Shown: piece after piece, positions 1-64,000 of the stretch | Layout of the letters: each line of letters starts with the position of its first letter | Numbering within the stretch: position 1 is the first letter of the stretch | The notes under the pieces: generated by a model | What the model saw: the letters and a program-made list of their open reading frames with translations, nothing else | Told to the model about the DNA's origin: nothing | Database searches by the model: none | Source: Bacillota bacterium | Lineage (GTDB): Bacteria > Bacillota > Clostridia > Peptostreptococcales > Anaerovoracaceae | Length of the DNA: 64,000 nucleotides | Direction of reading: 5' to 3' | Assembly (NCBI GenBank): GCA_017405645.1 | Contig: JAFQZZ010000022.1 | Coordinates: 1 to 64,000 of the forward strand | Made by a program: the position numbers and the translations under genes

Positions 1-123
1 GCCGTATCTCATCTTCAGTGTCTTGGTGATCGCTGCTGTCAGTGTGGTCTTGCCATGGTCTACGTGGCCGATCGTACCGATGTTTACATGCGGTTTTGTA
101 CGTTCAAATTTTTCTTTTGCCAT
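1..123 (-). CDS. tuf: Translation elongation factor EF-Tu (N-terminal 41 residues; gene runs off the window)
   Basis: EF-Tu carries aminoacyl-tRNA to the ribosome in the cytoplasm as a GTPase. The visible start reads [20 protein letters not shown] and continues with [12 protein letters not shown], which contains the P-loop GHVDHGKT (about residues 19-26) typical of EF-Tu. The start ATG at 121-123 follows AAAGGATGAACAAAG, an acceptable ribosome binding site. The gene is cut by the window edge, so most of the G domain and domains 2 and 3 are outside. It lies 51 nt downstream of a tRNA-Thr gene on the same strand, and the strong promoter upstream of the tRNA probably serves both. Confidence 0.97.
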
Positions 124-174
124 CTTTGTTCATCCTTTCATCATTTGTATTTGTAATGTATTCGTATATAAAGC

Positions 175-251
175 TGGAGCTGTCGAGCGGGCTCGAACCG
201 CCGAACCTCTTCCTTACCAAGGAAGTGCTCTACCTACTGAGCTACGACAGC
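175..251 (-). tRNA. tRNA-Thr (anticodon GGT)
   Basis: On the minus strand the sequence folds as a complete cloverleaf: acceptor arms GCTGTCG and CGACAGC, a D-arm GCTC...GAGC, an anticodon stem CTTCC/GGAAG with loop TTGGTAA (anticodon GGT, threonine), and a T-arm GGCGG-TTCGAGC-CCGCT. The terminal CCA is encoded (175-177). It sits between a strong promoter (266-295) and tuf, an arrangement seen in other bacteria where tRNA and tuf are co-transcribed. Confidence 0.96.
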
Positions 252-265
252 GCATCACTCTTGCA

Positions 266-295
266 ATTATACTTTGATTCAGGGGGAAATGTCAA
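266..295 (-). promoter_or_regulatory. Sigma-A type promoter for tRNA-Thr and tuf
   Basis: On the minus strand TTGACA (290-295) and TATAAT (266-271) are both perfect consensus hexamers, separated by 18 nt. The -10 lies 14 nt before the mature tRNA 5' end. This is one of the strongest promoters in the window, which suits a tRNA and an abundant elongation factor. Confidence 0.88.
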
Positions 296-307
296 GCGGT
301 TTTGCAT

Positions 308-868
308 TTATCTTTGAATGGTTTTCATCTTTTTTTTGATCCTCTGCAGGGCATTGTCCACGGATTTGGGAGGAACCTCCAGCTCCTCCGCGATTTCCAC
401 GTATCCCTTCCCCTGCAGCAGGATCCGGAAGACCTTTTTCTCAAACGCGCTGAGCATCTCCTCCAGTTCTTCCTCCATGCTCCGGGCGGTCTCCCGGCTG
501 ATCAGGATCTCCTCCGGGCTGACGGACACGTCCCCCAGTACCGGATCCGCCTCTTCCGGCATCGGCACCGAGTCGTTCAGAGGCGCATTCTTCCGGCTGG
601 AAGCGTTCCGGATCGCCGTCAGGATCTGGCGCTCCACGCAGAGCCGGGCGAAAGAGGAAAAGGACGCTTCCCGCTCCGGGTCGAAATCCCGGACAGCCTG
701 AAACAGCCCGATCATTCCTTCCTGGATCAGGTCCTCCCGGTCGCCGCCGGCGATGAAAAACCGGCCGGCCGTCTTCCGCACCATATCCTTATACCGTTCA
801 AAGATCTCCCGGTAGGCGGTCTCGTCGCCGGCCTTTGCCCGGGGGATCAGCTGTTCATCATGGATCAT
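308..868 (-). CDS. sigH: Sigma-70 family RNA polymerase factor, sigma-H (SigH/Spo0H) type
   Basis: This 186-residue protein has sigma region 2 (about residues 25-90, with GGDREDLIQEGMIGLFQAV and DFDPEREASFSSFARLCVER) and a C-terminal region 4 helix-turn-helix (about 130-182, KVFRILLQGKGYVEIAEELEV). It would direct core RNA polymerase to alternative promoters. In Bacillus, SigH acts at the onset of sporulation and stationary phase; whether this organism sporulates cannot be told from here. Its position after rlmB and near tuf is the usual Firmicute location of sigH. The start ATG overlaps the rlmB stop (ATGA) and is preceded by AGGAGAGAAC. At 186 residues it is somewhat shorter than the roughly 210-residue Bacillus protein. 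Confidence 0.85.
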   Translation of the reverse strand: MIHDEQLIPRAKAGDETAYREIFERYKDMVRKTAGRFFIAGGDREDLIQEGMIGLFQAVRDFDPEREASFSSFARLCVERQILTAIRNASSRKNAPLNDSVPMPEEADPVLGDVSVSPEEILISRETARSMEEELEEMLSAFEKKVFRILLQGKGYVEIAEELEVPPKSVDNALQRIKKKMKTIQR

Positions 869-1611
869 GTTCTCTCCTCATCCGATTGCCGCTGGCGCAG
901 CACTTCGTACATCACGATAGCCGCCGCATTGGAAGCGTTCAGGGACTGGACTTTTCCCTGCATGGGGATGCTGACGGTGAAGTCGCACTTCTCTTTTGCC
1001 AGCCGGCTGATGCCTTCCCCTTCATTGCCGATGACCAGGGCGATTCGCCCCTTCAGATCGCTTTTGAAATAGGCGGTCTCGCTCATGTCCACCGCCGCGA
1101 TCCAGAAGCCCTTCTGCTTCAGGTCGTCGATGGCCCGGGGAATGTTGGAGACCCGCGCCACCGGCACGTATTCGATGGCCCCGGCGGAGGCTTTGGCCAC
1201 CACGCCGGTCACCCCCACCGCCCGGCGCTTGGGGATGATCACCCCGTGGACGCCGGCGCCGTCGGCGCTCCGTAGGATCGCCCCCAGGTTGTGGGGATCC
1301 TCGATGCCGTCCAGGATCACCAGGAAGGGCACTTCCCCCTTCGCTTCTGCCCGGGCGATCAGGTCTTCCACCTCGCTGTATTCATAACTGCTGACGTAGG
1401 CCGCCACGCCCTGGTGGGCGCCGCCTCCGGCGATCTTGTCCATCCGGGCCCGGTCGTTGTAATACACCGGCACCCCGGCGTCCTTCGCTATGGCGATCAG
1501 CTTCGACAGGGTCTTTTCCGAGCCCTTGGCCACCAGGAGTTTCTCCACAGTCCGGCCGCTCTTCAGGGCTTCCGTCACGGGATTGCGCCCGATGATCAGG
1601 TCATTCTCCAT
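865..1611 (-). CDS. rlmB: 23S rRNA (guanosine-2'-O-)-methyltransferase RlmB, TrmH/SpoU family
   Basis: The 248-residue protein starts with a substrate-binding domain (IIGRNPVTEALKSGRTVEKLLVA, residues about 6-28) and continues with a SPOUT methyltransferase domain. The typical SpoU motifs are visible: LDGIEDPHNLGAILRSADGAG, then VIGNEGEGISR and the C-terminal IPMQGKVQSLNASNAAAIVMYE that forms the SAM-binding trefoil knot. It would 2'-O-methylate a guanosine in the 23S rRNA peptidyl-transferase region. It lies in the conserved Firmicute order mrnC-rlmB-sigH, overlaps folA upstream by 11 nt and sigH downstream by 4 nt, so the genes are translationally linked. Confidence 0.92.
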   Translation of the reverse strand: MENDLIIGRNPVTEALKSGRTVEKLLVAKGSEKTLSKLIAIAKDAGVPVYYNDRARMDKIAGGGAHQGVAAYVSSYEYSEVEDLIARAEAKGEVPFLVILDGIEDPHNLGAILRSADGAGVHGVIIPKRRAVGVTGVVAKASAGAIEYVPVARVSNIPRAIDDLKQKGFWIAAVDMSETAYFKSDLKGRIALVIGNEGEGISRLAKEKCDFTVSIPMQGKVQSLNASNAAAIVMYEVLRQRQSDEERT

Positions 1612-2122
1612 ACTCTTCCACCTCTTCCGGCCAGCTGTTTTCGTAAACCGTGAACCGGTACTTCAATCCTTCGTATTCCAGTTCTTCCCCTTCATCCAGC
1701 AGGATCCAGTCCGGGTCCTCGTCCAGGTCCGGGAAGAAGACGTCGCCGCCGAAATCCCGGTGCATCTTCGTCACGTACGCCTTCCGGCACCAGGGCAACA
1801 GCTGCCGGTAAACCTGTCCGCCGCCGATCACGAAGACCGGCCGCTCCTCCTCCTTCAGCAGGGCAAAGAGCGCCGGCAGGTCCCGGGCCACTTCATAGCC
1901 TTCCCCCGGCTCCAGGGTCTCCGACAGAACGATGTTCCGCCGCCTGGGCAGGGGCTTCCCGCCGGGAAAAGATTCCAGGTTCCGGCGCCCCAGCACCACC
2001 GCACTGTCCAGGGTCATCCGCCGGAAATATTTCATGTCATCGGGGATGCTGAACAGGAGCCGGTTGTCTTTTCCGATCCCCCAGTTTTCATCCACCGCAA
2101 CGATCGCATTCATTTCTTTCAT
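1601..2122 (-). CDS. folA: Dihydrofolate reductase
   Basis: The 173-residue protein reduces dihydrofolate to tetrahydrofolate with NADPH. Family motifs are present in order: NAIVAVDENWGIGKDNRLLF near the N-terminus (the WGIGKDN active-site loop), IPDDMKYFRRMT with the catalytic acidic residue, VVLGRRNLESFP, and FVIGGGQVYRQLLPW for cofactor binding. It begins one nucleotide after the thyA stop, so thymidylate synthase and the enzyme that recycles its folate product are co-transcribed. An unusually long C-terminal tail rich in Glu (WPEEVEEYGE) is present. Confidence 0.94.
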   Translation of the reverse strand: MKEMNAIVAVDENWGIGKDNRLLFSIPDDMKYFRRMTLDSAVVLGRRNLESFPGGKPLPRRRNIVLSETLEPGEGYEVARDLPALFALLKEEERPVFVIGGGQVYRQLLPWCRKAYVTKMHRDFGGDVFFPDLDEDPDWILLDEGEELEYEGLKYRFTVYENSWPEEVEEYGE

Positions 2123-2123
2123 G

Positions 2124-2954
2124 TCACACCGCCACCGGTATATTGACGATCTGCGGCCCGGTCTGATAGTCCTCCACGATCAGATCCGCAACCGTAAAAT
2201 CGTAAAAGTCCTTCACTTCCGGGTTCAGCCGCACCTTCGGGGCCGGGTATTCCTCCCGGCTGATCAGTTCCTCCACCAGGGGCACGTGCCGGTCGTAGAT
2301 ATGAGCGTCGGCGATCACGTGGACCAGTTCCCCCGCTTCCAGGCCGCTGACCTGGGCGAACATCATTAGCAGCAGCGCATACTGGCACACGTTCCAGTTG
2401 TTGGCCACCAGGGTGTCCTGGGACCGCTGGTTCAGGATGCCGTTGAGCTTTTTCCCCGTCACGTTGAAGGTCATGCTGTAGGCGCAGGGCTCCAGGTTCA
2501 TCTCCGTCAGGTCCCGGAAATTGTACAGGTTCGTCAGGATCCGGCGGCTGTAGGGATTGTTTTTCAGCTGCCAGAGCACGTTGTCTACCTGGTCCATCTC
2601 CCCCTGGGGAAACTTGTATTTTACGCTCATCTGATAGCCGTAGGCCTTGCCGATGGTGCCGTCTTCCCCGGCCCATTCGTCCCAGATGTGGCTGTTCAGG
2701 TCCGCCACCCTGCTGGATTTTTTCTGCCAGATCCACAGGATCTCGTCAAAGGCGGATTTCAGCGCCGTCCGCCGGAGAGTCAGCGCCGGAAATTCCTCCG
2801 ACAGGTCATAGCGGTTCACCACGCCGAAACGCTTGATGGTATGGGCGGGGATCCCGTCCTCCCACCGGGGCCGGACCGGCTGTCCTTCCGACGAAAAACC
2901 GTTGTCCAGGATGTCCCGGCACATCTCCTTGAAAATCTTATCCGCTTTGCTCAT
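2124..2954 (-). CDS. thyA: Thymidylate synthase ThyA
   Basis: The 276-residue protein makes dTMP from dUMP with methylene-tetrahydrofolate as carbon donor and reductant. The catalytic cysteine is Cys157 in LEPCAYSMTFNV; the phosphate-binding arginines (YSRRILTNLYNF) and the substrate motif NQRSQDTLVANNWNV are intact, as is the HVIADAHIYDRHV segment. The cysteine context (EPCAYSM) differs from the common PPCH form and resembles the clostridial branch. ATG at 2952-2954 follows AGGAGGAATAAG. It is one nucleotide from mrnC upstream and folA downstream, so the three are probably one transcription unit. Confidence 0.95.
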   Translation of the reverse strand: MSKADKIFKEMCRDILDNGFSSEGQPVRPRWEDGIPAHTIKRFGVVNRYDLSEEFPALTLRRTALKSAFDEILWIWQKKSSRVADLNSHIWDEWAGEDGTIGKAYGYQMSVKYKFPQGEMDQVDNVLWQLKNNPYSRRILTNLYNFRDLTEMNLEPCAYSMTFNVTGKKLNGILNQRSQDTLVANNWNVCQYALLLMMFAQVSGLEAGELVHVIADAHIYDRHVPLVEELISREEYPAPKVRLNPEVKDFYDFTVADLIVEDYQTGPQIVNIPVAV

Positions 2955-2955
2955 C

Positions 2956-3369
2956 TTATTCCTCCTGTTCCGGCTCCAATGCCGTCCGGATCATCTTCTC
3001 CATCCGTTCCCGGTCCCCTGTCAGGTACAGGTACCCGATCAGGGCCTCGAAAGCCGTGGCTGCCTTGTATTCCATCGGGTCGGCGTTCTTCGGCTTTGAC
3101 GTGATCTTCTTGTTCCTGGCCCGGCGGACCACCGCCTCTTCCTCCTCCGTCAGCTCCGGCAGGAGCCGTTTCAGGGCTTCGGCCTGGTACCCCGCCTTCG
3201 AGTGCTTCGCCGACAGCCGGCTCAGCTCCCGGGTCCGGGGCGGACCTTCCTCCACCGACAGATTCCGCACATATAATTCATACACGCAGTCCCCCAGGTA
3301 CGCCAGGACGATCTCGTTCATCCGCAGCGGTTCCGCCGGAGGCTCGTGTCCCTGTAAAAATCCGAACAT
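2956..3369 (-). CDS. mrnC: Mini-ribonuclease III (MrnC), 23S rRNA maturation
   Basis: The 137-residue protein has only an RNase III catalytic domain and lacks the double-stranded RNA-binding domain, which defines MrnC. The key helix reads LAYLGDCVYELYVRNL (the Asp being a metal ligand), and TAFEALIGYLYL near residue 108 is the second catalytic helix with its conserved Glu. MrnC trims 23S rRNA ends in Firmicutes. It is the first gene of the mrnC-thyA-folA-rlmB-sigH run and is divergent from the MATE gene, with an 88-nt gap. The start is preceded by AAGAGGAT. Confidence 0.9.
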   Translation of the reverse strand: MFGFLQGHEPPAEPLRMNEIVLAYLGDCVYELYVRNLSVEEGPPRTRELSRLSAKHSKAGYQAEALKRLLPELTEEEEAVVRRARNKKITSKPKNADPMEYKAATAFEALIGYLYLTGDRERMEKMIRTALEPEQEE

Positions 3370-3394
3370 ATCCTCTTCCCAACTTCGATTCTAA

Positions 3395-3423
3395 TTGCTT
3401 TCGCTATCTAAATATTATATAAT
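3395..3423 (+). promoter_or_regulatory. Promoter of the MATE transporter gene
   Basis: TTGCTT (3395-3400) and a perfect TATAAT (3418-3423) are 17 nt apart. Transcription would start near 3430, which rules out the upstream in-frame TTG at 3395 as a translation start and leaves ATG 3458 as the first sensible start. Confidence 0.8.
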
Positions 3424-3457
3424 CCGAGAAGACTTTTATCAACAAAAAGAGGCTTTT

Positions 3458-4759
3458 ATGTTTTATAAAAACTATTTTCGATACATCGTACCATCCGTGA
3501 TCTCCTTCACCCTGACCGGCGTCTACTCCGTCATCGACGGATTCTTCATCGGCCAGAAGGTGGGCTACCTGGGCCTTGCTGCCGTAGGCATCGCCTGGCC
3601 CATCGCCGCCGTCACCTACGCCCTGGGCGAAGGCATCGGCATGGGCGGCAGCGTGATCAGCAGCATCCGCCGGGGCGAAGGCCGGGAACAGGACAGCCGG
3701 GAAGCCATCGGCAACAGCCTTTCCATGATCCTTATCAGCGCCCTGCTGGTGACCCTGGTAGTCTTCAGTCTGGCCGGGATCCTGACCCGCCTCATCGGCG
3801 CCGACGAGGGCACCCATGAAATGGCCACGGTTTACCTGAGGACCCTGTCCATGGGCGCCATCGCCCAGATCGGTTACTGCGGCCTTTTGCCCATCGTCCG
3901 CAGTCTCGGCCGCCCGGTGCTGGCCATGGCCACCATGGTGACCGGCTGCTGCGTGAACATCCTGCTGGACTGGCTTTTTGTCTGGATCTTCGGCTGGGGC
4001 GTCCGGGGAGCGGCCCTGGCCACCATCTCCGGCGAATTTGTCACGGCGATCCCCCTGGCGGCGTTTTTCCTGTTCCCGCAGAACCGGATCCCGGCGGACT
4101 GCTTCCGGATCCGTCCGGGCGTTTTGAAACACATCGTCCGGATCGGGGTGTCTCCCTTCGGGCTGTCGGTGCTGCCCTCCCTTTCCATCATCATCATGAA
4201 TCTTCAGGTGGTGAAACACGGCGGGGACACGGCCCTGGCCGCCTATTCCCTTATTGGGTACGTTCTTTCCATCGTACAGCTCATGGCCCAGGGCGTCTGC
4301 GAGGGGGCCCAGCCCATGCTGAGCTACAACACCGGCTCCGGCGACCGGGGACTGGTCCGGCGGACCGCCCGGCTCACCTACGGCATCACGGTGGGCCTGG
4401 GGATCGCGGGAGGCCTGCTGTTTCTGCTCTTCATCCGTCAGATCGCCCTGCTGTACAACGCAGGGCCCCAGACCACGGCGGTCCTGCTGCAGGCGGCGCC
4501 GTTCTTCAGCCTGGCAATGCCCCTGTTCTGTTTCTCCCGCTGCACGGCGGATTATTTCTACGCCACGGACCGTTCCGGCAGCGCTTCCCTGATGGTCTAC
4601 CTGGAAGGGCTGGTGCTGATGCCGGGCCTTGCCCTGCTGCTGCCCGCCCTGATGGGCCTGAAGGGCGTCTGGCTGGTGACCGTCACCACCCAGCTGCTTC
4701 TGTTATGCCTCGGACTGCGGCTGCTTTCCGGCCGCAAAAAAACCAAAGCACCGGAATAA
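3458..4759 (+). CDS. MATE family multidrug efflux transporter
   Basis: This 433-residue membrane protein begins MFYKNYFRYIVPSVISFTLT and shows about twelve hydrophobic segments in two homologous halves, as in MATE (DinF/NorM/MepA-like) cation-drug antiporters. Typical features are SVIDGFFIGQKVG in helix 1-2 and the repeated AAVGIAWPI / ALAAYSLIGYV motifs. It would export toxic cations or drugs across the cytoplasmic membrane using an ion gradient; the substrate cannot be named. ATG 3458 follows AAAGAGGC and lies 28 nt from the predicted transcription start. It is the only plus-strand gene in the first 30 kb and splits the thymidylate genes (thyA/folA from tmk). Confidence 0.9.
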   Translation: MFYKNYFRYIVPSVISFTLTGVYSVIDGFFIGQKVGYLGLAAVGIAWPIAAVTYALGEGIGMGGSVISSIRRGEGREQDSREAIGNSLSMILISALLVTLVVFSLAGILTRLIGADEGTHEMATVYLRTLSMGAIAQIGYCGLLPIVRSLGRPVLAMATMVTGCCVNILLDWLFVWIFGWGVRGAALATISGEFVTAIPLAAFFLFPQNRIPADCFRIRPGVLKHIVRIGVSPFGLSVLPSLSIIIMNLQVVKHGGDTALAAYSLIGYVLSIVQLMAQGVCEGAQPMLSYNTGSGDRGLVRRTARLTYGITVGLGIAGGLLFLLFIRQIALLYNAGPQTTAVLLQAAPFFSLAMPLFCFSRCTADYFYATDRSGSASLMVYLEGLVLMPGLALLLPALMGLKGVWLVTVTTQLLLLCLGLRLLSGRKKTKAPE

Positions 4760-4771
4760 GAATCCGGTGCT
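4747..4771 (-). terminator. Intrinsic terminator for the yfcE-tmk-yhbY operon
   Basis: An 8-bp perfect stem (AGCACCGG/CCGGTGCT) with a 9-nt loop is followed on the minus strand by TTTGGTTTTTTT. It overlaps the last codons of the convergent MATE gene. On the plus strand there is no T-run, so it mainly serves the minus-strand operon ending at 4878. Confidence 0.6.
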
Positions 4772-4877
4772 CTGGCCTTATGAGAGTGTGTATTGCATTA
4801 ATGCAACATTGATTATATAATCACACAATGATTCGATTTTGTCAATAGGTCCTTTTTCTTTTATACATAAAATAATC

Positions 4878-5177
4878 TTATCTCGGTAAAAGAATCTGCC
4901 GCTTTTCCGGATCCTTCGCCTTCCGGTAGAGCACAAAACGCCGGCCGATGGCCTGAACATACTCGGCGCGGGTAGCCGCCGCCACCTCATTGGCCGCCTC
5001 CCGGGCATCCATCAGGCAGCTCTCCTGGAGCTTGACCTTCACCAGTTCCCGGCTGTCCAGCAGATTGTCCACTTCTTTGATCACGTTCTCCGTGATCTCC
5101 TGTTTCCCGATGAAAACCAGGGGATCCAGGTCGTGAGCCAGTCCCTTCAGATAACTTCTCTGTTTTCCTGTTAACAT
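4878..5177 (-). CDS. yhbY: YhbY family RNA-binding protein (CRM domain)
   Basis: Starting at the ATG of MLTGKQRSYLKGLAHDLDP the protein is 99 residues, the normal size of YhbY/YqeI. The whole chain is one CRM (KH-like) domain, with the family signature GLAHDLDPLVFIGKQEITENVI and the GxxG-like loop AIGRRFVLYR near the C-terminus. Family members bind pre-50S ribosomal particles. The start is favoured by AAAGGGACG just upstream; a longer frame back to 5240 overlaps the preceding gene and lacks conservation. It is 11 nt downstream of the Cys-rich redox gene and the last gene of its operon. Confidence 0.9.
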   Translation of the reverse strand: MLTGKQRSYLKGLAHDLDPLVFIGKQEITENVIKEVDNLLDSRELVKVKLQESCLMDAREAANEVAAATRAEYVQAIGRRFVLYRKAKDPEKRQILLPR

Positions 5178-5188
5178 TTCGTCCCTTT

Positions 5189-5650
5189 CTATTCCGCCCG
5201 CAGGTTTTCCGCCAGGTATTCCGCCGCGGTCCGCACGCACTGAACGCAGATCAGCTTCTTCGGACCCGCTTCCTTCAGCTGTTCCTCCGTGGCGTTCGCC
5301 TTCAGTTCCTTCTCCTGCTTCAGGAGTTCACCGCACATAATGCTGCCCCGCTTTTCCGCAAAGGACTCGCCGGCTTCCTTGATCCGGGCGTAAGTGTCCA
5401 GTTTGGTCCGGCCTTCCGTCAGCTTCCCGTCGCTGTTGTCCAGCCCAAGGGTCATGAACATCCCGGTCACGGCGCCGCATTCATCCATGTAGCCGCTCAT
5501 GCCCAGGCCAAAGCCCTCCGCCAGTTTGAAAGCCGTCACCTCATCCAGGCCGTACAGGTCGCAGAACGCGCACAGGATCGCCTGGGAGCAGTTAAAACCG
5601 TTGGTCGTGAAAATATCGACCGCTTTCTGGATCCGTTCTTCTTTCGTCAT
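5189..5650 (-). CDS. C_GCAxxG_C_C family protein (putative redox-active Cys-rich protein)
   Basis: The 153-residue protein belongs to the family named after its cysteine pattern: NGFNCSQAILCAFCDLYGL near residue 20, DECGAVTGMFMTLGL near 60, an isolated SIMCGEL and a final CVQCV pair. The spacing C..GCxxG..C..C suggests metal or cluster binding or redox activity, but no biochemical function is established for the family. There is no signal peptide. A good site GGAGGATGAAAAG precedes the ATG. It sits between tmk and yhbY, both 11-15 nt away, so it is likely co-transcribed with them; this gives no clear functional hint. Confidence 0.85.
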   Translation of the reverse strand: MTKEERIQKAVDIFTTNGFNCSQAILCAFCDLYGLDEVTAFKLAEGFGLGMSGYMDECGAVTGMFMTLGLDNSDGKLTEGRTKLDTYARIKEAGESFAEKRGSIMCGELLKQEKELKANATEEQLKEAGPKKLICVQCVRTAAEYLAENLRAE

Positions 5651-5665
5651 CTTTTCATCCTCCGT

Positions 5666-6355
5666 TCAAATGATTCCCCGTTTTTCCAATACCTCCAGGA
5701 TCTTCTGATGGATCTCCCGGCTCGTCAGCATCTTGCCGGATGGGTCTCCGCACTCCACGTACACCATTTCATCGAATTCCGAGCACATCTCCCGGTAAAT
5801 GCTGCCCACGTTTTTCTGCAGCACCAGGTTCTGCTCGTGGACGTCCGAACCGCCCTCCAGGTAATCCCGGTCTCCGCCGGTCCGGGCCTCCGTCAGCTTC
5901 TTCTCCGAAAAAGCCCGGGGCACCCCCAGAACCATGCACAGGTCCGGGATCGGGATCTCGCCGGAGGCGAACTCCGTGTCCACGATCCACCGGTACAGCT
6001 TTTCCTTTTCCCGGGGTTTGTTCATCAGCTTGGCGCACTGGTAGGCGATGTTGGAATAGGCGTACCGGTCCATCAGCACGATATCGTATTTTTCGATCCA
6101 CTTCCGCACCAGGTCCGCATTGGCGATCCGGTCCCGGGCAAAAAGGAATGCCACGTAATAGGGGTCCACCTCTTCCGCGCCGCCCAGGTCTCCCCGCAGG
6201 AAGGCGTTGATGGCGCGGCCGTAAAAGCCTTTCCCGGAGGGGAAATGGAACTGTTTCACGCTGAGTCCCCGGTCTTTCAGGTATTTCGTCAGTTTCCGGG
6301 TCTGGGTGGATTTGCCGGACCCGTCGGTTCCTTCAATAACAATGAATTTACCCAT
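5666..6355 (-). CDS. tmk: Thymidylate kinase
   Basis: The 229-residue protein phosphorylates dTMP to dTDP. It has the Walker A loop GTDGSGKST (residues 9-17), the DRYAYSNIAYQ motif (the DRY/H of TMP kinases, about residue 97) that binds the nucleotide, and a lid region with EARTGGDRDYLEGGSDVHE. It is slightly longer than the usual 205-215 residues. It follows the phosphodiesterase gene by 15 nt and, with thyA/folA only 2.5 kb away, supplies the next step of dTTP synthesis. ATG follows AAGGATGGAAAC. Confidence 0.93.
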   Translation of the reverse strand: MGKFIVIEGTDGSGKSTQTRKLTKYLKDRGLSVKQFHFPSGKGFYGRAINAFLRGDLGGAEEVDPYYVAFLFARDRIANADLVRKWIEKYDIVLMDRYAYSNIAYQCAKLMNKPREKEKLYRWIVDTEFASGEIPIPDLCMVLGVPRAFSEKKLTEARTGGDRDYLEGGSDVHEQNLVLQKNVGSIYREMCSEFDEMVYVECGDPSGKMLTSREIHQKILEVLEKRGII

Positions 6356-6370
6356 GTTTCCATCCTTGTA

Positions 6371-6844
6371 TCAACAGTAAACGATGCCGGCGGTAAGTTC
6401 CCCGTCGTCGGTGATCTCCACCTCTGCGTAGGAGGGAGGCTCCCAGCTGTAGGGGAGGGACAGGCTGCCCGGGTTCAGCAGGACCAGTCCGCCTTCCTCT
6501 TCATAAAACGCCTGGTGAGTGTGGCCGAAGAAGACGGCCCTGCAGTCCAGTTCCTCCGCCCGATAGCACAGGTTCTGAAGTCCCGACTTCACCTTTTCCC
6601 GGTGGCCGTGGACCAGCAGGATCCGGCCGAACTCCGTCTTCAGCACCTTGTAGTTCCGGGGCGAAAAGTTCCCGTCCATATTGCCCGCCACGCCGATCAC
6701 CCAGGCGCCGGTCCGCTCCCGGATCGCGTCTGCGTCCCGGACCAGGTCCCCCAGGTGGATCACGGCGTCGTAATCGCCTTTTTTTATCAGGTCCACCGCT
6801 TTTTCATAGCTGCCGTGGGTGTCGCTGATCACTAATAGCTTCAT
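6371..6844 (-). CDS. YfcE/MJ0936-type metallophosphoesterase
   Basis: From ATG 6844 the protein is 157 residues (MKLLVISDTHGSYEKAVDLI). The dinuclear-metal motifs of calcineurin-like phosphoesterases are complete: DTH near residue 8, HLGD near 31, GNMD near 53, VHGH near 75 and FFGHTH near 104. Family members hydrolyse phosphodiesters in vitro; the physiological substrate is unknown. An in-frame TTG nine nucleotides upstream is an alternative start. The Shine-Dalgarno sequence is weak for both. It leads the operon phosphoesterase-tmk-GCA-yhbY and lies 57 nt downstream of cysS, with a hairpin in between. Confidence 0.86.
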   Translation of the reverse strand: MKLLVISDTHGSYEKAVDLIKKGDYDAVIHLGDLVRDADAIRERTGAWVIGVAGNMDGNFSPRNYKVLKTEFGRILLVHGHREKVKSGLQNLCYRAEELDCRAVFFGHTHQAFYEEEGGLVLLNPGSLSLPYSWEPPSYAEVEITDDGELTAGIVYC

Positions 6845-6859
6845 TTGCTTCAATCACGT

Positions 6860-6885
6860 ATGGCTGCCCCGAAAGGGACAGCCAT
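6860..6885. other. Hairpin between cysS and the phosphoesterase gene
   Basis: ATGGCTGCCCC-GAAA-GGGACAGCCAT forms a stem of 11 pairs with one mismatch. The T-run (CGTTTTTTG) follows it on the plus strand, where no gene ends, and not on the minus strand where cysS ends. Its role is unclear; it may stabilise the cysS mRNA 3' end or terminate antisense transcription. Confidence 0.4.
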
Positions 6886-6901
6886 TTCGTTTTTTGTCAC
6901 T

Positions 6902-8302
6902 CTATGCCCGGGTGATCTTCACACCCTGAGGCGTATCCTCCAGAATGATGCCCTGGGCCTTGAGCATATCCCGGATCTCGTCGGCTCTCTTAAAGTCCTT
7001 GGCCTTCCGGGCCGCCTGGCGTTCGTCCACCAGCTTCTGGATCTCGTCGTCCACGCCCTTTTCCTCTTCCACCTGGAGGAGTCCCAGGACCGAAGACAGT
7101 TCCATCAGCAGGTCCAGCGCCTTCTGCGCGAATTCCTTCGAGGCCCCGTCCTTCACGTCGGTGTTGACGTCCCGGATCAGTTCGAAGATGGCCGCCAGGG
7201 CGTCCGCCGTATTGAGGTCGTCGTCCATAGCGGTGATGAACTGCTGCCGGTACTTATCCAGTTCTTCCAGCTTCGCCGCCTCGGCTTCCGTCATGCCGCC
7301 GTCGGCGCCGGAAGCGACAAGGTGTTCCAGGTTGCCCTTGGCGTTCCGCATCCGGGTCAGGCCGTTCTTCGCCTGTTCCATCAGTTCCCGGCTGAAATCG
7401 ATGGGTCCCCGGTAATGGCCGGAGAGCAGGAAGAAGCGCATGGCTTCCCCTTCGTATTCCTCCAGGATGTCCCGGACGGTGAAGAAATTGCCCTTGGACT
7501 TGCTCATCTTTTCCTTGTCGATGGTGATGTATCCGTTATGCATCCAGTAGTTTGCGAACTTCTTTCCGGTGCAGGCTTCCGTCTGGGCGATCTCGTTCTC
7601 GTGGTGGGGGAACTGCAGATCCTGGCCGCCGGCATGGATGTCGATGGTCTCGCCCAGGTATTTCGTGCTCATGACGGAGCATTCAATATGCCAGCCCGGC
7701 CGACCCATGCCCCAGGGGGAATCCCACGCCAGGCCTTCGCCTTCCTTCTGGGCTTTCCACAGGGCAAAGTCCAGGGGATCCTTTTTCTTTTCCCCGATCA
7801 TGATCCGGGCGCCGGCTTCCAGCTCCTCGATGTTCTGGCCGGAGAGCTTGCCGTAGTCCGGGAATTTCCGGGTGCTGTAATACACGTCCCCGTCCACTTC
7901 ATAGGCATAGCCCTTGTCGATGAGCTTCTGCACGAAGTCGATGATCTCGGGGATGTTCTCCGTGACCCTCGGGTGCACCGTGGCTTTCTTCACGTTCAGC
8001 GCCTGAGCGTCCTTGTAGTATTCCGCGATGTATTTTTCGCCCACTTCCAGGGGGGTGATTCCCTCTTCGTTGGCTCTGTTTAAGATCTTGTCGTCCACAT
8101 CCGTGAAGTTCTGCACGAACCTCACTTTGTAGCCCCGGTATTCCAGGTACTTCCGGAGGGTGTCGAAGACCACGAAGGGACGGGCGTTGCCGATGTGGAA
8201 AAAGTTGTACACCGTAGGCCCGCAGACGTAGATCTTCACTTCCTTCTCGTCGATGGGAACGAATTCTTCTTTTCTTCTGGTTAAAGTGTTGTAAATCTTC
8301 AT
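6902..8302 (-). CDS. cysS: Cysteine--tRNA ligase
   Basis: The 466-residue class I synthetase begins [20 protein letters not shown]. Zinc and substrate residues include Cys27 in [19 protein letters not shown] (with the HIGN signature at about 36-39), the [15 protein letters not shown] metal-binding segment and the [11 protein letters not shown] loop. The anticodon-binding C-terminal helical region ends with GVKITRA. The start at 8302 is chosen because the upstream frame overlaps the cyclophilin stop. It follows the cyclophilin gene by 4 nt, forming proS-ppi-cysS. The Firmicute synteny around ispD/ispF normally includes cysS. Confidence 0.95.
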
Positions 8303-8306
8303 GAGT

Positions 8307-8834
8307 CTATTTTCCTGCCAGGCGGACCGGTTCCCCGTAATCCACCCCAAAGGTCTCAACTGTAACTTTTTTCATTCTCTGGTCGGTATCCGGACGGTCC
8401 ATGCGGTTTCTGGGAGTGTTCACGATCTCGTCCGCCACTTCCATTCCTTCGATCACCTTGCCGAAGGCCGCATAATTGCCGTTCAAATGGGGCGCATCCG
8501 CCACCATGATGAAGAACTGGGAGCCGCCGGTGTCGGGATGCATGGCCCGGGCCATGGACAGGACGCCCCTGGTATGATTCAGGCCGTTGGGGAAGCCGTT
8601 TGCGGCAAATTCCCCCGGGATGCAGTGCCCCGGGCCGCCCATGCCGGTGCCCGTGGGGTCGCCCCCCTGGATCATGAATCCGGGGATGACCCGGTGGAAG
8701 ATCACGCCGTCATAAAACCCTTTATTGGCCAGGTCAATGAAATTCTTCACCGAATTCGGAGCGGTCTCCGGGTACAGTTCGGCCTTCATGACCCCGCCGT
8801 TTTCCATTTCTATCGTAACGATCGGATTGCTCAT
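8307..8834 (-). CDS. Cyclophilin-type peptidyl-prolyl cis-trans isomerase
   Basis: From ATG 8834 (AGGAG 9 nt upstream) the protein has 175 residues. It shows the cyclophilin core [19 protein letters not shown] with the catalytic Arg and the GGSQFFIM motif, plus ALTP-like regions for ligand binding. No signal peptide is present, so it should act in the cytoplasm, catalysing proline isomerisation during protein folding. It lies between proS and cysS (13 and 4 nt gaps), an operon of translation and folding functions. Confidence 0.93.
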
Positions 8835-8847
8835 AGTTGTTCTCCTC

Positions 8848-10590
8848 TTATACCTCGTCGCCGACCGGATCATGCGCCAGCCGCGCCAGTTCGGAACGGA
8901 TGAATTCCACGGTTGCCTTCACAGCGTCTTCCGAGCTCATTTCGGTGGCTTCCTCGTCTTTTCTGAGTTTGTATTCCACGATGTTTTCGCCGGCTTTCTT
9001 GCCCACGGTGATCCTTACCGGGAAGCCGATCAGGTCCGCGTCATTGAACTTGACGCCGGCTCTTTCGTCCCGGTCGTCGATCAGGACTTCGATCCCTTCC
9101 GCCTTCAGGGCATCGTGGATCTTCATGCCCACTTCCATCTGTTCTTCCTTGCGGGTGTTGACTACGGTGACCACTGCATGGTACGGCGCCACGGAGACCG
9201 GCCAGATGATGCCCTTGTCGTCATGGTGCTGTTCGATGACCGCGGCGATGGTACGGGTGATGCCCACGCCGTGGCAGCCCATCCAGATCGGATGTTCTTC
9301 CATGTTTTCGTCTCTGTAGTAAGCGTGCATCGCTTCACTGTAGGTGGTGCCCAGCTTGAAGATCTGGCCCACTTCGATGCCCCGGGTGATCTGGATCGTG
9401 CCGCCGCACTTGGGGCACTTGTACCCGGCTTTGCTCTTCTTCAGATCCACCACGATGTCCGCCGTGAAATCTCTGCCGTAGTTGATATTCAGGGTATGGT
9501 ATCCGACTTTGTTGGCGCCGGCAACCATGTTTCTCAGTCCCGGCACTTCGCTGTCGGCAACGATGGTGCAGTTCTTCAGGCCTACCGGGCCGCAGAAGCC
9601 GCCGCTGCCGCCGATCTCATCGATCTCGGCTTCGTCCATGAATTCCAGCGCGAATTCCGGCACATTGATGGCATTGATCAGCTTGATCTCGTTCAGTTCC
9701 CGGTCGCCCCGGATGAAGCATACGTAATACTTGCCTTCCGCCTTGTACATCAAGGCCTTCAGGGCCTTGGTAGCGGGCAGTCCCAGGAAATTCGCCACGT
9801 CTTCGATGGTCTTGCAGTCCGGGGTATATTCATCCACGGGTTCCTTCATTTCTTCGGTTTCCGCCGGGTCGTCCACGCACTCCAGCCGTTCGGTGGTGGC
9901 TGCCTTGTCGCAGGTGTCGCAGTAACCGATCTCGGATTCGCCCACTTCCGCCAGGGCGGAGAATTCGTGGGAAGCGCTGCCGCCGATAGGGCCGTTGTCT
10001 GCCTCGATGGGACGGAAGTCTAGGTCGGCGCGGGTGAATATCCTGCTGTAGGCATCGAACATCAGGTCGTAGCTGTGATTGTTCGCCTCTTCATCCTTGT
10101 CAAAGTTGTAAGCGTCCTTCATGATGAATTCCCGGCCTCTCATGACGCCGAACCGGGGTCTTCTTTCGTCTCTGTACTTGGTCTGGATCTGGTACAGGTT
10201 GATGGGCAGCTGCCGGTAGGAAGTGACTTCTTCCCGGATGATGTCCGTGAAGATTTCTTCGTGGGTGGGCCCTAAGCAGTAGTCATTGCCCATTCTGTCC
10301 TGCAGTCTCATCAGTTCCGGTCCGTATTTATACCACCGGCCGGATTCTTCCCACAGAGCCGCCGGGTGCAGGGCGGTGCAGTTGATTTCCTGGGCGCCCT
10401 TGGCGTCCATTTCTTCCCGGACGATCTGTTCGAACTTGCGGATGGACCGCCATCCCAGGGGCATGTAGTTGAATACGCCCGGGGAAACCTTCCGGATCAT
10501 CCCGGTCCGCATCATCAAAACATGGCTGGTAACCTGTGCATCATTGGGCACTTCTCTGAGGGTGTGGAAGTGCATTTTCGACATTCTCAT
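8848..10590 (-). CDS. proS: Proline--tRNA ligase (bacterial long form with editing domain)
   Basis: The 580-residue class II synthetase starts MRMSKMHFHTLREVP. Motif 1 lies near MRTGMIRKVSPGVFNYMPLG, motif 2 near YRDERRPRFGVMRGREFIMKDAYNF, and motif 3 near HPIWMGCHGVGITRTIAAVIEQ. The segment between about 220 and 380 is the inserted YbaK-type domain that removes mischarged Ala-tRNA(Pro), identified by KALKALMYKAEGKYYVCFIRGDRELN. The C-terminal anticodon-binding domain ends the chain. AAAGGAG precedes the ATG. It starts the proS-cyclophilin-cysS group. Confidence 0.95.
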   Translation of the reverse strand: MRMSKMHFHTLREVPNDAQVTSHVLMMRTGMIRKVSPGVFNYMPLGWRSIRKFEQIVREEMDAKGAQEINCTALHPAALWEESGRWYKYGPELMRLQDRMGNDYCLGPTHEEIFTDIIREEVTSYRQLPINLYQIQTKYRDERRPRFGVMRGREFIMKDAYNFDKDEEANNHSYDLMFDAYSRIFTRADLDFRPIEADNGPIGGSASHEFSALAEVGESEIGYCDTCDKAATTERLECVDDPAETEEMKEPVDEYTPDCKTIEDVANFLGLPATKALKALMYKAEGKYYVCFIRGDRELNEIKLINAINVPEFALEFMDEAEIDEIGGSGGFCGPVGLKNCTIVADSEVPGLRNMVAGANKVGYHTLNINYGRDFTADIVVDLKKSKAGYKCPKCGGTIQITRGIEVGQIFKLGTTYSEAMHAYYRDENMEEHPIWMGCHGVGITRTIAAVIEQHHDDKGIIWPVSVAPYHAVVTVVNTRKEEQMEVGMKIHDALKAEGIEVLIDDRDERAGVKFNDADLIGFPVRITVGKKAGENIVEYKLRKDEEATEMSSEDAVKATVEFIRSELARLAHDPVGDEV

Positions 10591-10641
10591 AACTGTTCTC
10601 CTTTGCTTCTCTTTTATTTCAAACGGTGCAGTATTTTCTCT

Positions 10642-11151
10642 CTATGTACGATCCGGCCCCGCCGGGGGCGGTCGGTATCCGGTTTCGCTGACACAGGCAA
10701 CGGCCTGGGCGGAGATCCCTTCCCCGCGGCCTTCGAAGCCCAGTCCTTCGGTGGTGGTGGCTTTGACGTTCACCCTTGCGGGAGAGAGCGCCAGCGCCTC
10801 CGCAATGCCCGCCTTCATGAATTCCGCATAGGGTGCCATCTTCGGCGCCTGGGCCACGATCACAGCATCGACGTTGACGGGTTCATACCCTTCGTCCCTC
10901 ATCCGCTGCCGCACGGTCTTCAGAAGGTCCATGCTGGAGGCCCCTTTGTAGCGGTCGTCGGTATCCGGGAAATGCATCCCGATGTCCCCGAGCCCGCAGG
11001 CCCCCAGAAGCGCATCCATGACGGCATGCAAAAGCACATCCCCGTCGGAGTGGGCTTCCAGACCCTTTTCGTAAGGGATCTCCACGCCTCCTAAGATGAG
11101 CTTTCTTCCTTCTGTGAATCTGTGCACGTCGTAACCTATTCCGGTAAACAT
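10642..11151 (-). CDS. ispF: 2-C-methyl-D-erythritol 2,4-cyclodiphosphate synthase
   Basis: This 169-residue enzyme performs the fifth step of the MEP (non-mevalonate) isoprenoid pathway. Metal ligands are in GIGYDVHRF (Asp and His, residues 6-12) and in the loop [20 protein letters not shown]. The closing motif [23 protein letters not shown] is also typical. A short extra tail (PPPAGPDRT) follows the conserved end. It lies 16 nt after ispD. The Shine-Dalgarno (ACAGGT) is weak, so translation may be coupled to ispD. Confidence 0.95.
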
Positions 11152-11167
11152 CGCTTTAATACCTGTC

Positions 11168-11878
11168 TTATTCCTGTTTCTCGATCCTCTTCTTCAGAAG
11201 AGCTTCCGCGACGATCAGGTCGTCGGAAGTAGTAACTTTAATATTATCATATTTACTGTCAACAATAAACACTTTTTTGCCCTGTTTTTCGGCAAAGGAC
11301 GCTTCGTCGGTCCCGTGAAAGCCTTCCGCCAGGCCCTTTTCCATATCCGCCCGGATCTCCCGGCAGGTAAACGCCTGGGGAGTGTGGACGGCATACAGGG
11401 TCCGCCGGTCCGGCGTGGCCGAAACTGCGCCTCCCTCCACGGTTTTGATGGTGTCCTTCACCGGTACAGCGGCGATGCAGCAGCCCTCTCGGGCTGCTGC
11501 TTTTACACACTGATCAATTGTTTCCTGATCGACCAGAGGCCTTGCGCCGTCATGGACCAGGACCAGGTCCGAATCTCCTGCGCATTTCAAAGCCTCCAGC
11601 ACGGTGTCATAGCGTTCGCTCCCTCCGGGGATAACGGTATCCGCCTTCGGGTACTTCTCTTTCGGAATGATCTCGCTGCGGCAGTATTCCACCTCTTCCG
11701 GGCGGACTGCCACGATGATACGGTCAACATATTGATTTATTTCAAAGGCCTCCACCGTCCACTGGAGAACGGTCTTTCCCAATAGCTTCAGATATACTTT
11801 GCTGACCCCGCCGGCGTTCATTCGTTTCCCGCTGCCGGCCGCGGGTATGATTGCGGTTATGAATCGGTTGTTATACAT
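11168..11878 (-). CDS. ispD: 2-C-methyl-D-erythritol 4-phosphate cytidylyltransferase
   Basis: The 236-residue protein transfers CMP from CTP to methylerythritol phosphate, the third step of the MEP pathway. The nucleotidyltransferase signature [11 protein letters not shown] (residues 9-19) binds [12 protein letters not shown] and DTIKTVEGG are further conserved active-site segments. The N-terminus carries five extra residues before the first strand. It forms an operon with ispF. The gene lies in the conserved PIN/TRAM-ispD-ispF order downstream of ctsR-clpC-radA. Confidence 0.95.
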
Positions 11879-11915
11879 AACTTCAATAATAAAAATAATA
11901 ATAAATAAAATGATT

Positions 11916-13043
11916 TCAGTTTGTTTTTCTTGGTTTTGCGAATATCATCCGTCCCGAGGCCGTCTGCAGCACGCTGGTGACCTCCGTGTTTACGTCTTTT
12001 CCGATTAGACTCTTTCCGCCTTCCACCACGATCATGGTGCCGTCGGGCATGTAGCCCACGCCCTGGTTGTTTTCCCGTCCTTCCCGGATCACCGAAACCT
12101 TCAGGTCTTCGCCCGGTATCACCACCGTCCGCAGCGCATTGACCACGTCGTTGATGTTCAGCACGGGGATCTCCTGGATCTCTGCCACCTGGATCAGGTT
12201 GAAATCGTTGGTGACCACTTTCGCATCCAGTTTCTGCGCCAGCCGCAGCAGCTTCACGTCCACTTCTTCCACACCGTCCCAGTCCTTGTCGCTGTAAGTG
12301 TTGTAGATCTCGATGCCGTAATAGCTGCGGATGTCTTTCAAAACGGCCAGCCCTCTTCGCCCTTTGGCTTTCTTGATGGGATCCGAGGAATCCGATAAGT
12401 GCCTGAGTTCCGTCAGCACGTATTCCGGTATGATGATGTCTCCCTCGATGAACCCGGTTTTCATCAGGTCCATGATCCGTCCGTCGATGAGCACGCTGGT
12501 ATCGAAGATCTTCGGGATGGCTTCCCGCCGTTTCCTCGGTGCATTACGCCGGTTCTGGAAATAGGCTGCGCCGGAGGTTCTCATATCGTAACCGGAACCC
12601 CTGTCCGACAGTTGCTTGCCCAGCCGCGCTCCGACCAGTGTGAACATTCCGCCGAAAATGATGTACGCGATGACGGAGAGCACCGTACCCAGATACAGAA
12701 TCCGGATATTGCCCAGCAGTCCGCTGATCAGATAGGCTGCCAGCAGCCCCAGAATCAGTCCCAGGCCGCCGCCAATCAACTGAAATGCGGAGAAACGGGA
12801 AATGTTGGTTTCCAGCCGCTGTCCGATCCGCCCCCAGTTCTTGACCATCCTGCCGGAAATGAAAAAGGCCAGTGCGCCTACAATCACGGCGCCGACCACC
12901 GGTGTGGCGATTTCCACGGTTTTTGCGGATGCCTGCATTTCTTCCGTAAACGAAGTGACTGCAAGCATGTAGATCAGGATACCCAGACTATAGCCTAAAG
13001 CTGCGCCTAAGATCGTGAGTAAAAGCCTGATCACGACTTTCAT
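11916..13043 (-). CDS. Membrane-anchored PIN/TRAM domain protein (YacL family)
   Basis: The 375-residue protein has four predicted transmembrane helices in the first 130 residues, then a PIN domain beginning KIFDTSVLIDGRIMDLMKTGF with the acidic residues of a Mg-dependent nuclease (Asp in FDTS, Glu in TELRHL, Asp in VTNDFNL), and a C-terminal TRAM domain (about 300-370, GEDLKVSVIREGRENNQGVGYM...). The family is conserved next to ispD in Firmicutes; a nuclease role is inferred from the fold and not proven. It begins 7 nt after carD and probably shares its promoter. Confidence 0.88.
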   Translation of the reverse strand: MKVVIRLLLTILGAALGYSLGILIYMLAVTSFTEEMQASAKTVEIATPVVGAVIVGALAFFISGRMVKNWGRIGQRLETNISRFSAFQLIGGGLGLILGLLAAYLISGLLGNIRILYLGTVLSVIAYIIFGGMFTLVGARLGKQLSDRGSGYDMRTSGAAYFQNRRNAPRKRREAIPKIFDTSVLIDGRIMDLMKTGFIEGDIIIPEYVLTELRHLSDSSDPIKKAKGRRGLAVLKDIRSYYGIEIYNTYSDKDWDGVEEVDVKLLRLAQKLDAKVVTNDFNLIQVAEIQEIPVLNINDVVNALRTVVIPGEDLKVSVIREGRENNQGVGYMPDGTMIVVEGGKSLIGKDVNTEVTSVLQTASGRMIFAKPRKTN

Positions 13044-13050
13044 AGGTTTA

Positions 13051-13545
13051 TCAACCCCCTTCCAGATTGTAGGTAATGGAGTCCCGGATCGCCGCTTCCG
13101 CCTTCTCCGAATCGATGTCCAGTACCAGCATCACTTCGCTGGCCAGAATACGGGTGGCGTTCAGCAGCATCTTGCGTTCGCCGGTGGAGAGTCCCTTGAC
13201 CCGGTCGGAAATTGTCAGATTCCGCACCACTTCCGCCACGCTGAAGATATCGCCTGAGCGCAGCAGGGTCTGATTGGCCCGGTAGCGCTTGTTCCAGTTG
13301 GCGGACATGACGCTGGGGGCCTCTCCCAGGATCTCCATGGCTTTTGCCAGATCCTCTTTGCTGACGATGGGACGCATGCCGATGGCTTCACTGTTGTCCA
13401 CCGGTATCATGATATGGATATCCGTCACCGGGATCTTCATCGTATAGTAATCCCGTTCTTCGCCGAGTATGACCTTGGATTCGATATTGTCGATGACCCC
13501 GGCTCCATGCATTGGGTATACTACTTTGTCGCCGATCTTAAACAT
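13051..13545 (-). CDS. CarD/CdnL-type RNA polymerase-binding transcription factor
   Basis: The 164-residue protein begins MFKIGDKVVYPMHGAGVIDNIE, the Tudor-like RNA polymerase-interaction domain shared with Mfd and CarD/CdnL, and continues with a helical DNA-binding C-terminal domain (KEDLAKAMEILGEAPSVMSANWNKRYRANQTLL). Such proteins bind the RNAP beta subunit and stabilise open complexes at rRNA and other promoters. It has a strong promoter of its own (13571-13600) although it also follows radA in the same direction. GGAGGGAGCAGC precedes the ATG. Confidence 0.9.
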   Translation of the reverse strand: MFKIGDKVVYPMHGAGVIDNIESKVILGEERDYYTMKIPVTDIHIMIPVDNSEAIGMRPIVSKEDLAKAMEILGEAPSVMSANWNKRYRANQTLLRSGDIFSVAEVVRNLTISDRVKGLSTGERKMLLNATRILASEVMLVLDIDSEKAEAAIRDSITYNLEGG

Positions 13546-13570
13546 GCTGCTCCCTCCATCGTTAACTTAT

Positions 13571-13600
13571 AGTATACCCTGTTTTTGCCCGTAATGTCAA
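13571..13600 (-). promoter_or_regulatory. Promoter of the carD-PIN/TRAM-ispD-ispF unit
   Basis: On the minus strand TTGACA (13595-13600) and TATACT (13571-13576) are separated by 18 nt, and the -35 overlaps the end of radA. This gives the carD group expression independent of the CtsR-controlled clpC promoter. Confidence 0.75.
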
Positions 13601-14979
13601 TGCTGTAGCACCTTATTCACGGCCTCCCGAAGGTCTTTCGCGCCGATAATTTCAATATTTTCCGGACCGGACCACCGGATCCGGTTCTTTTCCGGCATCA
13701 GGATCTTCGTAAATCCCATCCGGGCCGCCTCGGAGGCGATCCGCTCCGGCTGGGAAATGCCCCTCAGTTCGCCGGTCAGGCCGATCTCTCCCAACACGAT
13801 GGTCCGGGGATCCGCCATCGGTCTTCCGAGGGCCGCCGAGGAGATGGCCGCCGCCACCGCCAGGTCGATGGAAGTGCCCTCCGGCCGGATGCCGCCGGCC
13901 ACGTTGACGTACACATCGCTGCTCATCAGCTTCAGGCCGGTGCGCTTTTCCAGCACGGCGATGATCATGTTGAGCCTTCCCGGGTCGAAGCCGATGCTGC
14001 TGCGCCGGGCGAAACCCACGCCGGAAGGCGACACCAGGGCCTGCACTTCCAGCAGCAGGGGCCGGGAACCCTCATAGACCGCCGTCACCACGGAGCCTTC
14101 CGCTCCCCGGGAGGTCTCCTCCAGGACACTGGCGGACAGGTCCGCGATCTCCCGCAGCCCTTCGCTGCTCATTTCAAAAGCGCCGATCTCGCTGGTGTTG
14201 CCGAAGCGGTTTTTGTAGGACCGCAGGATCCGGAACCCGTGGTTCCGCTCTCCGGAGAAATTCAGCACCGTGTCCACCAGGTGCTCCACGATCTTCGGCC
14301 CCGCCAGGTCCCCGCTCTTGGTCACATGGGCCACGATGAAGGCCGGGATCCCCGCCTGCTTCACCACCCGCATGATCTCCGCAGTGCAGGCCCGCACCTG
14401 GGAAACGCTGCCCGCGGCGGAGGTGAGCTGGGAGGAATAGACCGTCTGGATGGAATCGATGATGAGGAACACCGGTTTGAATTCGGCCACCGCGTCCAGG
14501 ATCAGTTCCAGTTCCGTTTCCGACAGCAGGTACAGATCGTCGGAAAGCCCGCCGATCCGGTCCGCCCGCAGGCGAATCTGCTCCCCGGATTCCTCGCCGC
14601 TGACGTACAGCACCCGGCCGTATTTCCGGGCGATGCCGGCGGCCGCCTGCAGGAGGATGGTGGATTTCCCGATACCCGGCTCCCCGCTGATCAGCGTCAG
14701 GGAGCCCTTGATCAGGCCGCCCCCCAGCACCCGGTTCAGCTCCCCGATGCCGGTGTCCATCCGCTCCGTCTCCCCGGAAACAATATCCCGGATGGGAGCC
14801 GGCTTCACGATCCGGTGCTCCCGGTTTTTCGAGGACAGGGCGGACGACGCGGACGTGTCCGCGACCCGCTCCTCCGTGAAGGTGTTCCAGGCCCCGCAGA
14901 TGCACTGTCCCATCCATTTCGGGCTCTCATAGCCGCATTCGCTGCACACGAACACGGTTTTGGGACCTTTCTTAGCCAT
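13597..14979 (-). CDS. radA: DNA repair protein RadA (Sms)
   Basis: The 460-residue protein starts with a four-cysteine zinc finger (CSECGYESPKWMGQCICGAW), followed by a RecA-like ATPase with Walker A GEPGIGKST and Walker B VFLIIDSIQTV, the RadA-specific YKNRFGNTSEIG motif, and a C-terminal Lon-protease-like domain (GGIRPEGTSIDLAVAAAISSA). RadA is a helicase-like ATPase that helps branch migration in homologous recombination. The ATG overlaps the clpC stop by 8 nt and follows AGGAGGAGAGCGG. The clpC-radA pair is standard in Firmicutes. Confidence 0.95.
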   Translation of the reverse strand: MAKKGPKTVFVCSECGYESPKWMGQCICGAWNTFTEERVADTSASSALSSKNREHRIVKPAPIRDIVSGETERMDTGIGELNRVLGGGLIKGSLTLISGEPGIGKSTILLQAAAGIARKYGRVLYVSGEESGEQIRLRADRIGGLSDDLYLLSETELELILDAVAEFKPVFLIIDSIQTVYSSQLTSAAGSVSQVRACTAEIMRVVKQAGIPAFIVAHVTKSGDLAGPKIVEHLVDTVLNFSGERNHGFRILRSYKNRFGNTSEIGAFEMSSEGLREIADLSASVLEETSRGAEGSVVTAVYEGSRPLLLEVQALVSPSGVGFARRSSIGFDPGRLNMIIAVLEKRTGLKLMSSDVYVNVAGGIRPEGTSIDLAVAAAISSAALGRPMADPRTIVLGEIGLTGELRGISQPERIASEAARMGFTKILMPEKNRIRWSGPENIEIIGAKDLREAVNKVLQH

Positions 14980-17410
14980 TCCGCTCTCCTCCTTTTTCCA
15001 GCAGGATCCGGTCGCCGCCGGCGTTCACGATGACGGTGTCGCCGGGCTTCAGGTCCCCCTTCAGGATCGCTTCCGCGAACTTGTCCTCCACCAGCCGGGT
15101 GATGGTCCGCCGCAGGGGCCGTGCCCCGTACTGCTCGTCAAAGCCTTCCCGGAAGATCAGGTCCTTCGCCTCGTCCGTCACTTCCATTTCCATCTTCAGT
15201 TTCTTCGCCCGTTCCTTCAGGTCGCTGATCATCAGGTCGATGATCTGCCGGATCTCCGGCTGTTCCAGGCGATGGAATACGATGACCTCATCCAGCCGGT
15301 TCAGGAATTCCGGCCGGAAAGTCTTGTTCAATTCGCCCATGATGGTATCTTTCATCTTTTCATAGGCGTTCATCTTTTCATCCAGGTCGTCTCCCGCGGA
15401 GAAGCCCAGGGTCTTCTGCTTTTTGATGGTATGGGCCCCCACGTTGGAAGTCATGATGATGACGGCGTTCTTGAAATCCGCCATCTTGCCCTTGGAATCC
15501 GACACGTGGCCGTCCTCCAGCATCTGCAGGAGGATGTTAAACACGTCCGGATGGGCCTTTTCGATCTCGTCCAGCAGGACGATGGAATAGGGCTTCCGGC
15601 GGATCTTTTCGCAGAGTTGCCCGCCTTCCTCATAGCCCACGTAGCCCGGAGGCGAGCCGATGATCTTGGAGACCGAGTGTTTTTCCATGTACTCCGACAT
15701 GTCGAGCCGGATGATGGAATCCTCGTCCCCGAAAAGGGCTTCCGCCAGGGCCTTGCACAATTCCGTCTTGCCCACTCCCGTGGGTCCCAGGAACAGGAAG
15801 GATCCCACCGGCCGCTTCGGATCCTTGAGGCCGACCCTTGCCCGGCGGATGGCCCGGGAAATGGCCACGATGGGCTCTTCCTGGCCGATGATCCGGGATT
15901 TCAGCGTCTCCTCGATATTTACCAGCTTGTCCGTTTCGGACTGATTCAGTCTTTCCACCGGGATGCCGGTCCAGCCGGAGATGATGGAAGCGATGTCTTC
16001 CTCCGTCACCACCGCCTTGTCCGCGTAGACTTCTTCCATTTTCGCGGAAGCTTCCTTGATTTTTGCGTTCAGCTCCTGCTCCCGGTCCCGCAGGGACGCG
16101 GCTTCCTCGAAATTCTGCTTCTGGATGGCGTCCTCCTTGGAGGCGATGATCTCCTCCAGCTCGTCTTCCATTTCGATGACGTCGTCCGGTTTGATGTAGG
16201 TCTTCAGCTTGATCCGGGCCGCCGCCTCGTCCATCAGGTCCACTGCCTTGTCCGGCAGGAAGCGGTCCGGGATGTACCGGGCCGACAGGCTCACCGCCGC
16301 ATAGACCGCCCGGTCCGTGATCTTCACATGGTGATGCTTTTCGTATTCCTCTTTCAGGCCGCTCAAGATCTCCACTGCGTCCGTCAGGGACGGCTCATCG
16401 ATCTGGACCTGCTGGAACCGCCGCTCCAGGGCCGGGTCCTTCTCCACTTTTTTTCGGTATTCCGTGTAGGTGGTGGCGCCGATGACCTGGACTTCTCCCC
16501 GGCTCAGGGCCGGCTTGAGGATGTTGGAGGCATCGATGGAACCCTCGCCGCCGCCGGCGCCGATGATGGTGTGCATCTCGTCGATGAAGAGGATGACTTT
16601 CCCGTCCTTCTTCGCTTCCTCCAGAGCCTGCTTCATTCTCTCTTCAAATTCGCCCCGGAACTTGGACCCCGCCAGGAGCCCCGGCATATCCAGGGAAATT
16701 AGTTTCTTCCCCCTCAGGTTGTCCGGAATGTCCCCGCTGGTGATCTTCCGGGCCAGGCCTTCCGCAATGGCGGTCTTGCCCACGCCGGGTTCCCCCACCA
16801 GGCAGGGATTGTTCTTGGTCCGGCGGCTCAGGATCTGGATGACCCGTTCGATCTCCCTTTCCCGGCCCACCACCGGATCCAGCTTGCCGGCCCTGGCGTC
16901 TTCCGTCAGGTCGATCCCGTACTTCCGCAGGATGCTCTTCTCGTTTTCCTTCGCCTTCTGGACTTCCTGCTCCGTTTTCCGGCTGATCTCCAGGATGTCC
17001 TTCTCCAGGGAAACCAGATTGATGTTCATATCGTTCAGGATCTTCACGGCGATCCCCTTGCCTTCCTTGAGGATCCCTACCATCAGGTGCTCGATCCCCA
17101 CGGCGCTCTTGCCCATCTGGCGGGCCGTCAGATGGCTGATCTCAAAGATCTGCACGGTCCGCTGGGAAAAGCCCAGAAGTTTGGTGTTGGTGCCGCTGCC
17201 GTCCCCCACCAGTTCGATGATCCGGCTGCGGATGATGTCCGCCGTGATCCCCGCGTTTTCAAAAGCGGAGGAAATGGGGCTCTGCAGCTGCAGGATCCCC
17301 AGCAGCAGATGCTCGCTGCCGATGAGGCTGTGGCCCATGGCCGCCGCCTCGTTTTTCGCAATGTCGATGGCTCGCTTGGAGCCTTCCGTAAATTTGCCGT
17401 ATACTTCCAC
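14972..17410 (-). CDS. clpC: ATP-dependent Clp protease ATP-binding subunit ClpC
   Basis: The 812-residue AAA+ unfoldase has two N-terminal Clp repeats (1-145), AAA-1 with Walker [10 protein letters not shown] (about 205), a middle region with a UVR-like helix [20 protein letters not shown], and AAA-2 with GPTGVGKTE (about 540) and the final D2-small domain ([20 protein letters not shown]). It feeds substrates to ClpP and acts in protein quality control. The start codon is GTG (17408-17410) after AGAGGTGACAAC. It follows ctsR directly; the mcsA and mcsB genes that usually lie between ctsR and clpC are missing. Confidence 0.95.
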
Positions 17411-17424
17411 GTTGTCACCTCTCT

Positions 17425-17886
17425 TTATTCCATTCCGCAGACCGACAGGATCATGTTTTTCAGGATCCCCGCCCGCATTTCATTCCTCAGGTTCACCGGC
17501 CCCGCGATGGCCCGGTCGCTGACCGCCGCCTTCATCAGCCGGTCCTCCCGCTCGCTGATCAGTTCCTTTTCCTGAAGCAGATCGATCATCTGCCCCGCTT
17601 TCAGCACCGTGATGCTGTCCCCGGTCTCCTGCAGCAGCGCCGAATAGAAATCGTCCGACGACAGGTTCATCTTGATGATCTTGATGGAACCGCCGCCGCC
17701 CCGCTGGCTCTCGATCCGGTAGCCCTTGTCCATGGAAAACCGCGTCGTCAGCACGTAATTGATCTGGGACGGCGCGCACTTGAAATAGCCCGCCAGTTCG
17801 TTCCGCTGGATCTCCACCGGCTCCGATGCGTTGTCTTCCAGGAGTTCTTTGATAAAGACCTCGATGAGGTCGCTCATTTTCGCCAT
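17425..17886 (-). CDS. ctsR: Transcriptional repressor CtsR
   Basis: From ATG 17886 (GGGAGGGATAGAA upstream) the protein is 153 residues, as expected for CtsR. The N-terminal winged helix-turn-helix ([42 protein letters not shown]) is followed by the glycine-rich wing RGGGGSIKI that contacts DNA and senses heat in Bacillus, and a C-terminal dimerisation domain. It represses class III heat-shock genes by binding a tandem heptad. A matching operator lies on its own promoter, so autoregulation of ctsR-clpC-radA is expected. Confidence 0.94.
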
Positions 17887-17943
17887 TTCTATCCCTCCCT
17901 GTATCCTTTCATCTTCGGCCCTGAAAAACAAAAGGCCAAAGAA

Positions 17944-17991
17944 ATTGACTTTCTTTGACCTTATTATAGACTATCCCTGACTTTTAGGCAA
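17944..17991 (-). promoter_or_regulatory. ctsR promoter with CtsR operator
   Basis: On the minus strand TTGCCT (17986-17991) and TATAAT (17963-17968) are 17 nt apart. Starting two nucleotides downstream is GGTCAAAGAAAGTCAAT (17944-17960), which matches the known CtsR heptad repeat RGTCAAANANRGTCAAA at every fixed position except the last. The operator covers the transcription start, so bound CtsR would block initiation. The operator is also one arm of a larger inverted repeat (17934-17960). Confidence 0.85.
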
Positions 17992-18006
17992 GGGTTTATT
18001 TGAAAT

Positions 18007-18037
18007 GGGAGCCGGATGCTTATAGCTCCCGGCTCCC
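18007..18037 (-). terminator. Putative terminator of the SLH/leucine-rich gene
   Basis: A perfect 9-bp GC-rich stem GGGAGCCGG/CCGGCTCCC with a 13-nt loop lies just after the stop at 18048. The following minus-strand sequence (ATTTCAAATAAA) is AT-rich but lacks a long T-run, so efficiency is uncertain. Confidence 0.45.
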
Positions 18038-18047
18038 GGCTGACAGC

Positions 18048-19562
18048 TTAATCTCCAAGAAACAGCATTTCGACTCCGGAGAGTTTTTCGACGGTCTGCC
18101 GGTTGTAGTAATAATCCAGTACTTCCGCCCATTGGTCCTTTGTGCCGCCGAATTCGATGGTTTTCAGATTCGGCATTTGTTCCAGGGAATCATTGATATA
18201 CTCGATCCCAACCGGAAGATAAACTATTTCCACTCCGGTGCACCCCTCGTAACCGTTCAGCGAAGAGATGCTCTTCATCCCTTCCGGAAACCGGATCTCT
18301 GTCAGCCCGCTGCACTGATAAAAAGCAAATTTACCGACTTTCCCGATGCCCTCCGGCAGGGTCAGCACGCCCGTCTTCCCCTGCGGCACCAGCAACAGGT
18401 CGCCCCGGTCCACATCGATCAGGCAATCATCGTGTGCAATGAAATGAGGGTTTTCTTCGCTGACGGTGATGTGTTTCAGCATCGGACAATACCGAAACTC
18501 CTCTCCGAATACCGGATAGTATCTGGCGATCCCGACGGCTGTAACTGTCGGCTCCGGATCCGGCAGATAGAAATCCCGTCCGAAATGGATGGCTTCCAGT
18601 GAATCACATCCGATAAAGCTTCCCTTGAAAATCATGCCCGGAAGCGCACCTTCACCCAGAGACTCCAGGCTGGCGGGGAAACTGACGGATTTCAGTTTCG
18701 GGCATTCCGCAAAAGCTTCCTTGCCTACAGTTTTCACGCCTTCCGGAATCACAACGGCTTCCAGTTCTGCGCATCTGAATGCACAGCGTCCGGATAATTC
18801 TTCCGTTCCATCTTTCACGGTAAAAATCCCTTTCATATCCTCCGGGATCCGGTACAGGGTCTTCCCGTCCCGGGAATAAAAGGCTCCGTCCTCCGCCGGT
18901 ACATAAGACTCTTTTTTATAAAACCGGCTGATCACCGCCGCCACTTGGGCTCTTGTGGCGTCGCCCCTGGGCATCAGCTTCCGGTTATCTCCATTCAGGA
19001 TGCCGTTCTGCACCGCCCAGAGTGCCGGCTGCAGGGCATATTCGCTGACGTCGCCTCCGTCACTGCAGTACCCGGACAATTCATCCCGGAGTTCAGCGGC
19101 TCCCCTTGCCACGTCCGCGGGAAGACCCGCCTTTTGCTTTTCCATTTGCACATACCGATAGATGATCGTGGCCAATTGTTCCCGGGTGATGGGCGCCATC
19201 GGTGAGAAGGTGGTGTCGGAAGTGCCGTTGACGATTCCCTGCTGCGCAGCCCATCCGACCGCATCCGCATACCAGGCGTCCGCATCCACGTCGGCAAAGG
19301 ACGAAGCCGGCGCGGAAGGGTCCCCCTCCATCCGGTGCAGCACCGTTACCAGCATCCCCCGGGTAAAGGTCCCCTGCGGGTCGAAGCGGGTTTCCGACAC
19401 TCCTTTCATCAAGCCGTTTTCACATACATATCCCACGTCCGCCGCAAACCAGTCCGAATCCTTCACATCCGTGAATGCCGGCACGTCTGCGGCAAACCCG
19501 CAGACTCCGCTGACGATCATCATCCCGGACAGGAGTCCCGCGGCAATTGCTTTCTTCAACAT
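18048..19562 (-). CDS. Secreted surface protein with SLH domains and BspA-type leucine-rich repeats
   Basis: The 504-residue protein begins with a signal peptide (MLKKAIAAGLLSGMMIVSGVCGFAA). Three SLH repeats follow (about 28-75, 88-135 and 165-215), recognisable from FTDVKDSDWFAADVGYVCENGLMKG, FADVDADAWYADAVGWAAQQGIVNG and ALWAVQNGILNG; they should bind secondary cell-wall polymer and hold the protein in the S-layer. The rest is made of LRR_5/BspA-type repeats (CAFRCAELEAVVIPEGVKTVGKEAFAECPKL, FAFYQCSGLTEIRFPEGM), often used for adhesion. No enzyme domain is visible. AAAGGGGGATAAAA precedes the ATG, and a TATAAT lies at 19619-19624. Confidence 0.88.
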   Translation of the reverse strand: MLKKAIAAGLLSGMMIVSGVCGFAADVPAFTDVKDSDWFAADVGYVCENGLMKGVSETRFDPQGTFTRGMLVTVLHRMEGDPSAPASSFADVDADAWYADAVGWAAQQGIVNGTSDTTFSPMAPITREQLATIIYRYVQMEKQKAGLPADVARGAAELRDELSGYCSDGGDVSEYALQPALWAVQNGILNGDNRKLMPRGDATRAQVAAVISRFYKKESYVPAEDGAFYSRDGKTLYRIPEDMKGIFTVKDGTEELSGRCAFRCAELEAVVIPEGVKTVGKEAFAECPKLKSVSFPASLESLGEGALPGMIFKGSFIGCDSLEAIHFGRDFYLPDPEPTVTAVGIARYYPVFGEEFRYCPMLKHITVSEENPHFIAHDDCLIDVDRGDLLLVPQGKTGVLTLPEGIGKVGKFAFYQCSGLTEIRFPEGMKSISSLNGYEGCTGVEIVYLPVGIEYINDSLEQMPNLKTIEFGGTKDQWAEVLDYYYNRQTVEKLSGVEMLFLGD

Positions 19563-19717
19563 TTTTATCCCCCTTTGACTCTATATCCAGCGCTTTCGTT
19601 CTATGTTTCTATAAGCATATTATACTCCGTATTACTCTCCCCTGAATTGCAGTTCTATTTCTATAGTATTACGATTTTGTTACTTTCCACTCCCATCGCA
19701 TCCCATGCAATAGAAAA

Positions 19718-19741
19718 CCCCCGCGGGTTTTCCCGCAGGGG
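19718..19741 (-). terminator. Terminator of the histidine-kinase-like gene
   Basis: CCCCTGCGGG-AAAA-CCCGCGGGGG (one mismatch in ten pairs) followed by TTTTCTA on the minus strand, 33 nt after the stop at 19774. Confidence 0.8.
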
Positions 19742-19773
19742 TCGTTCAAATCGATTGTTCGGGGGTCGGCCCT

Positions 19774-21429
19774 TTACAGGTCGTCCCATTCGTCGTCGTC
19801 TTCCTCTTCCGGCTTGATCCCCAGCTCTTTCAGGATCTCGGCCTGGAGTTCCTTCAGGGCCGCTTCCCGCTCTTCCGCGTCCAGGAAATCCTGGGCCTGG
19901 TCCGGCTGGATGATGTTGTCGCCTTCTTTGACCACGAATTCTTCGGAATAGGGGATCCTCGGTTCGGTGATCTCCACCCCTTCCGGCGTGGGTGCACCTT
20001 CAAAACTCTCCTGAGGACTCCGATTCGCATCCAGCGCTTCCGCCGCTTCCGGCGTCACGTTGTCCGCTGCTTCCTCCCAGGCTTCCCGGGTTTCCGCCGT
20101 ATTTTCCACGGCCTCTTCCGGGTCCGCGGGACCCTGGGGAGCCGCTTCTTCCGCCGGTTCAGGCGTTTCTTTTTCTTCCGGAGCCGCCGGTGCTTCCGCT
20201 TCCTCTGCCGGAGCTGCCGGTTCAGGCGCTTCTGCCGCCGCCGTTTCTTCCGTGATCTTCGGGATCTGGATGGTATCCGCCGAGGTTTCCTTTTCCGGAA
20301 TCTCTGCCATGGCCGATGCCACGGCCGCCGCTGCCGGTGCCGCGGCTTTCTTCGCGGGCGCCGCCGGCGCGGACTTCCGCCGCCACTTTCTCTTCTTCCG
20401 GCCGCGTCTGCTGACCCGAACGTCTTCTTCCGGTTCGCCGGCGTTCTCTTCCGGCGGGATCACCGGTTCCATAGCCAGCTTCACCAATGTGCCGGAGCCC
20501 GGTGTGGACAGTACGGTCAGGGTCTGCCCCAGCTGTTCCGCCAGCCGGATGCAGGTGGTCAGGCCGATGCCGCCCCGGGAGCCGGAACCTTTCCGTCCCT
20601 TCGGCGCCGGATCCTCCAGGATCTCCTCCAGTTCCTCCGGTTTCATGCCGATGCCGGTGTCCCGGACGCACAGAACACCCGGTTCTTCAAAGTAAATGGT
20701 GATCTCGCCGATGTTGGTGAATTTCAGCGCATTGGAAACCAGCTGTTCCAGTATGAACTGCAGACACTTCTCGTCCGTATTGACTTTTCCGGGAGAAGGA
20801 CTGATCTTCAGTTTCAGTTTACGCCGGGCGGCCTGAAGGGCAAACTTCTCGGCTACCCGCCGGATGATCGGATCCGGATCGGTTTCCTTGATAAAGAAAT
20901 CCCCGTCCTGGGCATTCATCCGGGAGTGATAGGAGACCATATCCACATAATGCTCCAGGCTCTGAAGGTCTTCCATCAGCGCCGCGGGAGGCGTGCCGAT
21001 GTTCTTCAGCGTCAGCCGGATCGCCGAAATGGAGGACCGGACCCGCCGGGTCCACTGGGACAGGTATTTCCGCTCCGCAGCCCGCTGGCGGTTCTGTTCC
21101 GCCACCAGCCGGCGCCGGTCCGTTCCCAGCCGCTTGAAAGCCTGGTAGTAGGCTTCCGTCATCTGGTCCCCGGCATCCCACAGGGCGTCCTCCGGGTGCT
21201 CCGGATCCTGCTCTTCCAGCCGTTCCTGGAGTTTATCCACCTTCCGGCTGTGGACGAGGCCCGAGAGCAGCAGCCCCAGGAAATCCAGGGCCAGGCCGAT
21301 CCCCGCCGCATACAGGGCATATATCATGGGAAACGGATGGACATAGATCACCGCCACCGCTGCCAGTACTGCCAGAGCGACGATCATCATCCATGTCACC
21401 AGTTTTCGTTTTCTTAAATAATCTCCCAT
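19774..21429 (-). CDS. Histidine-kinase-like membrane protein lacking the phospho-acceptor histidine
   Basis: This 551-residue protein has two transmembrane helices (about 11-30 and 35-57) with almost no extracellular loop, as in intramembrane-sensing kinases of the BceS type. The dimerisation helix reads WTRRVRSSISAIRL (residues 126-139) where the family has W-x-H-Q-I-K-T-P; the phosphorylated His is Arg128 here. The ATPase domain looks intact: N-box EQLVSNALKF, G1 VRDTGIGM and G2 GSRGGIGL. After it comes a basic stretch (RRGRKKRKWRRK) and a long Ala/Pro/Glu-rich, probably disordered tail ending in acidic EEEDDDEWDDL. No response regulator gene is adjacent. It may be an ATP-binding pseudokinase or scaffold. 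Confidence 0.8.
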   Translation of the reverse strand: MGDYLRKRKLVTWMMIVALAVLAAVAVIYVHPFPMIYALYAAGIGLALDFLGLLLSGLVHSRKVDKLQERLEEQDPEHPEDALWDAGDQMTEAYYQAFKRLGTDRRRLVAEQNRQRAAERKYLSQWTRRVRSSISAIRLTLKNIGTPPAALMEDLQSLEHYVDMVSYHSRMNAQDGDFFIKETDPDPIIRRVAEKFALQAARRKLKLKISPSPGKVNTDEKCLQFILEQLVSNALKFTNIGEITIYFEEPGVLCVRDTGIGMKPEELEEILEDPAPKGRKGSGSRGGIGLTTCIRLAEQLGQTLTVLSTPGSGTLVKLAMEPVIPPEENAGEPEEDVRVSRRGRKKRKWRRKSAPAAPAKKAAAPAAAAVASAMAEIPEKETSADTIQIPKITEETAAAEAPEPAAPAEEAEAPAAPEEKETPEPAEEAAPQGPADPEEAVENTAETREAWEEAADNVTPEAAEALDANRSPQESFEGAPTPEGVEITEPRIPYSEEFVVKEGDNIIQPDQAQDFLDAEEREAALKELQAEILKELGIKPEEEDDDEWDDL

Positions 21430-21453
21430 AATCCTTCACTCATTTCATTTTAC

Positions 21454-21485
21454 AAAAGCAGGCGGACTTCCACCCGCCTGCTTTT
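21454..21485 (-). terminator. Terminator of the EF-G-like gene
   Basis: A perfect 12-bp stem AAAAGCAGGCGG/CCGCCTGCTTTT just after the stop at 21498, with a T-run on the descending arm and TTTTGTAAAA following on the minus strand. Confidence 0.85.
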
Positions 21486-21497
21486 AAATCCATGGAA

Positions 21498-23423
21498 TTA
21501 CTCCTGTTCCGCCTGGTATTCCTTGATGATCTTGTCCGCCAGGTTTGCAGGCACTTCTTCGTAGCGCTCGAATCTCATTTCGAAGCTTCCTCTTGCCTGA
21601 GTCATGGACCGCAGGACGATCGCATAGTCGAAGAGTTCCGCCTGAGGCGCTTCCGCCACCAGCTTCTGTCCGCCGCCGGTCTGGGGTTCCATGCCCAGGA
21701 TCTTGCCTCTTCTCTTGTTCATGTCGCCCATAACGTCGCCCATGTATTCATCCGGCACGACGATGTCCAGGTGCATCACCGGCTCCAGCAGGCAGGGTTT
21801 CGCTTCCACGATACCTTTCTTGAATGCCAGGGAAGCCGCGATCTTGAAGGCCATTTCGTTGGAGTCTACATCGTGGTAGGAACCGTCGTAGAGAACAGCC
21901 TTGACGTTTACTACCTTGCAGCCGGCCAGCGGGCCCTTCTGCATGGATTCGATCAGGCCTTTTTCGATGGCCGGTACGTAGTTCTTCGGAATGGAACCGC
22001 CGAAGAGTTCTTCGGAGAATTCGAATTCTTCCTGGGACGGGCTGAAGCGGATGTGCACGTCGCCGTACTGGCCGGCGCCGCCGGTCTGCTTCTTGTGCTT
22101 GCCCTGTACGTCGGACTGGCCTTTGATGGTTTCTCTGTAAGCGATCTTCTGAGGAACGCTCTGGACCTCTACGCCGAATTTATCTTTCAGTTTGGATGTG
22201 ACGATGTTCAGCTGGATCTCGCCCTGGCCGCCCAGCAGCGTCTGACGGGTCTCCACGTTTCTTTCCAGACGGAAGGACGGATCTTCTTCCATCAGCTTCT
22301 GCAGGCCGGAACCGACCTTTTCGTCGTCGCCCTTGTTCTTGGGTTCGATGGCCAGGAACAGAGCCGGCTGCGGGAAGTGCACGCCCGGCAGTTCAACGGC
22401 GCTGCCCTTTTCGCTTAAGGTGTCGCCGGTCTTCGCATACTGCAGTTTGGCGATGGCCACGATGTCACCGGCCGGTGCGGAAGGACAATCTTCCTGCGTC
22501 TTGCCTCTCATATAGAAGATGGAGCTGATCTTTTCGGATTTCTCCGCTCTCGCGTTGTACAGTTCGATGCCGGTGCCCAGTTTGCCTGAAATTACCTTCA
22601 CCAGGGAGATCTTGCCCAGGAAGGGGTCGGCGATGGTCTTGAAGATGAAGCCGATGGGCTTGCCGTTCGGATCCTGCGGGATCTCTTCGCCGTCCACGGT
22701 TTTGTACGGAGCGTGGTCGGAAGCCTTCGGAACGAACTTCACGATGGCGTCCAGCACTTCCTCAACGCCTTCGCCCTTCACGGAAGAGCACTGCAGGATC
22801 GGAACGATGTTCCCTTCCCGGAAGCCGTTCATCATGCCGCGGTTGTATTCTTCTTCGGTGAACTCTTCGCCTTCGAAGTATTTTTCCATCAATTCTTCAT
22901 CGGATTCGGCGATGGCTTCCATCAGCGCGTCTTCGTCATCCAGCGTTACCACGGAAGTGCCGAATTTATCTTTCAGAGACTCGATGACCGCATCGATGTC
23001 TACGTTTTCCTTGTCAGTCTTGGACAGCACGAACATTCTCGGCATATCGAACTGCTTGCAGGAGTTCCATGCCTTTTCCGTTCCGACCTGGATGCCGGAA
23101 GAAGCGTCCACCAGGATCGCCGCCGCGTCTACCGCAGCCATGGCGGAATTGACTTCACCCACGAAATCAAAGAAACCCGGAGTGTCCACGAAGTTGATCT
23201 TGACTTTATTGTACTCCACCGGTACCAACGCAGCGGAGATGGAATATCCCTTTTCGATCTCCATCTTGTCGTAGTCGGATACGGTGTTGCCGTCTTCGAC
23301 CTTACCCATTCTGCTGAGGACGCCGGTCTTCAGTAAAGCTGCTTCCAGGAAAGTGGTCTTTCCGCAGCCGCCGTGACCCAGGAGCGCAATGTTTCTGATA
23401 CTGTCAGCGTTATAGCCTTTCAT
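21498..23423 (-). CDS. Elongation factor G-like GTPase (FusA2-type paralogue)
   Basis: The 641-residue protein has the EF-G domain order (G domain, domain II near 265-350, domains III-V to the end) but with altered GTPase motifs: P-loop GHGGCGKTT in place of AHIDAGKTT, switch I KGYSISAAL in place of RGITI, G3 VDTPGF intact, and G4 LSKTD in place of NKMD. These changes mark the EF-G-like paralogue group, whose role is uncertain, rather than the main translocase. It is shorter than EF-G (about 690). It has its own promoter and terminator. AGGAGGAATCTCAATT precedes the ATG. Confidence 0.85.
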   Translation of the reverse strand: MKGYNADSIRNIALLGHGGCGKTTFLEAALLKTGVLSRMGKVEDGNTVSDYDKMEIEKGYSISAALVPVEYNKVKINFVDTPGFFDFVGEVNSAMAAVDAAAILVDASSGIQVGTEKAWNSCKQFDMPRMFVLSKTDKENVDIDAVIESLKDKFGTSVVTLDDEDALMEAIAESDEELMEKYFEGEEFTEEEYNRGMMNGFREGNIVPILQCSSVKGEGVEEVLDAIVKFVPKASDHAPYKTVDGEEIPQDPNGKPIGFIFKTIADPFLGKISLVKVISGKLGTGIELYNARAEKSEKISSIFYMRGKTQEDCPSAPAGDIVAIAKLQYAKTGDTLSEKGSAVELPGVHFPQPALFLAIEPKNKGDDEKVGSGLQKLMEEDPSFRLERNVETRQTLLGGQGEIQLNIVTSKLKDKFGVEVQSVPQKIAYRETIKGQSDVQGKHKKQTGGAGQYGDVHIRFSPSQEEFEFSEELFGGSIPKNYVPAIEKGLIESMQKGPLAGCKVVNVKAVLYDGSYHDVDSNEMAFKIAASLAFKKGIVEAKPCLLEPVMHLDIVVPDEYMGDVMGDMNKRRGKILGMEPQTGGGQKLVAEAPQAELFDYAIVLRSMTQARGSFEMRFERYEEVPANLADKIIKEYQAEQE

Positions 23424-23485
23424 AATTGAGATTCCTCCTATATATTTATTTCATTATGTCCATCTTTGAAAAAGTACACTCATAC

Positions 23486-23514
23486 ATTATACCATCTAAA
23501 CCCGTCATCGACAA
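23486..23514 (-). promoter_or_regulatory. Promoter of the EF-G-like gene
   Basis: On the minus strand TTGTCG (23509-23514) and an extended -10 TGGTATAAT (TATAAT at 23486-23491) are 17 nt apart, 63 nt before the start codon. Confidence 0.7.
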
Positions 23515-23542
23515 CAATCTTTTCCGCCGGAAACGCTAAAAA

Positions 23543-23569
23543 ATCCCCGGAATTTTTGCTTCCGGGGAT
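23543..23569 (-). terminator. Terminator of asnS
   Basis: ATCCCCGGAA/TTCCGGGGAT, a perfect 10-bp stem with a 7-nt loop followed by TTTTTAG on the minus strand, 15 nt after the asnS stop. Confidence 0.88.
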
Positions 23570-23584
23570 CTGTCGCAGTTTTTT

Positions 23585-24979
23585 TTAGAATTCCGCCGTT
23601 TTCGGTGTTCTCGGGAAGGGCAGCACGTCCCGGATGTTCTGCATGCCGGTGATGTACATGATGATCCGCTCGAAGCCCAGACCGTAGCCGGAATGCTTCA
23701 CGCCGCCGTATTTTCTCAGCTCCAGGTACCACCAGTAATCCTTTTGGTCCAGACCCATCTCGTCCATCCGGCGCGTGAGGACGTCGTAGCGCTCCTCTCT
23801 CTGGGAGCCGCCGATGATCTCGCCCACGCCCGGCACCAGCAGGTCGCAGGCCGCCACGGTCTTTCCGTCGTCATTGAGCCGCATGTAGAAGGCCTTGATG
23901 TCCTTCGGGTAATCGGTGACGAAGACCGGCTTTTGGAAGATCTCCTCCGTGATGTACCGTTCGTGCTCCGTCTGCAGGTCGATGCCCCATTCCACCGGAT
24001 ACTGGAACTCCCGGTCCGCCTTCAGCAGCAGGTCGATGGCTTCCGTGTAGGTGATGCGGGCAAAGTCCGATTCCACGATATTGTTCAGCCGCTCCAGCAG
24101 GCCCTTGTCGATGAAGTTGTTGAAGAACTGCATCTCCTCCGGCGCATTCTCCAGGACGAAGCGGATGATGTACTTGATCATGTCTTCGGCAATGTTCATG
24201 TTGTCATTCAGGTCCGCAAAGGCGAATTCCGGCTCGATCATCCAGAACTCGGAGGCGTGCCGGGCCGTGTTGGAATTCTCCGCCCGGAAGGTGGGGCCGA
24301 AGGTATAGACGTTCCGGAAGGCCAGGGCGAAGATCTCCGCCTCCAGCTGGCCGGATACGGTCAGGTTGGTCTCCTTGCCGAAGAAGTCCTGGGCATAGTC
24401 GATGGAACCGTCTTCCTTTTTGGGGACGTCGTTCAGATCCAGGGTCGTGACCCGGAACATTTCGCCGGCGCCCTCCGCGTCGCTGCCCGTGATGATCGGG
24501 GTGTGGACGTATACGCAGTCCCGCTCCTGGAAGAACTTGTGGATGGCGTAGGCCACCAGGGAGCGCACCCGGAACACCGCCGAGAAGGTGTTGCTTCTAG
24601 GTCTTAAGTGGGCGATCTCCCGCAGGAATTCCATGCTGTGGCGTTTCTTCTGCAGGGGATAATCCGGATCGGAGTCCGCTTCGATCACGATTTCCTTCGC
24701 CTTGATCTCAAAAGGCTGCTTCGCCTCCGGGGTCAGGGCCAGGGTGCCCCGCACCATCAGGGCCGCCGAGATCGGCGCCTTGGAGATTTCCGCGAAATTA
24801 TCGATGATGTCCTTTTCATAGACCACCTGGATGGATTTGAAAAAGGTCCCGTCGTTGAGTTCGATGAAGCCGAATTTATTGGAGGCGCGGTTGGTACGGA
24901 TCCAGCCCCGCACGGTCACCTCTTTTTCGGCGTATTCTTCTGTGTTTCTGAAAATCTGTCTGATTTGGATGTCTTTCAT
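23585..24979 (-). CDS. asnS: Asparagine--tRNA ligase
   Basis: The 464-residue class IIb synthetase begins with an OB-fold anticodon-binding domain ([29 protein letters not shown]) and continues with the catalytic core: motif 2 [27 protein letters not shown] and motif 3 [29 protein letters not shown]. The Asn-type specificity is supported by overall length and by [21 protein letters not shown]. It lies 37 nt downstream of the C11 protease gene; no promoter is obvious in that gap, so the two may be co-transcribed. Confidence 0.95.
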
Positions 24980-25016
24980 ATAAATGTCTTCTTTCTGTAA
25001 ACTGATGTATTCTGCC

Positions 25017-27473
25017 CTACAGGCTCAGCGCCGGCGACCAGTAATCCTGTCCGTAGATGTCCGTGAACCGGTAGGCGATCTTCACCTTGCCCTGGCCCAC
25101 GCTGACGTTGCGGATGGTGATGTTCGACGGGTCGCTGACGGTGATCGGGTTCCCCAGGTCGTAGTTGTCCTGGAAGTCGCCGCTGTAGGAATAGTAGTCG
25201 CAGAGGAACTGCAGCTTGTCCCCGGCGGAAAGGCTCGACAGGTTCTTGCCCTCCACTTCGGTGACGGTGTCGTCATAATCGTAGCTGACGCCGGCCACAT
25301 AGCCCTCTTCGTTCTGATCGTCGAAGGTCAGGATCAGGTTGACCCGTTCCCCGTTGAGCATCGCCGGCACATATCCGGTAATGCTGTACTTGTCGTTGCC
25401 GAATTCAATGGTCTCGGTGTGGTAGTAGGAAACGATCTCCCCGTTGAGGCTCAGCCAGGTCTTTTCCAGGTTCGGCAGGAGGTTGCCTTCCTCGTCGAAG
25501 TCGTAGATGTTGTCCAGCCCCAGGTCGATGTAGCCTTCGCCGTCATCGTAGAACATGCCCATGTCCACGCTCTGGACCAGTTCCCACTGGTCTTCGCTGA
25601 GGGTGATGCAGGTGTTCCCGTCGGCGTTTTCGGTCCAGTTCAGGTCATCGATATCCAGCAGGTTGTCCCCGATGTAGGCCGCCACGTCTTTCGGGTCCAG
25701 TCCGCTCTCGCTCATGAAACTCATGTTCCGGCCGTTCAGCCCCAGGCTCAGCAGGTTGCCCAGGCTGGAAATGTCCACGCCGCCGGAACCGGAGGAGTAT
25801 CCGCCGCCGTTCATCAGCGCGCCGATGAGCTGCTGCATATCGGAACTGCTCATGCCGGAGCTGCTCTGGGAGCTGCCGTAGGAACCGCCCAGCAGGGAAC
25901 TCAGCGGATTCGAAGAGCCGGTAGAGACCGCATGGCCGCTGACGCCCATGGTGGCGAATTTCTTCAGGCAGGAGGTATATTCCTTGTCCATGCCGATGGA
26001 GTCATAGATCTTGGAGATCGTGTCCACCTTATTGACTTTATTATACGGGAAGAAAATGGACAGGCCGTAAGCATTGGAGGTGCTGCTGGAGATCCGGTTG
26101 TACTTGATGGCATTCAGCAGCGTCTGGGCCAGGTCCTTGCTTTTTTCGGTGTTCAGGTTCTTGGCGAAGTGCACCAGGTCGATCTGGTCGATGCCGGTGC
26201 TGCGGGCGAACTCCTTGCTGCTGGTGCGGGCATTGGCCACCGTCTTATACTGGCCGTTGCTGATCATGTCCCCGGTATCCGAGGAGAAGGCGCTCAGCTT
26301 GGAAGGCAGAGTCTGCCCCAGTTCCGCCAGGTCGATGACGGATAGGGTGGTGGACTGGCCCCTGCAGTTCTTGGCGCACTGGGCGGTGAAGTCATCCACG
26401 ATGTTCTTCCCGATCTCCAGAGTCGGCATGGAGGGGTTCTGGGAAAGCTTCGCCAGCCAGTTGGTGTAGTACCAGCCGATGCCCGGCTCCGTTTCTTCGC
26501 TGGCGATCATGTAGTCCGCGTATTTGCTCAGCATCAGGGCGTTCTCCGCCGTGGCCATCAGGCAGGTATCAAAGCCGATGAAGTCAAACTGCATGCCGGA
26601 AGACTTCAGGGCCTGGTTGATCCCTTCCAGGGTCATGGAGCCGCTGCTGGCGTATTTTTCGTCATAGCCGTAGCCGGTGATGGAGCCGCCGCCATGGTCC
26701 CAGAAGATCAGGTCCATCCGGTTGGCCGGGAAGTTCTGCTTCCCCCAGTTCAGGAAGGTCTGAAGGGACCGGATGTCCGTCATGGCGTAGTTCCCGGCAT
26801 TGCTGACCAGGCATTTGATGTTTCCGTTCTGGATCTGGTAGATCTGGTTGGTCTTGTTGCTCATGACGTTGTTGCGCCACTGCCGGCAGCCGCCGGTGTA
26901 GACCACCAGGTTGATATTGCTGCCCGCCGACGCCTGGATCATTTCATTCAGGTCGTTGGTGGCCATGCCGGAACGGGATTCCAGGTCCGCCCCGCACATA
27001 TATACCAGGATGGTATTGGTGTCTTTGCCGTTGCCGTAGATGGTGGTGAACCGGTCCCGGGCCTCCGACGCCACCTGGGTGTTCAGGGTGCCGTCGTTGG
27101 ACTCCGATGCGGTCCAGGCGCTGGATACGCCGCTGCCGGAGTTCAGCATGCTCTGCAGGTCGCTGATGTCGATGCTGCCGCTGCTGCTTCCGCTTCCGCC
27201 GCCGCCTCCGAAGAGGCCGCTGCCCAGGGCGCCGCCGCCCCCGATAAGGGCCAGTACGGCAATGATGATAATGGGCAGGCATCCGAGCCCGCCGCCGCCG
27301 CGCTTGCCGCCGCTGCCGGATCCGCCGCCGTCGAAACCGCCGGACTGTCCGGATCCCTGTCCGAACATGCTGCCGCTGCCCACCGGGCCGCTGCCGTGTC
27401 CGCTGCCGGTTTTATGAACTCCGCTTCCGCCGCCGGAAGTGAAGGTCTTTCTTCCTCTTGGTCTGTTTTGCAT
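25017..27473 (-). CDS. Membrane-attached clostripain-family (C11) cysteine protease
   Basis: The 818-residue protein has a very Gly/Ser-rich N-terminus (residues 1-62), one transmembrane helix ([21 protein letters not shown], about 64-84), another Gly/Ser linker, then a peptidase C11 domain. The catalytic dyad is visible as the His in [16 protein letters not shown] and the Cys in [36 protein letters not shown] starts the domain. C11 enzymes usually cleave after Arg or Lys. A beta-rich C-terminal part (about 600-818) is not recognised. The domain should face outward. GGGAGGGAATT precedes the ATG. Substrate is unknown. Confidence 0.85.
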
Positions 27474-27545
27474 AATTCCCTCCCGTGTTTGTTACTATGC
27501 TACCGTATACTCCTATTTTACCACCTGTTCGGGCAAACAAAAAGA

Positions 27546-27572
27546 CCCTTATGCAGAAAAACTGCAGAAGGG
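27546..27572 (-). terminator. Terminator of the CoA-transferase gene
   Basis: CCCTTCTGCAG-TTTTT-CTGCATAAGGG (one mismatch) followed by TCTTTTTGTTTG on the minus strand, 20 nt after the stop at 27593. Confidence 0.85.
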
Positions 27573-27592
27573 CCGGTATGGTTTTTCTCCTC

Positions 27593-28771
27593 TTAACGGA
27601 AGACTCCCTTTTCTTCCAGTTCTTCGTAATCCAGTCCCAGCTTTTCGATGATCTCCCGGGTATGGTGTCCGGTGGGATAACCGGCGAATTCATATTCGCA
27701 GGGACATTCGCTGAGCTTGACGGAGGTGGCCATCTGCTTCACCTTCACCCCGGGGTGCAGGGGCATTTCCACTTCCACCACCATCTGCCGGTCCATCACC
27801 TGTTCGTCCTCCAGCAGGGCTTCCTTCAGGTCCAGCACCGGCTGTACACAGGCGTCGTATTCCGTGAAGACCGCCGTCCATTCGTCCCGGGTCTTTGTTT
27901 TGAAGATGCCCCGGATCTGGGCCTTGACTTCCGCCACGTTTTCCGGGAACATCGTCCCGTCGATCAGGTCCTCCCGGCCCAGGGCAAGGCAGAAATTCCG
28001 CCAGAACTGGGGCTCCAGGGAGCCCACGCTCATGTATTTTCCGTCTTTGGTTTCGTAATAATCGTACATGCAGCCGCCGTTGAGCATCATCCCTTCCCGC
28101 TCCGGCTGTTTTCCGGAAACCAGGAAGCCCGCCCCGTCCAGGCTGTTGAAGGGCACGCAGCCGTCCATCATGGCCACATCCACGAACTGCCCCTTCCCGG
28201 TGTCCCGGCGGTAATTTACCGCCGCCAGGATCCCAATGACGGAGTTCAGAGATCCCACCGCGATGTCGGCGATCTGAAAGTTCATCAGGGAGGGTCCCCC
28301 TTCCTTCCGGCCGGCGTGGGAGATGATCCCGCTGCGGGACATGTAGTTGATGTCGTGGCCCGCGGCATCCCGCAGGGGCCCGGTCTGGCCGTACCCGGTC
28401 AGGGCGCAGTAGATAACGCCGGGATTCACCGCCTTCAGGTCCTCATAGCCCAGCCCCAGCTTGTCCATGACCCCGGGCCGGAACTGTTCCAGCACGATAT
28501 CGTATTCCTTCACCAGTTCTTTGACGATGGCTTTTCCCTCCTCCGTCTTCAGGTTCAGGAACATCGTCTTTTTGTTCCGCCCCAGCCAGGCCTCGCAGGC
28601 GGACGTTCCCGTGTCCTCAATGAAAGGCGGGTAATTGGTCACGATGTCCGGCTTGGAAGCCGATGTGATCCGCAAAACCTCCGCCCCCAGGTCCGCCAGC
28701 ACCAGCGATGCGTAGGGCCCCGGCAGCAGGGTCGAGAAATCCAGTATCTTCAGTCCGTTCAGTGAACCCAT
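27593..28771 (-). CDS. CoA-transferase family III (CaiB/BaiF type)
   Basis: The 392-residue protein starts MGSLNGLKILDFSTLLPGPYAS, the family N-terminus, and carries the segment ALTGYGQTGPLRDAAGHDINYMSRSG, whose Asp (in GHDINY) forms the acyl-enzyme intermediate. Family III enzymes move CoA between carboxylic acids (carnitine, formyl/oxalyl, bile acid, 2-hydroxyacyl and aryl substrates). The substrate cannot be deduced here; no partner dehydratase is adjacent, and the acyl-CoA dehydrogenase lies 35 kb away. A promoter with ATGACA-17-CATAAT lies within 28772-28860. AAAGGAGACGATC precedes the ATG. Confidence 0.9.
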   Translation of the reverse strand: MGSLNGLKILDFSTLLPGPYASLVLADLGAEVLRITSASKPDIVTNYPPFIEDTGTSACEAWLGRNKKTMFLNLKTEEGKAIVKELVKEYDIVLEQFRPGVMDKLGLGYEDLKAVNPGVIYCALTGYGQTGPLRDAAGHDINYMSRSGIISHAGRKEGGPSLMNFQIADIAVGSLNSVIGILAAVNYRRDTGKGQFVDVAMMDGCVPFNSLDGAGFLVSGKQPEREGMMLNGGCMYDYYETKDGKYMSVGSLEPQFWRNFCLALGREDLIDGTMFPENVAEVKAQIRGIFKTKTRDEWTAVFTEYDACVQPVLDLKEALLEDEQVMDRQMVVEVEMPLHPGVKVKQMATSVKLSECPCEYEFAGYPTGHHTREIIEKLGLDYEELEEKGVFR

Positions 28772-28866
28772 GATCGTCTCCTTTGTATCTGTCCTTTACC
28801 GTATCGGTGTTTTTTCATATTCTCATTATGCCACAACCGGCCCCCTCTGTCATCGATGAGATTCAT

Positions 28867-28948
28867 AAAAAAAAGAGGATCTTTCCTCCTTGCTGCCGGT
28901 ACGTGCACTTCTGCGCGCAGAGACAGAGGTCAATGGAAACATCCTCTT
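28867..28948 (-). ncRNA. Structured intergenic element ending in a T-run (possible small RNA or complex terminator)
   Basis: On the minus strand AAGAGGAT (28941-28948) pairs with ATCCTCTT (28873-28880), immediately followed by eight T. Between them lie further possible stems: CCTC with GGAGG, the self-complementary TCTGCGCGCAGA, and TGC...GCA. The enclosed 60 nt are more structured than a simple terminator needs. A hairpin for ddh already lies upstream and the CaiB gene has its own promoter downstream, so this may be a separate transcript or a second terminator. No known riboswitch was recognised. Confidence 0.35.
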
Positions 28949-28964
28949 ATTGGTGAAATGAAGG

Positions 28965-28994
28965 AGGGCCGGACCATACATACAGTCCGACCCT
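28965..28994 (-). terminator. Hairpin after ddh
   Basis: AGGGTCGGAC/GTCCGGCCCT (one G-T pair) with a 10-nt loop, 11 nt after the ddh stop; the following TCCTTCATTT is only moderately T-rich. Confidence 0.55.
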
Positions 28995-29004
28995 TTGGGA
29001 ACTA

Positions 29005-29988
29005 TTATAACATATGCGCTCTCTGATACTCGTCGCTTTCCGGGCTCAGGTATTTCGGGGCGATGTCAAAGACTGTGACGCAACCGGTCTTGCCTTCGGA
29101 TGCCATCCGGAAGATCGCCCGGGCGTAAGCCGCCAGCACGCTGCCGGTGAATTCCGGGTTGGAGTCCAGTTTCAGGCTGTACTCGATCACGTGTTTGTTC
29201 TCGTCGTCCCAGCCGGTGGACCCGGTCCGCAGCACGAAGCCGCCATGAGGCATGGCGCTGTGTTTTTCATTCAGCTCTTCCTGGCTGATGAAATGCACGG
29301 TCGTGTCGTATTCATCGAAATAATTGGGCATTTCTTTGATGGCTTTTTCCACGGCCGCCGCATCGGCGCCCTCTTTCAGCACGACAAAACATTCCCTGGT
29401 GTGTTTTTCCCGGGTAGTCAGCGCCGGGTTCGAGCCGGAGCGTACCTGTTCCAGGGCGCTCTCCACAGGGATGGTGTACTGTTTCGCATCCGCTACGCCT
29501 TCGATCCGCCGCACCGCATCGGAGTGGCCCTGGCTGATGCCCTTGCCCCAGAAGGTGTAATCGCTTCCCTTCGGAAGGATCGCGTTGGCATAGAGACGGT
29601 TCAGGGAAAACATGCCCGGATCCCAGCCGCCGGAGATCATTCCCAGGTGGCCGCTTTCCTTCGCTGCTTTGTCCACGTTGTCAAAATGCTGCGGCACTTT
29701 CGCGTGGGTGTCGAAACTGTCGATCACATTGAAGTATTTGACGTATTCCGGCGTCTGTTCCGGCAGATCCGTTGCGCTGCCGCCGCAGAGCATCATCACG
29801 TCGACCTTGTCTTTCCAGGCTTCCAGGTCCGCCACGTTCACCACGGAAGCGCCCGGCGTTCTCACTGTTACCGAAGCAGGATCCCTGCGGGTGAAGACCG
29901 CCGCCAGTTCCATGTCGGGAGCCGCCGCCACTGCCGCTTCGACGCCCTTGCCGATATTGCCGTATCCCAGTATTCCGATTCTGATCAT
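29005..29988 (-). CDS. ddh: meso-Diaminopimelate D-dehydrogenase
   Basis: From ATG 29988 (AGGAGGAACGAACA upstream) the protein has 327 residues. It begins MIRIGILGYGNIGKGVEAAV, an NADPH-binding Rossmann fold, followed by the family segments DVMMLCGGSATDLPEQTPEY, NVIDSFDTHAKVPQH and GGWDPGMFSLNRLYANAILPKG. The enzyme aminates tetrahydrodipicolinate directly to meso-diaminopimelate, a short route to lysine and peptidoglycan precursor. A longer frame to 30039 is rejected since the ribosome binding site fits 29988. A palindrome covers its promoter (30034-30068). Confidence 0.93.
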   Translation of the reverse strand: MIRIGILGYGNIGKGVEAAVAAAPDMELAAVFTRRDPASVTVRTPGASVVNVADLEAWKDKVDVMMLCGGSATDLPEQTPEYVKYFNVIDSFDTHAKVPQHFDNVDKAAKESGHLGMISGGWDPGMFSLNRLYANAILPKGSDYTFWGKGISQGHSDAVRRIEGVADAKQYTIPVESALEQVRSGSNPALTTREKHTRECFVVLKEGADAAAVEKAIKEMPNYFDEYDTTVHFISQEELNEKHSAMPHGGFVLRTGSTGWDDENKHVIEYSLKLDSNPEFTGSVLAAYARAIFRMASEGKTGCVTVFDIAPKYLSPESDEYQRAHML

Positions 29989-30027
29989 TGTTCGTTCCTC
30001 CTTGTAAACTCTCTCTTCCTGTATAAA

Positions 30028-30068
30028 AGAATACCGCAAAATCTGCGTTTTTACAAGAGATTTTGCGG
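30028..30068 (-). promoter_or_regulatory. ddh promoter overlapped by a 10-bp inverted repeat
   Basis: On the minus strand TTGTAA (30051-30056) and TATTCT (30028-30033) are 17 nt apart. The perfect inverted repeat CCGCAAAATC (30059-30068) and GATTTTGCGG (30034-30043), 15 nt apart, has one half just upstream of the -35 and the other in the spacer next to the -10. This looks like an operator; the regulator is unknown. Confidence 0.6.
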
Positions 30069-30117
30069 ATTATTTGAAAATTTGTGGTTAAAATACGAAA
30101 TATTTTTTGTGCTCTTT

Positions 30118-30801
30118 CTATAAACGTTCGTGTTTTTGCCCGGATTTCCTCCCTCTGCGGAAACAGAACAGCCATCCCGCAAAGCACACCGGCACCGCCG
30201 CCAGCACATCCACCGCCGAATGCTGCTTCACAAACAGAATGGACAGGCTGATCAGCACCGCCTGGGCCACGATGAACACCGTCCATTTCGCCGACGAAAA
30301 CCGCTTCGTGTCCCGGGCGGCAAACACCACCCCGAAGGCGCCGATCACGTGCTCCGACGGGCAGACGTTGGTGGTGGTGTCGATGCTGTAGATGAACTTC
30401 GTCAGCATCCCGAAGGGATCCCACCAGTGTGGGTCAAAGTCCGCCGGCCTGAGTTCCTGGCAGTTGGGAAACACCAGGTAGCAGATCACCGCCACGGCGA
30501 AAGTGAGAATGAAATAGTGCATCAGCCGCGTGAAGGTCTTCGTCTCGAAAAACCCGGCGTAGACCAGCATGGCCGCCATGAAGAAAAACCAGAACAGGTA
30601 GAAGACGATGAAGAACTCGCAGAAGGGGATCAGATCGTCCAGGCCGCAGTGCATGGGCGTATAGACCGTCCCCGCCGGCCGCAGCCGCTCGATCAGGAAA
30701 AACACCGCCAGGTAAACCGGCCAGAACAGCAGCAGCTTGAAATGCCGGTTTTCCGGTTTCATTACTTCGTCTTTCAGTTCTTCCCAGAAACAACTCTGCA
30801 T
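30118..30801 (-). CDS. PAP2 superfamily membrane phosphatase
   Basis: From ATG 30801 the protein has 227 residues and about five to six hydrophobic segments. The acid-phosphatase motifs of the PAP2 family are visible: CPSEHVIGAFG (motif 2, catalytic His) and VKQHSAVDVLAA (motif 3, with His and Asp; the usual SR is replaced by VK). Motif 1 is weak. Related proteins dephosphorylate phosphatidate or undecaprenyl pyrophosphate or act as inositol-phosphoryl transferases. AAAGGAG and an extended -10 (TGGTATAAT, 30832-30837) support this start; the long frame up to 31194 runs antisense to the enolase-superfamily gene and is not real. Confidence 0.82.
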   Translation of the reverse strand: MQSCFWEELKDEVMKPENRHFKLLLFWPVYLAVFFLIERLRPAGTVYTPMHCGLDDLIPFCEFFIVFYLFWFFFMAAMLVYAGFFETKTFTRLMHYFILTFAVAVICYLVFPNCQELRPADFDPHWWDPFGMLTKFIYSIDTTTNVCPSEHVIGAFGVVFAARDTKRFSSAKWTVFIVAQAVLISLSILFVKQHSAVDVLAAVPVCFAGWLFCFRRGRKSGQKHERL

Positions 30802-30874
30802 CTCCCTGCTCCTTTCCATGAATTCCACCCTATTATACCACAGATCCGGAGCCGTGGCGTTCATTGTCCTGATT

Positions 30875-30903
30875 TTGACACAAAAAACCGCGTTTGATAT
30901 ACT
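30875..30903 (+). promoter_or_regulatory. Promoter of the enolase-superfamily gene
   Basis: Perfect TTGACA (30875-30880), 17-nt spacer and TATACT (30898-30903) with an upstream TG (TGATATACT). The start codon lies 52 nt further on, after AGAAAGGAGAATC. Confidence 0.85.
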
Positions 30904-30955
30904 GATTTGAGAACAAGTACGTTGAAATACAATGCTTTGAGAAAGGAGAATCATT

Positions 30956-32089
30956 ATGAAAATAACCAAAGTGGAAGCCATTCCGCTCCGGCTGCCGGAA
31001 GAGGATATCAAATACAAGTCCACCGGCGTAAACGAAGCGCTCATCGTAAAAGTATATACAGATGAAGGCATCGTCGGTCTTGGCGAATCCTGGACCAATG
31101 CGATCATGGGGAAAGCAATCATTGACGCACCTTTTGCATGGAATGCGAGTTCCGGCCTGGGCAGGATCATCATCGGTGAAAACCCTCTCGACATAAACCG
31201 CCTTTATGAAAAAATGTATAAAGAAAGCTTCTATCTCGGAAGAAGAGGCCTGATCATCCAGTGTATGGCCGCCATCGATATCGCTCTCTGGGACATCGCA
31301 GGCAAATACTATGGGGCTCCGATCCATAAGCTCATGGGCGGGGCATACCGCGACACCCTCCGCTGCTATGCAAGCGACACATTCCGGCCAACTCCGGAAG
31401 AAACTTTTGAAAGCGCCAGGAGATACAAAGAAATGGGATTCACGGCTGCCAAATACGGCTGGGAACCTCTCGGACAGAACGAAAAGCTGGACCTGGCATT
31501 GGTTCAGGCCGTTCGTGAAGGAATGGGCAGCGAAAACGAAATCATGATCGACTGCGGATGCTGCTACGATGCCAAAACAGCGGTCCGCCGCGCAAAGCAG
31601 TTTGAAGAATTCAATATCTACTGGCTGGAGGAACCGGTTGACAACGACGATCTCGAAGGGTACAGGCGGGTTGCCGCGGGCACAAGCACGAGGGTCGCCG
31701 GCGGCGAAGGCAACAACGGTCTCTGGCAGTATAAAAACTTTATCGACAACAGCAATGCGGATGTGATCCAGATCGACCTGGCCGACAACGGGATCACCGT
31801 CGGTAAAAAAATCGCCGAATATGCCGAACTGCACCACAAACAGATCTGCAACCACTACTATTCGACACCGATCAACCTTGCGGCAGGCATCCAGTTCTGC
31901 GCTGCTATCAAGAACGTTGAATTCCTGGAATACTGCGTGGAACTCGGGCCGATCCAGGATTCCCTGATCAACGAGGATATCGGCGCTGTAAACGGCTACT
32001 GCAAAGTGGGAAATGCGCCCGGTTTAGGCATCACGCTGAACGAAGATACGGTTGAAAAATACCGTGTCAAAGACTATGTCCTCAAATAA
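30956..32089 (+). CDS. Mandelate racemase/muconate-lactonizing family protein (enolase superfamily)
   Basis: The 377-residue protein has the capping domain (MKITKVEAIPLRLPEEDIKYKST...) and a TIM-barrel. The three metal ligands of the superfamily are seen as the Asp in EIMIDCGCC, the Glu in IYWLEEPV and the Glu in RVAGGEGNN. A Lys lies on the second strand (TAAKYGW) and the Asp/His pair in VIQIDLADNG and HKQICNHYYSTPI suggests the mandelate-racemase subgroup, whose members dehydrate sugar acids or racemise. The reaction cannot be assigned. It stands alone as a transcription unit, with a strong promoter and terminator, and its codons look somewhat richer in A/T than neighbours. Confidence 0.88.
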   Translation: MKITKVEAIPLRLPEEDIKYKSTGVNEALIVKVYTDEGIVGLGESWTNAIMGKAIIDAPFAWNASSGLGRIIIGENPLDINRLYEKMYKESFYLGRRGLIIQCMAAIDIALWDIAGKYYGAPIHKLMGGAYRDTLRCYASDTFRPTPEETFESARRYKEMGFTAAKYGWEPLGQNEKLDLALVQAVREGMGSENEIMIDCGCCYDAKTAVRRAKQFEEFNIYWLEEPVDNDDLEGYRRVAAGTSTRVAGGEGNNGLWQYKNFIDNSNADVIQIDLADNGITVGKKIAEYAELHHKQICNHYYSTPINLAAGIQFCAAIKNVEFLEYCVELGPIQDSLINEDIGAVNGYCKVGNAPGLGITLNEDTVEKYRVKDYVLK

Positions 32090-32116
32090 AGATATTCAAA
32101 ACCCTCTGAACAGAAC

Positions 32117-32152
32117 AAAGCCCCCGGGATCAATGGGATCCCCGGGGGCTTT
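32117..32152. terminator. Bidirectional terminator between the enolase-superfamily gene and dpaL
   Basis: AAAGCCCCCGGGATC and GATCCCCGGGGGCTTT form a 15-bp stem with one bulged G and a short loop. T-rich sequence follows on both strands, matching two convergent genes. Confidence 0.88.
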
Positions 32153-32163
32153 GCTCTTTCCGG

Positions 32164-33354
32164 TCAATACGGGTATTTCCCTTTCCAGACGATGTCCCGG
32201 TAGTTTTCCCGGTCCGTATCCCCTTCCGTGGAAAAGCACAGGATCCGGGCGTTCTCATCCAGCCCCAGGATCTTCTTCTGCTCCTCCAGGGCAGGATCCG
32301 TCAGCAGCGCCGCCGCCAGGCCCAGGCCCGCTGCGCCGCTCTCGCCGGAGACGACTTTCGGGTCCTTTCCCAGGGGATTCCCCAGGATCCGCATCCCCAT
32401 GGCCGCCGTTTCGTCCGGGATGGAGGCAAAGTACTCCGCATGGTCCCGCAGCAGTTCCCAGGCAATGCTGCAGGGCTCCCCGCAGCAAAGTCCGGCGCAG
32501 ATGCTGTCCATGTCCCCGGTCACGGTGTGAAGTTCTCCGTCCGCCGCCTCCGCCGTCCGGAAAATGCAGTTCGCCGCATGCGGCTCCACAACAACGATCG
32601 CCGGCGGCGTTTTCCGGTACCGGTTCGCAAAATAGGCCGCGACCGCTCCCGCCATGGAACCGACGCCGGCCTGCAGGAATACGTGGGTGGGAACGCTCCC
32701 CTGAAGCTGCTCCGCCGCTTCATCCGCCATGGTCAGGTATCCCTCCATGATCCACCGGGGGATCCTGCGGTACCCTTCCCAGGCCGTGTCCTGCACCAGG
32801 GTCCAGCCCTGTTCCTCCGCTTGTTTTCCCGCAAACCGGACGGTGTCGTCGTAATTCCATTCCGTGATCTCCGCCTCGGCTCCCGCCGCCCGGATGTTCC
32901 GAAGCCGTTCCGCCGCACTGCCTTTCGGCATATACACTACACTTTTTGCTCCCAGGCGGCTGGCCGTCCAGGCCACGCCCCGGCCGTGGTTGCCATCGGT
33001 GGCCGTCACGAAAGTCATGTCCCGGGTCTGTTCCCGGACCTCCGGGGAATTCAGTTTCTGAAAGGTCATTTCCTCTTCGTCCAGCCCCAGTTTCTCCCGG
33101 AGAACGTTGGCGATGGCAAAACTGCTGCCCAGAGCCTTGAAGGCATTCAGCCCGAAGCGCCGGCTCTCGTCCTTGACATATATGCCGGCCACTCCCAACT
33201 GCCCTGCCAGCTCCTTAAGATCCGCCAGGGGAGTCGCTTCATATTCCGAAAAAGTGCCGTGGAACCGCCGCACTTCCCGGGCCCGGGCTTCGCCGAACAC
33301 GCTTTCCCACCATTCCTCCGGCAGTTTATTCTTAACGATCCGAATCGGTTCCAT
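32164..33354 (-). CDS. dpaL: 2,3-Diaminopropionate ammonia-lyase
   Basis: This 396-residue PLP enzyme of the tryptophan-synthase-beta fold converts 2,3-diaminopropionate to pyruvate and two ammonia. The PLP lysine is in RRFGLNAFKALGSSFA, and other family segments are TFVTATDGNHGRGVAW, VFLQAGVGSMAGA, and the Cys-rich TGDMDSICAGLCCGEPC. The closing CFSTEGDTDRENYRDIVW is typical of YgeX/DpaL. ATG 33354 follows AGGAGGCGGAA; an extended -10 (TATGGTATAAT, hexamer 33380-33385) lies upstream. It is divergent from a DMT transporter; together they may handle diaminopropionate or related amino acids. Confidence 0.9.
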   Translation of the reverse strand: MEPIRIVKNKLPEEWWESVFGEARAREVRRFHGTFSEYEATPLADLKELAGQLGVAGIYVKDESRRFGLNAFKALGSSFAIANVLREKLGLDEEEMTFQKLNSPEVREQTRDMTFVTATDGNHGRGVAWTASRLGAKSVVYMPKGSAAERLRNIRAAGAEAEITEWNYDDTVRFAGKQAEEQGWTLVQDTAWEGYRRIPRWIMEGYLTMADEAAEQLQGSVPTHVFLQAGVGSMAGAVAAYFANRYRKTPPAIVVVEPHAANCIFRTAEAADGELHTVTGDMDSICAGLCCGEPCSIAWELLRDHAEYFASIPDETAAMGMRILGNPLGKDPKVVSGESGAAGLGLAAALLTDPALEEQKKILGLDENARILCFSTEGDTDRENYRDIVWKGKYPY

Positions 33355-33379
33355 TTTCCGCCTCCTGCTGTTTTCGACT

Positions 33380-33422
33380 ATTATACCATACGGATTGCTT
33401 TTTCCCAAACTTCAGCTATAAT
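33380..33422. promoter_or_regulatory. Divergent promoters for dpaL (minus) and the DMT transporter (plus)
   Basis: Minus strand: extended -10 with TATAAT at 33380-33385. Plus strand: TTGCTT (33395-33400), 16-nt spacer, TATAAT (33417-33422). The two are close enough (about 40 nt) for joint control by one regulator, although none is encoded next to them. Confidence 0.65.
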
Positions 33423-33458
33423 GAAGAAGACATCATTCACAAAGGAGCATATATCATC

Positions 33459-34406
33459 ATGAGTGAAAACCTTACTGCCGAAAAGAAAAAAATGTCCGGA
33501 AAATCATTCGGGGTGCTGATGGCCGTCATTGCCATCGCCATCTGGTCCGGAAATTTTGTCATATCCAGGGGGCTGAGCGGATCCTACGCTCCCTCGGTCA
33601 TCGCCTTCTGCCGGTGGACCCTGGCGCTGATCATCATGTTCCCCCTGGCCATCCGCCATGTGATCGCCGACTGGGACAAGATCCTGAAGCAGAAGTGGCT
33701 GATCATCGCCTGCGGCGTGACCGGCACCGGGCTGTACAACCTGCTGTGCTACTGGGCCGGCCGGACCACCAGCGCCACAAACCTGAGCCTGATCGCCACC
33801 TCCAGCCCGATCTTCACCATCCTCATCATGCGAATCCTCTTCAAGGAAAAGGTGACCCCGAAACGGGTGATGGGCGTTATCCTGGCGATCCTGGGGGTCG
33901 CATTCCTGTTAGTGAAGGGCGACATTCACGTGCTGATGACCCTGGACTTCACCATCGGCGACATCCTGATCCTCATTGCGACATTCCTGTGGTCGGTCTA
34001 TACGATCCTGAATAAATACAAGGACCCGGAGGTGTCCACCTGGTCCTTCATCTTCTGCGGCTTCGTGGTGGCCTTCCTGGTGACCCTGCCTTTCTTCATC
34101 GGGCACTGCGCGATGTACGGCTTCCCGCAGTTTGAGCGGGTCGGCGTGGCCTGCTTCTTCTACCTGGCCATCGGCTGTTGCATCATTTCCTTCATGCTGT
34201 GGAACAAGGCGGTCACCCTCATCGGCGCCACCAACGCCTCGATCATCTACAACACCATCCCGGTGTTCAGCTGCATCATCGCTTTCCTGGTGCTGGGCGA
34301 AGCCATCCTGCCGGTCCAGATTGTCGCCATCATCGTCATCTTCGTCGGCGTCACCATGGCCCAGGACTCCATCAAGATCGGGAAGAAAAAGGAGATTGGA
34401 GATTGA
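33459..34406 (+). CDS. DMT superfamily (EamA) transporter
   Basis: The 315-residue protein has ten hydrophobic helices arranged as two EamA repeats (about 18-150 and 165-305), e.g. LMAVIAIAIWSGNFVISRGL and DILILIATFLWSVYTILNK. EamA proteins are exporters or importers of small metabolites, often amino acids. Its divergent pairing with dpaL suggests transport of an amino acid such as diaminopropionate or a product, but this is only context. AAAGGAG precedes the ATG. The Lys-rich C-terminus is cytoplasmic. Confidence 0.87.
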   Translation: MSENLTAEKKKMSGKSFGVLMAVIAIAIWSGNFVISRGLSGSYAPSVIAFCRWTLALIIMFPLAIRHVIADWDKILKQKWLIIACGVTGTGLYNLLCYWAGRTTSATNLSLIATSSPIFTILIMRILFKEKVTPKRVMGVILAILGVAFLLVKGDIHVLMTLDFTIGDILILIATFLWSVYTILNKYKDPEVSTWSFIFCGFVVAFLVTLPFFIGHCAMYGFPQFERVGVACFFYLAIGCCIISFMLWNKAVTLIGATNASIIYNTIPVFSCIIAFLVLGEAILPVQIVAIIVIFVGVTMAQDSIKIGKKKEIGD

Positions 34407-34420
34407 AGACTCTAGAGAAA

Positions 34421-34448
34421 AAAACGGGAGCGCTGCTCCCGTTTTTTT
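34421..34448 (+). terminator. Terminator of the DMT transporter gene
   Basis: AAAACGGGAGC-GCT-GCTCCCGTTTTTTT: a perfect 11-bp stem followed by a T-run, 15 nt after the stop. Confidence 0.92.
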
Positions 34449-34487
34449 ACTTTTCAGACCATACTTCAGGTGGCTCTCGCGAGCCGC

Positions 34488-34841
34488 CCGCCGTCTTTAA
34501 GGGGCGCTTTTACTTTGCAACCGAGTAAAAGCGCCATGATCTGGGCAGCGGAAAGGACAATAGAAAACTAATGTGGTTTTCTCAAATTATTTTCTATTCT
34601 CATTCCCTTCCTCAAAGCCCAAATAGAAAAAACAAGCGAAATCCAAGTTTCTTATCCTATACCTTATAGGATAAGGCCGCATCGATTGGCGAGTTTCGTC
34701 CTATTTCTTTTCGGCAACGATTAGTTGGTGAAGCTTTTTATAGGACAAAGAATGAAATACAAGGGTTTTCGTCCTAACTGACTTACAAAACGACATAAAG
34801 AACTAGGATAAAAATAGCCAAAAGCTTGATTCTTATCCTAG
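34488..34841. repeat. Long structured direct repeat, left copy
   Basis: This 354-nt AT-rich block recurs at 35796-36153 in the same orientation; by eye they agree at roughly three quarters or more of positions. No coding frame is evident. It holds a perfect 12-bp hairpin GGCGCTTTTACT/AGTAAAAGCGCC (34503-34535), a 75-nt stretch identical in both copies (34590-34664), the hairpin CTTATCCTATA/TATAGGATAAG (34651-34675) and a terminal hairpin CTAGGATAA/TTATCCTAG (34803-34841). TCCTA/TAGGA motifs recur in both orientations. Just before it lies another hairpin (34470-34489). The rest of the 34449-34949 gap holds only the downstream gene's promoter. Confidence 0.9.
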
Positions 34842-34877
34842 GTTCGACAAATAAACTCTATAACCCCGGGAAGGTCC

Positions 34878-34907
34878 TTGACGGAAGCAGGTTTATAATT
34901 GTATAAT
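34878..34907 (+). promoter_or_regulatory. Promoter of the nuclease-like gene
   Basis: TTGACG (34878-34883), 18-nt spacer, perfect TATAAT (34902-34907). It lies between the left repeat and the gene, leaving a leader of about 36 nt. Confidence 0.75.
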
Positions 34908-34949
34908 ATTAACATAAATGTTTATAATATTCTGTAGAAGGGGTAGGAT

Positions 34950-35741
34950 GTGGATAAAACAAGACGAGCCCTCGTCCGAAGAAGCCGGATATTGGAACAA
35001 ACCATTCAATCGAAGAGCCTTGACCTGGCCAAAGCGCCGGATGGTACCTTGCGAATTGATCAAAGCAGTGGGATTCCCAGGTTTTATCTTCGTTTGAATC
35101 CCAAAGACACCACCGGAAAGTATATCGCCAGGTCCGCCGGCGAACTCCCCGCCCTGCTGGCTCAGAAAAAATACGATCAGATTGTTTTGAAAACCGCAGA
35201 GAAAGAGCTCCTGGCTCTGCGGGAATATGAAAGAATTCTTCAGGAAAGTGCCATGGAACGCATTTACGAAGGGCTGGATCCCGTTCGAAAGAGCCTGGTC
35301 ACGCCCATCATTCCGACAACCGATGATTTTGTCCGGGACTGGCTGAATGTGTCCTATGAAGGCAAAGCTTTTCCTGAAGATTCGCCCGGATTCTTCACGG
35401 ACAAGGGAGAACTGGTTCGATCCAAGACCGAAGTGATTCTCTCCAATCATTTCGAAAAACACAACATCCCCTACCGTTATGAATATCCGATTGTACTGGA
35501 TGGAATCACTTTTTACCCGGATTACTTCCTCCTGAACGTCCGAACGCGAAAAGAATACATCTGGGACCATTTTGGCATGATGGATGACCCCGCTTATTTG
35601 GAGAACGCCCTGCGAAAAATCGAAATCTACGAGCGAAACGGCATCTTCCCGGGAGACAAACTTATTATCACATTCGAAACCGCCGGGAAGCCATTGGACA
35701 CCCGGATCGTTGATTTGCTGATACGGAAGCACCTGATTTGA
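34950..35741 (+). CDS. PD-(D/E)XK-nuclease-like protein of unknown function, flanked by long direct repeats
   Basis: The 263-residue protein starts with GTG (34950) after AAGGGGTAGG; the next upstream in-frame codon but one is a stop, so no earlier start exists. Residues 1-110 are mainly helical and charged. Residues about 155-245 resemble a restriction-endonuclease-like fold: Glu161 in RSKTE, PYRYEYPIVLDGITFYPDY with Pro190-Asp191, Glu202 in RKEYIWDHFGMMDD, and Lys223 in ALRKIEIYERNG, ending in LIITFETAGKPLD. The classical E-x-K lysine is Ile204 here, so Lys223 may have taken its place. I recall similar uncharacterised proteins in gut clostridia. No transposase, methylase or antitoxin is adjacent. 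Function is unknown. Confidence 0.75.
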   Translation: MDKTRRALVRRSRILEQTIQSKSLDLAKAPDGTLRIDQSSGIPRFYLRLNPKDTTGKYIARSAGELPALLAQKKYDQIVLKTAEKELLALREYERILQESAMERIYEGLDPVRKSLVTPIIPTTDDFVRDWLNVSYEGKAFPEDSPGFFTDKGELVRSKTEVILSNHFEKHNIPYRYEYPIVLDGITFYPDYFLLNVRTRKEYIWDHFGMMDDPAYLENALRKIEIYERNGIFPGDKLIITFETAGKPLDTRIVDLLIRKHLI

Positions 35742-35795
35742 TGAGTCCAAACAGCTCCGGTACGGCGCTGACATCCTCCTCCCAAATCACGGACT

Positions 35796-36153
35796 CCGCC
35801 GTCTTTAAGGGGCGCTTTTACTTTGTAACCGAGTAAAAGCGCTATAATCCGAGCGGCGGGCGGGAAGGACAGTAGAAAATAAATGTGGTTTCCTGAAACA
35901 GTTTTCTATTCTCATTCCCTTCCTCAAAGCCCAAATAGAAAAAACAAGCGAAATCCAAGTTTCTTATCCTATACCTAATAGGATAAGGCCGCGTTGATTG
36001 GCAAGTTTCGTCCTATTTCTCTTCAGCAAAGATTCATTGGAGAAGTTTTTTCTAGGATATAAACACAAGTTATAAGTGCTTTCATCCTATGCGACCTGCA
36101 AAACCAAATGAAAAACTAGGATAAAAACAGCTCAAGGTCTGATTCTATCCTAG
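35796..36153. repeat. Long structured direct repeat, right copy
   Basis: Second copy of the 34488-34841 repeat. The first hairpin (35811-35843) keeps all twelve pairs although its last base changed from C to T (G-C became G-U). The identical 75-nt core is at 35903-35977. The middle hairpin (35964-35988) loses one pair but keeps ten, and the terminal hairpin is CTAGGATA/TATCCTAG (36116-36153). The 3' third has diverged most, while the TCCTA/TAGGA motifs remain. No gene is visible between 35742 and 36226 apart from this repeat. Confidence 0.9.
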
Positions 36154-36226
36154 TCTTAATAATTATTGCTATGTGGAGTGGATTAACAGTCCCATCGGGA
36201 GCGATGAGCCAACTATCATCTATTCT

Positions 36227-36592
36227 TCAGACTATTTTGTATCCGGCCGCTTCCAGGGCTTTCATTCCGGCATCGAACTGCTCCGCCTTCATCAGCACAT
36301 AGTCCGTGTTGTAAGTGGAGACCGCGAAGATCCCGATGCCGTTTTCCGCCAGGATCCCGGAGATCTTCGATAAAATGCCGATCAGGGAAAAATCCAGCAC
36401 TCCCTGGATCCGGAAGCCCCGCCAGCCGTCTTCCCGCTCCAGCGTGTTTGCCGGCGTGTCTTCCGTCCGGCACACCAGGGAAAACTCCTCGTCTGTCCTC
36501 CCGATGAAATAAAACTCCCGGCTCAGGTCGTAATCCCGCTCCGAGGCCACTTTGCACACCGTCAGGCTGTGCTCCAGTTTTTTCAGTTCCAT
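36227..36592 (-). CDS. ACT domain protein
   Basis: The 121-residue protein contains ACT-type ligand-binding folds. The C-terminal half (GVLDFSLIGILSKISGILAENGIGIFAVSTYNTDYVLM) is a clear ACT signature, usually for sensing amino acids. The N-terminal half (HSLTVCKVASERDYDLSREFYFIGRTDEEFSLVC) resembles the CASTOR/ACT_7 class of double ACT proteins. No enzymatic domain is present, so it may be a free-standing sensor. It follows the DUF4298 gene by 16 nt, and ends about 70 nt from the right repeat. Confidence 0.8.
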   Translation of the reverse strand: MELKKLEHSLTVCKVASERDYDLSREFYFIGRTDEEFSLVCRTEDTPANTLEREDGWRGFRIQGVLDFSLIGILSKISGILAENGIGIFAVSTYNTDYVLMKAEQFDAGMKALEAAGYKIV

Positions 36593-36608
36593 GCGCTTCT
36601 CCTTTCTC

Positions 36609-36908
36609 TTACCGCAGGTATTCCGCCGCGGCTTCCGCCATCTGCCGGGCCAGTTCCCGCTCGTCCGTCAGCACGTCGTAGATCAGGTCCTCGGACAGCA
36701 CGCCCCGGCGCAGATCCCCGGGGAACTTCCCGGCCGCATCGTCTTCCCGGTCCCGGTACCATTCCTCGCTGCCGTAATAGCTCTCCAGCTTACGGATCTT
36801 CGCCCGGACCAGCCGGTAGGCCTCCAGGCTCTGTTCCAGGTCGTCCAGCACCTCCCGGGAGTCGTTCAGCAGCTCTTCCATTTTCGTGATTCGTTTGATC
36901 GGATCCAT
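36609..36908 (-). CDS. DUF4298 family small protein
   Basis: From ATG 36908 the protein has 99 residues, is highly charged and predicted to be helical (MDPIKRITKMEELLNDSREVLDDL...LESYYGSEEWYRDREDDAAG). The YYGSxEWYxDxE motif is the mark of DUF4298, a family of unknown function in Firmicutes. AGGAGAAGAAT precedes the ATG and a TATAAT lies about 40 nt upstream, which argues against the longer frame to 37007. It is the first gene of a pair with the ACT protein. Confidence 0.8.
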   Translation of the reverse strand: MDPIKRITKMEELLNDSREVLDDLEQSLEAYRLVRAKIRKLESYYGSEEWYRDREDDAAGKFPGDLRRGVLSEDLIYDVLTDERELARQMAEAAAEYLR

Positions 36909-37091
36909 ATTCTTCTCCTCTTTTCTTACCCCTGTCCGCTCGGTTTTATTATATCCGCCCCTCCCATCGACGGCAAGGGCCTTTCTTTTTCCTCTCCTTT
37001 TCCGCATAAACGAACAAAAACCGCGGTCATCCGCTCTTTTTTATGATATAATCAAGTATAATCATCCTATTTGAAGGAAAGGAGGATCGGC

Positions 37092-37832
37092 ATGAACTGG
37101 AATATCGCGATAGCGGACGACCTGGAAAACGACCGGCTGCGGCTGGAACGGGACGTCCGAAAATGGTTTGACGACCAGGAGGAAAGTGTGTCGGTCCTTT
37201 GCTGTCCGGATGGGGAATCCCTGCTGGGCCAGACCACCCGGGGGACGTTTCACCTGGCGTTTCTGGACATCCAGATGGGTCCGGACCGAATGGACGGGAT
37301 CGAACTGGCCCGGCGGATAAGGGAAATCGATTCCCAGCTGCTGGTGGTGTTTCTGACAACTTCGAAGGAATATGCGTTTGACGCCTTCCCGATCCATCCC
37401 TTTGATTATCTGATCAAGCCCTATAATGAAAAGACACTGGACCGGGTCCTGACAGAGGCCATGCGGGTCCTGTCGGACAAGGAACCGGAGATCACCGTTC
37501 GGATCGCCCGGGCGGACTACCGCATCCCCATGGGGAAGATCATTTCCGCCCTTTCCCAGGGCCATACCGTGGAGATCCGGACCACCGACGGGGAACTTCT
37601 GAAGAGCAGCATGACCTTTGCGGAGATCGAAGCCCAGCTGACTGCAGACCCGCGATTCCTGACCTGCAACCGGGGCATTCTGGTGAACATGGACCACGTG
37701 CTTTCCCTGACAGAGGATTCCATGCAGATGTCCGACGGTAAAATGTATCCCATGCGGACCCGGGGACGGGCAGAGCTGATCACGGCCTTTTCCCAGTATC
37801 AGATCTCCCGGATGAAGCGAGGTGTGAGATGA
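37092..37832 (+). CDS. LytTR-family response regulator (AgrA-like)
   Basis: The 246-residue protein starts MNWNIAIADDLENDRLRLERDV, a receiver domain with the acidic pair at residues 9-10, the phospho-acceptor Asp in HLAFLDIQMG (about 60) and Lys in LIKPYNEKT. The C-terminal half (about 140-245) is a LytTR DNA-binding domain (SQGHTVEIRTTDGELLKSSMTFAEIEAQL...FLTCNRGILVNMDHV). ATG 37092 follows AGGAAAGGAGGATCGGC, and an extended -10 TGATATAAT lies at 37047-37052. The kinase gene overlaps by 4 nt, so the pair is translationally coupled. Confidence 0.92.
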   Translation: MNWNIAIADDLENDRLRLERDVRKWFDDQEESVSVLCCPDGESLLGQTTRGTFHLAFLDIQMGPDRMDGIELARRIREIDSQLLVVFLTTSKEYAFDAFPIHPFDYLIKPYNEKTLDRVLTEAMRVLSDKEPEITVRIARADYRIPMGKIISALSQGHTVEIRTTDGELLKSSMTFAEIEAQLTADPRFLTCNRGILVNMDHVLSLTEDSMQMSDGKMYPMRTRGRAELITAFSQYQISRMKRGVR

Positions 37833-39142
37833 ACGAACTCTTTTTACGTCACTTTCTGGAGTCGGCCATCGTACTGCCCGCCGCGGGTTATGCCCTGCTG
37901 CCGGTCTGGGACCACCTCCGTTATTCCAAGAAAACAGTCCTCGGGATCATGCTGCTGCTGGCCCTGGCTTACATGGTCATCCAGTCCCTGGTGAGCGTCT
38001 GGAATTATTCCGTCGGGGAATACCTGATGCTCCCGGCTCTGTTGATATTCTATATTGTTTATCATGTCGTCGTGGATCTTTCCACCGGGAAGAAGCTGTA
38101 CTGCTTCCTGAACTCCTGCATGCTGGCGGAGTTCTGCAACCTGTATACCAACATCCTTCGGGCGCCGGTGGAACAGTACGACAGCAACGGACCCTTCCTG
38201 ATTTCATCCTGCCTGATCTGCTTGGGGCTGACCCTGGTGATCGGGGCGGTATTCTATCATATGCTGACCCACAATCTGCCGGAACTGCTGGTGGAGGACC
38301 GGCTGGATTTCATCTGGCTGTTCCTGTCCGTCATTCCGGCCCTCATGACGGTACTGATGCACTGGGCCACCCCGGCGGATCCGAGCGTCGTGATGTTCGG
38401 ACGGATCCAGCAGGTGGCGCTGGCCCTGCTGATCCTGATCCCGGCCGTGACCCTGCTGCTGCACTACCTGTTCTGGTGGATCACGATGCAGCTGGTGCGA
38501 AGCGCTCAGCTTGAGCAGGAAAACGAACTTCTGCAGATGGAACAGAAACGCCACATGCAGCTCCGTTCCTACATGGATTCGACCCGGGCCCTCCGCCATG
38601 ATTTCCGCCAGCATCTTCTGGTGCTGAGGGAACTGTCCCAGAAGGGGGAAACGGAAAAACTGTCCCGGTACCTGGGGGAACTGACGAGTGACATCGACGT
38701 TCAGCCCACCCGGCTCAGCGCCAATCCGTCCGTGGATGCCGTGGCATCCTGGTACGACGCCGAAGCCAGGAAACAGAACGCCCGCATCCAGTGGGACCTG
38801 AAGCTGCCGCAGGAGCTGCCCGTCAGCGAGTCCGACTACTGCGGGATCCTGGGGAACCTCCTGGAAAACGCCCTCCGGGCCACGTCGAAAGAACCGCCCG
38901 GCAACCGGAAGATCCGGGTGATCTCCCAAATGCTGTCCGGCAAAATGCTGGGGCTGTCGGTGGACAACTCCTTCAGCGGAAAAGTCCGTTTCGACAAAAA
39001 AGGCCTGCCCGTCACCTTCCGGAGAGGGCACGGCGTCGGACTGGCCTCCGTATCCGCCACCGTCCATCATTACAAGGGATCCATGGACATCTCCTGTGAG
39101 AACGGCACCTTTTCGGTGAATATCCTGCTCTATTCCAAATAA
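37829..39142 (+). CDS. Sensor histidine kinase, AgrC-like GHKL type
   Basis: The 437-residue protein has about six transmembrane helices in the first 220 residues, a coiled coil (AQLEQENELLQMEQKRHMQL), the H-box TRALRHDFRQHLLVL with His257, and a GHKL ATPase domain (GILGNLLENALRAT; GHGVGLASVSATVHH). This matches peptide-sensing AgrC/ComD-type kinases paired with LytTR regulators. No agrB-like peptidase or short pheromone gene is seen nearby, so the signal is unknown. A terminator follows at 39157-39187. Confidence 0.92.
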   Translation: MNELFLRHFLESAIVLPAAGYALLPVWDHLRYSKKTVLGIMLLLALAYMVIQSLVSVWNYSVGEYLMLPALLIFYIVYHVVVDLSTGKKLYCFLNSCMLAEFCNLYTNILRAPVEQYDSNGPFLISSCLICLGLTLVIGAVFYHMLTHNLPELLVEDRLDFIWLFLSVIPALMTVLMHWATPADPSVVMFGRIQQVALALLILIPAVTLLLHYLFWWITMQLVRSAQLEQENELLQMEQKRHMQLRSYMDSTRALRHDFRQHLLVLRELSQKGETEKLSRYLGELTSDIDVQPTRLSANPSVDAVASWYDAEARKQNARIQWDLKLPQELPVSESDYCGILGNLLENALRATSKEPPGNRKIRVISQMLSGKMLGLSVDNSFSGKVRFDKKGLPVTFRRGHGVGLASVSATVHHYKGSMDISCENGTFSVNILLYSK

Positions 39143-39156
39143 CAGAGAACATATAA

Positions 39157-39187
39157 AATACCCCGCAGAGCGATTCTGCGGGGTATT
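39157..39187. terminator. Bidirectional terminator between the AgrC-like gene and the feo operon
   Basis: AATACCCCGCAGA/TCTGCGGGGTATT, a perfect 13-bp stem with a 5-nt loop, then TCTTTAT on the plus strand. The convergent FeoB-accessory gene ends at 39191. Confidence 0.9.
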
Positions 39188-39190
39188 TCT

Positions 39191-39373
39191 TTATAGTTTC
39201 ATTTCTTTATGACAGGATCCGGACATCGCGCAGGCCTTGCAGCTGCCGCAGCCGCACACCATGGACCGTCCTCTCCGTTTTTTCCGTATCATGCTGATGA
39301 TGATCCCGGCAACCGCTGCGATCAGCAGGGCGCTGACCAGGATCGTTCCGATGTTCTGGATGATCCAGCTCAT
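39191..39373 (-). CDS. FeoB-associated Cys-rich membrane protein
   Basis: This 60-residue protein has one transmembrane helix (IGTILVSALLIAAVAGIIISMI) and a C-terminal tail with five cysteines: SMVCGCGSCKACAMSGSCHKEMKL. This is the FeoB-associated family found downstream of clostridial feoB, probably playing a FeoC-like accessory or iron-binding role. The start overlaps the feoB stop (ATGA), preceded by AGGAGGCGGTCGC. Confidence 0.9.
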   Translation of the reverse strand: MSWIIQNIGTILVSALLIAAVAGIIISMIRKKRRGRSMVCGCGSCKACAMSGSCHKEMKL

Positions 39374-41853
39374 GCGACCGCCTCCTGTTTCGATACGCCG
39401 CGCCGGGTCGCCTCCTTATAGGGCCGGAAGAGCATGTAAGCCATGAAGGCGACGATCGCAATGGCCACCGCCAGGCCGACGGGGTTCATGCTTCCGGTCA
39501 TAGCGGACCCGATCTGGAAGATGCACAGCGCCACCGCGTAGGCGAACAGGCACTGGTAGCCGATGGCGAACCAGGTCCATCTGGCGGAATTCATTTCTCT
39601 GCGGATGGCGCCGATAGCCGCGAAGCAAGGCGCGCACAGCAGGTTGAACACCAGGAAGGAGAAACCGCTGATGCTGGTGAAGACCATGGCCAGGGTCGCC
39701 CAGACGGACAGGTCTCCGCCGCCGTAGAGGACACCCATGGTGCCGACGATGTTTTCCTTGGCGATCAGGCCGGTGATGGACGCCACCGCCGCCTGCCAGT
39801 TGCCCCAGCCGAGAGGCGTGAAGATCCAGGCAATGGCGTTGCCCACGTTCGCCAGCATGCTCATGCTGATCTGATCCTCCTCCAGCATCGTGAAGGCGCC
39901 GTCCACAAAGCCGAAGCGGCTCAGGAACCACAGCACGATGGTGGAAAGCAGGATGATGGTCCCCGCCTTCTTGATGAAGGACCAGCCACGCTCCCACATG
40001 GATCGCAGGACGTTACCGAGAGTCGGCATATGATAGGCCGGCAGCTCCATGACAAAGGGCGCCGGTTCCCCGGCGAAGGGCTTCGTCTTCTTGAGCATGA
40101 TGCCCGAGATGATGATGGCCGCCATGCCGATGAAGTAGGCCCCGGTGGAGACCAAGGCCGATCCGCCGAAGATCGCGCCGGCGATCATGGCGATGAAGGG
40201 GATCTTGGCACCGCAGGGGATGAACGTCGTGGTCATGATGGTCATCCGGCGGTCCCGTTCGTTTTCAATGGTCCGGGAGGCCATGACACCCGGGATGCCG
40301 CATCCGGTCCCGATCAGGATCGGAATATAGGATTTGCCGCTCAGGCCGAAACGCCGGAACACCCGGTCCAGCACGAAGGCGATACGTGCCATGTAGCCGC
40401 AGGACTCCAGGAAGGCCAGCAGCAGGAACAATACCAGCATCTGGGGCACAAAGCCCAGGACCGCGCCGACACCGGCGACGATGCCGTCCAGGATCAGGCT
40501 GGTCAGCCATCCGGATGCTCCGACAGCTTCCAGGAGCCGTTCGATCAGCGCCGGGATGCCGGGCACCCATACGCCGAATTCCGACGGGTCATCCGCCTTT
40601 CCTTCGTTGGCGGCAAAGACTTCCGCCGCCGCTTTCACGTCTTCACCCGTGGAGGTGGCTTCTCCCAATTCCAGGGTCTCTTCATCCTCCACTTCATAAG
40701 TAAACGTACTGTCCGCGCTCACCGAATCCGCAAAACCCGCCACGGCCGCCATGGCCGCTTCCGGATCGTAGTCTTCGCTTTCGAAATCCAGCGCTTCCAG
40801 CACCGCGTCATTTCCGTCCGCTTCCGCGGCGCCCGTCAGGACGCCGATGGCTTCCGCGTGTTCTTCATACTGGGAGGTCCCCATGCCGAACAGATGATAG
40901 CCGTCGCCGAAAAGGCCGTCGTTGGCCCAGTCGGTGGAGGCGGCGCCCACCGTCACCATGGCGATGTAGTAGACCAGGAACATGACGATCGCAAAGATCG
41001 GCAGGCCCAGCCACCGGTTGGTGACGATCCGGTCGATCTTGTCCGAGGTGGACAGTTGTTCCTTCATTCGGTTTTTATACACGCCGTCGATGATCTTCCC
41101 GATGTAGACGTAGCGTTCGTTGGTGATGATGGATTCCGCATCATCGTCGTATTCCTCTTCCACGGCCCGGATATCCTTCTCGATGTGGGCCTTTGTTTCC
41201 TCACTGATAGCCAGCTGCTCCAGGACTTTTTCATCCCGTTCGAAGATCTTCACCGCGTACCAGCGCTGTTGCTCTTCCGGCATCTCGTGGATGCAGGCTT
41301 CCTCGATGTGGGCGATGGCGTGTTCCACGGAGCCGTCAAATGGATGCTTCGGGACCGGGCGTTTTTCCGTGGCCGCCCGGACCGCGGCCTCAGCCGCCTC
41401 GGCAACGCCTTTCCCCTTCAGAGCGGAGATCTCCACCACGTCGCATCCCAGCACCCGGGCCAATTCCGCCGTATCGATCTTCACACCGTTCTTTTCCACC
41501 ACGTCCATCATGTTGACCGCCACCACGACGGGGATCCCCAGTTCCAGGAGCTGGGTGGTCAGGTACAGATTCCGCTCCAGGTTGGTGCCGTCCACGATGT
41601 TCAGGATCGCGTCGGGGCGTTCGTTGATCAGATAGTTCCGCGCCACCACTTCCTCCAGGGTATAGGGCGACAGGGAATAGATGCCGGGCAGGTCGGTGAT
41701 GGTCACGTCATTCTGTTTCTTCAGCTTGCCCTCTTTTTTCTCTACCGTCACGCCGGGCCAGTTCCCGACGAATTGATTCGAGCCTGTCAGGGCGTTGAAC
41801 AGGGTGGTTTTGCCACTGTTCGGATTCCCCGCCAGAGCGATTGTCAGTTTCAT
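39370..41853 (-). CDS. feoB: Ferrous iron transporter FeoB with an acidic inserted domain
   Basis: The 827-residue protein begins with the cytosolic G domain (G1 GNPNSGKTTLFNALTG, G3 DLPGIYSLSPY, G4 NMMD) and has the membrane core with the conserved gates GTGCGIPGVMASRTIENERDRRMTIM and CAPCFAAIGAIRREM. It imports Fe(II). Between the first membrane helix (about 290-310) and the next conserved segment (LILDGIVAGVGAVLGFVPQML) is an acidic insertion of roughly 110 residues (about 312-425; SEDYDPEAA, TYEVEDEETLELGE), making it longer than the usual clostridial form. GAGGTAACT precedes the ATG. Expression is probably under the DtxR-type sites. Confidence 0.95.
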   Translation of the reverse strand: MKLTIALAGNPNSGKTTLFNALTGSNQFVGNWPGVTVEKKEGKLKKQNDVTITDLPGIYSLSPYTLEEVVARNYLINERPDAILNIVDGTNLERNLYLTTQLLELGIPVVVAVNMMDVVEKNGVKIDTAELARVLGCDVVEISALKGKGVAEAAEAAVRAATEKRPVPKHPFDGSVEHAIAHIEEACIHEMPEEQQRWYAVKIFERDEKVLEQLAISEETKAHIEKDIRAVEEEYDDDAESIITNERYVYIGKIIDGVYKNRMKEQLSTSDKIDRIVTNRWLGLPIFAIVMFLVYYIAMVTVGAASTDWANDGLFGDGYHLFGMGTSQYEEHAEAIGVLTGAAEADGNDAVLEALDFESEDYDPEAAMAAVAGFADSVSADSTFTYEVEDEETLELGEATSTGEDVKAAAEVFAANEGKADDPSEFGVWVPGIPALIERLLEAVGASGWLTSLILDGIVAGVGAVLGFVPQMLVLFLLLAFLESCGYMARIAFVLDRVFRRFGLSGKSYIPILIGTGCGIPGVMASRTIENERDRRMTIMTTTFIPCGAKIPFIAMIAGAIFGGSALVSTGAYFIGMAAIIISGIMLKKTKPFAGEPAPFVMELPAYHMPTLGNVLRSMWERGWSFIKKAGTIILLSTIVLWFLSRFGFVDGAFTMLEEDQISMSMLANVGNAIAWIFTPLGWGNWQAAVASITGLIAKENIVGTMGVLYGGGDLSVWATLAMVFTSISGFSFLVFNLLCAPCFAAIGAIRREMNSARWTWFAIGYQCLFAYAVALCIFQIGSAMTGSMNPVGLAVAIAIVAFMAYMLFRPYKEATRRGVSKQEAVA

Positions 41854-41870
41854 AGTTACCTCACTTTTCT

Positions 41871-41888
41871 GGTTAGTTTCAACTAACC
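41871..41888. promoter_or_regulatory. DtxR-type palindrome between feoA and feoB
   Basis: GGTTAGTTTCAACTAACC is a perfect 7-4-7 palindrome of the same kind as those upstream of the operon (42392-42460). It lies in the 48-nt gap before feoB. Confidence 0.7.
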
Positions 41889-41901
41889 ATTATCCAAAAA
41901 A

Positions 41902-42123
41902 TTACTCCACTTCGACCATTTCCGCGTCCGCCTTCCGCAGCGAGAGTTCGTACCCCCGTACGGTGACCTCCAGCGGGTCTCCCAGCGGAGCCACCTTGCG
42001 GACCTTGACTTCCACCCCTTTGGTGATGCCCATGTCCATGATCCTGCGCTTGACAGCGCCTTCCCCGTAGAGTTTTTTGACTCTTGCGGATTCGCCGATG
42101 GGGATATCCCTGAGTGTTTTCAT
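41902..42123 (-). CDS. feoA: FeoA domain protein (second copy)
   Basis: From ATG 42123 (AGGAGG six nt upstream) the protein has 73 residues: MKTLRDIPIGESARVKKLYGEG and RRIMDMGITKGVEVKVRKVAPLGDPLEV, the SH3-like FeoA fold including the GDP(L/I)EV end motif. FeoA proteins interact with FeoB. It follows the first feoA by 13 nt and precedes feoB by 48 nt. Confidence 0.93.
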   Translation of the reverse strand: MKTLRDIPIGESARVKKLYGEGAVKRRIMDMGITKGVEVKVRKVAPLGDPLEVTVRGYELSLRKADAEMVEVE

Positions 42124-42136
42124 CTTCATCCTCCTG

Positions 42137-42346
42137 TCATACAAATATTTTCTGCGCCATCTCCTTGCTGACGGCCACACGCGCTTCCTTGATCCGGACG
42201 ATCAGATTGCCGCTCATGGAACTGACCACCGTCACCGTGCTGCCCGGCACAAATCCCAGGTTCTGCAGGTGAGCGCGGACCTCCGCGTTTCCGCCGATCC
42301 GCCGTATAATGTTTTCCTCTCCCAAAGCTGCCAGTGTGAGCGGCAT
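42137..42346 (-). CDS. feoA: FeoA domain protein (first copy)
   Basis: The 69-residue protein has the same SH3-like fold (MPLTLAALGEENIIRRIGG, LQNLGFVPGSTVTVVSSMSGNLIVRIKEARVAVSKEMAQKIFV). It is diverged from the second copy; the GDP motif is replaced by SGN, as in the FeoA variant that often comes first in clostridial feoA-feoA-feoB operons. ACGGAGGGATCAAA precedes the ATG. It is the first gene after the operator array. Confidence 0.9.
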   Translation of the reverse strand: MPLTLAALGEENIIRRIGGNAEVRAHLQNLGFVPGSTVTVVSSMSGNLIVRIKEARVAVSKEMAQKIFV

Positions 42347-42391
42347 TTTGATCCCTCCGTTGAATAGTATTGTTATTTCCCGTCCTCATTC

Positions 42392-42477
42392 GTTAGCTTT
42401 AACTAACTCATGTGCGAAATAGATGGTTAGTAATAACTAACCATATTTAGTTTATACTAACGTTCTGTTGTTGTCAA
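42392..42477 (-). promoter_or_regulatory. feo promoter with three DtxR-type palindromes
   Basis: Minus-strand -35 TTGACA is at 42472-42477, with a -10 (TATAAA or TAAACT) about 15-17 nt downstream. Palindromes: TTAGTTTATACTAA (42447-42460, on the -10), GGTTAGTAATAACTAACC (42425-42442, perfect 7-4-7) and GTTAGCTTTAACTAAC (42392-42407, slightly imperfect). The two nearest sites are 20 nt apart, about two helical turns. The motif resembles known DtxR/IdeR operators (TTAGGTTAGSCTAACCTAA). The regulator gene is not in the window. Confidence 0.75.
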
Positions 42478-42494
42478 TACCCGAACCGTAAAAA

Positions 42495-42517
42495 AGAGGG
42501 TGCGCTCAGCACCCTCT
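42495..42517 (-). terminator. Terminator of the GH3-SLH gene
   Basis: AGAGGGTGC-TGAGC-GCACCCTCT, a perfect 9-bp stem followed by TTTTTA on the minus strand, 22 nt after the stop at 42539. Confidence 0.9.
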
Positions 42518-42538
42518 GCATATCCGGTTTTCCTCTGT

Positions 42539-45061
42539 TCAGTTTCCGGCCTGATATCTCATCAGCATGGTGGCCACCTGGGCTCTCGTGGCGTTGCCCC
42601 CGGGTTCCAGAGTCGATTCTGAAGTGCCGTTGATGATTCCCTTTGCGACCGCCCACTGCAGGGCTTCCGCCGCCCAGCCGCTGATCTGGTCCGCATCATC
42701 GTATCCGGCTGTGCCCATGGCCCCGCCGCCGGCTTCTTCTCCGCTGTACCGGAACAGGATCGTTGCCAGCTGTTCCCTCGTGACCGGATCGTTCGGCGCA
42801 AAGGTTTTTTCATCGTAACCGGTGACGATCTCATTTGCCGCCGCCCAGTTGACGGCTGCATCGTACCAGGAGCCGGCTTCCACATCGTCAAAGCCCGCTG
42901 CCGCCTCTCCGCCGCCCGGTTCTCCTTCCATTCGCCAGAGCATGGTGACGATCATGGCCCGGGTGGTCGTTCCGGCCGGTTCGAACGCCGCATTTCCGGT
43001 GCCGTTCATGATTTTCCGCTCCAGCGCCCAGTGAACCCCGTCGTGATACCACTGGGTCATATCCGCGTCGTCAAAGGCATTGAGCGGGCAGTTCAGTCCT
43101 TCCGGACAGTAATCCTCCGGACCGGTCCAGGTCAGCCCGTATCCCCTGGGATACAGGGTCTGCCCGGTATAACGGTAATTCCCGTCCACCGACGGGATCA
43201 CCACCGGGCTCTTCCCCTGAGGCTTGTCTCCCGTCAGCATCATGTACAGCGCCACCGGCATGTTCGGGCCGTATTCTTTCACTCCGGTCTCCTGCTGCCG
43301 GGGGTCTTCGTTCATGGGCTTCGACGACCAGGCAACGACGATGGCGTCCGCCGCCGGATACCGGGCCGCGTCATAGGGCAGACGCACGCTCAACAGCGTG
43401 ACTTTCTTACCGTTCCGGTGGGCGTAATCGATCACCTGATCCGCCGCGGCGGAGTACGGGGTCTTCGCCGGATCGATGTCCGCAGCGTTGATCGTTTCGG
43501 AAACCAGGATCACGTGATCCGCGTCCTTTATCAGTTCTTTCGCATTCTTCGCCATGGCCGATGCGGAACTGCCCTTCACGGCCGAAACGGTGATCCTGGT
43601 CCCCTTCGCCAGCCGGCCTTCATCCCCTGCCCGGGCGATGGCGTATTCCAGTCCCCGGTTCAGGTCCGCATAAGGGGTCAGCACGACGATGGTCTGGTTC
43701 CGCTGCGTCAGCGGCAGCACGTTTCCTTCGTTCTTCAGCAAGGTAACGGCTTTCTTCGTGAGTTCCCATTCGGTGTCATGATGCTCCTGCGACCCCACGG
43801 TATCCCGGGCTCCCCGCACCCGGGCCTCGATCCCGGAGCCGTCGTAGGCTTCCAGCAGTCCCTTCTTCTCCTTCAGCTTCAGGATCCGCATTACCGCCGC
43901 GTTTATGTTCTGCATGGAGATCTGACCGCTGTCCGCCATCTTCGCCAGATCCGACACATACTGGTCCAGGGCGGTGATATCGGCTGAATTCGTCGTCGGC
44001 ACCGGCATCAGGATGATGTCCACTCCGGCGTTGATGGCCAGCCGGGCCGCATCCAGTCTTCCGAAATGATCCCGTATGGCGTCCATGCTCATGGCGTCCG
44101 TGATGATGACGCCGTCAAATCCCATGTCTCCCCGGAGAATATCCGTGAGGATCGTTTTGGAAAGAGTGGCCGGAAGGGTGATGGTCTCGCCGGTCTTCTT
44201 GGAAACGACCGTTATCTTCTCGATCTGCGGATACTGGATATGGGCCGTCATGATGGCCTCCGCTCCCGCATCGATGCAGGCCTTGAAGGGCACCAGTTCG
44301 GTCTGCTTCAGCTGCTCGTAGCTTTTATTCACGCAGGGCAGCCCGGTATGGCTGTCCGTGTCCGTGTCCCCGTGTCCCGGGAAATGCTTCAGGGTAGAAA
44401 TGATCCCGGCAGACTGCAGTCCCTTCATAAACCGGACCCCGTGTTCCGCCACGATCCCGGGATCGTCGGAGAAAGACCTCACCCCGATCACCGGGTTGGC
44501 GGGATTGTTGTTCACATCCACCACCGGCGCCGCATTGTAGTTGATCCCCATGGAACGAAGCTCCGACCCGATGAGCTTCGCCACCGTCTCCGTGACATCC
44601 GGATCTCCGATGGCCCCCAGGGCCATATTGCCCATGGTCTGGGTTCCTTCGCCCAGCCGGGTGACCTTTCCGCCCTCCTGGTCGATGGCGACCAGCAGCT
44701 GCGTCCGGCCGGACGCGGAAGCGTTGGCCTTTTGCAGATCATCGATCAGCCGGACCGCTTCCTCCGTATTCTCCACGTTTTCCGCAAAGAGGATCACGCC
44801 GGCAAATCCCCGCTTCTGCAGGATCCGGGTGACTTCCGGCGTAATGGAATGCCGGGAGCCGACCGTTCCGTCGGCGGCCTTCACGTTCCGGAAATCGGGC
44901 ATGATCATCTGGCTGATCTTTTCTTCCGTCGTCATGGAAGCCAGGATCGCCGCGCAGGGATCCTCCGCTTCCTCCGCCAGAGCCGGCGCCCACAAAACCG
45001 GCAGGAACAGGCTGCCGGCCAGGACCCATGCCAGGATCTTTTTCATTGTCCGTCTCTTCAT
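42539..45061 (-). CDS. Secreted glycoside hydrolase family 3 enzyme (NagZ-like) with SLH domains
   Basis: The 840-residue protein has a signal peptide (MKRRTMKKILAWVLAGSLFLPVLWAPALA). The GH3 catalytic barrel (about 40-390) contains KHFPGHGDTDTDSHTGLP, the NagZ-type Asp/His catalytic dyad, and GVIITDAMSMDAI with the nucleophile Asp. A C-terminal alpha/beta sandwich follows (about 440-620). Three SLH repeats close the chain (about 660-838: WYHDGVHWALERKIMNGTG, SWYDAAVNWAAANEIVTGYD, WAAEALQWAVAKGIINGTS). It probably removes beta-N-acetylglucosamine from peptidoglycan or glycans at the cell surface. An alternative start is ATG 45046. Confidence 0.9.
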   Translation of the reverse strand: MKRRTMKKILAWVLAGSLFLPVLWAPALAEEAEDPCAAILASMTTEEKISQMIMPDFRNVKAADGTVGSRHSITPEVTRILQKRGFAGVILFAENVENTEEAVRLIDDLQKANASASGRTQLLVAIDQEGGKVTRLGEGTQTMGNMALGAIGDPDVTETVAKLIGSELRSMGINYNAAPVVDVNNNPANPVIGVRSFSDDPGIVAEHGVRFMKGLQSAGIISTLKHFPGHGDTDTDSHTGLPCVNKSYEQLKQTELVPFKACIDAGAEAIMTAHIQYPQIEKITVVSKKTGETITLPATLSKTILTDILRGDMGFDGVIITDAMSMDAIRDHFGRLDAARLAINAGVDIILMPVPTTNSADITALDQYVSDLAKMADSGQISMQNINAAVMRILKLKEKKGLLEAYDGSGIEARVRGARDTVGSQEHHDTEWELTKKAVTLLKNEGNVLPLTQRNQTIVVLTPYADLNRGLEYAIARAGDEGRLAKGTRITVSAVKGSSASAMAKNAKELIKDADHVILVSETINAADIDPAKTPYSAAADQVIDYAHRNGKKVTLLSVRLPYDAARYPAADAIVVAWSSKPMNEDPRQQETGVKEYGPNMPVALYMMLTGDKPQGKSPVVIPSVDGNYRYTGQTLYPRGYGLTWTGPEDYCPEGLNCPLNAFDDADMTQWYHDGVHWALERKIMNGTGNAAFEPAGTTTRAMIVTMLWRMEGEPGGGEAAAGFDDVEAGSWYDAAVNWAAANEIVTGYDEKTFAPNDPVTREQLATILFRYSGEEAGGGAMGTAGYDDADQISGWAAEALQWAVAKGIINGTSESTLEPGGNATRAQVATMLMRYQAGN

Positions 45062-45084
45062 TTCCAGATACCTCTTCTTCCGAT

Positions 45085-46371
45085 CTATTTCGTCCAGAGA
45101 TCGATCATCCCCGGATACTTGGTGTCCTCCTGATACAGGACGTCGTAATTGATGTTATTCTCCCTGAGCTCCCGGATAAAGGCCTTCAGGTAGCAGTCTT
45201 CCGGGAAGTACTGCATGAAGTTCACGTAAAAGCTCCCGTTCATGGCGGAAAGCTCCAAGGTCAGCGGCGTAGCCGACGACGGCAGGGCCGTGGAGGGCAG
45301 TACGTGGAATTCCTGGATGAACTGCTCCGCTTCCCCCATGTCCGTCTTGCCCACGTAGCTGATGGTGGCGGTGAAATAGGAGGTCAGAAGATCCATCCGG
45401 TCCACTGCGTACTGATGCTTTTCTTCCAAGGTCGGCAGGGCTTCCAGGTCCCGGACGATCTGCTGGTATTCCTTGATCTCCTCCCGGACGATATCCGGGT
45501 CGGACTGCAGGGCGACCATGCCCCGGTAGCTGGTGGCCTGGTCCATGAAGGACAGTTTTTTCATCTTATCGCTGTACACCAGCCGTACGTCCCCCACCAG
45601 GCTCTGGTGGGCCAGGGGCGCTTTCAGCGCTTTCCGCTGGTTCACGCACATGGCGATGACCACCGGATCCTCCTTGACCGGGTGGAGCTTTTCAATGGCC
45701 CGCGACAGGAAGAGGGCGATGATGGTGCCCGGGCTCCCGTCGTTGGACATATTGAACCGCATGAACTCCTTTTCCTGGATCCGGATGTTGTAAACGATGC
45801 AGTGCTCCGATATGCCGGCCTTTCCGCCGTCCTTCAGCTGGAAGCCGGGTTTCTGCCATTTTTGCACGACGCAGAAGGGGTCTTCCTCCAGTTCGGCAAT
45901 TGCCGGGTCCTCCCACTCCTTCGGGTCCACCGGGTCGTCCGACAGGCGGATCCCCTCCGCGGAAAGCTCCATTTCATAATACGCCGAACAGTAATAATAC
46001 AGCAGGGTCTTGATCAGCGGATAGATTCCGCCTCCGTCCGTCAGGGCGTGGTACACGTCGATGTGGATCTTGTTCTTCCACCAGGAAATGTTCAGAAGAT
46101 GCCCGTTCACTTCCTCGCTGCCTAAAACCGGCGGATCGTCCCGGTGGAGGACGACCATGGGGCGGGGATTGTCCGCGAAGAAGATCTCGTTTTCCCCCTT
46201 GTCGATCTGCATGGCGAAGTAGGGATAGCGCTTCATGGTCTTTTCCACCGCCTCTTTCAGGATCGGTTCGTCCACCATGTCCTTGGTCTTCACCGTCACC
46301 CGGAAGGTGTGGGGATTCTGAACGGTGGTTTCATACACCGTCCGCATCTCGCTATATAGTTTTCTTCTCAT
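45085..46371 (-). CDS. Condensation-domain-like acyltransferase of unknown substrate
   Basis: From ATG 46371 the protein has 428 residues. It has the chloramphenicol-acetyltransferase/condensation fold: KIHIDVYHALTDGGGIYPLIKTLLYYY contains the HxxxDG catalytic motif, and the C-terminal ATISYVGKTDMGEAEQFIQEFHVLP region matches the DFGWG-like closing segment of such proteins (the motif itself is altered). No carrier domain or membrane helix is present. Related stand-alone proteins include alcohol O-acetyltransferases and PapA-like acyltransferases. It lies 23 nt upstream of the GH3-SLH gene on the same strand, so a role in surface glycan or lipid acylation is possible but not shown. Confidence 0.7.
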   Translation of the reverse strand: MRRKLYSEMRTVYETTVQNPHTFRVTVKTKDMVDEPILKEAVEKTMKRYPYFAMQIDKGENEIFFADNPRPMVVLHRDDPPVLGSEEVNGHLLNISWWKNKIHIDVYHALTDGGGIYPLIKTLLYYYCSAYYEMELSAEGIRLSDDPVDPKEWEDPAIAELEEDPFCVVQKWQKPGFQLKDGGKAGISEHCIVYNIRIQEKEFMRFNMSNDGSPGTIIALFLSRAIEKLHPVKEDPVVIAMCVNQRKALKAPLAHQSLVGDVRLVYSDKMKKLSFMDQATSYRGMVALQSDPDIVREEIKEYQQIVRDLEALPTLEEKHQYAVDRMDLLTSYFTATISYVGKTDMGEAEQFIQEFHVLPSTALPSSATPLTLELSAMNGSFYVNFMQYFPEDCYLKAFIRELRENNINYDVLYQEDTKYPGMIDLWTK

Positions 46372-46401
46372 AGTTGTATTCCTTTCCCGGCTGAATGAAA
46401 A

Positions 46402-46432
46402 GGCGCTGCCGGGAACAGTTCTCAGCAGCACC
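46402..46432 (-). terminator. Terminator of the merR-CPBP operon
   Basis: GGTGCTGCTGAGAAC pairs with GTTCCCGGCAGCGCC with two G-T pairs and one mismatch, then TTTTCATTC on the minus strand. Confidence 0.7.
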
Positions 46433-46492
46433 TGTTAACAGCCTGATGAAATTATACCACAGATCGGTGAAAAAAACACCTCGGGTTTCTTC

Positions 46493-47395
46493 TCACTTTT
46501 CCCCGCGGAGAAACAGAACGAGCGCCACCGCCAGAAGGGGCAGGCCTGCAAGGATCCCTACTGGCGCCGGGCCCAGCAGCCGGGCGGAACCGGTGTCGGT
46601 CAGGCAAATGATCAGCGGAAGCGCACCCGCCGCATTGAACGCGCCATGAAGGATCGCCGGCACCCAGATGGTGCCGCTTTTCTCATACAGCCAGTCGTGC
46701 AGGATACCCAATCCCACCGTGCTGACGCAGAAGAGCAGCATTCCGGTGACCGGAAAACCGGCATAGCCCGCAGAGTTGCCCGCGGCAGCGCCGTATTCAT
46801 ATCCGATCAGTCCGATGAGGGGCCAGTGCCAGACGCCCCAGATGACGCCGCCCAGGAGCCGGCCTTTTCTTCTTCCGAACCGGGCTTTCAGCTGCGGGTA
46901 CAGGAATCCCCGCCAGCCAACCTCTTCTCCCACCGCGGCAAACATGTTGATCAGCGGTCCGTAGGTCACGGCGCTGACCAGGCTGAGCAGGAAATACAGG
47001 GTATAGGACAACCCCTTCTCCTGCAGCCGGCTGAGGGCTTCCGCGCCGGCGCCGGACACAATATAGCCCCCGGACAGATCGAAGTGCCCCGGAAAGACCA
47101 GGAAATAAAGGGCTGCGCCGATGGCTGTCAGGACCATGGGCAAAAACCAGGCGGTCAGGATGTATTTAACGTTGTTCGGGACCTGCGGATTCCAGCCCAT
47201 CCCCTTCAGTTTGCCTCCGGAAAGCAGCACCCCCAGCAGGGGAACAAACATCATCGCCGCCAGCACAAGCTGAGCGGCCGCCCTGCTGCCGTTGTTATAG
47301 ACCGGCGCCACGGCAAATTGTATGATATAGGCAATGGCAAAGGTCCAGATCAGGTATTTTATTACCTGTTTCTTATTGAATTCCCCATTACGCAT
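46493..47395 (-). CDS. CPBP family intramembrane glutamic endopeptidase (CAAX protease-like)
   Basis: The 300-residue protein has about eight transmembrane helices. The family motifs are complete: EEVGWRGFLYPQL (EExxxR, about residue 155), HWPLIGLIG (FxxxH-like) and HGAFNAAG near the end, forming the intramembrane active site. Bacterial members have roles in bacteriocin immunity and self-protection or are uncharacterised. It overlaps the merR-like gene by 8 nt and so is its co-transcribed partner. AGGAGGTGACGGCCG precedes the ATG. Confidence 0.9.
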   Translation of the reverse strand: MRNGEFNKKQVIKYLIWTFAIAYIIQFAVAPVYNNGSRAAAQLVLAAMMFVPLLGVLLSGGKLKGMGWNPQVPNNVKYILTAWFLPMVLTAIGAALYFLVFPGHFDLSGGYIVSGAGAEALSRLQEKGLSYTLYFLLSLVSAVTYGPLINMFAAVGEEVGWRGFLYPQLKARFGRRKGRLLGGVIWGVWHWPLIGLIGYEYGAAAGNSAGYAGFPVTGMLLFCVSTVGLGILHDWLYEKSGTIWVPAILHGAFNAAGALPLIICLTDTGSARLLGPAPVGILAGLPLLAVALVLFLRGEK

Positions 47396-48125
47396 CGGCC
47401 GTCACCTCCTGTTCCGCCGCGGTCTCCACACAGAAACCGTGATGTCCGCAGGAAGGACAGGTCAGTTTCCGGGTCGTGGGTGTATGCTTCGCCCAGAACG
47501 CCTCCCTGAAGGCGGGTTTGAAGACCGTATGACATTGAGGGCAGATGTAATCCACCTTCCGGAAATACCAGCGGGATACCCATATGGCGTAAGGGATGGC
47601 CATGATGGCCCATACCAGGAACGGCCACCAGATCCCCCTGGCGATCCAGAGGATGATGGAGGTCCACTGGAAGATCCCCACCGGCATCGCGGTGAACAGC
47701 AGGGTCATGCGGAATCTTCTGAGTTTTTCTTTATTTGTCATTATCGTTGCTATGTCGCCGATGGATTCCAGCTCGAATGACGGAACGCTTTTCAGCCCGG
47801 CCTTCAGCTCCTCCAATTTATGCAACTGTTCCTTCCGCTCCCCGATCTCTTTCTCCAGCACTTTTTCCTGCTGGTCCAGCAGCAGGGAAATGACACTGCC
47901 GGGGTCCTCTTCGGAAAGGAGCTGGCGGATGGAATCGATGGAAAGGCCCAGGTCCCGCAGAAAGCAGATGACCTTCATCCGTTTCACATCTTCTTCGGAA
48001 TACAGCCTCCTGCCGCCCTCGGTCAGTTCGCTGGGCACCAGGATGCCCCGGGTATCGTAGTACTGGACCGTGCGGACGGTCACGCCGCAGAGCTTCGCAA
48101 CCTCGCCTGTGGTGTATTTCGACAC
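47388..48125 (-). CDS. MerR-type regulator with membrane helices and zinc ribbon
   Basis: The 245-residue protein starts with GTG (AGGAGGTGAAAAGCT upstream). Residues 1-70 are a MerR winged helix domain (YTTGEVAKLCGVTVRTVQYYDTRGIL), 75-120 a coiled coil, about 138-185 hold two hydrophobic helices (LLFTAMPVGIFQWTSIILWIA, WPFLVWAIMAIPYAIWV), and the end carries two CxxC pairs (YICPQCHTVF ... LTCPSCGHHG), a likely zinc ribbon. This resembles MerR proteins that are held at the membrane. The promoter has the MerR-type 19-nt spacer with a palindrome, suggesting autoregulation together with the CPBP protease. Confidence 0.85.
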   Translation of the reverse strand: MSKYTTGEVAKLCGVTVRTVQYYDTRGILVPSELTEGGRRLYSEEDVKRMKVICFLRDLGLSIDSIRQLLSEEDPGSVISLLLDQQEKVLEKEIGERKEQLHKLEELKAGLKSVPSFELESIGDIATIMTNKEKLRRFRMTLLFTAMPVGIFQWTSIILWIARGIWWPFLVWAIMAIPYAIWVSRWYFRKVDYICPQCHTVFKPAFREAFWAKHTPTTRKLTCPSCGHHGFCVETAAEQEVTADA

Positions 48126-48148
48126 AGCTTTTCACCTCCTTTGCGTCC

Positions 48149-48179
48149 AGAATAACTCATGACGCAGCGTCACAAGCAA
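48149..48179 (-). promoter_or_regulatory. MerR-type promoter with 19-nt spacer and central palindrome
   Basis: On the minus strand TTGCTT (48174-48179) and TATTCT (48149-48154) are 19 nt apart, too long for normal initiation but typical of MerR-activated promoters. The palindrome TGACGCTGCGTCA (48160-48172) sits inside the spacer. A further TGACGCA half lies upstream at 48184-48190. Confidence 0.8.
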
Positions 48180-48267
48180 CCCCTGACGCAGGGGGATTTT
48201 TCAAAAAACCTTAAATAACTTACTTTTTGCATTCCTATTGTAGCATATCCCGCTTCCGAAAAGCAAA

Positions 48268-48308
48268 GCCTCCTGCAGCAAAAGGGGGTATCCTTTGCGG
48301 CAGGAGGC
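48268..48308 (-). terminator. Terminator of iscS-iscU
   Basis: GCCTCCTGCcGCAAAGG and CCTTTTGCtGCAGGAGGC pair over about 17 bp with one or two mismatches, followed by TTTGCTTTT on the minus strand, 24 nt after the iscU stop. Confidence 0.88.
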
Positions 48309-48332
48309 CGGGTACGTCTTCTTATTCCTTTT

Positions 48333-48722
48333 TTACTCCGGCGCTTTCTCCGGATGCTTTTTATAGTAGTCGTCCAGGGCGGCGAGGATGGCCTCCTCCG
48401 CCAGGACGCTGCAGTGCATCTTGTAATCCGGCAGGCCGTCCAGGGCCTCCGCCACCGCCTTATTGGTCAGCTGGCGGGCTTCCGATACCGGTTTGCCCTT
48501 GATCAGTTCCGTCGCCATGGAACTGGAGGCAATGGCGCTGCCGCAGCCGAAAGTTTCAAATTTCACGTCCTTCACGATGTCGTCTTCGATTTTCAGGTAC
48601 ATCGTCATGATGTCGCCGCACCTGGCGTTGCCGACTTCGCCGATCCCGTCCGCATCCTCGATAACGCCTACGTTCCGGGGATTGCGGAAATGGTCCATTA
48701 CCGTACTGCTGTATAATGCCAT
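48333..48722 (-). CDS. iscU: Iron-sulfur cluster assembly scaffold IscU/NifU-N type
   Basis: From ATG 48722 (AGGAGGAGTGAAC upstream) the protein has 129 residues. The three cluster-binding cysteines are in GNARCGDIM, FETFGCGSAIA and YKMHCSVLAEEAI, the pattern of clostridial NifU/IscU scaffolds. The LPPVK chaperone motif of proteobacterial IscU is absent, as expected. It builds Fe-S clusters with sulfur from IscS, whose gene lies 11 nt upstream. A GTG six nt earlier is possible but less well placed. Confidence 0.93.
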   Translation of the reverse strand: MALYSSTVMDHFRNPRNVGVIEDADGIGEVGNARCGDIMTMYLKIEDDIVKDVKFETFGCGSAIASSSMATELIKGKPVSEARQLTNKAVAEALDGLPDYKMHCSVLAEEAILAALDDYYKKHPEKAPE

Positions 48723-48733
48723 GTTCACTCCTC

Positions 48734-49921
48734 CTAAAGAATAAATTCCGTTTTACCGCTCATCAGGTCTCTCCATACGGGGGAGAATCCTCTCAGGTAT
48801 TCCACTACTTCACCGACGTTTTTGATTATGTAGTCCACTTCTTCCTCGGTGATATCCTCTCCCAGGCTCAGCCGCAGGGATCCGTGGGCCACGTCGTGCA
48901 CCCGGCCGATGGCCAAAAGCACATGGCTGGGATCCAGGGATCCGGAGGTGCAGGCGCTTCCGGAAGAAGCGCAGATGCCCCGGTCGTCCAGCAGCAGCAG
49001 CAGGGACTCGCCCTCGATGCCTTCAAAGCAGAAGTTCACGTTGCCGGGCAGCCGCCTCGTTTCGTCGCCGTTGAGCGCGGAGTGGGGGATCTGTTTCAGT
49101 CCGGCGATCAGCCGGTCCCGCATGGCCGCCACATGGGCCATCTTTTCTTCCATGCCGTCCGTTGCTTCCTTCAGCGCCGCCGCCAGTCCCACGATGCCGG
49201 CAACGTTTTCCGTCCCGGCCCGAAGGCCCCGTTCCTGGGCGCCGCCTTCGATCAGGTTCCTCAGCGGAATGCCCTTCCGGGCGTACAGGAATCCGGTGCC
49301 CTTGGGCCCGTGGAATTTATGGGCCGAGCAGGACAGCATGTCGATATTCTGTTCTTTCACGTTGATCGGCAGGTGCGCCATCGCCTGGACGGCGTCCGTG
49401 TGGAACAGCACCCCGTGCTTTTTGCAGATTGCCCCAATCTCCGGGATGGGCTGGATGGTACCGATCTCGTTGTTGGCGTACATAATGGTGACCAGGCAGG
49501 TATCCTCCCGAATCGCCGCCTCCACTTCCTCCGGCGTGATCAGTCCGTTTTCGTGGACGTCCAGCAGGGTCACTTCAAATCCTTCCTCTTCCATCCGCTT
49601 CAGGGTATGGAGAATGGCATGATGCTCGAAGGCCGTGGAAATGATGTGCTTCTTGCCTTTCCGTTTGCCCAGGGCCCCCGCGGAACGGATGGCCTGGTTG
49701 TCGGCCTCGCTGCCGCCGGAAGTGAAGATGATCTCCCGGGGCTCCGCCCCGATCACGACAGCCACATCCTCCCGGGCTTTCTCCAGGATCTCCCGGGCAT
49801 TCTGCCCGATCTCATACAGGCTGGAGGGGTTTCCGAACTCTTCCTCCATGACCGAGACCATGGCATCTATGGCGGTGCGGCTCATTTTCGTAGTGGCCGC
49901 ATTGTCTGCATATATCCTCAT
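48734..49921 (-). CDS. iscS: Cysteine desulfurase (NifS/IscS type)
   Basis: From ATG 49921 the protein has 395 residues and begins MRIYADNAATTKMSRTAIDAM. The PLP-binding Lys is in SCSAHKFHGPKGTGFLY and the active Cys in GICASSGSACTSGSLDPSHVL. It releases sulfur from cysteine for Fe-S cluster assembly on IscU. The promoter (49982-50010) is overlapped by a site shared with the divergent iscR promoter. Upstream extension of the frame to 49990 would start inside the promoter and is rejected. Confidence 0.95.
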   Translation of the reverse strand: MRIYADNAATTKMSRTAIDAMVSVMEEEFGNPSSLYEIGQNAREILEKAREDVAVVIGAEPREIIFTSGGSEADNQAIRSAGALGKRKGKKHIISTAFEHHAILHTLKRMEEEGFEVTLLDVHENGLITPEEVEAAIREDTCLVTIMYANNEIGTIQPIPEIGAICKKHGVLFHTDAVQAMAHLPINVKEQNIDMLSCSAHKFHGPKGTGFLYARKGIPLRNLIEGGAQERGLRAGTENVAGIVGLAAALKEATDGMEEKMAHVAAMRDRLIAGLKQIPHSALNGDETRRLPGNVNFCFEGIEGESLLLLLDDRGICASSGSACTSGSLDPSHVLLAIGRVHDVAHGSLRLSLGEDITEEEVDYIIKNVGEVVEYLRGFSPVWRDLMSGKTEFIL

Positions 49922-49981
49922 TTTATCTCTTTCCTCCTGTCGTTTTCTCCGGCCCGGAACGCTTCCTTCCGGGCTACTGAT

Positions 49982-50067
49982 ACTATACACCTATTTACCC
50001 TGCAAGTCAATAGGTAATTATTTGGTTTTCCCCTTGTTTTCCTATCCACCCTGCGGTATAATAGGTA
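49982..50067. promoter_or_regulatory. Divergent iscS and iscR promoters, each with a matching Rrf2-type site
   Basis: iscS (minus): TTGACT (50005-50010), 17 nt, TATAGT (49982-49987). iscR (plus): TTGTTT (50034-50039), 17 nt, TATAAT (50057-50062). A shared 25-bp motif, CCTATyyACCCTGC-N5-6-AATAGG, occurs at 49990-50014 inside the iscS promoter and at 50041-50065 across the iscR promoter. Both have CCTAT/ATAGG inverted ends. This fits repression of both genes by the IscR product. Confidence 0.8.
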
Positions 50068-50093
50068 AAAATGGATCCGGGGAGGATAAAACG

Positions 50094-50495
50094 ATGATTT
50101 CGACAAAAGGGCGGTACGCCCTGCGGGTCATGATCGACCTGGCAGAACACGAGGAGGACGGCTACATCCCCCTGAAGGATATCGCCGAAAGACAGGAGAT
50201 CTCCAAGAAGTATCTGGAGATCATCGTAAAAGATCTGGTGAACGGGAAACTCATTACCGGCGTCAGCGGCAAAGGCGGCGGGTACAAGCTGTGCCGGAAG
50301 CCGGAAGACTACCCCATCGGAGAGATCCTGGAGACCATGGAGAGTTCCCTTTCCGCCGTGGCCTGCCTGGCGGGCGACGCGGCGCCCTGTCCGCGGGCTT
50401 CCTCCTGCCAGACCCTGCCCCTGTGGGCGGAATACAACAAGCTCACCCATGATTTCTTCTACGGGAAGAAACTCACCGAGCTGATCCGGAAATAA
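50094..50495 (+). CDS. iscR: Rrf2 family regulator, IscR-like
   Basis: The 133-residue protein has the Rrf2 winged helix domain (MISTKGRYALRVMIDLAEH, IPLKDIAERQEISKKYLEIIVKDL, SGKGGGYKL) and three cysteines, Cys91, Cys99 and Cys105, in the loop that binds a [2Fe-2S] cluster in IscR. Its position divergent from iscS-iscU supports an Fe-S biogenesis regulator rather than the cysteine regulator CymR. GGGGAGGATAAAACG precedes the ATG. Confidence 0.9.
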   Translation: MISTKGRYALRVMIDLAEHEEDGYIPLKDIAERQEISKKYLEIIVKDLVNGKLITGVSGKGGGYKLCRKPEDYPIGEILETMESSLSAVACLAGDAAPCPRASSCQTLPLWAEYNKLTHDFFYGKKLTELIRK

Positions 50496-50508
50496 CGACA
50501 AAAAATAT

Positions 50509-50534
50509 AAGACAGCGGCTCAAGCCGCTGTCTT
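50509..50534. terminator. Bidirectional terminator between iscR and guaB
   Basis: AAGACAGCGGCT-CA-AGCCGCTGTCTT, twelve base pairs with the central bases forming the loop; T-rich sequence follows on both strands (TGTATTTCTTTTT on plus, ATATTTTTTG on minus). Confidence 0.9.
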
Positions 50535-50548
50535 GTATTTCTTTTTGG

Positions 50549-52063
50549 CTATCTTCCCATGACGGACAGGTCTCTGTCCTTGAGGATGACGTCGTGGGCG
50601 CCGCCTTCCACGATGGAGGTGGCGGACACGATGGTGATCTTAGCGGTTTGCTGGAGTTCCTCGATGCTCAGGGCGCCGCAGTTGCACATGGTGGAACGGA
50701 TCTTCGCCAGGGTCATGGACACGTTGTCCTTCAGGCTGCCGGCGTAGGGAACGTAGGAGTCCACGCCTTCTTCGAAGGAGAGCTTTGCGTCGCCGCCTAG
50801 GTCGTACCGCTGCCAGTTCCGGGCCCGGTTGGAACCCTCGCCCCAGTACTCCTTCAGGTAGTTGCCGTTGATGTTGACCCTTGCCGAGGGGCTTTCGTCG
50901 AACCGGGCGAAATATCTGCCCAGCATCAGGAAGTCCGCGCCCATGGCCAGCGCCAGGGTCATATGGTAATCGTACACGATGCCGCCGTCGGAGCACACCG
51001 GCACGTAGATCCCGGTTTCTTTGAAATACTCGTCCCGGGCCGCACAGACGTCGATCAGCGCCGTCGCCTGGCCCCGGCCGATGCCCTTGGTCTCACGGGT
51101 GATACAGATGGAACCGCCGCCGATGCCGACCTTCACGAAGTCCGCGCCGGCTTCCGCCAGGAAGCGGAACCCCTCTTTATCGACCACGTTTCCGGCGCCC
51201 ACCTTCACGGAGTCGCCGTAGTGTTCACGGATCCATTCGATAGTGATCTTCTGCCATTCGGAATAACCTTCCGAGGAGTCGATGACCAGGATGTCCACCC
51301 CGGCGTCCACCAGGGCCGGCACTCTCTGTGCAAAGTCCCGGGTGTTGATGCCGGCGCCGACGATGAGGCTCTTGTTCTCGTCCAGCAGTTCGTTGGGATA
51401 TTCCTTGTGGGCCACATAGTCCTTCCGGAAAACGAATCCCGTCAGCCGCTGGTTGGCGTCCACGATGGGCAGGGAGTTCAGTTTATTGTCCCAGATGATG
51501 TCGTTGGCTTCGCTTAAGGTGATGCCGTCCTTGGCCCAGATCAGTTTCTCGAAAGGCGTCATGAAGTTTTCGACTTTTTCGTCCAGGCTCATCCGGCTGA
51601 TCCGGTAATCCCGGCTGGTCACCAGGCCCAGGAGCTTGCCGTCCGCTGTTCCGTCGTCCGTGACGGCCACGGTGGAATGCCCGCTCTTTTCCTTCAGGTC
51701 CAGTATGTCTTTCAGTGTCTGGTCCGGACGGATATTGGAATCGCTGGGCACGAAGCCCGCTTTGAATTTTTTGACCTTGCTGACCATTAAGGCCTGGTTC
51801 TCCACGGACTGGGAACCGAAGATGAAGGAGATCCCGCCTTCCCGGGCCAGGGCGATGCCCATCTGGTCGCCGGATACCGCCTGCATGACGGCGGAGACCA
51901 GCGGAATGTTCATGCTCAGGGCCGGTTCTTCCTCACCCTTCCGGTACTTGACCACCGGGGTTTTCAGACTGACGTTTGCCGGGATGCAGTCCTTGGAGGA
52001 ATAGCCGGGCACCAGCAGGTATTCGCTGAAGGTTCTGGAGGGTTCATCGTAAAAGTATGCCAT
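50549..52063 (-). CDS. guaB: Inosine-5'-monophosphate dehydrogenase
   Basis: The 504-residue protein oxidises IMP to XMP with NAD, the committed step to GMP. The catalytic barrel has the phosphate-binding segment and the Cys loop [24 protein letters not shown] (active Cys in SICITRE). Two CBS domains are inserted at about 100-220 ([27 protein letters not shown]). The mobile flap and C-terminus ([20 protein letters not shown]) are complete. It stands alone between the iscR terminator and the chromate transporter genes. AAGGTGACAA precedes the ATG. Confidence 0.95.
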
Positions 52064-52169
52064 TTGTCACCTTTCCTTTCTTAACTTCTATGTATAATAT
52101 ATCTCTTATCATTCCGCGTATTTTATCCTACATTGTACCTCATTTCAATCGCATTGTACAGAGGGAAAT

Positions 52170-52763
52170 TTAAAAAGAAAAAGCGATCCCAATCACCGCC
52201 GACAGGGCGATGAAAAAAACAGGATGCAGTTTTTTCGTGGGCCCCCACCAGCGGGTCAGGACCAGCAGGGCCGCCGCCAGTATCACGGCTTTCCAGCTGA
52301 TGAGATCCAACAATCCGCCGGATACCCCGCCGGAATATGCTTCCAGCAGCGCCTCGTCCAGGAAGGTGATCTTCGCCACCAGAAGGCCCGCCGCCGTGAT
52401 CAGGGCCACGGAAGCCGGCCGGAGGCCGTAAAATGCGCCTTCCACATACCGGTTGTTCCGGAATTTTTCCAGCATCGCTGTAATGATCAGCACCAGCGCG
52501 ATCCCCGGCAGGATGATGCCCACGGAAGCCAGAACGGAGCCCAGGGGTCCGCCCACGGTGTAACCTACGTAAGTGGCCATGTTAATGCCGATGGGACCCG
52601 GCGTGGATTCCGAGACCGCCAGCATATCCGCCACCTGGGCGGAGCTGAACCAGCCGGTTTTTTCTCCCAGGTCGTAGAGGAAGGGCAGGGTCGCCATGCC
52701 GCCGCCCACGGAGAACATCCCGATCTTCAGGAATTCCCAGAACAGTTTCAGGTAAACCATCAT
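52170..52763 (-). CDS. Chromate transporter (short CHR protein, second half)
   Basis: The 197-residue membrane protein has about six helices and the CHR signature near the start: FWEFLKIGMFSVGGGMATLPFLYDL, then ESTPGPIGINMATYVGYTVGG. Short CHR proteins work as pairs with opposite membrane orientation and transport chromate or, more generally, an unknown anion. The start ATG overlaps the stop of the first half gene by 4 nt. Confidence 0.9.
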   Translation of the reverse strand: MMVYLKLFWEFLKIGMFSVGGGMATLPFLYDLGEKTGWFSSAQVADMLAVSESTPGPIGINMATYVGYTVGGPLGSVLASVGIILPGIALVLIITAMLEKFRNNRYVEGAFYGLRPASVALITAAGLLVAKITFLDEALLEAYSGGVSGGLLDLISWKAVILAAALLVLTRWWGPTKKLHPVFFIALSAVIGIAFSF

Positions 52764-53314
52764 GCGGCGCCGCCCCCTTTCGGAGTGCGGGCCGCCGTCA
52801 TCAGGACCCCGAAGACTGCTGCCGCCACCACAAAGGCGATGGGCGTGACGTCAAAAAACAGGGACCCCAGCACGATCACGAAAAACAGGATCAGGCAGAT
52901 CCGGTCGATGACGGAGCTCTTCCACAGTTTCAGGATGGAATTGAAAATGAGCACACAAACACAGACCCGGATCCCCGCGAAGGCGTGCTGCACCGCCGGC
53001 ACATCCGCAAAGGCCGTCAGCACCGCGGCGATCAGGGTGATGATGATCAGGGACGGGGTGATGGCCCCCAGGCCTGCCGCCAAAGCGCCGGCTTTGCCCC
53101 TTCGCTTCTGTCCCACAAGGCCCAGGGTGTTCACCATGATCAGTCCGGGCAGGCATTGGGCCAGGGCATAGTAGTCCAGGATCTCTTCTTCCGTATTCCA
53201 GCTCTTGCTCTCCACCACTTCCTTCTGGAGGATGGGGAGCATGGCATAGCCTCCGCCAAAGGTGAGCGCGCCCACCCTGACAGAGGCCAGATAGATTTGC
53301 AGTAACTCTTTCAT
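52760..53314 (-). CDS. Chromate transporter (short CHR protein, first half)
   Basis: The 184-residue partner has the same signature (LASVRVGALTFGGGYAMLPILQKEVV, ALAQCLPGLIMVNTLGLVG). It starts 4 nt after the HD-domain gene stop, with only a weak ribosome binding site, so translation may be coupled to that gene. The substrate is probably not chromate in an anaerobic gut-like setting, but this is inference. Confidence 0.9.
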   Translation of the reverse strand: MKELLQIYLASVRVGALTFGGGYAMLPILQKEVVESKSWNTEEEILDYYALAQCLPGLIMVNTLGLVGQKRRGKAGALAAGLGAITPSLIIITLIAAVLTAFADVPAVQHAFAGIRVCVCVLIFNSILKLWKSSVIDRICLILFFVIVLGSLFFDVTPIAFVVAAAVFGVLMTAARTPKGGGAA

Positions 53315-53318
53315 TCGA

Positions 53319-53879
53319 TCAATCTACGACGTCGGTGGCTCTCATGGCCAGGATGGTCCGGCCGATCAGGTCCTCCAGTTCCCAGCCCAGCATTTCCGCG
53401 CCCTTTTCGATGACGTCCCGGGAACAGCCCGCTGCGAACTTGAGGTTCTTAAACTTCTTTTTAACGGATTTCACTTCCAGGTCGTCCACGCTCTTCGACG
53501 GCCGCATGATGGCTACGGCGCCGATAAGCCCCGTCAGTTCATCGGTGGCGAACAGCACCTTTTCCATCTCATGCTCCGGGACGATGTCCGCCTGGCAGAC
53601 CCCATAGCCATGACTGGCGGTGGAGCGGATGATGCCCTCGTCGATGCCTCTTTCCCGCATGATCTCCTGGCTTTTGATGCAATGCTCCTCCGGATACATT
53701 TCGAAATCCAGGTCGTGGAGCAGCCCTACCAGGGCCCAGTATTCCTCTTCGTCCCCGTAACCCAGTTCCTTTGCGAAATACCGCATTACGCCTTCCACGG
53801 TCAGAGCGTGTTTGATATGGAATTCATCCTTGTTATATTCCTGCAGAAGCGCCAGCGCTTCTTCTCTTGTGGGTATCAT
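53319..53879 (-). CDS. HD-domain metal-dependent phosphohydrolase-like protein
   Basis: The 186-residue protein has the HD pattern: IKHALTVEGVMRYF (first His), ALVGLLHDLDFE (His-Asp) and a third His in TASHGYGVC or CIKSQEI nearby. HD proteins hydrolyse nucleotides or phosphate esters; this subfamily is often labelled HDIG or predicted hydrolase, with unknown substrate. AAGGAGGAATCGAA precedes the ATG. It is the first gene of an operon with the two chromate transporter genes. Confidence 0.85.
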   Translation of the reverse strand: MIPTREEALALLQEYNKDEFHIKHALTVEGVMRYFAKELGYGDEEEYWALVGLLHDLDFEMYPEEHCIKSQEIMRERGIDEGIIRSTASHGYGVCQADIVPEHEMEKVLFATDELTGLIGAVAIMRPSKSVDDLEVKSVKKKFKNLKFAAGCSRDVIEKGAEMLGWELEDLIGRTILAMRATDVVD

Positions 53880-53954
53880 TTCGATTCCTCCTTATTCCGA
53901 TTCTATCGGTTTCATCGTATCACAGGGCCGATGGGGTGTCAACAACGCGAAAAG

Positions 53955-53979
53955 ACCCCCGAAGGAATCCTTCGGGGGT
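53955..53979 (-). terminator. Terminator of groES-groEL
   Basis: ACCCCCGAAGG-ATT-CCTTCGGGGGT, a perfect 11-bp stem, followed by CTTTTCGC on the minus strand and TCTTTGTTTC on the plus strand, 39 nt after the groEL stop. Confidence 0.88.
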
Positions 53980-54017
53980 TCTTTGTTTCATTAAGGAGTC
54001 TGCATCGGGTGACGTGA

Positions 54018-55664
<1,647 letters not shown>

Positions 55665-55667
55665 TTA

Positions 55668-55952
55668 TTAGTCAAGAATCGCAAAAATGTCTTTTTCTGC
55701 GATAACGATCAGGTCTTCGCCTTCCACGCGAACGTCAACACCCATGAACTTGGGGAATAAGATCTTGTCGCCGACTTTGACCTGCATCGGTACCAGTGCG
55801 CCGTCCCGTACTTCGCCGGGGCCTACTGCGAGAACTTCCGCGATCTGCGGTTCTTCCTTGGTCTGACCCGGGAGGAAAATGCCGCCCTTTGATTTTTCTT
55901 CTGCTTCCAGCATTTTGATGACGACTCTGTCGCCTAATGGTTTGATTGTCAT
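55668..55952 (-). CDS. groS: Co-chaperonin GroES (Hsp10)
   Basis: The 94-residue protein reads [29 protein letters not shown] with the mobile loop around residues 17-32 and [25 protein letters not shown]. It caps the GroEL ring. AAGGAGGTTTCTTTTC precedes the ATG, and a CIRCE operator lies upstream, so expression should respond to HrcA (not encoded here). Confidence 0.97.
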
Positions 55953-55999
55953 GAAAAGAAACCTCCTTAGATTTATAATGAATCATTCATTCCATTTTA

Positions 56000-56058
56000 T
56001 TAGCACTCGTTTCCCTCGAGTGCTAACATTATTATAACCCTTATCTCATCTTTTGCAA
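56000..56058 (-). promoter_or_regulatory. groES promoter with CIRCE operator
   Basis: TTAGCACTC-N9-GAGTGCTAA (56000-56026) matches the CIRCE consensus for HrcA at all eighteen arm positions. Upstream on the minus strand are TATAAT (56031-56036) and TTGCAA (56053-56058), 16 nt apart, placing the operator at the transcription start. Confidence 0.96.
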
Positions 56059-56096
56059 TACCAAATCGCAATCTTTTTGCGGTTTTTTGTGATTTT

Positions 56097-56798
56097 TTAG
56101 TGAAACAGCCCCGCAATGGGGAACCAGATGCAGGGGATGAAAGCCGCCGGGATCATATTGGCCACCTTGATGGGCTTCATGCTGCCGATCTCCAGGAAAT
56201 TGATGCCGATGGCGGAGATGATCAGGCTGCCTGCCGCACCCATCTCCGTGATCATTTCCGGGGGCATAAAGTCCCCGGCGAAGTAGGCCGCGAAGGCGAT
56301 CAGGCCTTCATAGAGCATGGTGGGAATGGCCGAAAAGGCCACGCCGATGCCCATGGCGCCGGCAAAGATCACCCCGATGACTCCGTCCAGGATGGACTTG
56401 GCGAACAGGGTGGAATGATCCAGCAGGATCCCGGAGTTCATGGCGCCGACGATGGCCATGGCCCCGGTGCAGTAAAGGATCGAGGCGGTGACGAAACCTT
56501 TGGAAAAGTTGCCTTCCCCGAAGCCCAGCTTCTTCTCCGCGTATTTCCCCAGCCGGTTCATCCAGCCGTCGATGTCCAGGGCTTCCCCGATGATGCTGCC
56601 CGCTACCAGGCTGACGATCAGCACGATCACGTTCTCGGTGCCGAGAGCGCCGGAGATCCCCACGAAGATCGTGGACAGGGCCAGGGCCTTCATGATGATC
56701 TCCCGGAAGCGTTCCGGAATGTTTCGTATGAAAAAAGTGCCGGCCACCGCGCATACGACGATGGCGATGCCGTTGACCAAAGTCCCGGTGAATATCAT
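56097..56798 (-). CDS. DUF554 family membrane protein
   Basis: The 233-residue protein has about seven transmembrane helices and the family features GTLVNGIAIVVCAVAGTFFI at the start, and ILYCTGAMAIVGAMNSG and NFLEIGSMKPIKVANMIPA. The function of DUF554 is unknown; a transport role has been guessed. It lies 13 nt after the P-loop/Gls24 gene on the same strand, and a transcript from that gene likely includes it. ACGGGAGAAGACA precedes the ATG. Confidence 0.9.
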   Translation of the reverse strand: MIFTGTLVNGIAIVVCAVAGTFFIRNIPERFREIIMKALALSTIFVGISGALGTENVIVLIVSLVAGSIIGEALDIDGWMNRLGKYAEKKLGFGEGNFSKGFVTASILYCTGAMAIVGAMNSGILLDHSTLFAKSILDGVIGVIFAGAMGIGVAFSAIPTMLYEGLIAFAAYFAGDFMPPEMITEMGAAGSLIISAIGINFLEIGSMKPIKVANMIPAAFIPCIWFPIAGLFH

Positions 56799-56811
56799 TG
56801 TCTTCTCCCGT

Positions 56812-57618
56812 TTATGCCAGTCCCTTCACGGTAATGTTCACGCCCGTGATGTGGAACCCCGTGTATTCCTCCACTTCGTCCCGCAGGATCTTCTGGATCT
56901 CCTCTGCGCAGGAACGGATCCGCACCCCGTAGGGCAGGATCACGCTGACAAACAGCACCATGCCTCCTTCGGAACGGTGGATGTCCGTTTCCAGGATCTT
57001 TTTCACGATCCGGTCCTCCCGCAGCGCACAGCGGATGATGTCGTAGACCGCCCGTTCGGAAATGGAATACTCCCCTAAATTGCTGAAGGTGGGCCGCACT
57101 TCCGACTTTTCCGGGTCGTCGCCGATCATCCCGCCGATCCGGCGCAGGGTCCGCATGGGCTTGAGGAAGTAGCCGGAGAATTCCCGCTTCAGCTGGAACG
57201 TGGGCACCGGGATAGCGTGTTTCCCGCTCTTCACCCGGTTCAGCCTTGCCTGGAAAATGTCTTCCGGATCCGCGATGTCCTCGATCCGGATCAGTTCCTT
57301 CGGTTCCGGAAGCTCCAGCCGGGCTGCGATCCGGTAGATCATCCGGTCCGACGTCCCCAGGATGAGGATGGCGGAGGGATCCACCTTCCGGATGGCTTCC
57401 ATGACGGAGTCCCGGTGTTCCTCTTCCGTGAAAATGGCGGTCTTGACTGCCCCCATCTTGGTCTCGGCCCGCTTGGCGGACTGACCGGCATAGATCTGGT
57501 TCTGGCCGATGAAAAGACCGTCGTCGATCAGGCAGGGGATCCCCCGCTCCTGACAGAGGCCCAGGGCCTGATAACTCTTTCCTGTTCCGCTTTTTCCCAC
57601 CAGTCCGTAAACTTCCAT
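56812..57618 (-). CDS. P-loop ATP-binding protein fused to an Asp23/Gls24 domain
   Basis: From ATG 57618 (AAGGAACCTGGAC upstream) the protein has 268 residues. It begins MEVYGLVGKSGTGKSYQAL with a Walker A motif (GKSGTGKS, residues 8-15), followed by a small nucleotide-binding domain (AILILGTSDRMIYRIAARLEL). The C-terminal part (about 180-268; LGEYSISERAVYDIIRCALRE ... GGMVLFVSVILPYGVRIRSCAEEIQKILRDEVEEYTG) is an Asp23/Gls24-type alkaline shock domain, normally found alone. Substrate and function are unknown. The frame continues upstream to 57984 but that part is antisense to the ferredoxin gene and not coding. Confidence 0.8.
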   Translation of the reverse strand: MEVYGLVGKSGTGKSYQALGLCQERGIPCLIDDGLFIGQNQIYAGQSAKRAETKMGAVKTAIFTEEEHRDSVMEAIRKVDPSAILILGTSDRMIYRIAARLELPEPKELIRIEDIADPEDIFQARLNRVKSGKHAIPVPTFQLKREFSGYFLKPMRTLRRIGGMIGDDPEKSEVRPTFSNLGEYSISERAVYDIIRCALREDRIVKKILETDIHRSEGGMVLFVSVILPYGVRIRSCAEEIQKILRDEVEEYTGFHITGVNITVKGLA

Positions 57619-57691
57619 GTCCAGGTTCCTTTTTCGTTCTCTTTTCTCAAAAATTTGCCCGAATGGAGCAAAAATTTCTTTAAAAAGGGTG

Positions 57692-57720
57692 TTGTACTCT
57701 AAAATACAATCTGTTATAAT
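57692..57720 (+). promoter_or_regulatory. Ferredoxin promoter
   Basis: TTGTAC (57692-57697), 17-nt spacer, perfect TATAAT (57715-57720). The start codon lies 57 nt further on. Confidence 0.8.
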
Positions 57721-57777
57721 TACTTCTGTGATTCCAATGAAGAAGGGGAATCCTACGTATATGAAGGAGGTAATACT

Positions 57778-57945
57778 ATGGCTTATAAGATCACTGATGA
57801 TTGCATCGCTTGCGGCGCTTGCACAGATTCCTGCCCCATGGGCGCTATCGTTGAAGGCGGTCCCGGATACATGATCACAGCGGATTGTATCGACTGCGGT
57901 GCCTGCACAGATTCCTGCCCGATGGGCGCTATCGTTGAAGGCTAA
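57778..57945 (+). CDS. Clostridial-type 2[4Fe-4S] ferredoxin
   Basis: This 55-residue protein starts MAYKITDDCIACGACTDSCP. Two CxxCxxCxxxCP motifs are complete: Cys9, 12, 15, 19 and Cys37, 40, 43, 47, for two low-potential [4Fe-4S] clusters. The two halves are nearly identical at the protein and DNA level (each ends SCPMGAIVEGG or SCPMGAIVEG), reflecting the ancient internal duplication. It carries electrons for pyruvate:ferredoxin oxidoreductase, hydrogenase, Rnf or similar enzymes. AAGGAGGTAATACT precedes the ATG; a strong promoter and terminator make it a single-gene unit, beside the redox regulator Rex. Confidence 0.96.
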   Translation: MAYKITDDCIACGACTDSCPMGAIVEGGPGYMITADCIDCGACTDSCPMGAIVEG

Positions 57946-57963
57946 AAACGAAAAGATGTCAAT

Positions 57964-57991
57964 AAAAAATGTGGCGAATGCCACATTTTTT
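57964..57991. terminator. Bidirectional terminator between ferredoxin and rex
   Basis: AAAAAATGTGGC-GAAT-GCCACATTTTTT, a perfect 12-bp stem with A and T tracts on both sides, between two convergent genes. Confidence 0.93.
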
Positions 57992-58008
57992 AATTTTTTG
58001 CATCCCTT

Positions 58009-58647
58009 TTACTTTTCGTGTTCGCTGATGTAATAAGCCAGTGTGTACAGGCTGTCGCTCAGATGGACATTCTCCAGCATCACGTTTTCCGGCACCACCA
58101 GGTCCAGCGGGGCAAAGTTCCAGATGCCCTTCACGCCGGCCGCGCTGAGCACATCCGCCACGGACTGGGCGCTGCCTTTATCGGTGGCGATGATCCCGAT
58201 GTCCACTTCATTGCCACGGAGGTACTCCTCCAGTTCCGACGCGTCCCGGACCTTCAGTCCGCAAAGCGCGCTGCCGATCAGCGACGGATTCACATCGAAG
58301 ATCCCGCTCAGTTCAAACCCTTCCTTATTCTGCAGGTAGTTGGAAACGGCCTGGCCCAGGTTGCCGAAGCCCACCATCACTACCGTATATTCCTTGTCCA
58401 GTCCCAGGATGCCCCCGACTTCTTCAAACAGTTCCTCCACGTTGTATCCGTATCCCTGCTGGCCGAAACCGCCGAAATTGTTTAGGTCCTGGCGGATCTG
58501 GGAAGCGGTCAGACCGGTGATCCGGCTGAGTTCCCGGGAAGAGATCCTCTGGACCCCGCTGTTTTTCAGTTCCAGCAGGCATCTGCGGTACTTGGGCAGA
58601 CGCCGGATAACGGAGGGAGAAACCTTTCTCTTTTCTTTTGAATACAT
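58009..58647 (-). CDS. rex: Redox-sensing transcriptional repressor Rex
   Basis: From ATG 58647 the protein has 212 residues, the normal Rex size. It has the N-terminal winged helix (VSPSVIRRLPKYRRCLLEL, ISSRELSRITGLTASQIRQDLNNFGGFGQQGYGYNV) and a Rossmann domain with VVMVGFGNLGQAVSNYL binding NADH/NAD. Rex derepresses fermentation and electron-transfer genes when NADH is high. The predicted promoter start lies near 58688, so an in-frame GTG at 58683 is too close and ATG 58647 is preferred although its ribosome binding site (AAGGGGC) is tight. Confidence 0.94.
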   Translation of the reverse strand: MYSKEKRKVSPSVIRRLPKYRRCLLELKNSGVQRISSRELSRITGLTASQIRQDLNNFGGFGQQGYGYNVEELFEEVGGILGLDKEYTVVMVGFGNLGQAVSNYLQNKEGFELSGIFDVNPSLIGSALCGLKVRDASELEEYLRGNEVDIGIIATDKGSAQSVADVLSAAGVKGIWNFAPLDLVVPENVMLENVHLSDSLYTLAYYISEHEK

Positions 58648-58694
58648 GCCCCTTCTCACTTTCAGTATCCTGTCCGAAAACACTCAGATAACGT

Positions 58695-58724
58695 ATTATA
58701 CCATACCAACCGGGGGCTTGTCAT
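58695..58724 (-). promoter_or_regulatory. rex promoter
   Basis: On the minus strand ATGACA (58719-58724), 18-nt spacer, TATAAT (58695-58700) preceded by TGG (extended -10). Confidence 0.65.
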
Positions 58725-58730
58725 CCGACT

Positions 58731-58772
58731 TTGACAAAAAGTTTAACAAGTTTGATAAAAAGTTTAACAAGT
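58731..58772. repeat. Two tandem 21-bp repeats upstream of the rex promoter
   Basis: Units of TTGACAAAAAGTTTAACAAG and TTGATAAAAAGTTTAACAAG (plus one T each, period 21) differ at one base. On the minus strand each contains TTGTTAA, the half site of clostridial Rex operators (TTGTTAA-N4-TTAACAA), but the second half is poorly kept. They lie about 10 nt upstream of the rex -35. Confidence 0.7.
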
Positions 58773-61045
58773 TACGCCGGATCCGCCGGTTCCCGGGTGA
58801 GATAGCGCTGTATCATCGCCGCTGCCTGGCACCGTTTCGTGTTGCTCCTGGGTTCCAGCAAGCCTTTGCCGGTCCCGTTCAGGATCCCGTTCTCCACCGA
58901 CCAGGCTGTAGCTTCCACCGCCCAGGATCCGATCTTGTTTTTATCCTTAAAAGCGGACAAGGCATCTTCCGACACCGGGCCGGTCTCCGCCGTCAACTGT
59001 TCGTACCGGTACAGCATCACCGCGAATTCCTCCCGGGTGATCTTTCTGTCCGGCTGGAACGTTCCGTCGGGATAGCCGGCCGTCAGGCCCTGCTCCGAAG
59101 CCCAGTTCACCGCCGCCGTGTACCAGACGTTCTCCGGCACGTCGGAATAGGCATTCGCTTCCTGGGGCCGGGGTTGTCCGGCGATCCGGTGGAGGATCGT
59201 CACCACCATGGCCCGGGTAATGGGCTTTTCCGGTCCGAACAGGAATTCGCTGATCCCGTTCATGAGCTTTCGCTCATATACAAAGGTAAAGGCATCCGCG
59301 TACCAGTCCTCCGGGGACACGTCCCAGAAATAATAGGGAATCTCGGTATTCTCATCCCAGTCCGCCATTTCCTGGCGGAGCCAGTCGTTGTGTTCCTTCA
59401 TCCGGTTGCCCCAGTCCGCCACGCCGGATCCGTAGCTCTGCTTCTCGTTTTCCCAGATGCCGGGCCAGAGGACCGAATTCATCCGTTCGCTGGCCGCCAT
59501 CTCCTGCCGGTATTCCGTCAGGGACCGGAGCTGATCCGCCGCAGCGGTCTCCTCCCCTTCCAGCAGGTATCCCATCAGCGGGTCGAACTTCTCTTCATAA
59601 AGCCTTTGGACTTCCTCCCGGAACTGCGGAAGCTGCAGGAGCCGGTGGCCGATGGAGGTATTCCCGGCGAAGAAGGTCCGGTAATCTATCTCCATATCTC
59701 CCCGTCCCATCACCGCGTCAAAATCCCAGACCGGTCCGGCGTAGAACAGGGACTTTCCTTCCGGTTTGTACAGATAACAGGAAGAAACGTAAGCGTCCGT
59801 ATCGTAGGAGATCTCCTCCACCAGGAAGAAGGCCGCCAGAGACGTGATGTCCGCGATTTCGGGCAGGGCCTTGCCGGTTTCGGGATCCGTCCCCCCGTTA
59901 TCGATGGCGTTCTCCAGCTTCTGAAACTCCTGGCTGATGTATTCCACCGCCGTCTTCGGTGCGTATTCCGGACTCTTCACCGTCAGGTAATATCCGTCCG
60001 AGGTGGAGAACCAGCTCTTCTCCTCCCGGGCCCGATCTTCGTAGTCCACTTCCAGCAGATAGCCGCCGGTAATGTCCTTCGGAGCCTTCAGGCCCTGGAC
60101 GTACTGAAATTCGTTGTTCAGCTTGTTCACGTCGATCGCGGTCGGAAGTTCGTCCATGTCTTCCACGTCCGGATTGGCTTTTTCAATGGCCTCTTCCAGG
60201 TCCCGGACTTCCACCCGGCCTTCCCCCACTTCGGTCTTTTCCGACAGCAGATAGCTGCCCCGGTACTCCCCGTCGTAATATAGGTCCACCGGCCGGCAGT
60301 GAGGCGTGTAGTCTAGGCCCAGGTCCGCCGCCAGGGCGAACATGACCCGGTTGGCCAGCAGGGTCTCATCGGAATAATTGGTCAGCAGCAGCCAGGTGAC
60401 CGACGCTTCCGCCGGGTCTCCCGTTCCCATCAGGTCCGCCGCTTCTTTCAGTTTCAGCTGGTAAGGCTTCTTGGGCTCCCGCCAGGTGGAATTTCCCCGG
60501 CCCTTGATCTGCTTCAGGTCTCCCCGGTACTGCAGGGTGCCCTCCGCATCCATCATCGTCAGCATGCCCTTCGCCTTATGGCTCTTGTCTGGGCTGGCTT
60601 CCACCCATTTCCGGTCCTTCTCCGGATCCGCGCTGTCCAGGAACAGGGCCGTCACGCTCTCCGAATGCATCAGGTTCAGATAGGAGAATCCTCCGTCCCA
60701 GAACACGCCCACCCGGTAAACGCCGTCCGCCGGTTCTTCCGGATACAGCTGGGTCAGGTCCGTGGTCCCGTCGTTATCCGCCGGCACCGCCGCCTCGCCG
60801 TAGGTCAGCTGCAGTCCCTCCGCATCCGAGCGAAGCTGCAGGGCGCTCAGGTCCGCAAAGGCCGGCAGGAAGAGCCAGTTTTCCCCGCCGATCTCCTGGG
60901 GCCGGACGAAGGTTTCCCCGTCTGCCGCCGGCACCGCCAGGCACAGGCCTTCCGGCAGGCTGCCGGCTGCGGGCGCCTCTTCGGCGAAGGCCGGGATGCA
61001 GGTCAATATCAAAATAGTAAGTAATAAAATGATCTGTCGCTTCAT
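58772..61045 (-). CDS. Secreted CotH-kinase-like protein with SLH domains
   Basis: From ATG 61045 the protein has 757 residues with a signal peptide (MKRQIILLLTILILTCIPAFA). The CotH domain spans about 150-480, recognised by IKGRGNSTWREPKKPYQLKL, ANRVMFALAADLGLDYTPHCRPVDLYYDGEYRGSYLLSEKTEVG and FYAGPVWDFDAVMG (catalytic Asp region). CotH phosphorylates spore coat proteins in Bacillus, but secreted relatives may modify surface proteins or cellulosome parts. Three SLH repeats (about 575-750) end the chain. A longer frame to 61138 has no signal-like start and is rejected. AAGGGGACAGACAACT precedes the ATG. Confidence 0.88.
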   Translation of the reverse strand: MKRQIILLLTILILTCIPAFAEEAPAAGSLPEGLCLAVPAADGETFVRPQEIGGENWLFLPAFADLSALQLRSDAEGLQLTYGEAAVPADNDGTTDLTQLYPEEPADGVYRVGVFWDGGFSYLNLMHSESVTALFLDSADPEKDRKWVEASPDKSHKAKGMLTMMDAEGTLQYRGDLKQIKGRGNSTWREPKKPYQLKLKEAADLMGTGDPAEASVTWLLLTNYSDETLLANRVMFALAADLGLDYTPHCRPVDLYYDGEYRGSYLLSEKTEVGEGRVEVRDLEEAIEKANPDVEDMDELPTAIDVNKLNNEFQYVQGLKAPKDITGGYLLEVDYEDRAREEKSWFSTSDGYYLTVKSPEYAPKTAVEYISQEFQKLENAIDNGGTDPETGKALPEIADITSLAAFFLVEEISYDTDAYVSSCYLYKPEGKSLFYAGPVWDFDAVMGRGDMEIDYRTFFAGNTSIGHRLLQLPQFREEVQRLYEEKFDPLMGYLLEGEETAAADQLRSLTEYRQEMAASERMNSVLWPGIWENEKQSYGSGVADWGNRMKEHNDWLRQEMADWDENTEIPYYFWDVSPEDWYADAFTFVYERKLMNGISEFLFGPEKPITRAMVVTILHRIAGQPRPQEANAYSDVPENVWYTAAVNWASEQGLTAGYPDGTFQPDRKITREEFAVMLYRYEQLTAETGPVSEDALSAFKDKNKIGSWAVEATAWSVENGILNGTGKGLLEPRSNTKRCQAAAMIQRYLTREPADPA

Positions 61046-61078
61046 AGTTGTCTGTCCCCTTTTATATATAAAAGAAAA

Positions 61079-61106
61079 GAGCCCCGTTCTCTGAGAAACG
61101 AGGCTC
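61079..61106 (-). terminator. Terminator of acpP
   Basis: GAGCCTCGTT pairs with AACGGGGCTC (one A-C-type mismatch), followed by TTTTCTTTT on the minus strand, about 12 nt after the acpP stop. Confidence 0.85.
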
Positions 61107-61118
61107 CGGAATGTCTGA

Positions 61119-61349
61119 TCAGATTTCCTCTTCAACATATTTCACCAGGTCTGCGACCAGGGTAAAGGTCTCTGCCACTTCATCAGGGATCTCGATATCA
61201 TATTCTTCTTCAATCGCCAGGACGATTTCCACGGCATCCAGGGAATCGGCCTCTAAATCCTTGATCAGAGATGTTTCCATGGTGATTTTGGATGGATCTG
61301 ATAAACTCAGCTGTTCCGCAATGATTTTCTTGATTGTTTCGAATACCAT
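61119..61349 (-). CDS. acpP: Acyl carrier protein
   Basis: From ATG 61349 (GGAGGTTAGAATT upstream) the protein has 76 residues, the classical ACP size. Ser36 in [13 protein letters not shown] takes the 4'-phosphopantetheine arm; the chain is acidic with the four-helix pattern. It carries acyl chains in fatty-acid synthesis. No fab genes are adjacent, and it has its own terminator, so it seems to be a separate unit. Confidence 0.95.
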
Positions 61350-61428
61350 AATTCTAACCTCCGGATGATGTACTACCGCCATTATAAATGAATGTCGGGC
61401 AAGGTGCAAGACTCTTCGGACTTTTTTT

Positions 61429-63357
61429 CTACTCTTCCGCCCAGAGATCGTAGCAGCTGTCCAGTTCGGCTTCCGCCTCCTTCAGCTGCCGGTCGGCTTC
61501 CCACATCTTTTCGTGGTTGGTGAAGACCTCTTCCAGGCACATGTATTCGTGGAGTTCGTTGATCTTCAGCGCCAGTTCCATGATCTTCTCTTCCAGCTGC
61601 TGCCGCTCTTTTCTCTTCCGTCGCTCTTCCTGTTCCTTCTCCTTCTCTTTCCGGCGCAGTTCTTTCAGCTGGGTCTTGGTCAGTTCGCCGGAGCCGCCGC
61701 CGGGTTCCGTCCCGTCGGCTTCCTCCCCGCCTTTGCCCTCCAGCTGAGCCTTTTTCTCCAGGTAGTAATCGTACTGCCCCAGGTATTCCGTCAGCCCCTC
61801 TTCCGTCAGTTCCAGGATCCTCGTGGGGATCTTGCCCAGGAAATACCGGTCGTGGGAGACCATCAGCAGGGTCCCCGGGAATTCCAGCAACGCATCCTCG
61901 AAGACTTCCTTCGAAGGAATGTCCAGGTGGTTGGTGGGTTCGTCCATCACCAGGAAGTTCGCACCGGTCATCATGATCTTTAAAAGGGAAAGCCTCGCTT
62001 TCTCCCCGCCGGAGAGGGATCCCACCTGCTTGAACACATCGTCCCCCCGGAAGAGAAAGCTGCCCAGGATGTTCCGCAGTTCCTTCTGGGTGTAGAGCCG
62101 GTAGGCGGAATGGAGTTCCTCCAGCACCGTCTTGTCCGGGTCCAGCATCTGCTGCTCCTGGTCGTAGTAACCGATGGAAACGTTCTGCCCCAGCCGGATC
62201 ACGCCGGTGTCGGGAGACTCCTGTTCCAGCAGCATCTTCAGCAGCGTGGTCTTACCGATGCCGTTGGGGCCGATCAGGCAGACCCGCTCGTCCTTCTTAA
62301 TGTCAAATTCAACGTTTTTGAACAGCTGCCGCTCCCCGAAAGCCATGGACAGGTCCTTCCCGGAAGCCACGTCGTTGCCGCTGGAAAAGAGGGTCCGGAA
62401 ATGCAGCTTCATTTTATCGAAGGAGAGGACGGGTTTGTCCAGCACCTCCATCTTCTCCAGCTTCTTCTCCCGGGATTTGGCCCGGTTGGCCAGCTTCTCC
62501 GTGCCGTGCTGCTTGAACCGGCGGATCATCTCTTCCTGTTTTTCGATTTCCCGCTGGTTCGCCTCATACAGCTTCAGGGCCGCCGCCTCCCGCTCCTTCT
62601 TGCGGGTGATGTAGTCGGTGTAATTGCAGTTGTAGATATTCAGTTGATGGTTTTCCACTTCAAAAATCCGGGTTACGGTCCGGTCCAGGAAGTACCGGTC
62701 GTGGGAGATCAGGATCACGGTGCCGTTATAGGCGCGCAGCTGACCCTCCAGCCACTTCAGGGTGTCGATGTCCAGGTGGTTGGTGGGCTCGTCCAGCAGC
62801 AGGTTGTCCGGCTGTTTCAGCAGCAGGACCCCCAGTGACAGCCGGGTCTTCTCGCCGCCGGAGAGGGAATCGATCCGCTTACCGTAGTCCTCTTCTGTGA
62901 ATCCCAGGGCCGTCAGGATCCCCCGGATCTCGCTCTTGTATCCGTAACCGTTCCGGTCGTTGAATTCATCCGTCAGCCGGGCATACTCCTCCATCAGGGC
63001 TTCCGTATCCCCGCCCTTTGCCGACGCCGTGGAGATCTCCTCCATGACCTCTTTCAGCCGGGCCTCCATGGCGATAACGTCCGAAAACAGCAGCAGGAAT
63101 TCATCGTAGATCGTATTGCTGCTCTCGAAGTTGCCGTCCTGGTGCAGGTAGCCCAACTTCACCCCCGGCGCAATGTTCAGGGTCCCGTCGTCCGGGGCCA
63201 GTTCGCCGCCGATGATGCTCAGGAGGGTAGTCTTTCCGGCGCCGTTCAGGCCAATCAGCCCCACCCGGTCTTTTTCGTTTATATGGAATGTGATGTTTTC
63301 CAGGATCACGTCAATGCCGTAGGCCTTGCCGATGTCCTTGGCTGAAATCACCGTCAT
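61429..63357 (-). CDS. ABC-F family ATP-binding protein
   Basis: The 642-residue protein has two ABC ATPase domains without membrane helices: Walker [11 protein letters not shown] (about 38) and [10 protein letters not shown] (about 365), signatures [11 protein letters not shown] and [11 protein letters not shown], and Walker [13 protein letters not shown] and [13 protein letters not shown] charged linker (about 240-310) and a C-terminal coiled coil ([31 protein letters not shown]) follow. ABC-F proteins act on the ribosome in translation control or antibiotic protection; the subtype cannot be assigned safely. ATG 63357 follows AGGTGACAAAA; a GTG nine nt upstream is possible. An extended -10 TGTTATAAT is at 63400-63405. 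Confidence 0.92.
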
Positions 63358-63479
63358 TTTTGTCACCTATTCTTTCTTTCGGTCTGCTAAAACAGGATTA
63401 TTATAACACAAAACGGGTATTTATGGTATACTGATAACTGGTTAAAAATGATTCAAAAGACAGGAGATGAACAGCCTTG

Positions 63480-64000
63480 ATGAATTTTGATTATACGGAA
63501 GAACAGCTGGCGCTGAAAGCCCGGATCCGGGAATTCTGCGAAAAGGAGATCCGGCCCGAACTGCGTCAGATGGATGACACGCAGACCTACCCCATAAGGA
63601 CCATGAAAATGCTGGGTGAAATGGGCTTCCTGGGGATGCCCTTCCCCAAAGAATACGAAGGCATGGGACTGGATTACCAGACCTACGTCATGCTGGTGGA
63701 GGAGATCTCCAAGGTCAGCGCCTCCCATGGAGTGGCGGTGCAGACCCACCATGCCCTGGCCACCTGGCCCATCTTCACCTACGGCACGGAAGAACAGAAG
63801 CGGAAATACGTGCCGGACCTGGCCTCCGGCCGGAAGATCGGCGCTTTCGGGCTGACGGAACCCAACGCCGGCACCGACGCCGCCATGCAGCAGACCATCG
63901 CTGAGGACAAGGGCGACCACTGGCTGCTGAACGGATCGAAGATGTTCATTTCCGGCGCAGGCGTCGCCGACATCTACGTGGTCATGGCCATGACGGATAA
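63480..64000 (+). CDS. Acyl-CoA dehydrogenase (N-terminal part; cut by window end)
   Basis: The visible 173 residues start MNFDYTEEQLALKARIREFCEKEIRPELRQMD, the family N-terminal helical domain, and continue with FGLTEPNAGTDAAMQQT, the FAD-binding segment conserved in acyl-CoA dehydrogenases. The enzyme oxidises an acyl-CoA to the enoyl-CoA using FAD, passing electrons to an electron-transfer flavoprotein. An in-frame TTG just before the ATG has a better distance from AGGAG and may be the true start. An extended -10 TGGTATACT lies at 63427-63432. The catalytic Glu region is outside the window. Confidence 0.93.
   Translation, partial: MNFDYTEEQLALKARIREFCEKEIRPELRQMDDTQTYPIRTMKMLGEMGFLGMPFPKEYEGMGLDYQTYVMLVEEISKVSASHGVAVQTHHALATWPIFTYGTEEQKRKYVPDLASGRKIGAFGLTEPNAGTDAAMQQTIAEDKGDHWLLNGSKMFISGAGVADIYVVMAMTD

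What the first reader, a model, noticed from the sequence alone, without database searches (positions are those of the whole stretch)
34488..36153. Candidate undescribed element: nuclease-like gene between two long structured direct repeats
A single gene for a PD-(D/E)XK-like protein (34950-35741) is flanked on both sides by about 355 nt of repeat in the same orientation (34488-34841 and 35796-36153). The block is AT-rich compared with the surrounding GC-rich genes, sits between ordinary genes, and has no transposase, integrase, reverse transcriptase or methylase. Possible readings: an LTR-like mobile or selfish element; a nuclease acting with a repeated structured RNA; or two insertions of a non-autonomous repeat around a gene. 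Recombination between the repeats would delete the gene and leave one solo repeat, which is a testable prediction.
Basis: partly seen in the sequence, partly recalled or inferred. Interest (0 to 1): 0.82.

Follow-up and report, generated by a model that had tools for sequence, protein, structure and literature searches.

The report
Nuclease gene with helix-phased DNA array
A small DNA-cutting-enzyme gene in gut and rumen bacteria carries its own array of repeated DNA words, spaced by whole turns of the double helix and different for each gene copy, which looks like a self-contained, undescribed nuclease-plus-binding-site unit that can come and go between genomes.

Summary
The repeats are real: 34488-34841 and 35796-36153, 84% identical, flank a 263-aa PD-(D/E)XK-type gene (34950-35741). 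The whole 1.8-kb block is missing from the same place in a species of the same genus, so it is an insertion (or was lost there). The sequence of the repeat is almost private to this spot, but the design is not. Across Clostridia, Treponema and Fibrobacter, about 70% of homologous genes have a repeat array directly upstream. Each array is built from a private 7-10 bp word, usually as inverted pairs, and paralogues within one genome use different words. Same-orientation copies are spaced by whole helical turns (52-53, 63-64, 74, 84-85, 95, 106 bp; period 10.65, p~5e-26; confirmed in 41 new loci, p~6e-8; absent in control DNA). Mismatches in the apparent hairpin stems show no sign of RNA pairing. 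Words resemble each other when the nucleases do. I conclude that the repeats are phased double-stranded DNA binding sites, probably for the cognate nuclease, acting as operator or tether in a mobile single-gene unit. That the nuclease binds and regulates itself is inferred, not shown. LTR, structured-RNA and REP-type readings are not supported. I found no description in the open literature held.

The parts
34453..36239 (.). whole inserted block; edges approximate
   Evidence: Window 33480-34452 and 36240-36607 align to adjacent DNA in same-genus genome G001 (L133 1504-2487 and 2518-2885, 30 bp apart); the block between is absent there. No clean target-site duplication could be defined; TTCAGACCAT (about 34454) and TTCAGACTAT (about 36225) are a possible imperfect one.
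34488..34841 (+). left (upstream) array copy
   Evidence: 84% identical to the right copy; folds better than shuffles as RNA, z -4.7, but see the pairing tests
34561..34840 (.). five inverted word pairs of the left array; forward words start 34561, 34624, 34667, 34741, 34804; reverse words end 34596, 34659, 34703, 34776, 34840
   Evidence: steps 63, 43, 74, 63 and 63, 44, 73, 64 bp; forward-to-reverse offset always 35-36 bp
34950..35741 (+). PD-(D/E)XK (Vsr/TnsA/EDxHD-like) nuclease gene, 263 aa; E161, P190-D191, D206-H207 (E-H in homologues), K223 conserved
   Evidence: catalytic columns invariant in 62 homologues
35796..36153 (+). right (downstream) array copy
35873..36152 (.). five inverted word pairs of the right array; forward words start 35873, 35936, 35979, 36053, 36117; reverse words end 35908, 35971, 36015, 36089, 36152
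   Evidence: steps 63, 43, 74, 64 bp
34503..34535 (.). perfect hairpin GGCGCTTTTACT-N9-AGTAAAAGCGCC at the start of the left copy; second copy at 35811-35842
   Evidence: core TTTTACT-N9-AGTAAAA also in the C30 solo array
33459..34406 (+). upstream neighbour, EamA-type transporter (left flank of the insertion)
   Evidence: 94% identical at protein level in G001 and G002
36227..36592 (-). downstream neighbour, ACT-domain-like protein (right flank of the insertion; family named from knowledge, not tested)

Best explanation
The locus is a compact unit of two parts: a gene for a Vsr/TnsA-like PD-(D/E)XK nuclease and an array of double-stranded DNA binding sites for that same nuclease. Each array consists of many copies of a 7-10 bp word private to that nuclease, mostly as inverted pairs, placed an integral number of helical turns apart so that bound proteins sit on one face of the DNA. 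The array normally ends tens of bp before the start codon, across the place where a promoter would lie. I propose that the nuclease, probably as a dimer through its N-terminal helices, binds the array and forms a phased nucleoprotein complex that represses its own gene and holds spare enzyme, much as homing endonuclease I-TevI autorepresses by binding an uncleavable operator. The whole unit is gained and lost as a block. Shown: the array, its phasing, private words, word-protein co-variation, invariant catalytic residues, insertion polymorphism. Inferred: that the nuclease is the binder, that binding represses, and what the nuclease finally cuts.
For: Arrays lie upstream: repeat score >=26 in 50/69 upstream flanks v 24/476 control windows and 15/78 downstream; >=3 hairpins with one 8-mer word in 22/59 v 1/235. 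Phasing: 82 distances from 50 loci, period 10.65, R=0.84, p~5e-26; controls R=0.08-0.12; 41 independent loci R=0.59, p~6e-8 at the preset period; step changes within one array are also whole turns, p~8e-5. Stem mismatches random: GU 25, AC 23, other 105; compensated 36 of 181, the chance rate. Word similarity tracks nuclease similarity, Mantel r 0.31 v null max 0.12, also where spacers no longer align (L072/L051). Paralogues in one genome have different words. Last word to start codon: median 81 bp, quartile 47. Catalytic residues invariant in 62. Empty site. I-TevI precedent: PMC2988022.
Against: No binding, expression or cleavage data. Co-variation of word and protein could partly reflect linkage. 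The N-terminal part is not clearly more correlated with the word than the nuclease domain (partial r 0.16 v 0.10) and matches no known DNA-binding fold. Promoter-like sites are not concentrated in or near the arrays. Two solo arrays without a nuclease do not fit pure autoregulation. Arrays of 8-17 copies are more than an operator needs. More distant homologues show the phasing weakly (R 0.31, p 0.07), and about a quarter to a third of loci have no clear array.
Confidence: 0.48

Rival explanations
1. The array is the site at which the nuclease cuts or synapses DNA, so that the unit spreads by homing or transposition-like repair; the array is an end or recombination site rather than an operator.
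For: The nuclease domain resembles homing endonucleases, TnsA and resolvases. The unit is present or absent as a block between congeners, and G002 carries its version on the other side of the same EamA gene. Multicopy, patchy, three phyla. Solo arrays exist.
Against: Arrays usually lie on one side only, not at both ends. No conserved partner gene such as a transposase. No clean target-site duplication. Several loci sit in stable synteny over genus-level distances, e.g. between comEC and holA. Words are not enriched or avoided elsewhere in the host.
Confidence: 0.25
2. The array is transcribed and its hairpins act as RNA: an antitoxin RNA of a type III toxin-antitoxin-like pair, or a guide or scaffold RNA for the nuclease.
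For: Position upstream of a nuclease gene as tandem repeats, as in toxIN (PMC8860590); strong predicted folding of the window repeats, z -4.7 and -4.0.
Against: Helical quantisation of spacing; no G-U preference and no compensation beyond chance; terminator between array and gene in only 1/62 loci; no Rfam match; loops and spacers are not guide-like unique sequences.
Confidence: 0.07
3. The words are bound by another host protein (a nucleoid or regulatory protein) and the nuclease only sits next to them.
For: Phased sites are typical of regulators in general; solo arrays occur before ordinary genes (L091 before a NUDIX gene).
Against: Words are private to each nuclease, differ between paralogues in one cell and track nuclease similarity. 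No second conserved gene nearby. Words are not found elsewhere in the genome above expectation by more than about twofold.
Confidence: 0.1
4. The arrays are functionless tandem repeats produced by replication slippage or by the nuclease itself, and the spacing reflects how duplications form.
For: Tandem duplication clearly operates: near-identical 52-96 bp units.
Against: Words stay nearly exact (98% of word positions) while the next columns vary; spacing changes within an array are also whole turns; words survive where spacers do not align.
Confidence: 0.08

Closest known systems
Homing endonucleases of the Vsr/EDxHD type (I-Bth0305I) and autorepressing homing endonucleases (I-TevI)
   Same: Similar catalytic domain (3r3p Z 8.8; phage homing endonucleases); single-gene mobile unit; binding sites upstream of the gene are the I-TevI precedent for self-repression (PMC2988022).
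   Different: No intron or intein; large arrays of phased private words; several orthogonal copies per genome; self-binding and homing untested here.
REPtrons (tnpA-REP/RAYT with REP palindromes)
   Same: A nuclease-type gene flanked by cognate palindromes in alternating orientation, some concentrated next to the gene (PMC8266576).
   Different: HuH/Y1 enzyme acting on ssDNA and GTAG motif there, PD-(D/E)XK here; REPs are mostly dispersed genome-wide, these are not; helical phasing.
Type III toxin-antitoxin systems (toxIN, cptIN)
   Same: Tandem repeats directly upstream of a nuclease gene (PMC8860590).
   Different: No terminator between array and gene in 61/62, no RNA-pairing signal, DNA-helix phasing, unrelated nuclease fold.
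Centromere or operator arrays of plasmid partition systems (parC/ParR, omega heptads; from own knowledge)
   Same: Arrays of short words in register with the helix, upstream of the gene for their binding protein, autoregulatory.
   Different: The gene here encodes a nuclease, not a partition adaptor; chromosomal; paired inverted words 5-12 turns apart.
PADLOC candidate PDC-S68
   Same: Its C-terminal ~110 residues share the nuclease domain (24/24 members match, best E 4e-38).
   Different: PDC-S68 proteins are about 1,200 aa; only the C-terminal domain matches, and their loci were not examined here.

Membership tests
PD-(D/E)XK nuclease superfamily (Vsr/TnsA/EDxHD branch) | alpha-beta core with acidic catalytic residues E...PD...(E/D)x | tested here: met
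   Model pLDDT 93; C-terminal half aligns to 3r3p, 1t0f, 8gy8, 1cw0, 4qbn with Z 6.9-8.8 (Foldseek E only 0.01 at best); E, PD, E-H invariant in 62. Fold and motif only; activity not tested.
LTR-type element | long direct repeats as element ends, with reverse transcriptase/integrase | tested here: not met
   No RT or integrase; homologues mostly have a single upstream array.
Type III toxin-antitoxin | transcribed repeats forming RNA structure, terminator between repeats and toxin gene, ToxN-like toxin | tested here: not met
   Terminator-like signal in 1/62 (simple scan); no RNA-pairing signal; fold is PD-(D/E)XK-like. Transcription not testable.
REPtron / RAYT | HuH/Y1 transposase-related enzyme | tested here: not met
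   Fold is PD-(D/E)XK.
REPtron / RAYT | cognate palindromes dispersed in many copies in the genome | tested here: not met
   Own-genome scan of 1.42 Mb: only C2, C5 and C30 arrays of this kind; L066 array not dispersed.
CRISPR-Cas / TIGR-type guide arrays | unique spacers between repeats and cas or tas genes | tested here: not met
   Spacers are repeated with the unit; no conserved partner gene.
Restriction-modification | cognate methyltransferase; host avoidance of the word | tested here: not met
   No conserved partner gene; words not avoided, 31 observed v 31.3 expected.
Homing endonuclease element | nuclease cuts an empty allele and is copied into it by repair | not testable with these tools
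   Presence/absence at one site is seen; cleavage cannot be tested here.
Autorepressing nuclease (I-TevI-like) | nuclease binds operator sites over its own promoter and lowers its own expression | not testable with these tools
   Position and co-variation only.
Known RNA families | match to an Rfam model | tested here: not met
   Nothing at or near a gathering score.

The most novel reading that the evidence does not exclude
A class of widespread, mutually orthogonal nuclease-array pairs: each nuclease is held and controlled by its own helically phased DNA array (a DNA counterpart of an RNA antitoxin), several independent pairs per cell, spreading between phyla in gut communities as selfish or defensive units.
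Probability: 0.35. Interest if true: 0.93.

Novelty: categorically new. Interest (0 to 1): 0.82.

Why it matters
If right, this is an unnamed kind of locus present in several copies in many gut and rumen bacteria, with a readable code: each nuclease has a private DNA word written many times beside it. That makes specificity of a nuclease family directly testable from sequence alone, offers orthogonal sequence-specific DNA binders, and raises the question of what a cell gains from tethering nucleases to phased arrays. The parts (nuclease fold, operator arrays) are of known kinds; the combination is what I could not match to anything described.

Tried and rejected
Rfam search of the block: only chance matches. 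Pfam, NCBIfam, PHROGs: no family for the full protein; weak PHROG hits to phage endonucleases and resolvases. PDB sequence search: nothing. Hairpin-RNA idea: favoured at first because of the fold z-scores, dropped after the pairing tests and the phasing. Restriction-type word avoidance: none. REP-type dispersal: none. Partner gene: none beyond local synteny. Viral contigs: 8 distant relatives of the nuclease domain, no word in their flanks above 5 copies. Promoter scan over arrays: uninformative. Which protein half follows the word: not decisive. N-terminal domain fold search: only coiled-coil-like chance matches. First alignment too diverse for a collection scan. Ten literature searches, open PMC papers only, gave no description of such loci.

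Full report
OBSERVATION. The repeats 34488-34841 and 35796-36153 align over 359 columns at 84%, are AT-rich against their surroundings, and flank a GTG-start ORF of 263 aa. The repeat is found nowhere else in the 1.43-Mb genome except a 35-bp piece on contig C30.

IT IS AN INSERTION. In a genome of the same genus (G001; probably isolate RGIG5688, since its L011 protein matches L041 at 100%), the EamA gene and the ACT-domain-like gene that flank the block in the window are adjacent. Window 33480-34452 and 36240-36607 align 30 bp apart in L133, and the 1.8 kb between them is absent. Whether this is a gain in the window lineage or a loss in G001 cannot be told from two genomes. A third congener (G002, L062) has a 55%-identical nuclease with its own array between dpaL and EamA, on the other side of the same EamA gene, where the window has no insert. 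No clean target-site duplication is visible; TTCAGACCAT/TTCAGACTAT near the two edges is a possible imperfect one.

THE PROTEIN. No Pfam or NCBIfam family. The AlphaFold model (pLDDT 93) has a C-terminal PD-(D/E)XK-type domain: nearest by VIA-align are I-Bth0305I (Z 8.8), TnsA (8.5), Bax1 (8.3), Vsr (6.9) and VRR-NUC (6.9). Foldseek alone is weak, E 0.01 at best. Predicted viral structures nearest to it include homing endonucleases and resolvases. The N-terminal part is two long helices around a small beta unit, with no convincing match. The acidic and E-H motif columns are invariant in 62 homologues, so activity seems to be under selection. PADLOC's PDC-S68 (about 1,200 aa) shares only this domain.

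THE DESIGN RECURS. Homologues occur in 15 of 61 relatives and 29 of 391 genomes of the class, often in several copies. A scan of 84,980 species genomes gave 338 relatives, of which the best 80 (Lachnospiraceae and other Clostridia, Treponema, Fibrobacter) were fetched. Repeats sit directly upstream of the gene. A self-similarity score of 26 or more is reached by 50/69 upstream flanks, 15/78 downstream flanks and 24/476 control windows. Three or more hairpins with one identical 8-mer stem occur in 22/59 upstream flanks and 1/235 control windows, and that one control is itself a solo array (L091). Arrays have locus-specific words, for example GCCCTGCC (17 units of 52 bp, L025), CCACTTA (L066), ACTACGGG (L110), CATATGG (L117). 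Some are imperfect or direct-word arrays (L042, L072, L073).

HELICAL PHASING. Taking automatically the commonest 7-mer in each upstream flank, the distances between same-orientation copies cluster at 52-53, 63-64, 74, 84-85, 95, 106 and 128 bp. Over 82 distances from 50 loci with distinct words, the best period is 10.65 bp with R=0.84, p~5e-26. The same procedure gives R=0.16 downstream and 0.08-0.12 in control windows. In 41 further loci not used before, R=0.59 at the preset 10.65, p~6e-8. Spacing changes within one array (84 to 106, 64 to 105, 73 to 94) are also whole turns, p~8e-5, so the result is not just inheritance of one repeat length. In the window the steps are 63, 43, 74 and 63/64 bp (6, 4, 7, 6 turns) with a constant 35-36 bp between the two words of a pair (word variants here were chosen by eye). 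The C30 solo array has steps 64, 84 and 63. Weak point: among more distant homologues in the relatives set the effect is only suggestive (R 0.31, p 0.07). The Rayleigh p-values treat loci as independent, which orthologous loci are not fully.

NOT RNA. In array stems non-Watson-Crick cells are GU 25, AC 23, other 105, the random ratio. In columns beside the word, 36 of 181 departures from the common pair are compensated, which is the chance rate, against GU 33 and AC 25. The 98% conservation of the word itself contrasts with this. The seeds of these tests favour paired cells, so they limit rather than exclude RNA pairing. A terminator-like signal lies between array and gene in 1/62 loci, and Rfam has nothing. 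The strong predicted folding of the window repeats is what inverted word pairs give in any case.

WHO READS THE WORD. Words are more alike when the nucleases are: Mantel r 0.31 against a null maximum of 0.12. Above 80% protein identity, 87% of pairs share the word; below 50%, pairs are at background. Words persist where the array as a whole no longer aligns (L072/L051). Paralogues in one genome have different words (G117: GAATACA, TACCCCA, GGATGCA; G314: AGTAGAA, AGTATAC, GTACTAA, GGGATGA). Words are neither avoided nor enriched in host flanks (31 observed, 31.3 expected), the L066 array is not dispersed in its genome, and no partner gene is conserved. The simplest reader is the nuclease itself. 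Linkage alone could give part of the co-variation, and the N- and C-terminal halves are not separable by this test.

MECHANISM. The array ends a median 81 bp (lower quartile 47 bp) before the start codon, so bound protein would cover the region where a promoter is expected. My best reading is a self-binding nuclease whose phased complex on the array represses its gene and tethers the enzyme. I-TevI is the precedent for a nuclease that binds an uncleaved operator over its own promoter (PMC2988022). Solo arrays and arrays of up to 17 units are not explained by this alone, so an element-end or homing role for the array is the main rival.

STABILITY AND MOBILITY. Some copies are stable over genus-level distances: between comEC and holA in a group of Lachnospiraceae (L051, L055, L058, L065, L069, L072, L073, L091) and after guaA in another group (gene names read from sequence, not by a family search). 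Others are gained or lost between congeners, as in the window. The unit therefore seems to be occasionally mobile and then inherited.

NOVELTY. Ten full-text searches of open papers found no description. Subscription literature and most preprints were not covered, so prior description is possible. I rate the architecture as categorically new because every family I tested as a home (LTR element, type III TA, REPtron, CRISPR/guide array, restriction-modification) fails a defining feature, while its parts are individually of known kinds.

Noticed in passing
own genome C30:51028-51276 (L009 1529-1776): Solo phased array (word GCAAG, steps 64, 84, 63) between a peptidase-like gene and a uvrB-like gene, with no nuclease gene nearby; shares a hairpin core with the window repeats.
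   Followed up: partly
L091 8284-8677: Solo phased array (word TACCATGA) before a NUDIX hydrolase gene, in a stretch that is absent in the related locus L051.
   Followed up: partly
own genome C10:63173-65800: Long CRISPR-like array (66-nt period, more than 30 repeats).
   Followed up: no
own genome C5:47951-49084 (L007): Second full-length nuclease gene (44% identical) with its own upstream array, word TAGTACA.
   Followed up: partly
own genome C10:37159-37314 (L008 2160-2315): Truncated nuclease remnant (58-aa frame) with a TTTTTACT/AGTAAAAA hairpin nearby; looks like a decayed copy.
   Followed up: no
L074 5625-5930: Ten 37-bp direct repeats (word GCCGATA in reverse) downstream of the nuclease, not in whole helical turns, while its upstream array is phased.
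   Followed up: no
L051, L058, L065, L069, L072, L073, L091: In one Lachnospiraceae group the array-nuclease unit sits after comEC (and before holA), genes that are commonly neighbours in Firmicutes.
   Followed up: partly
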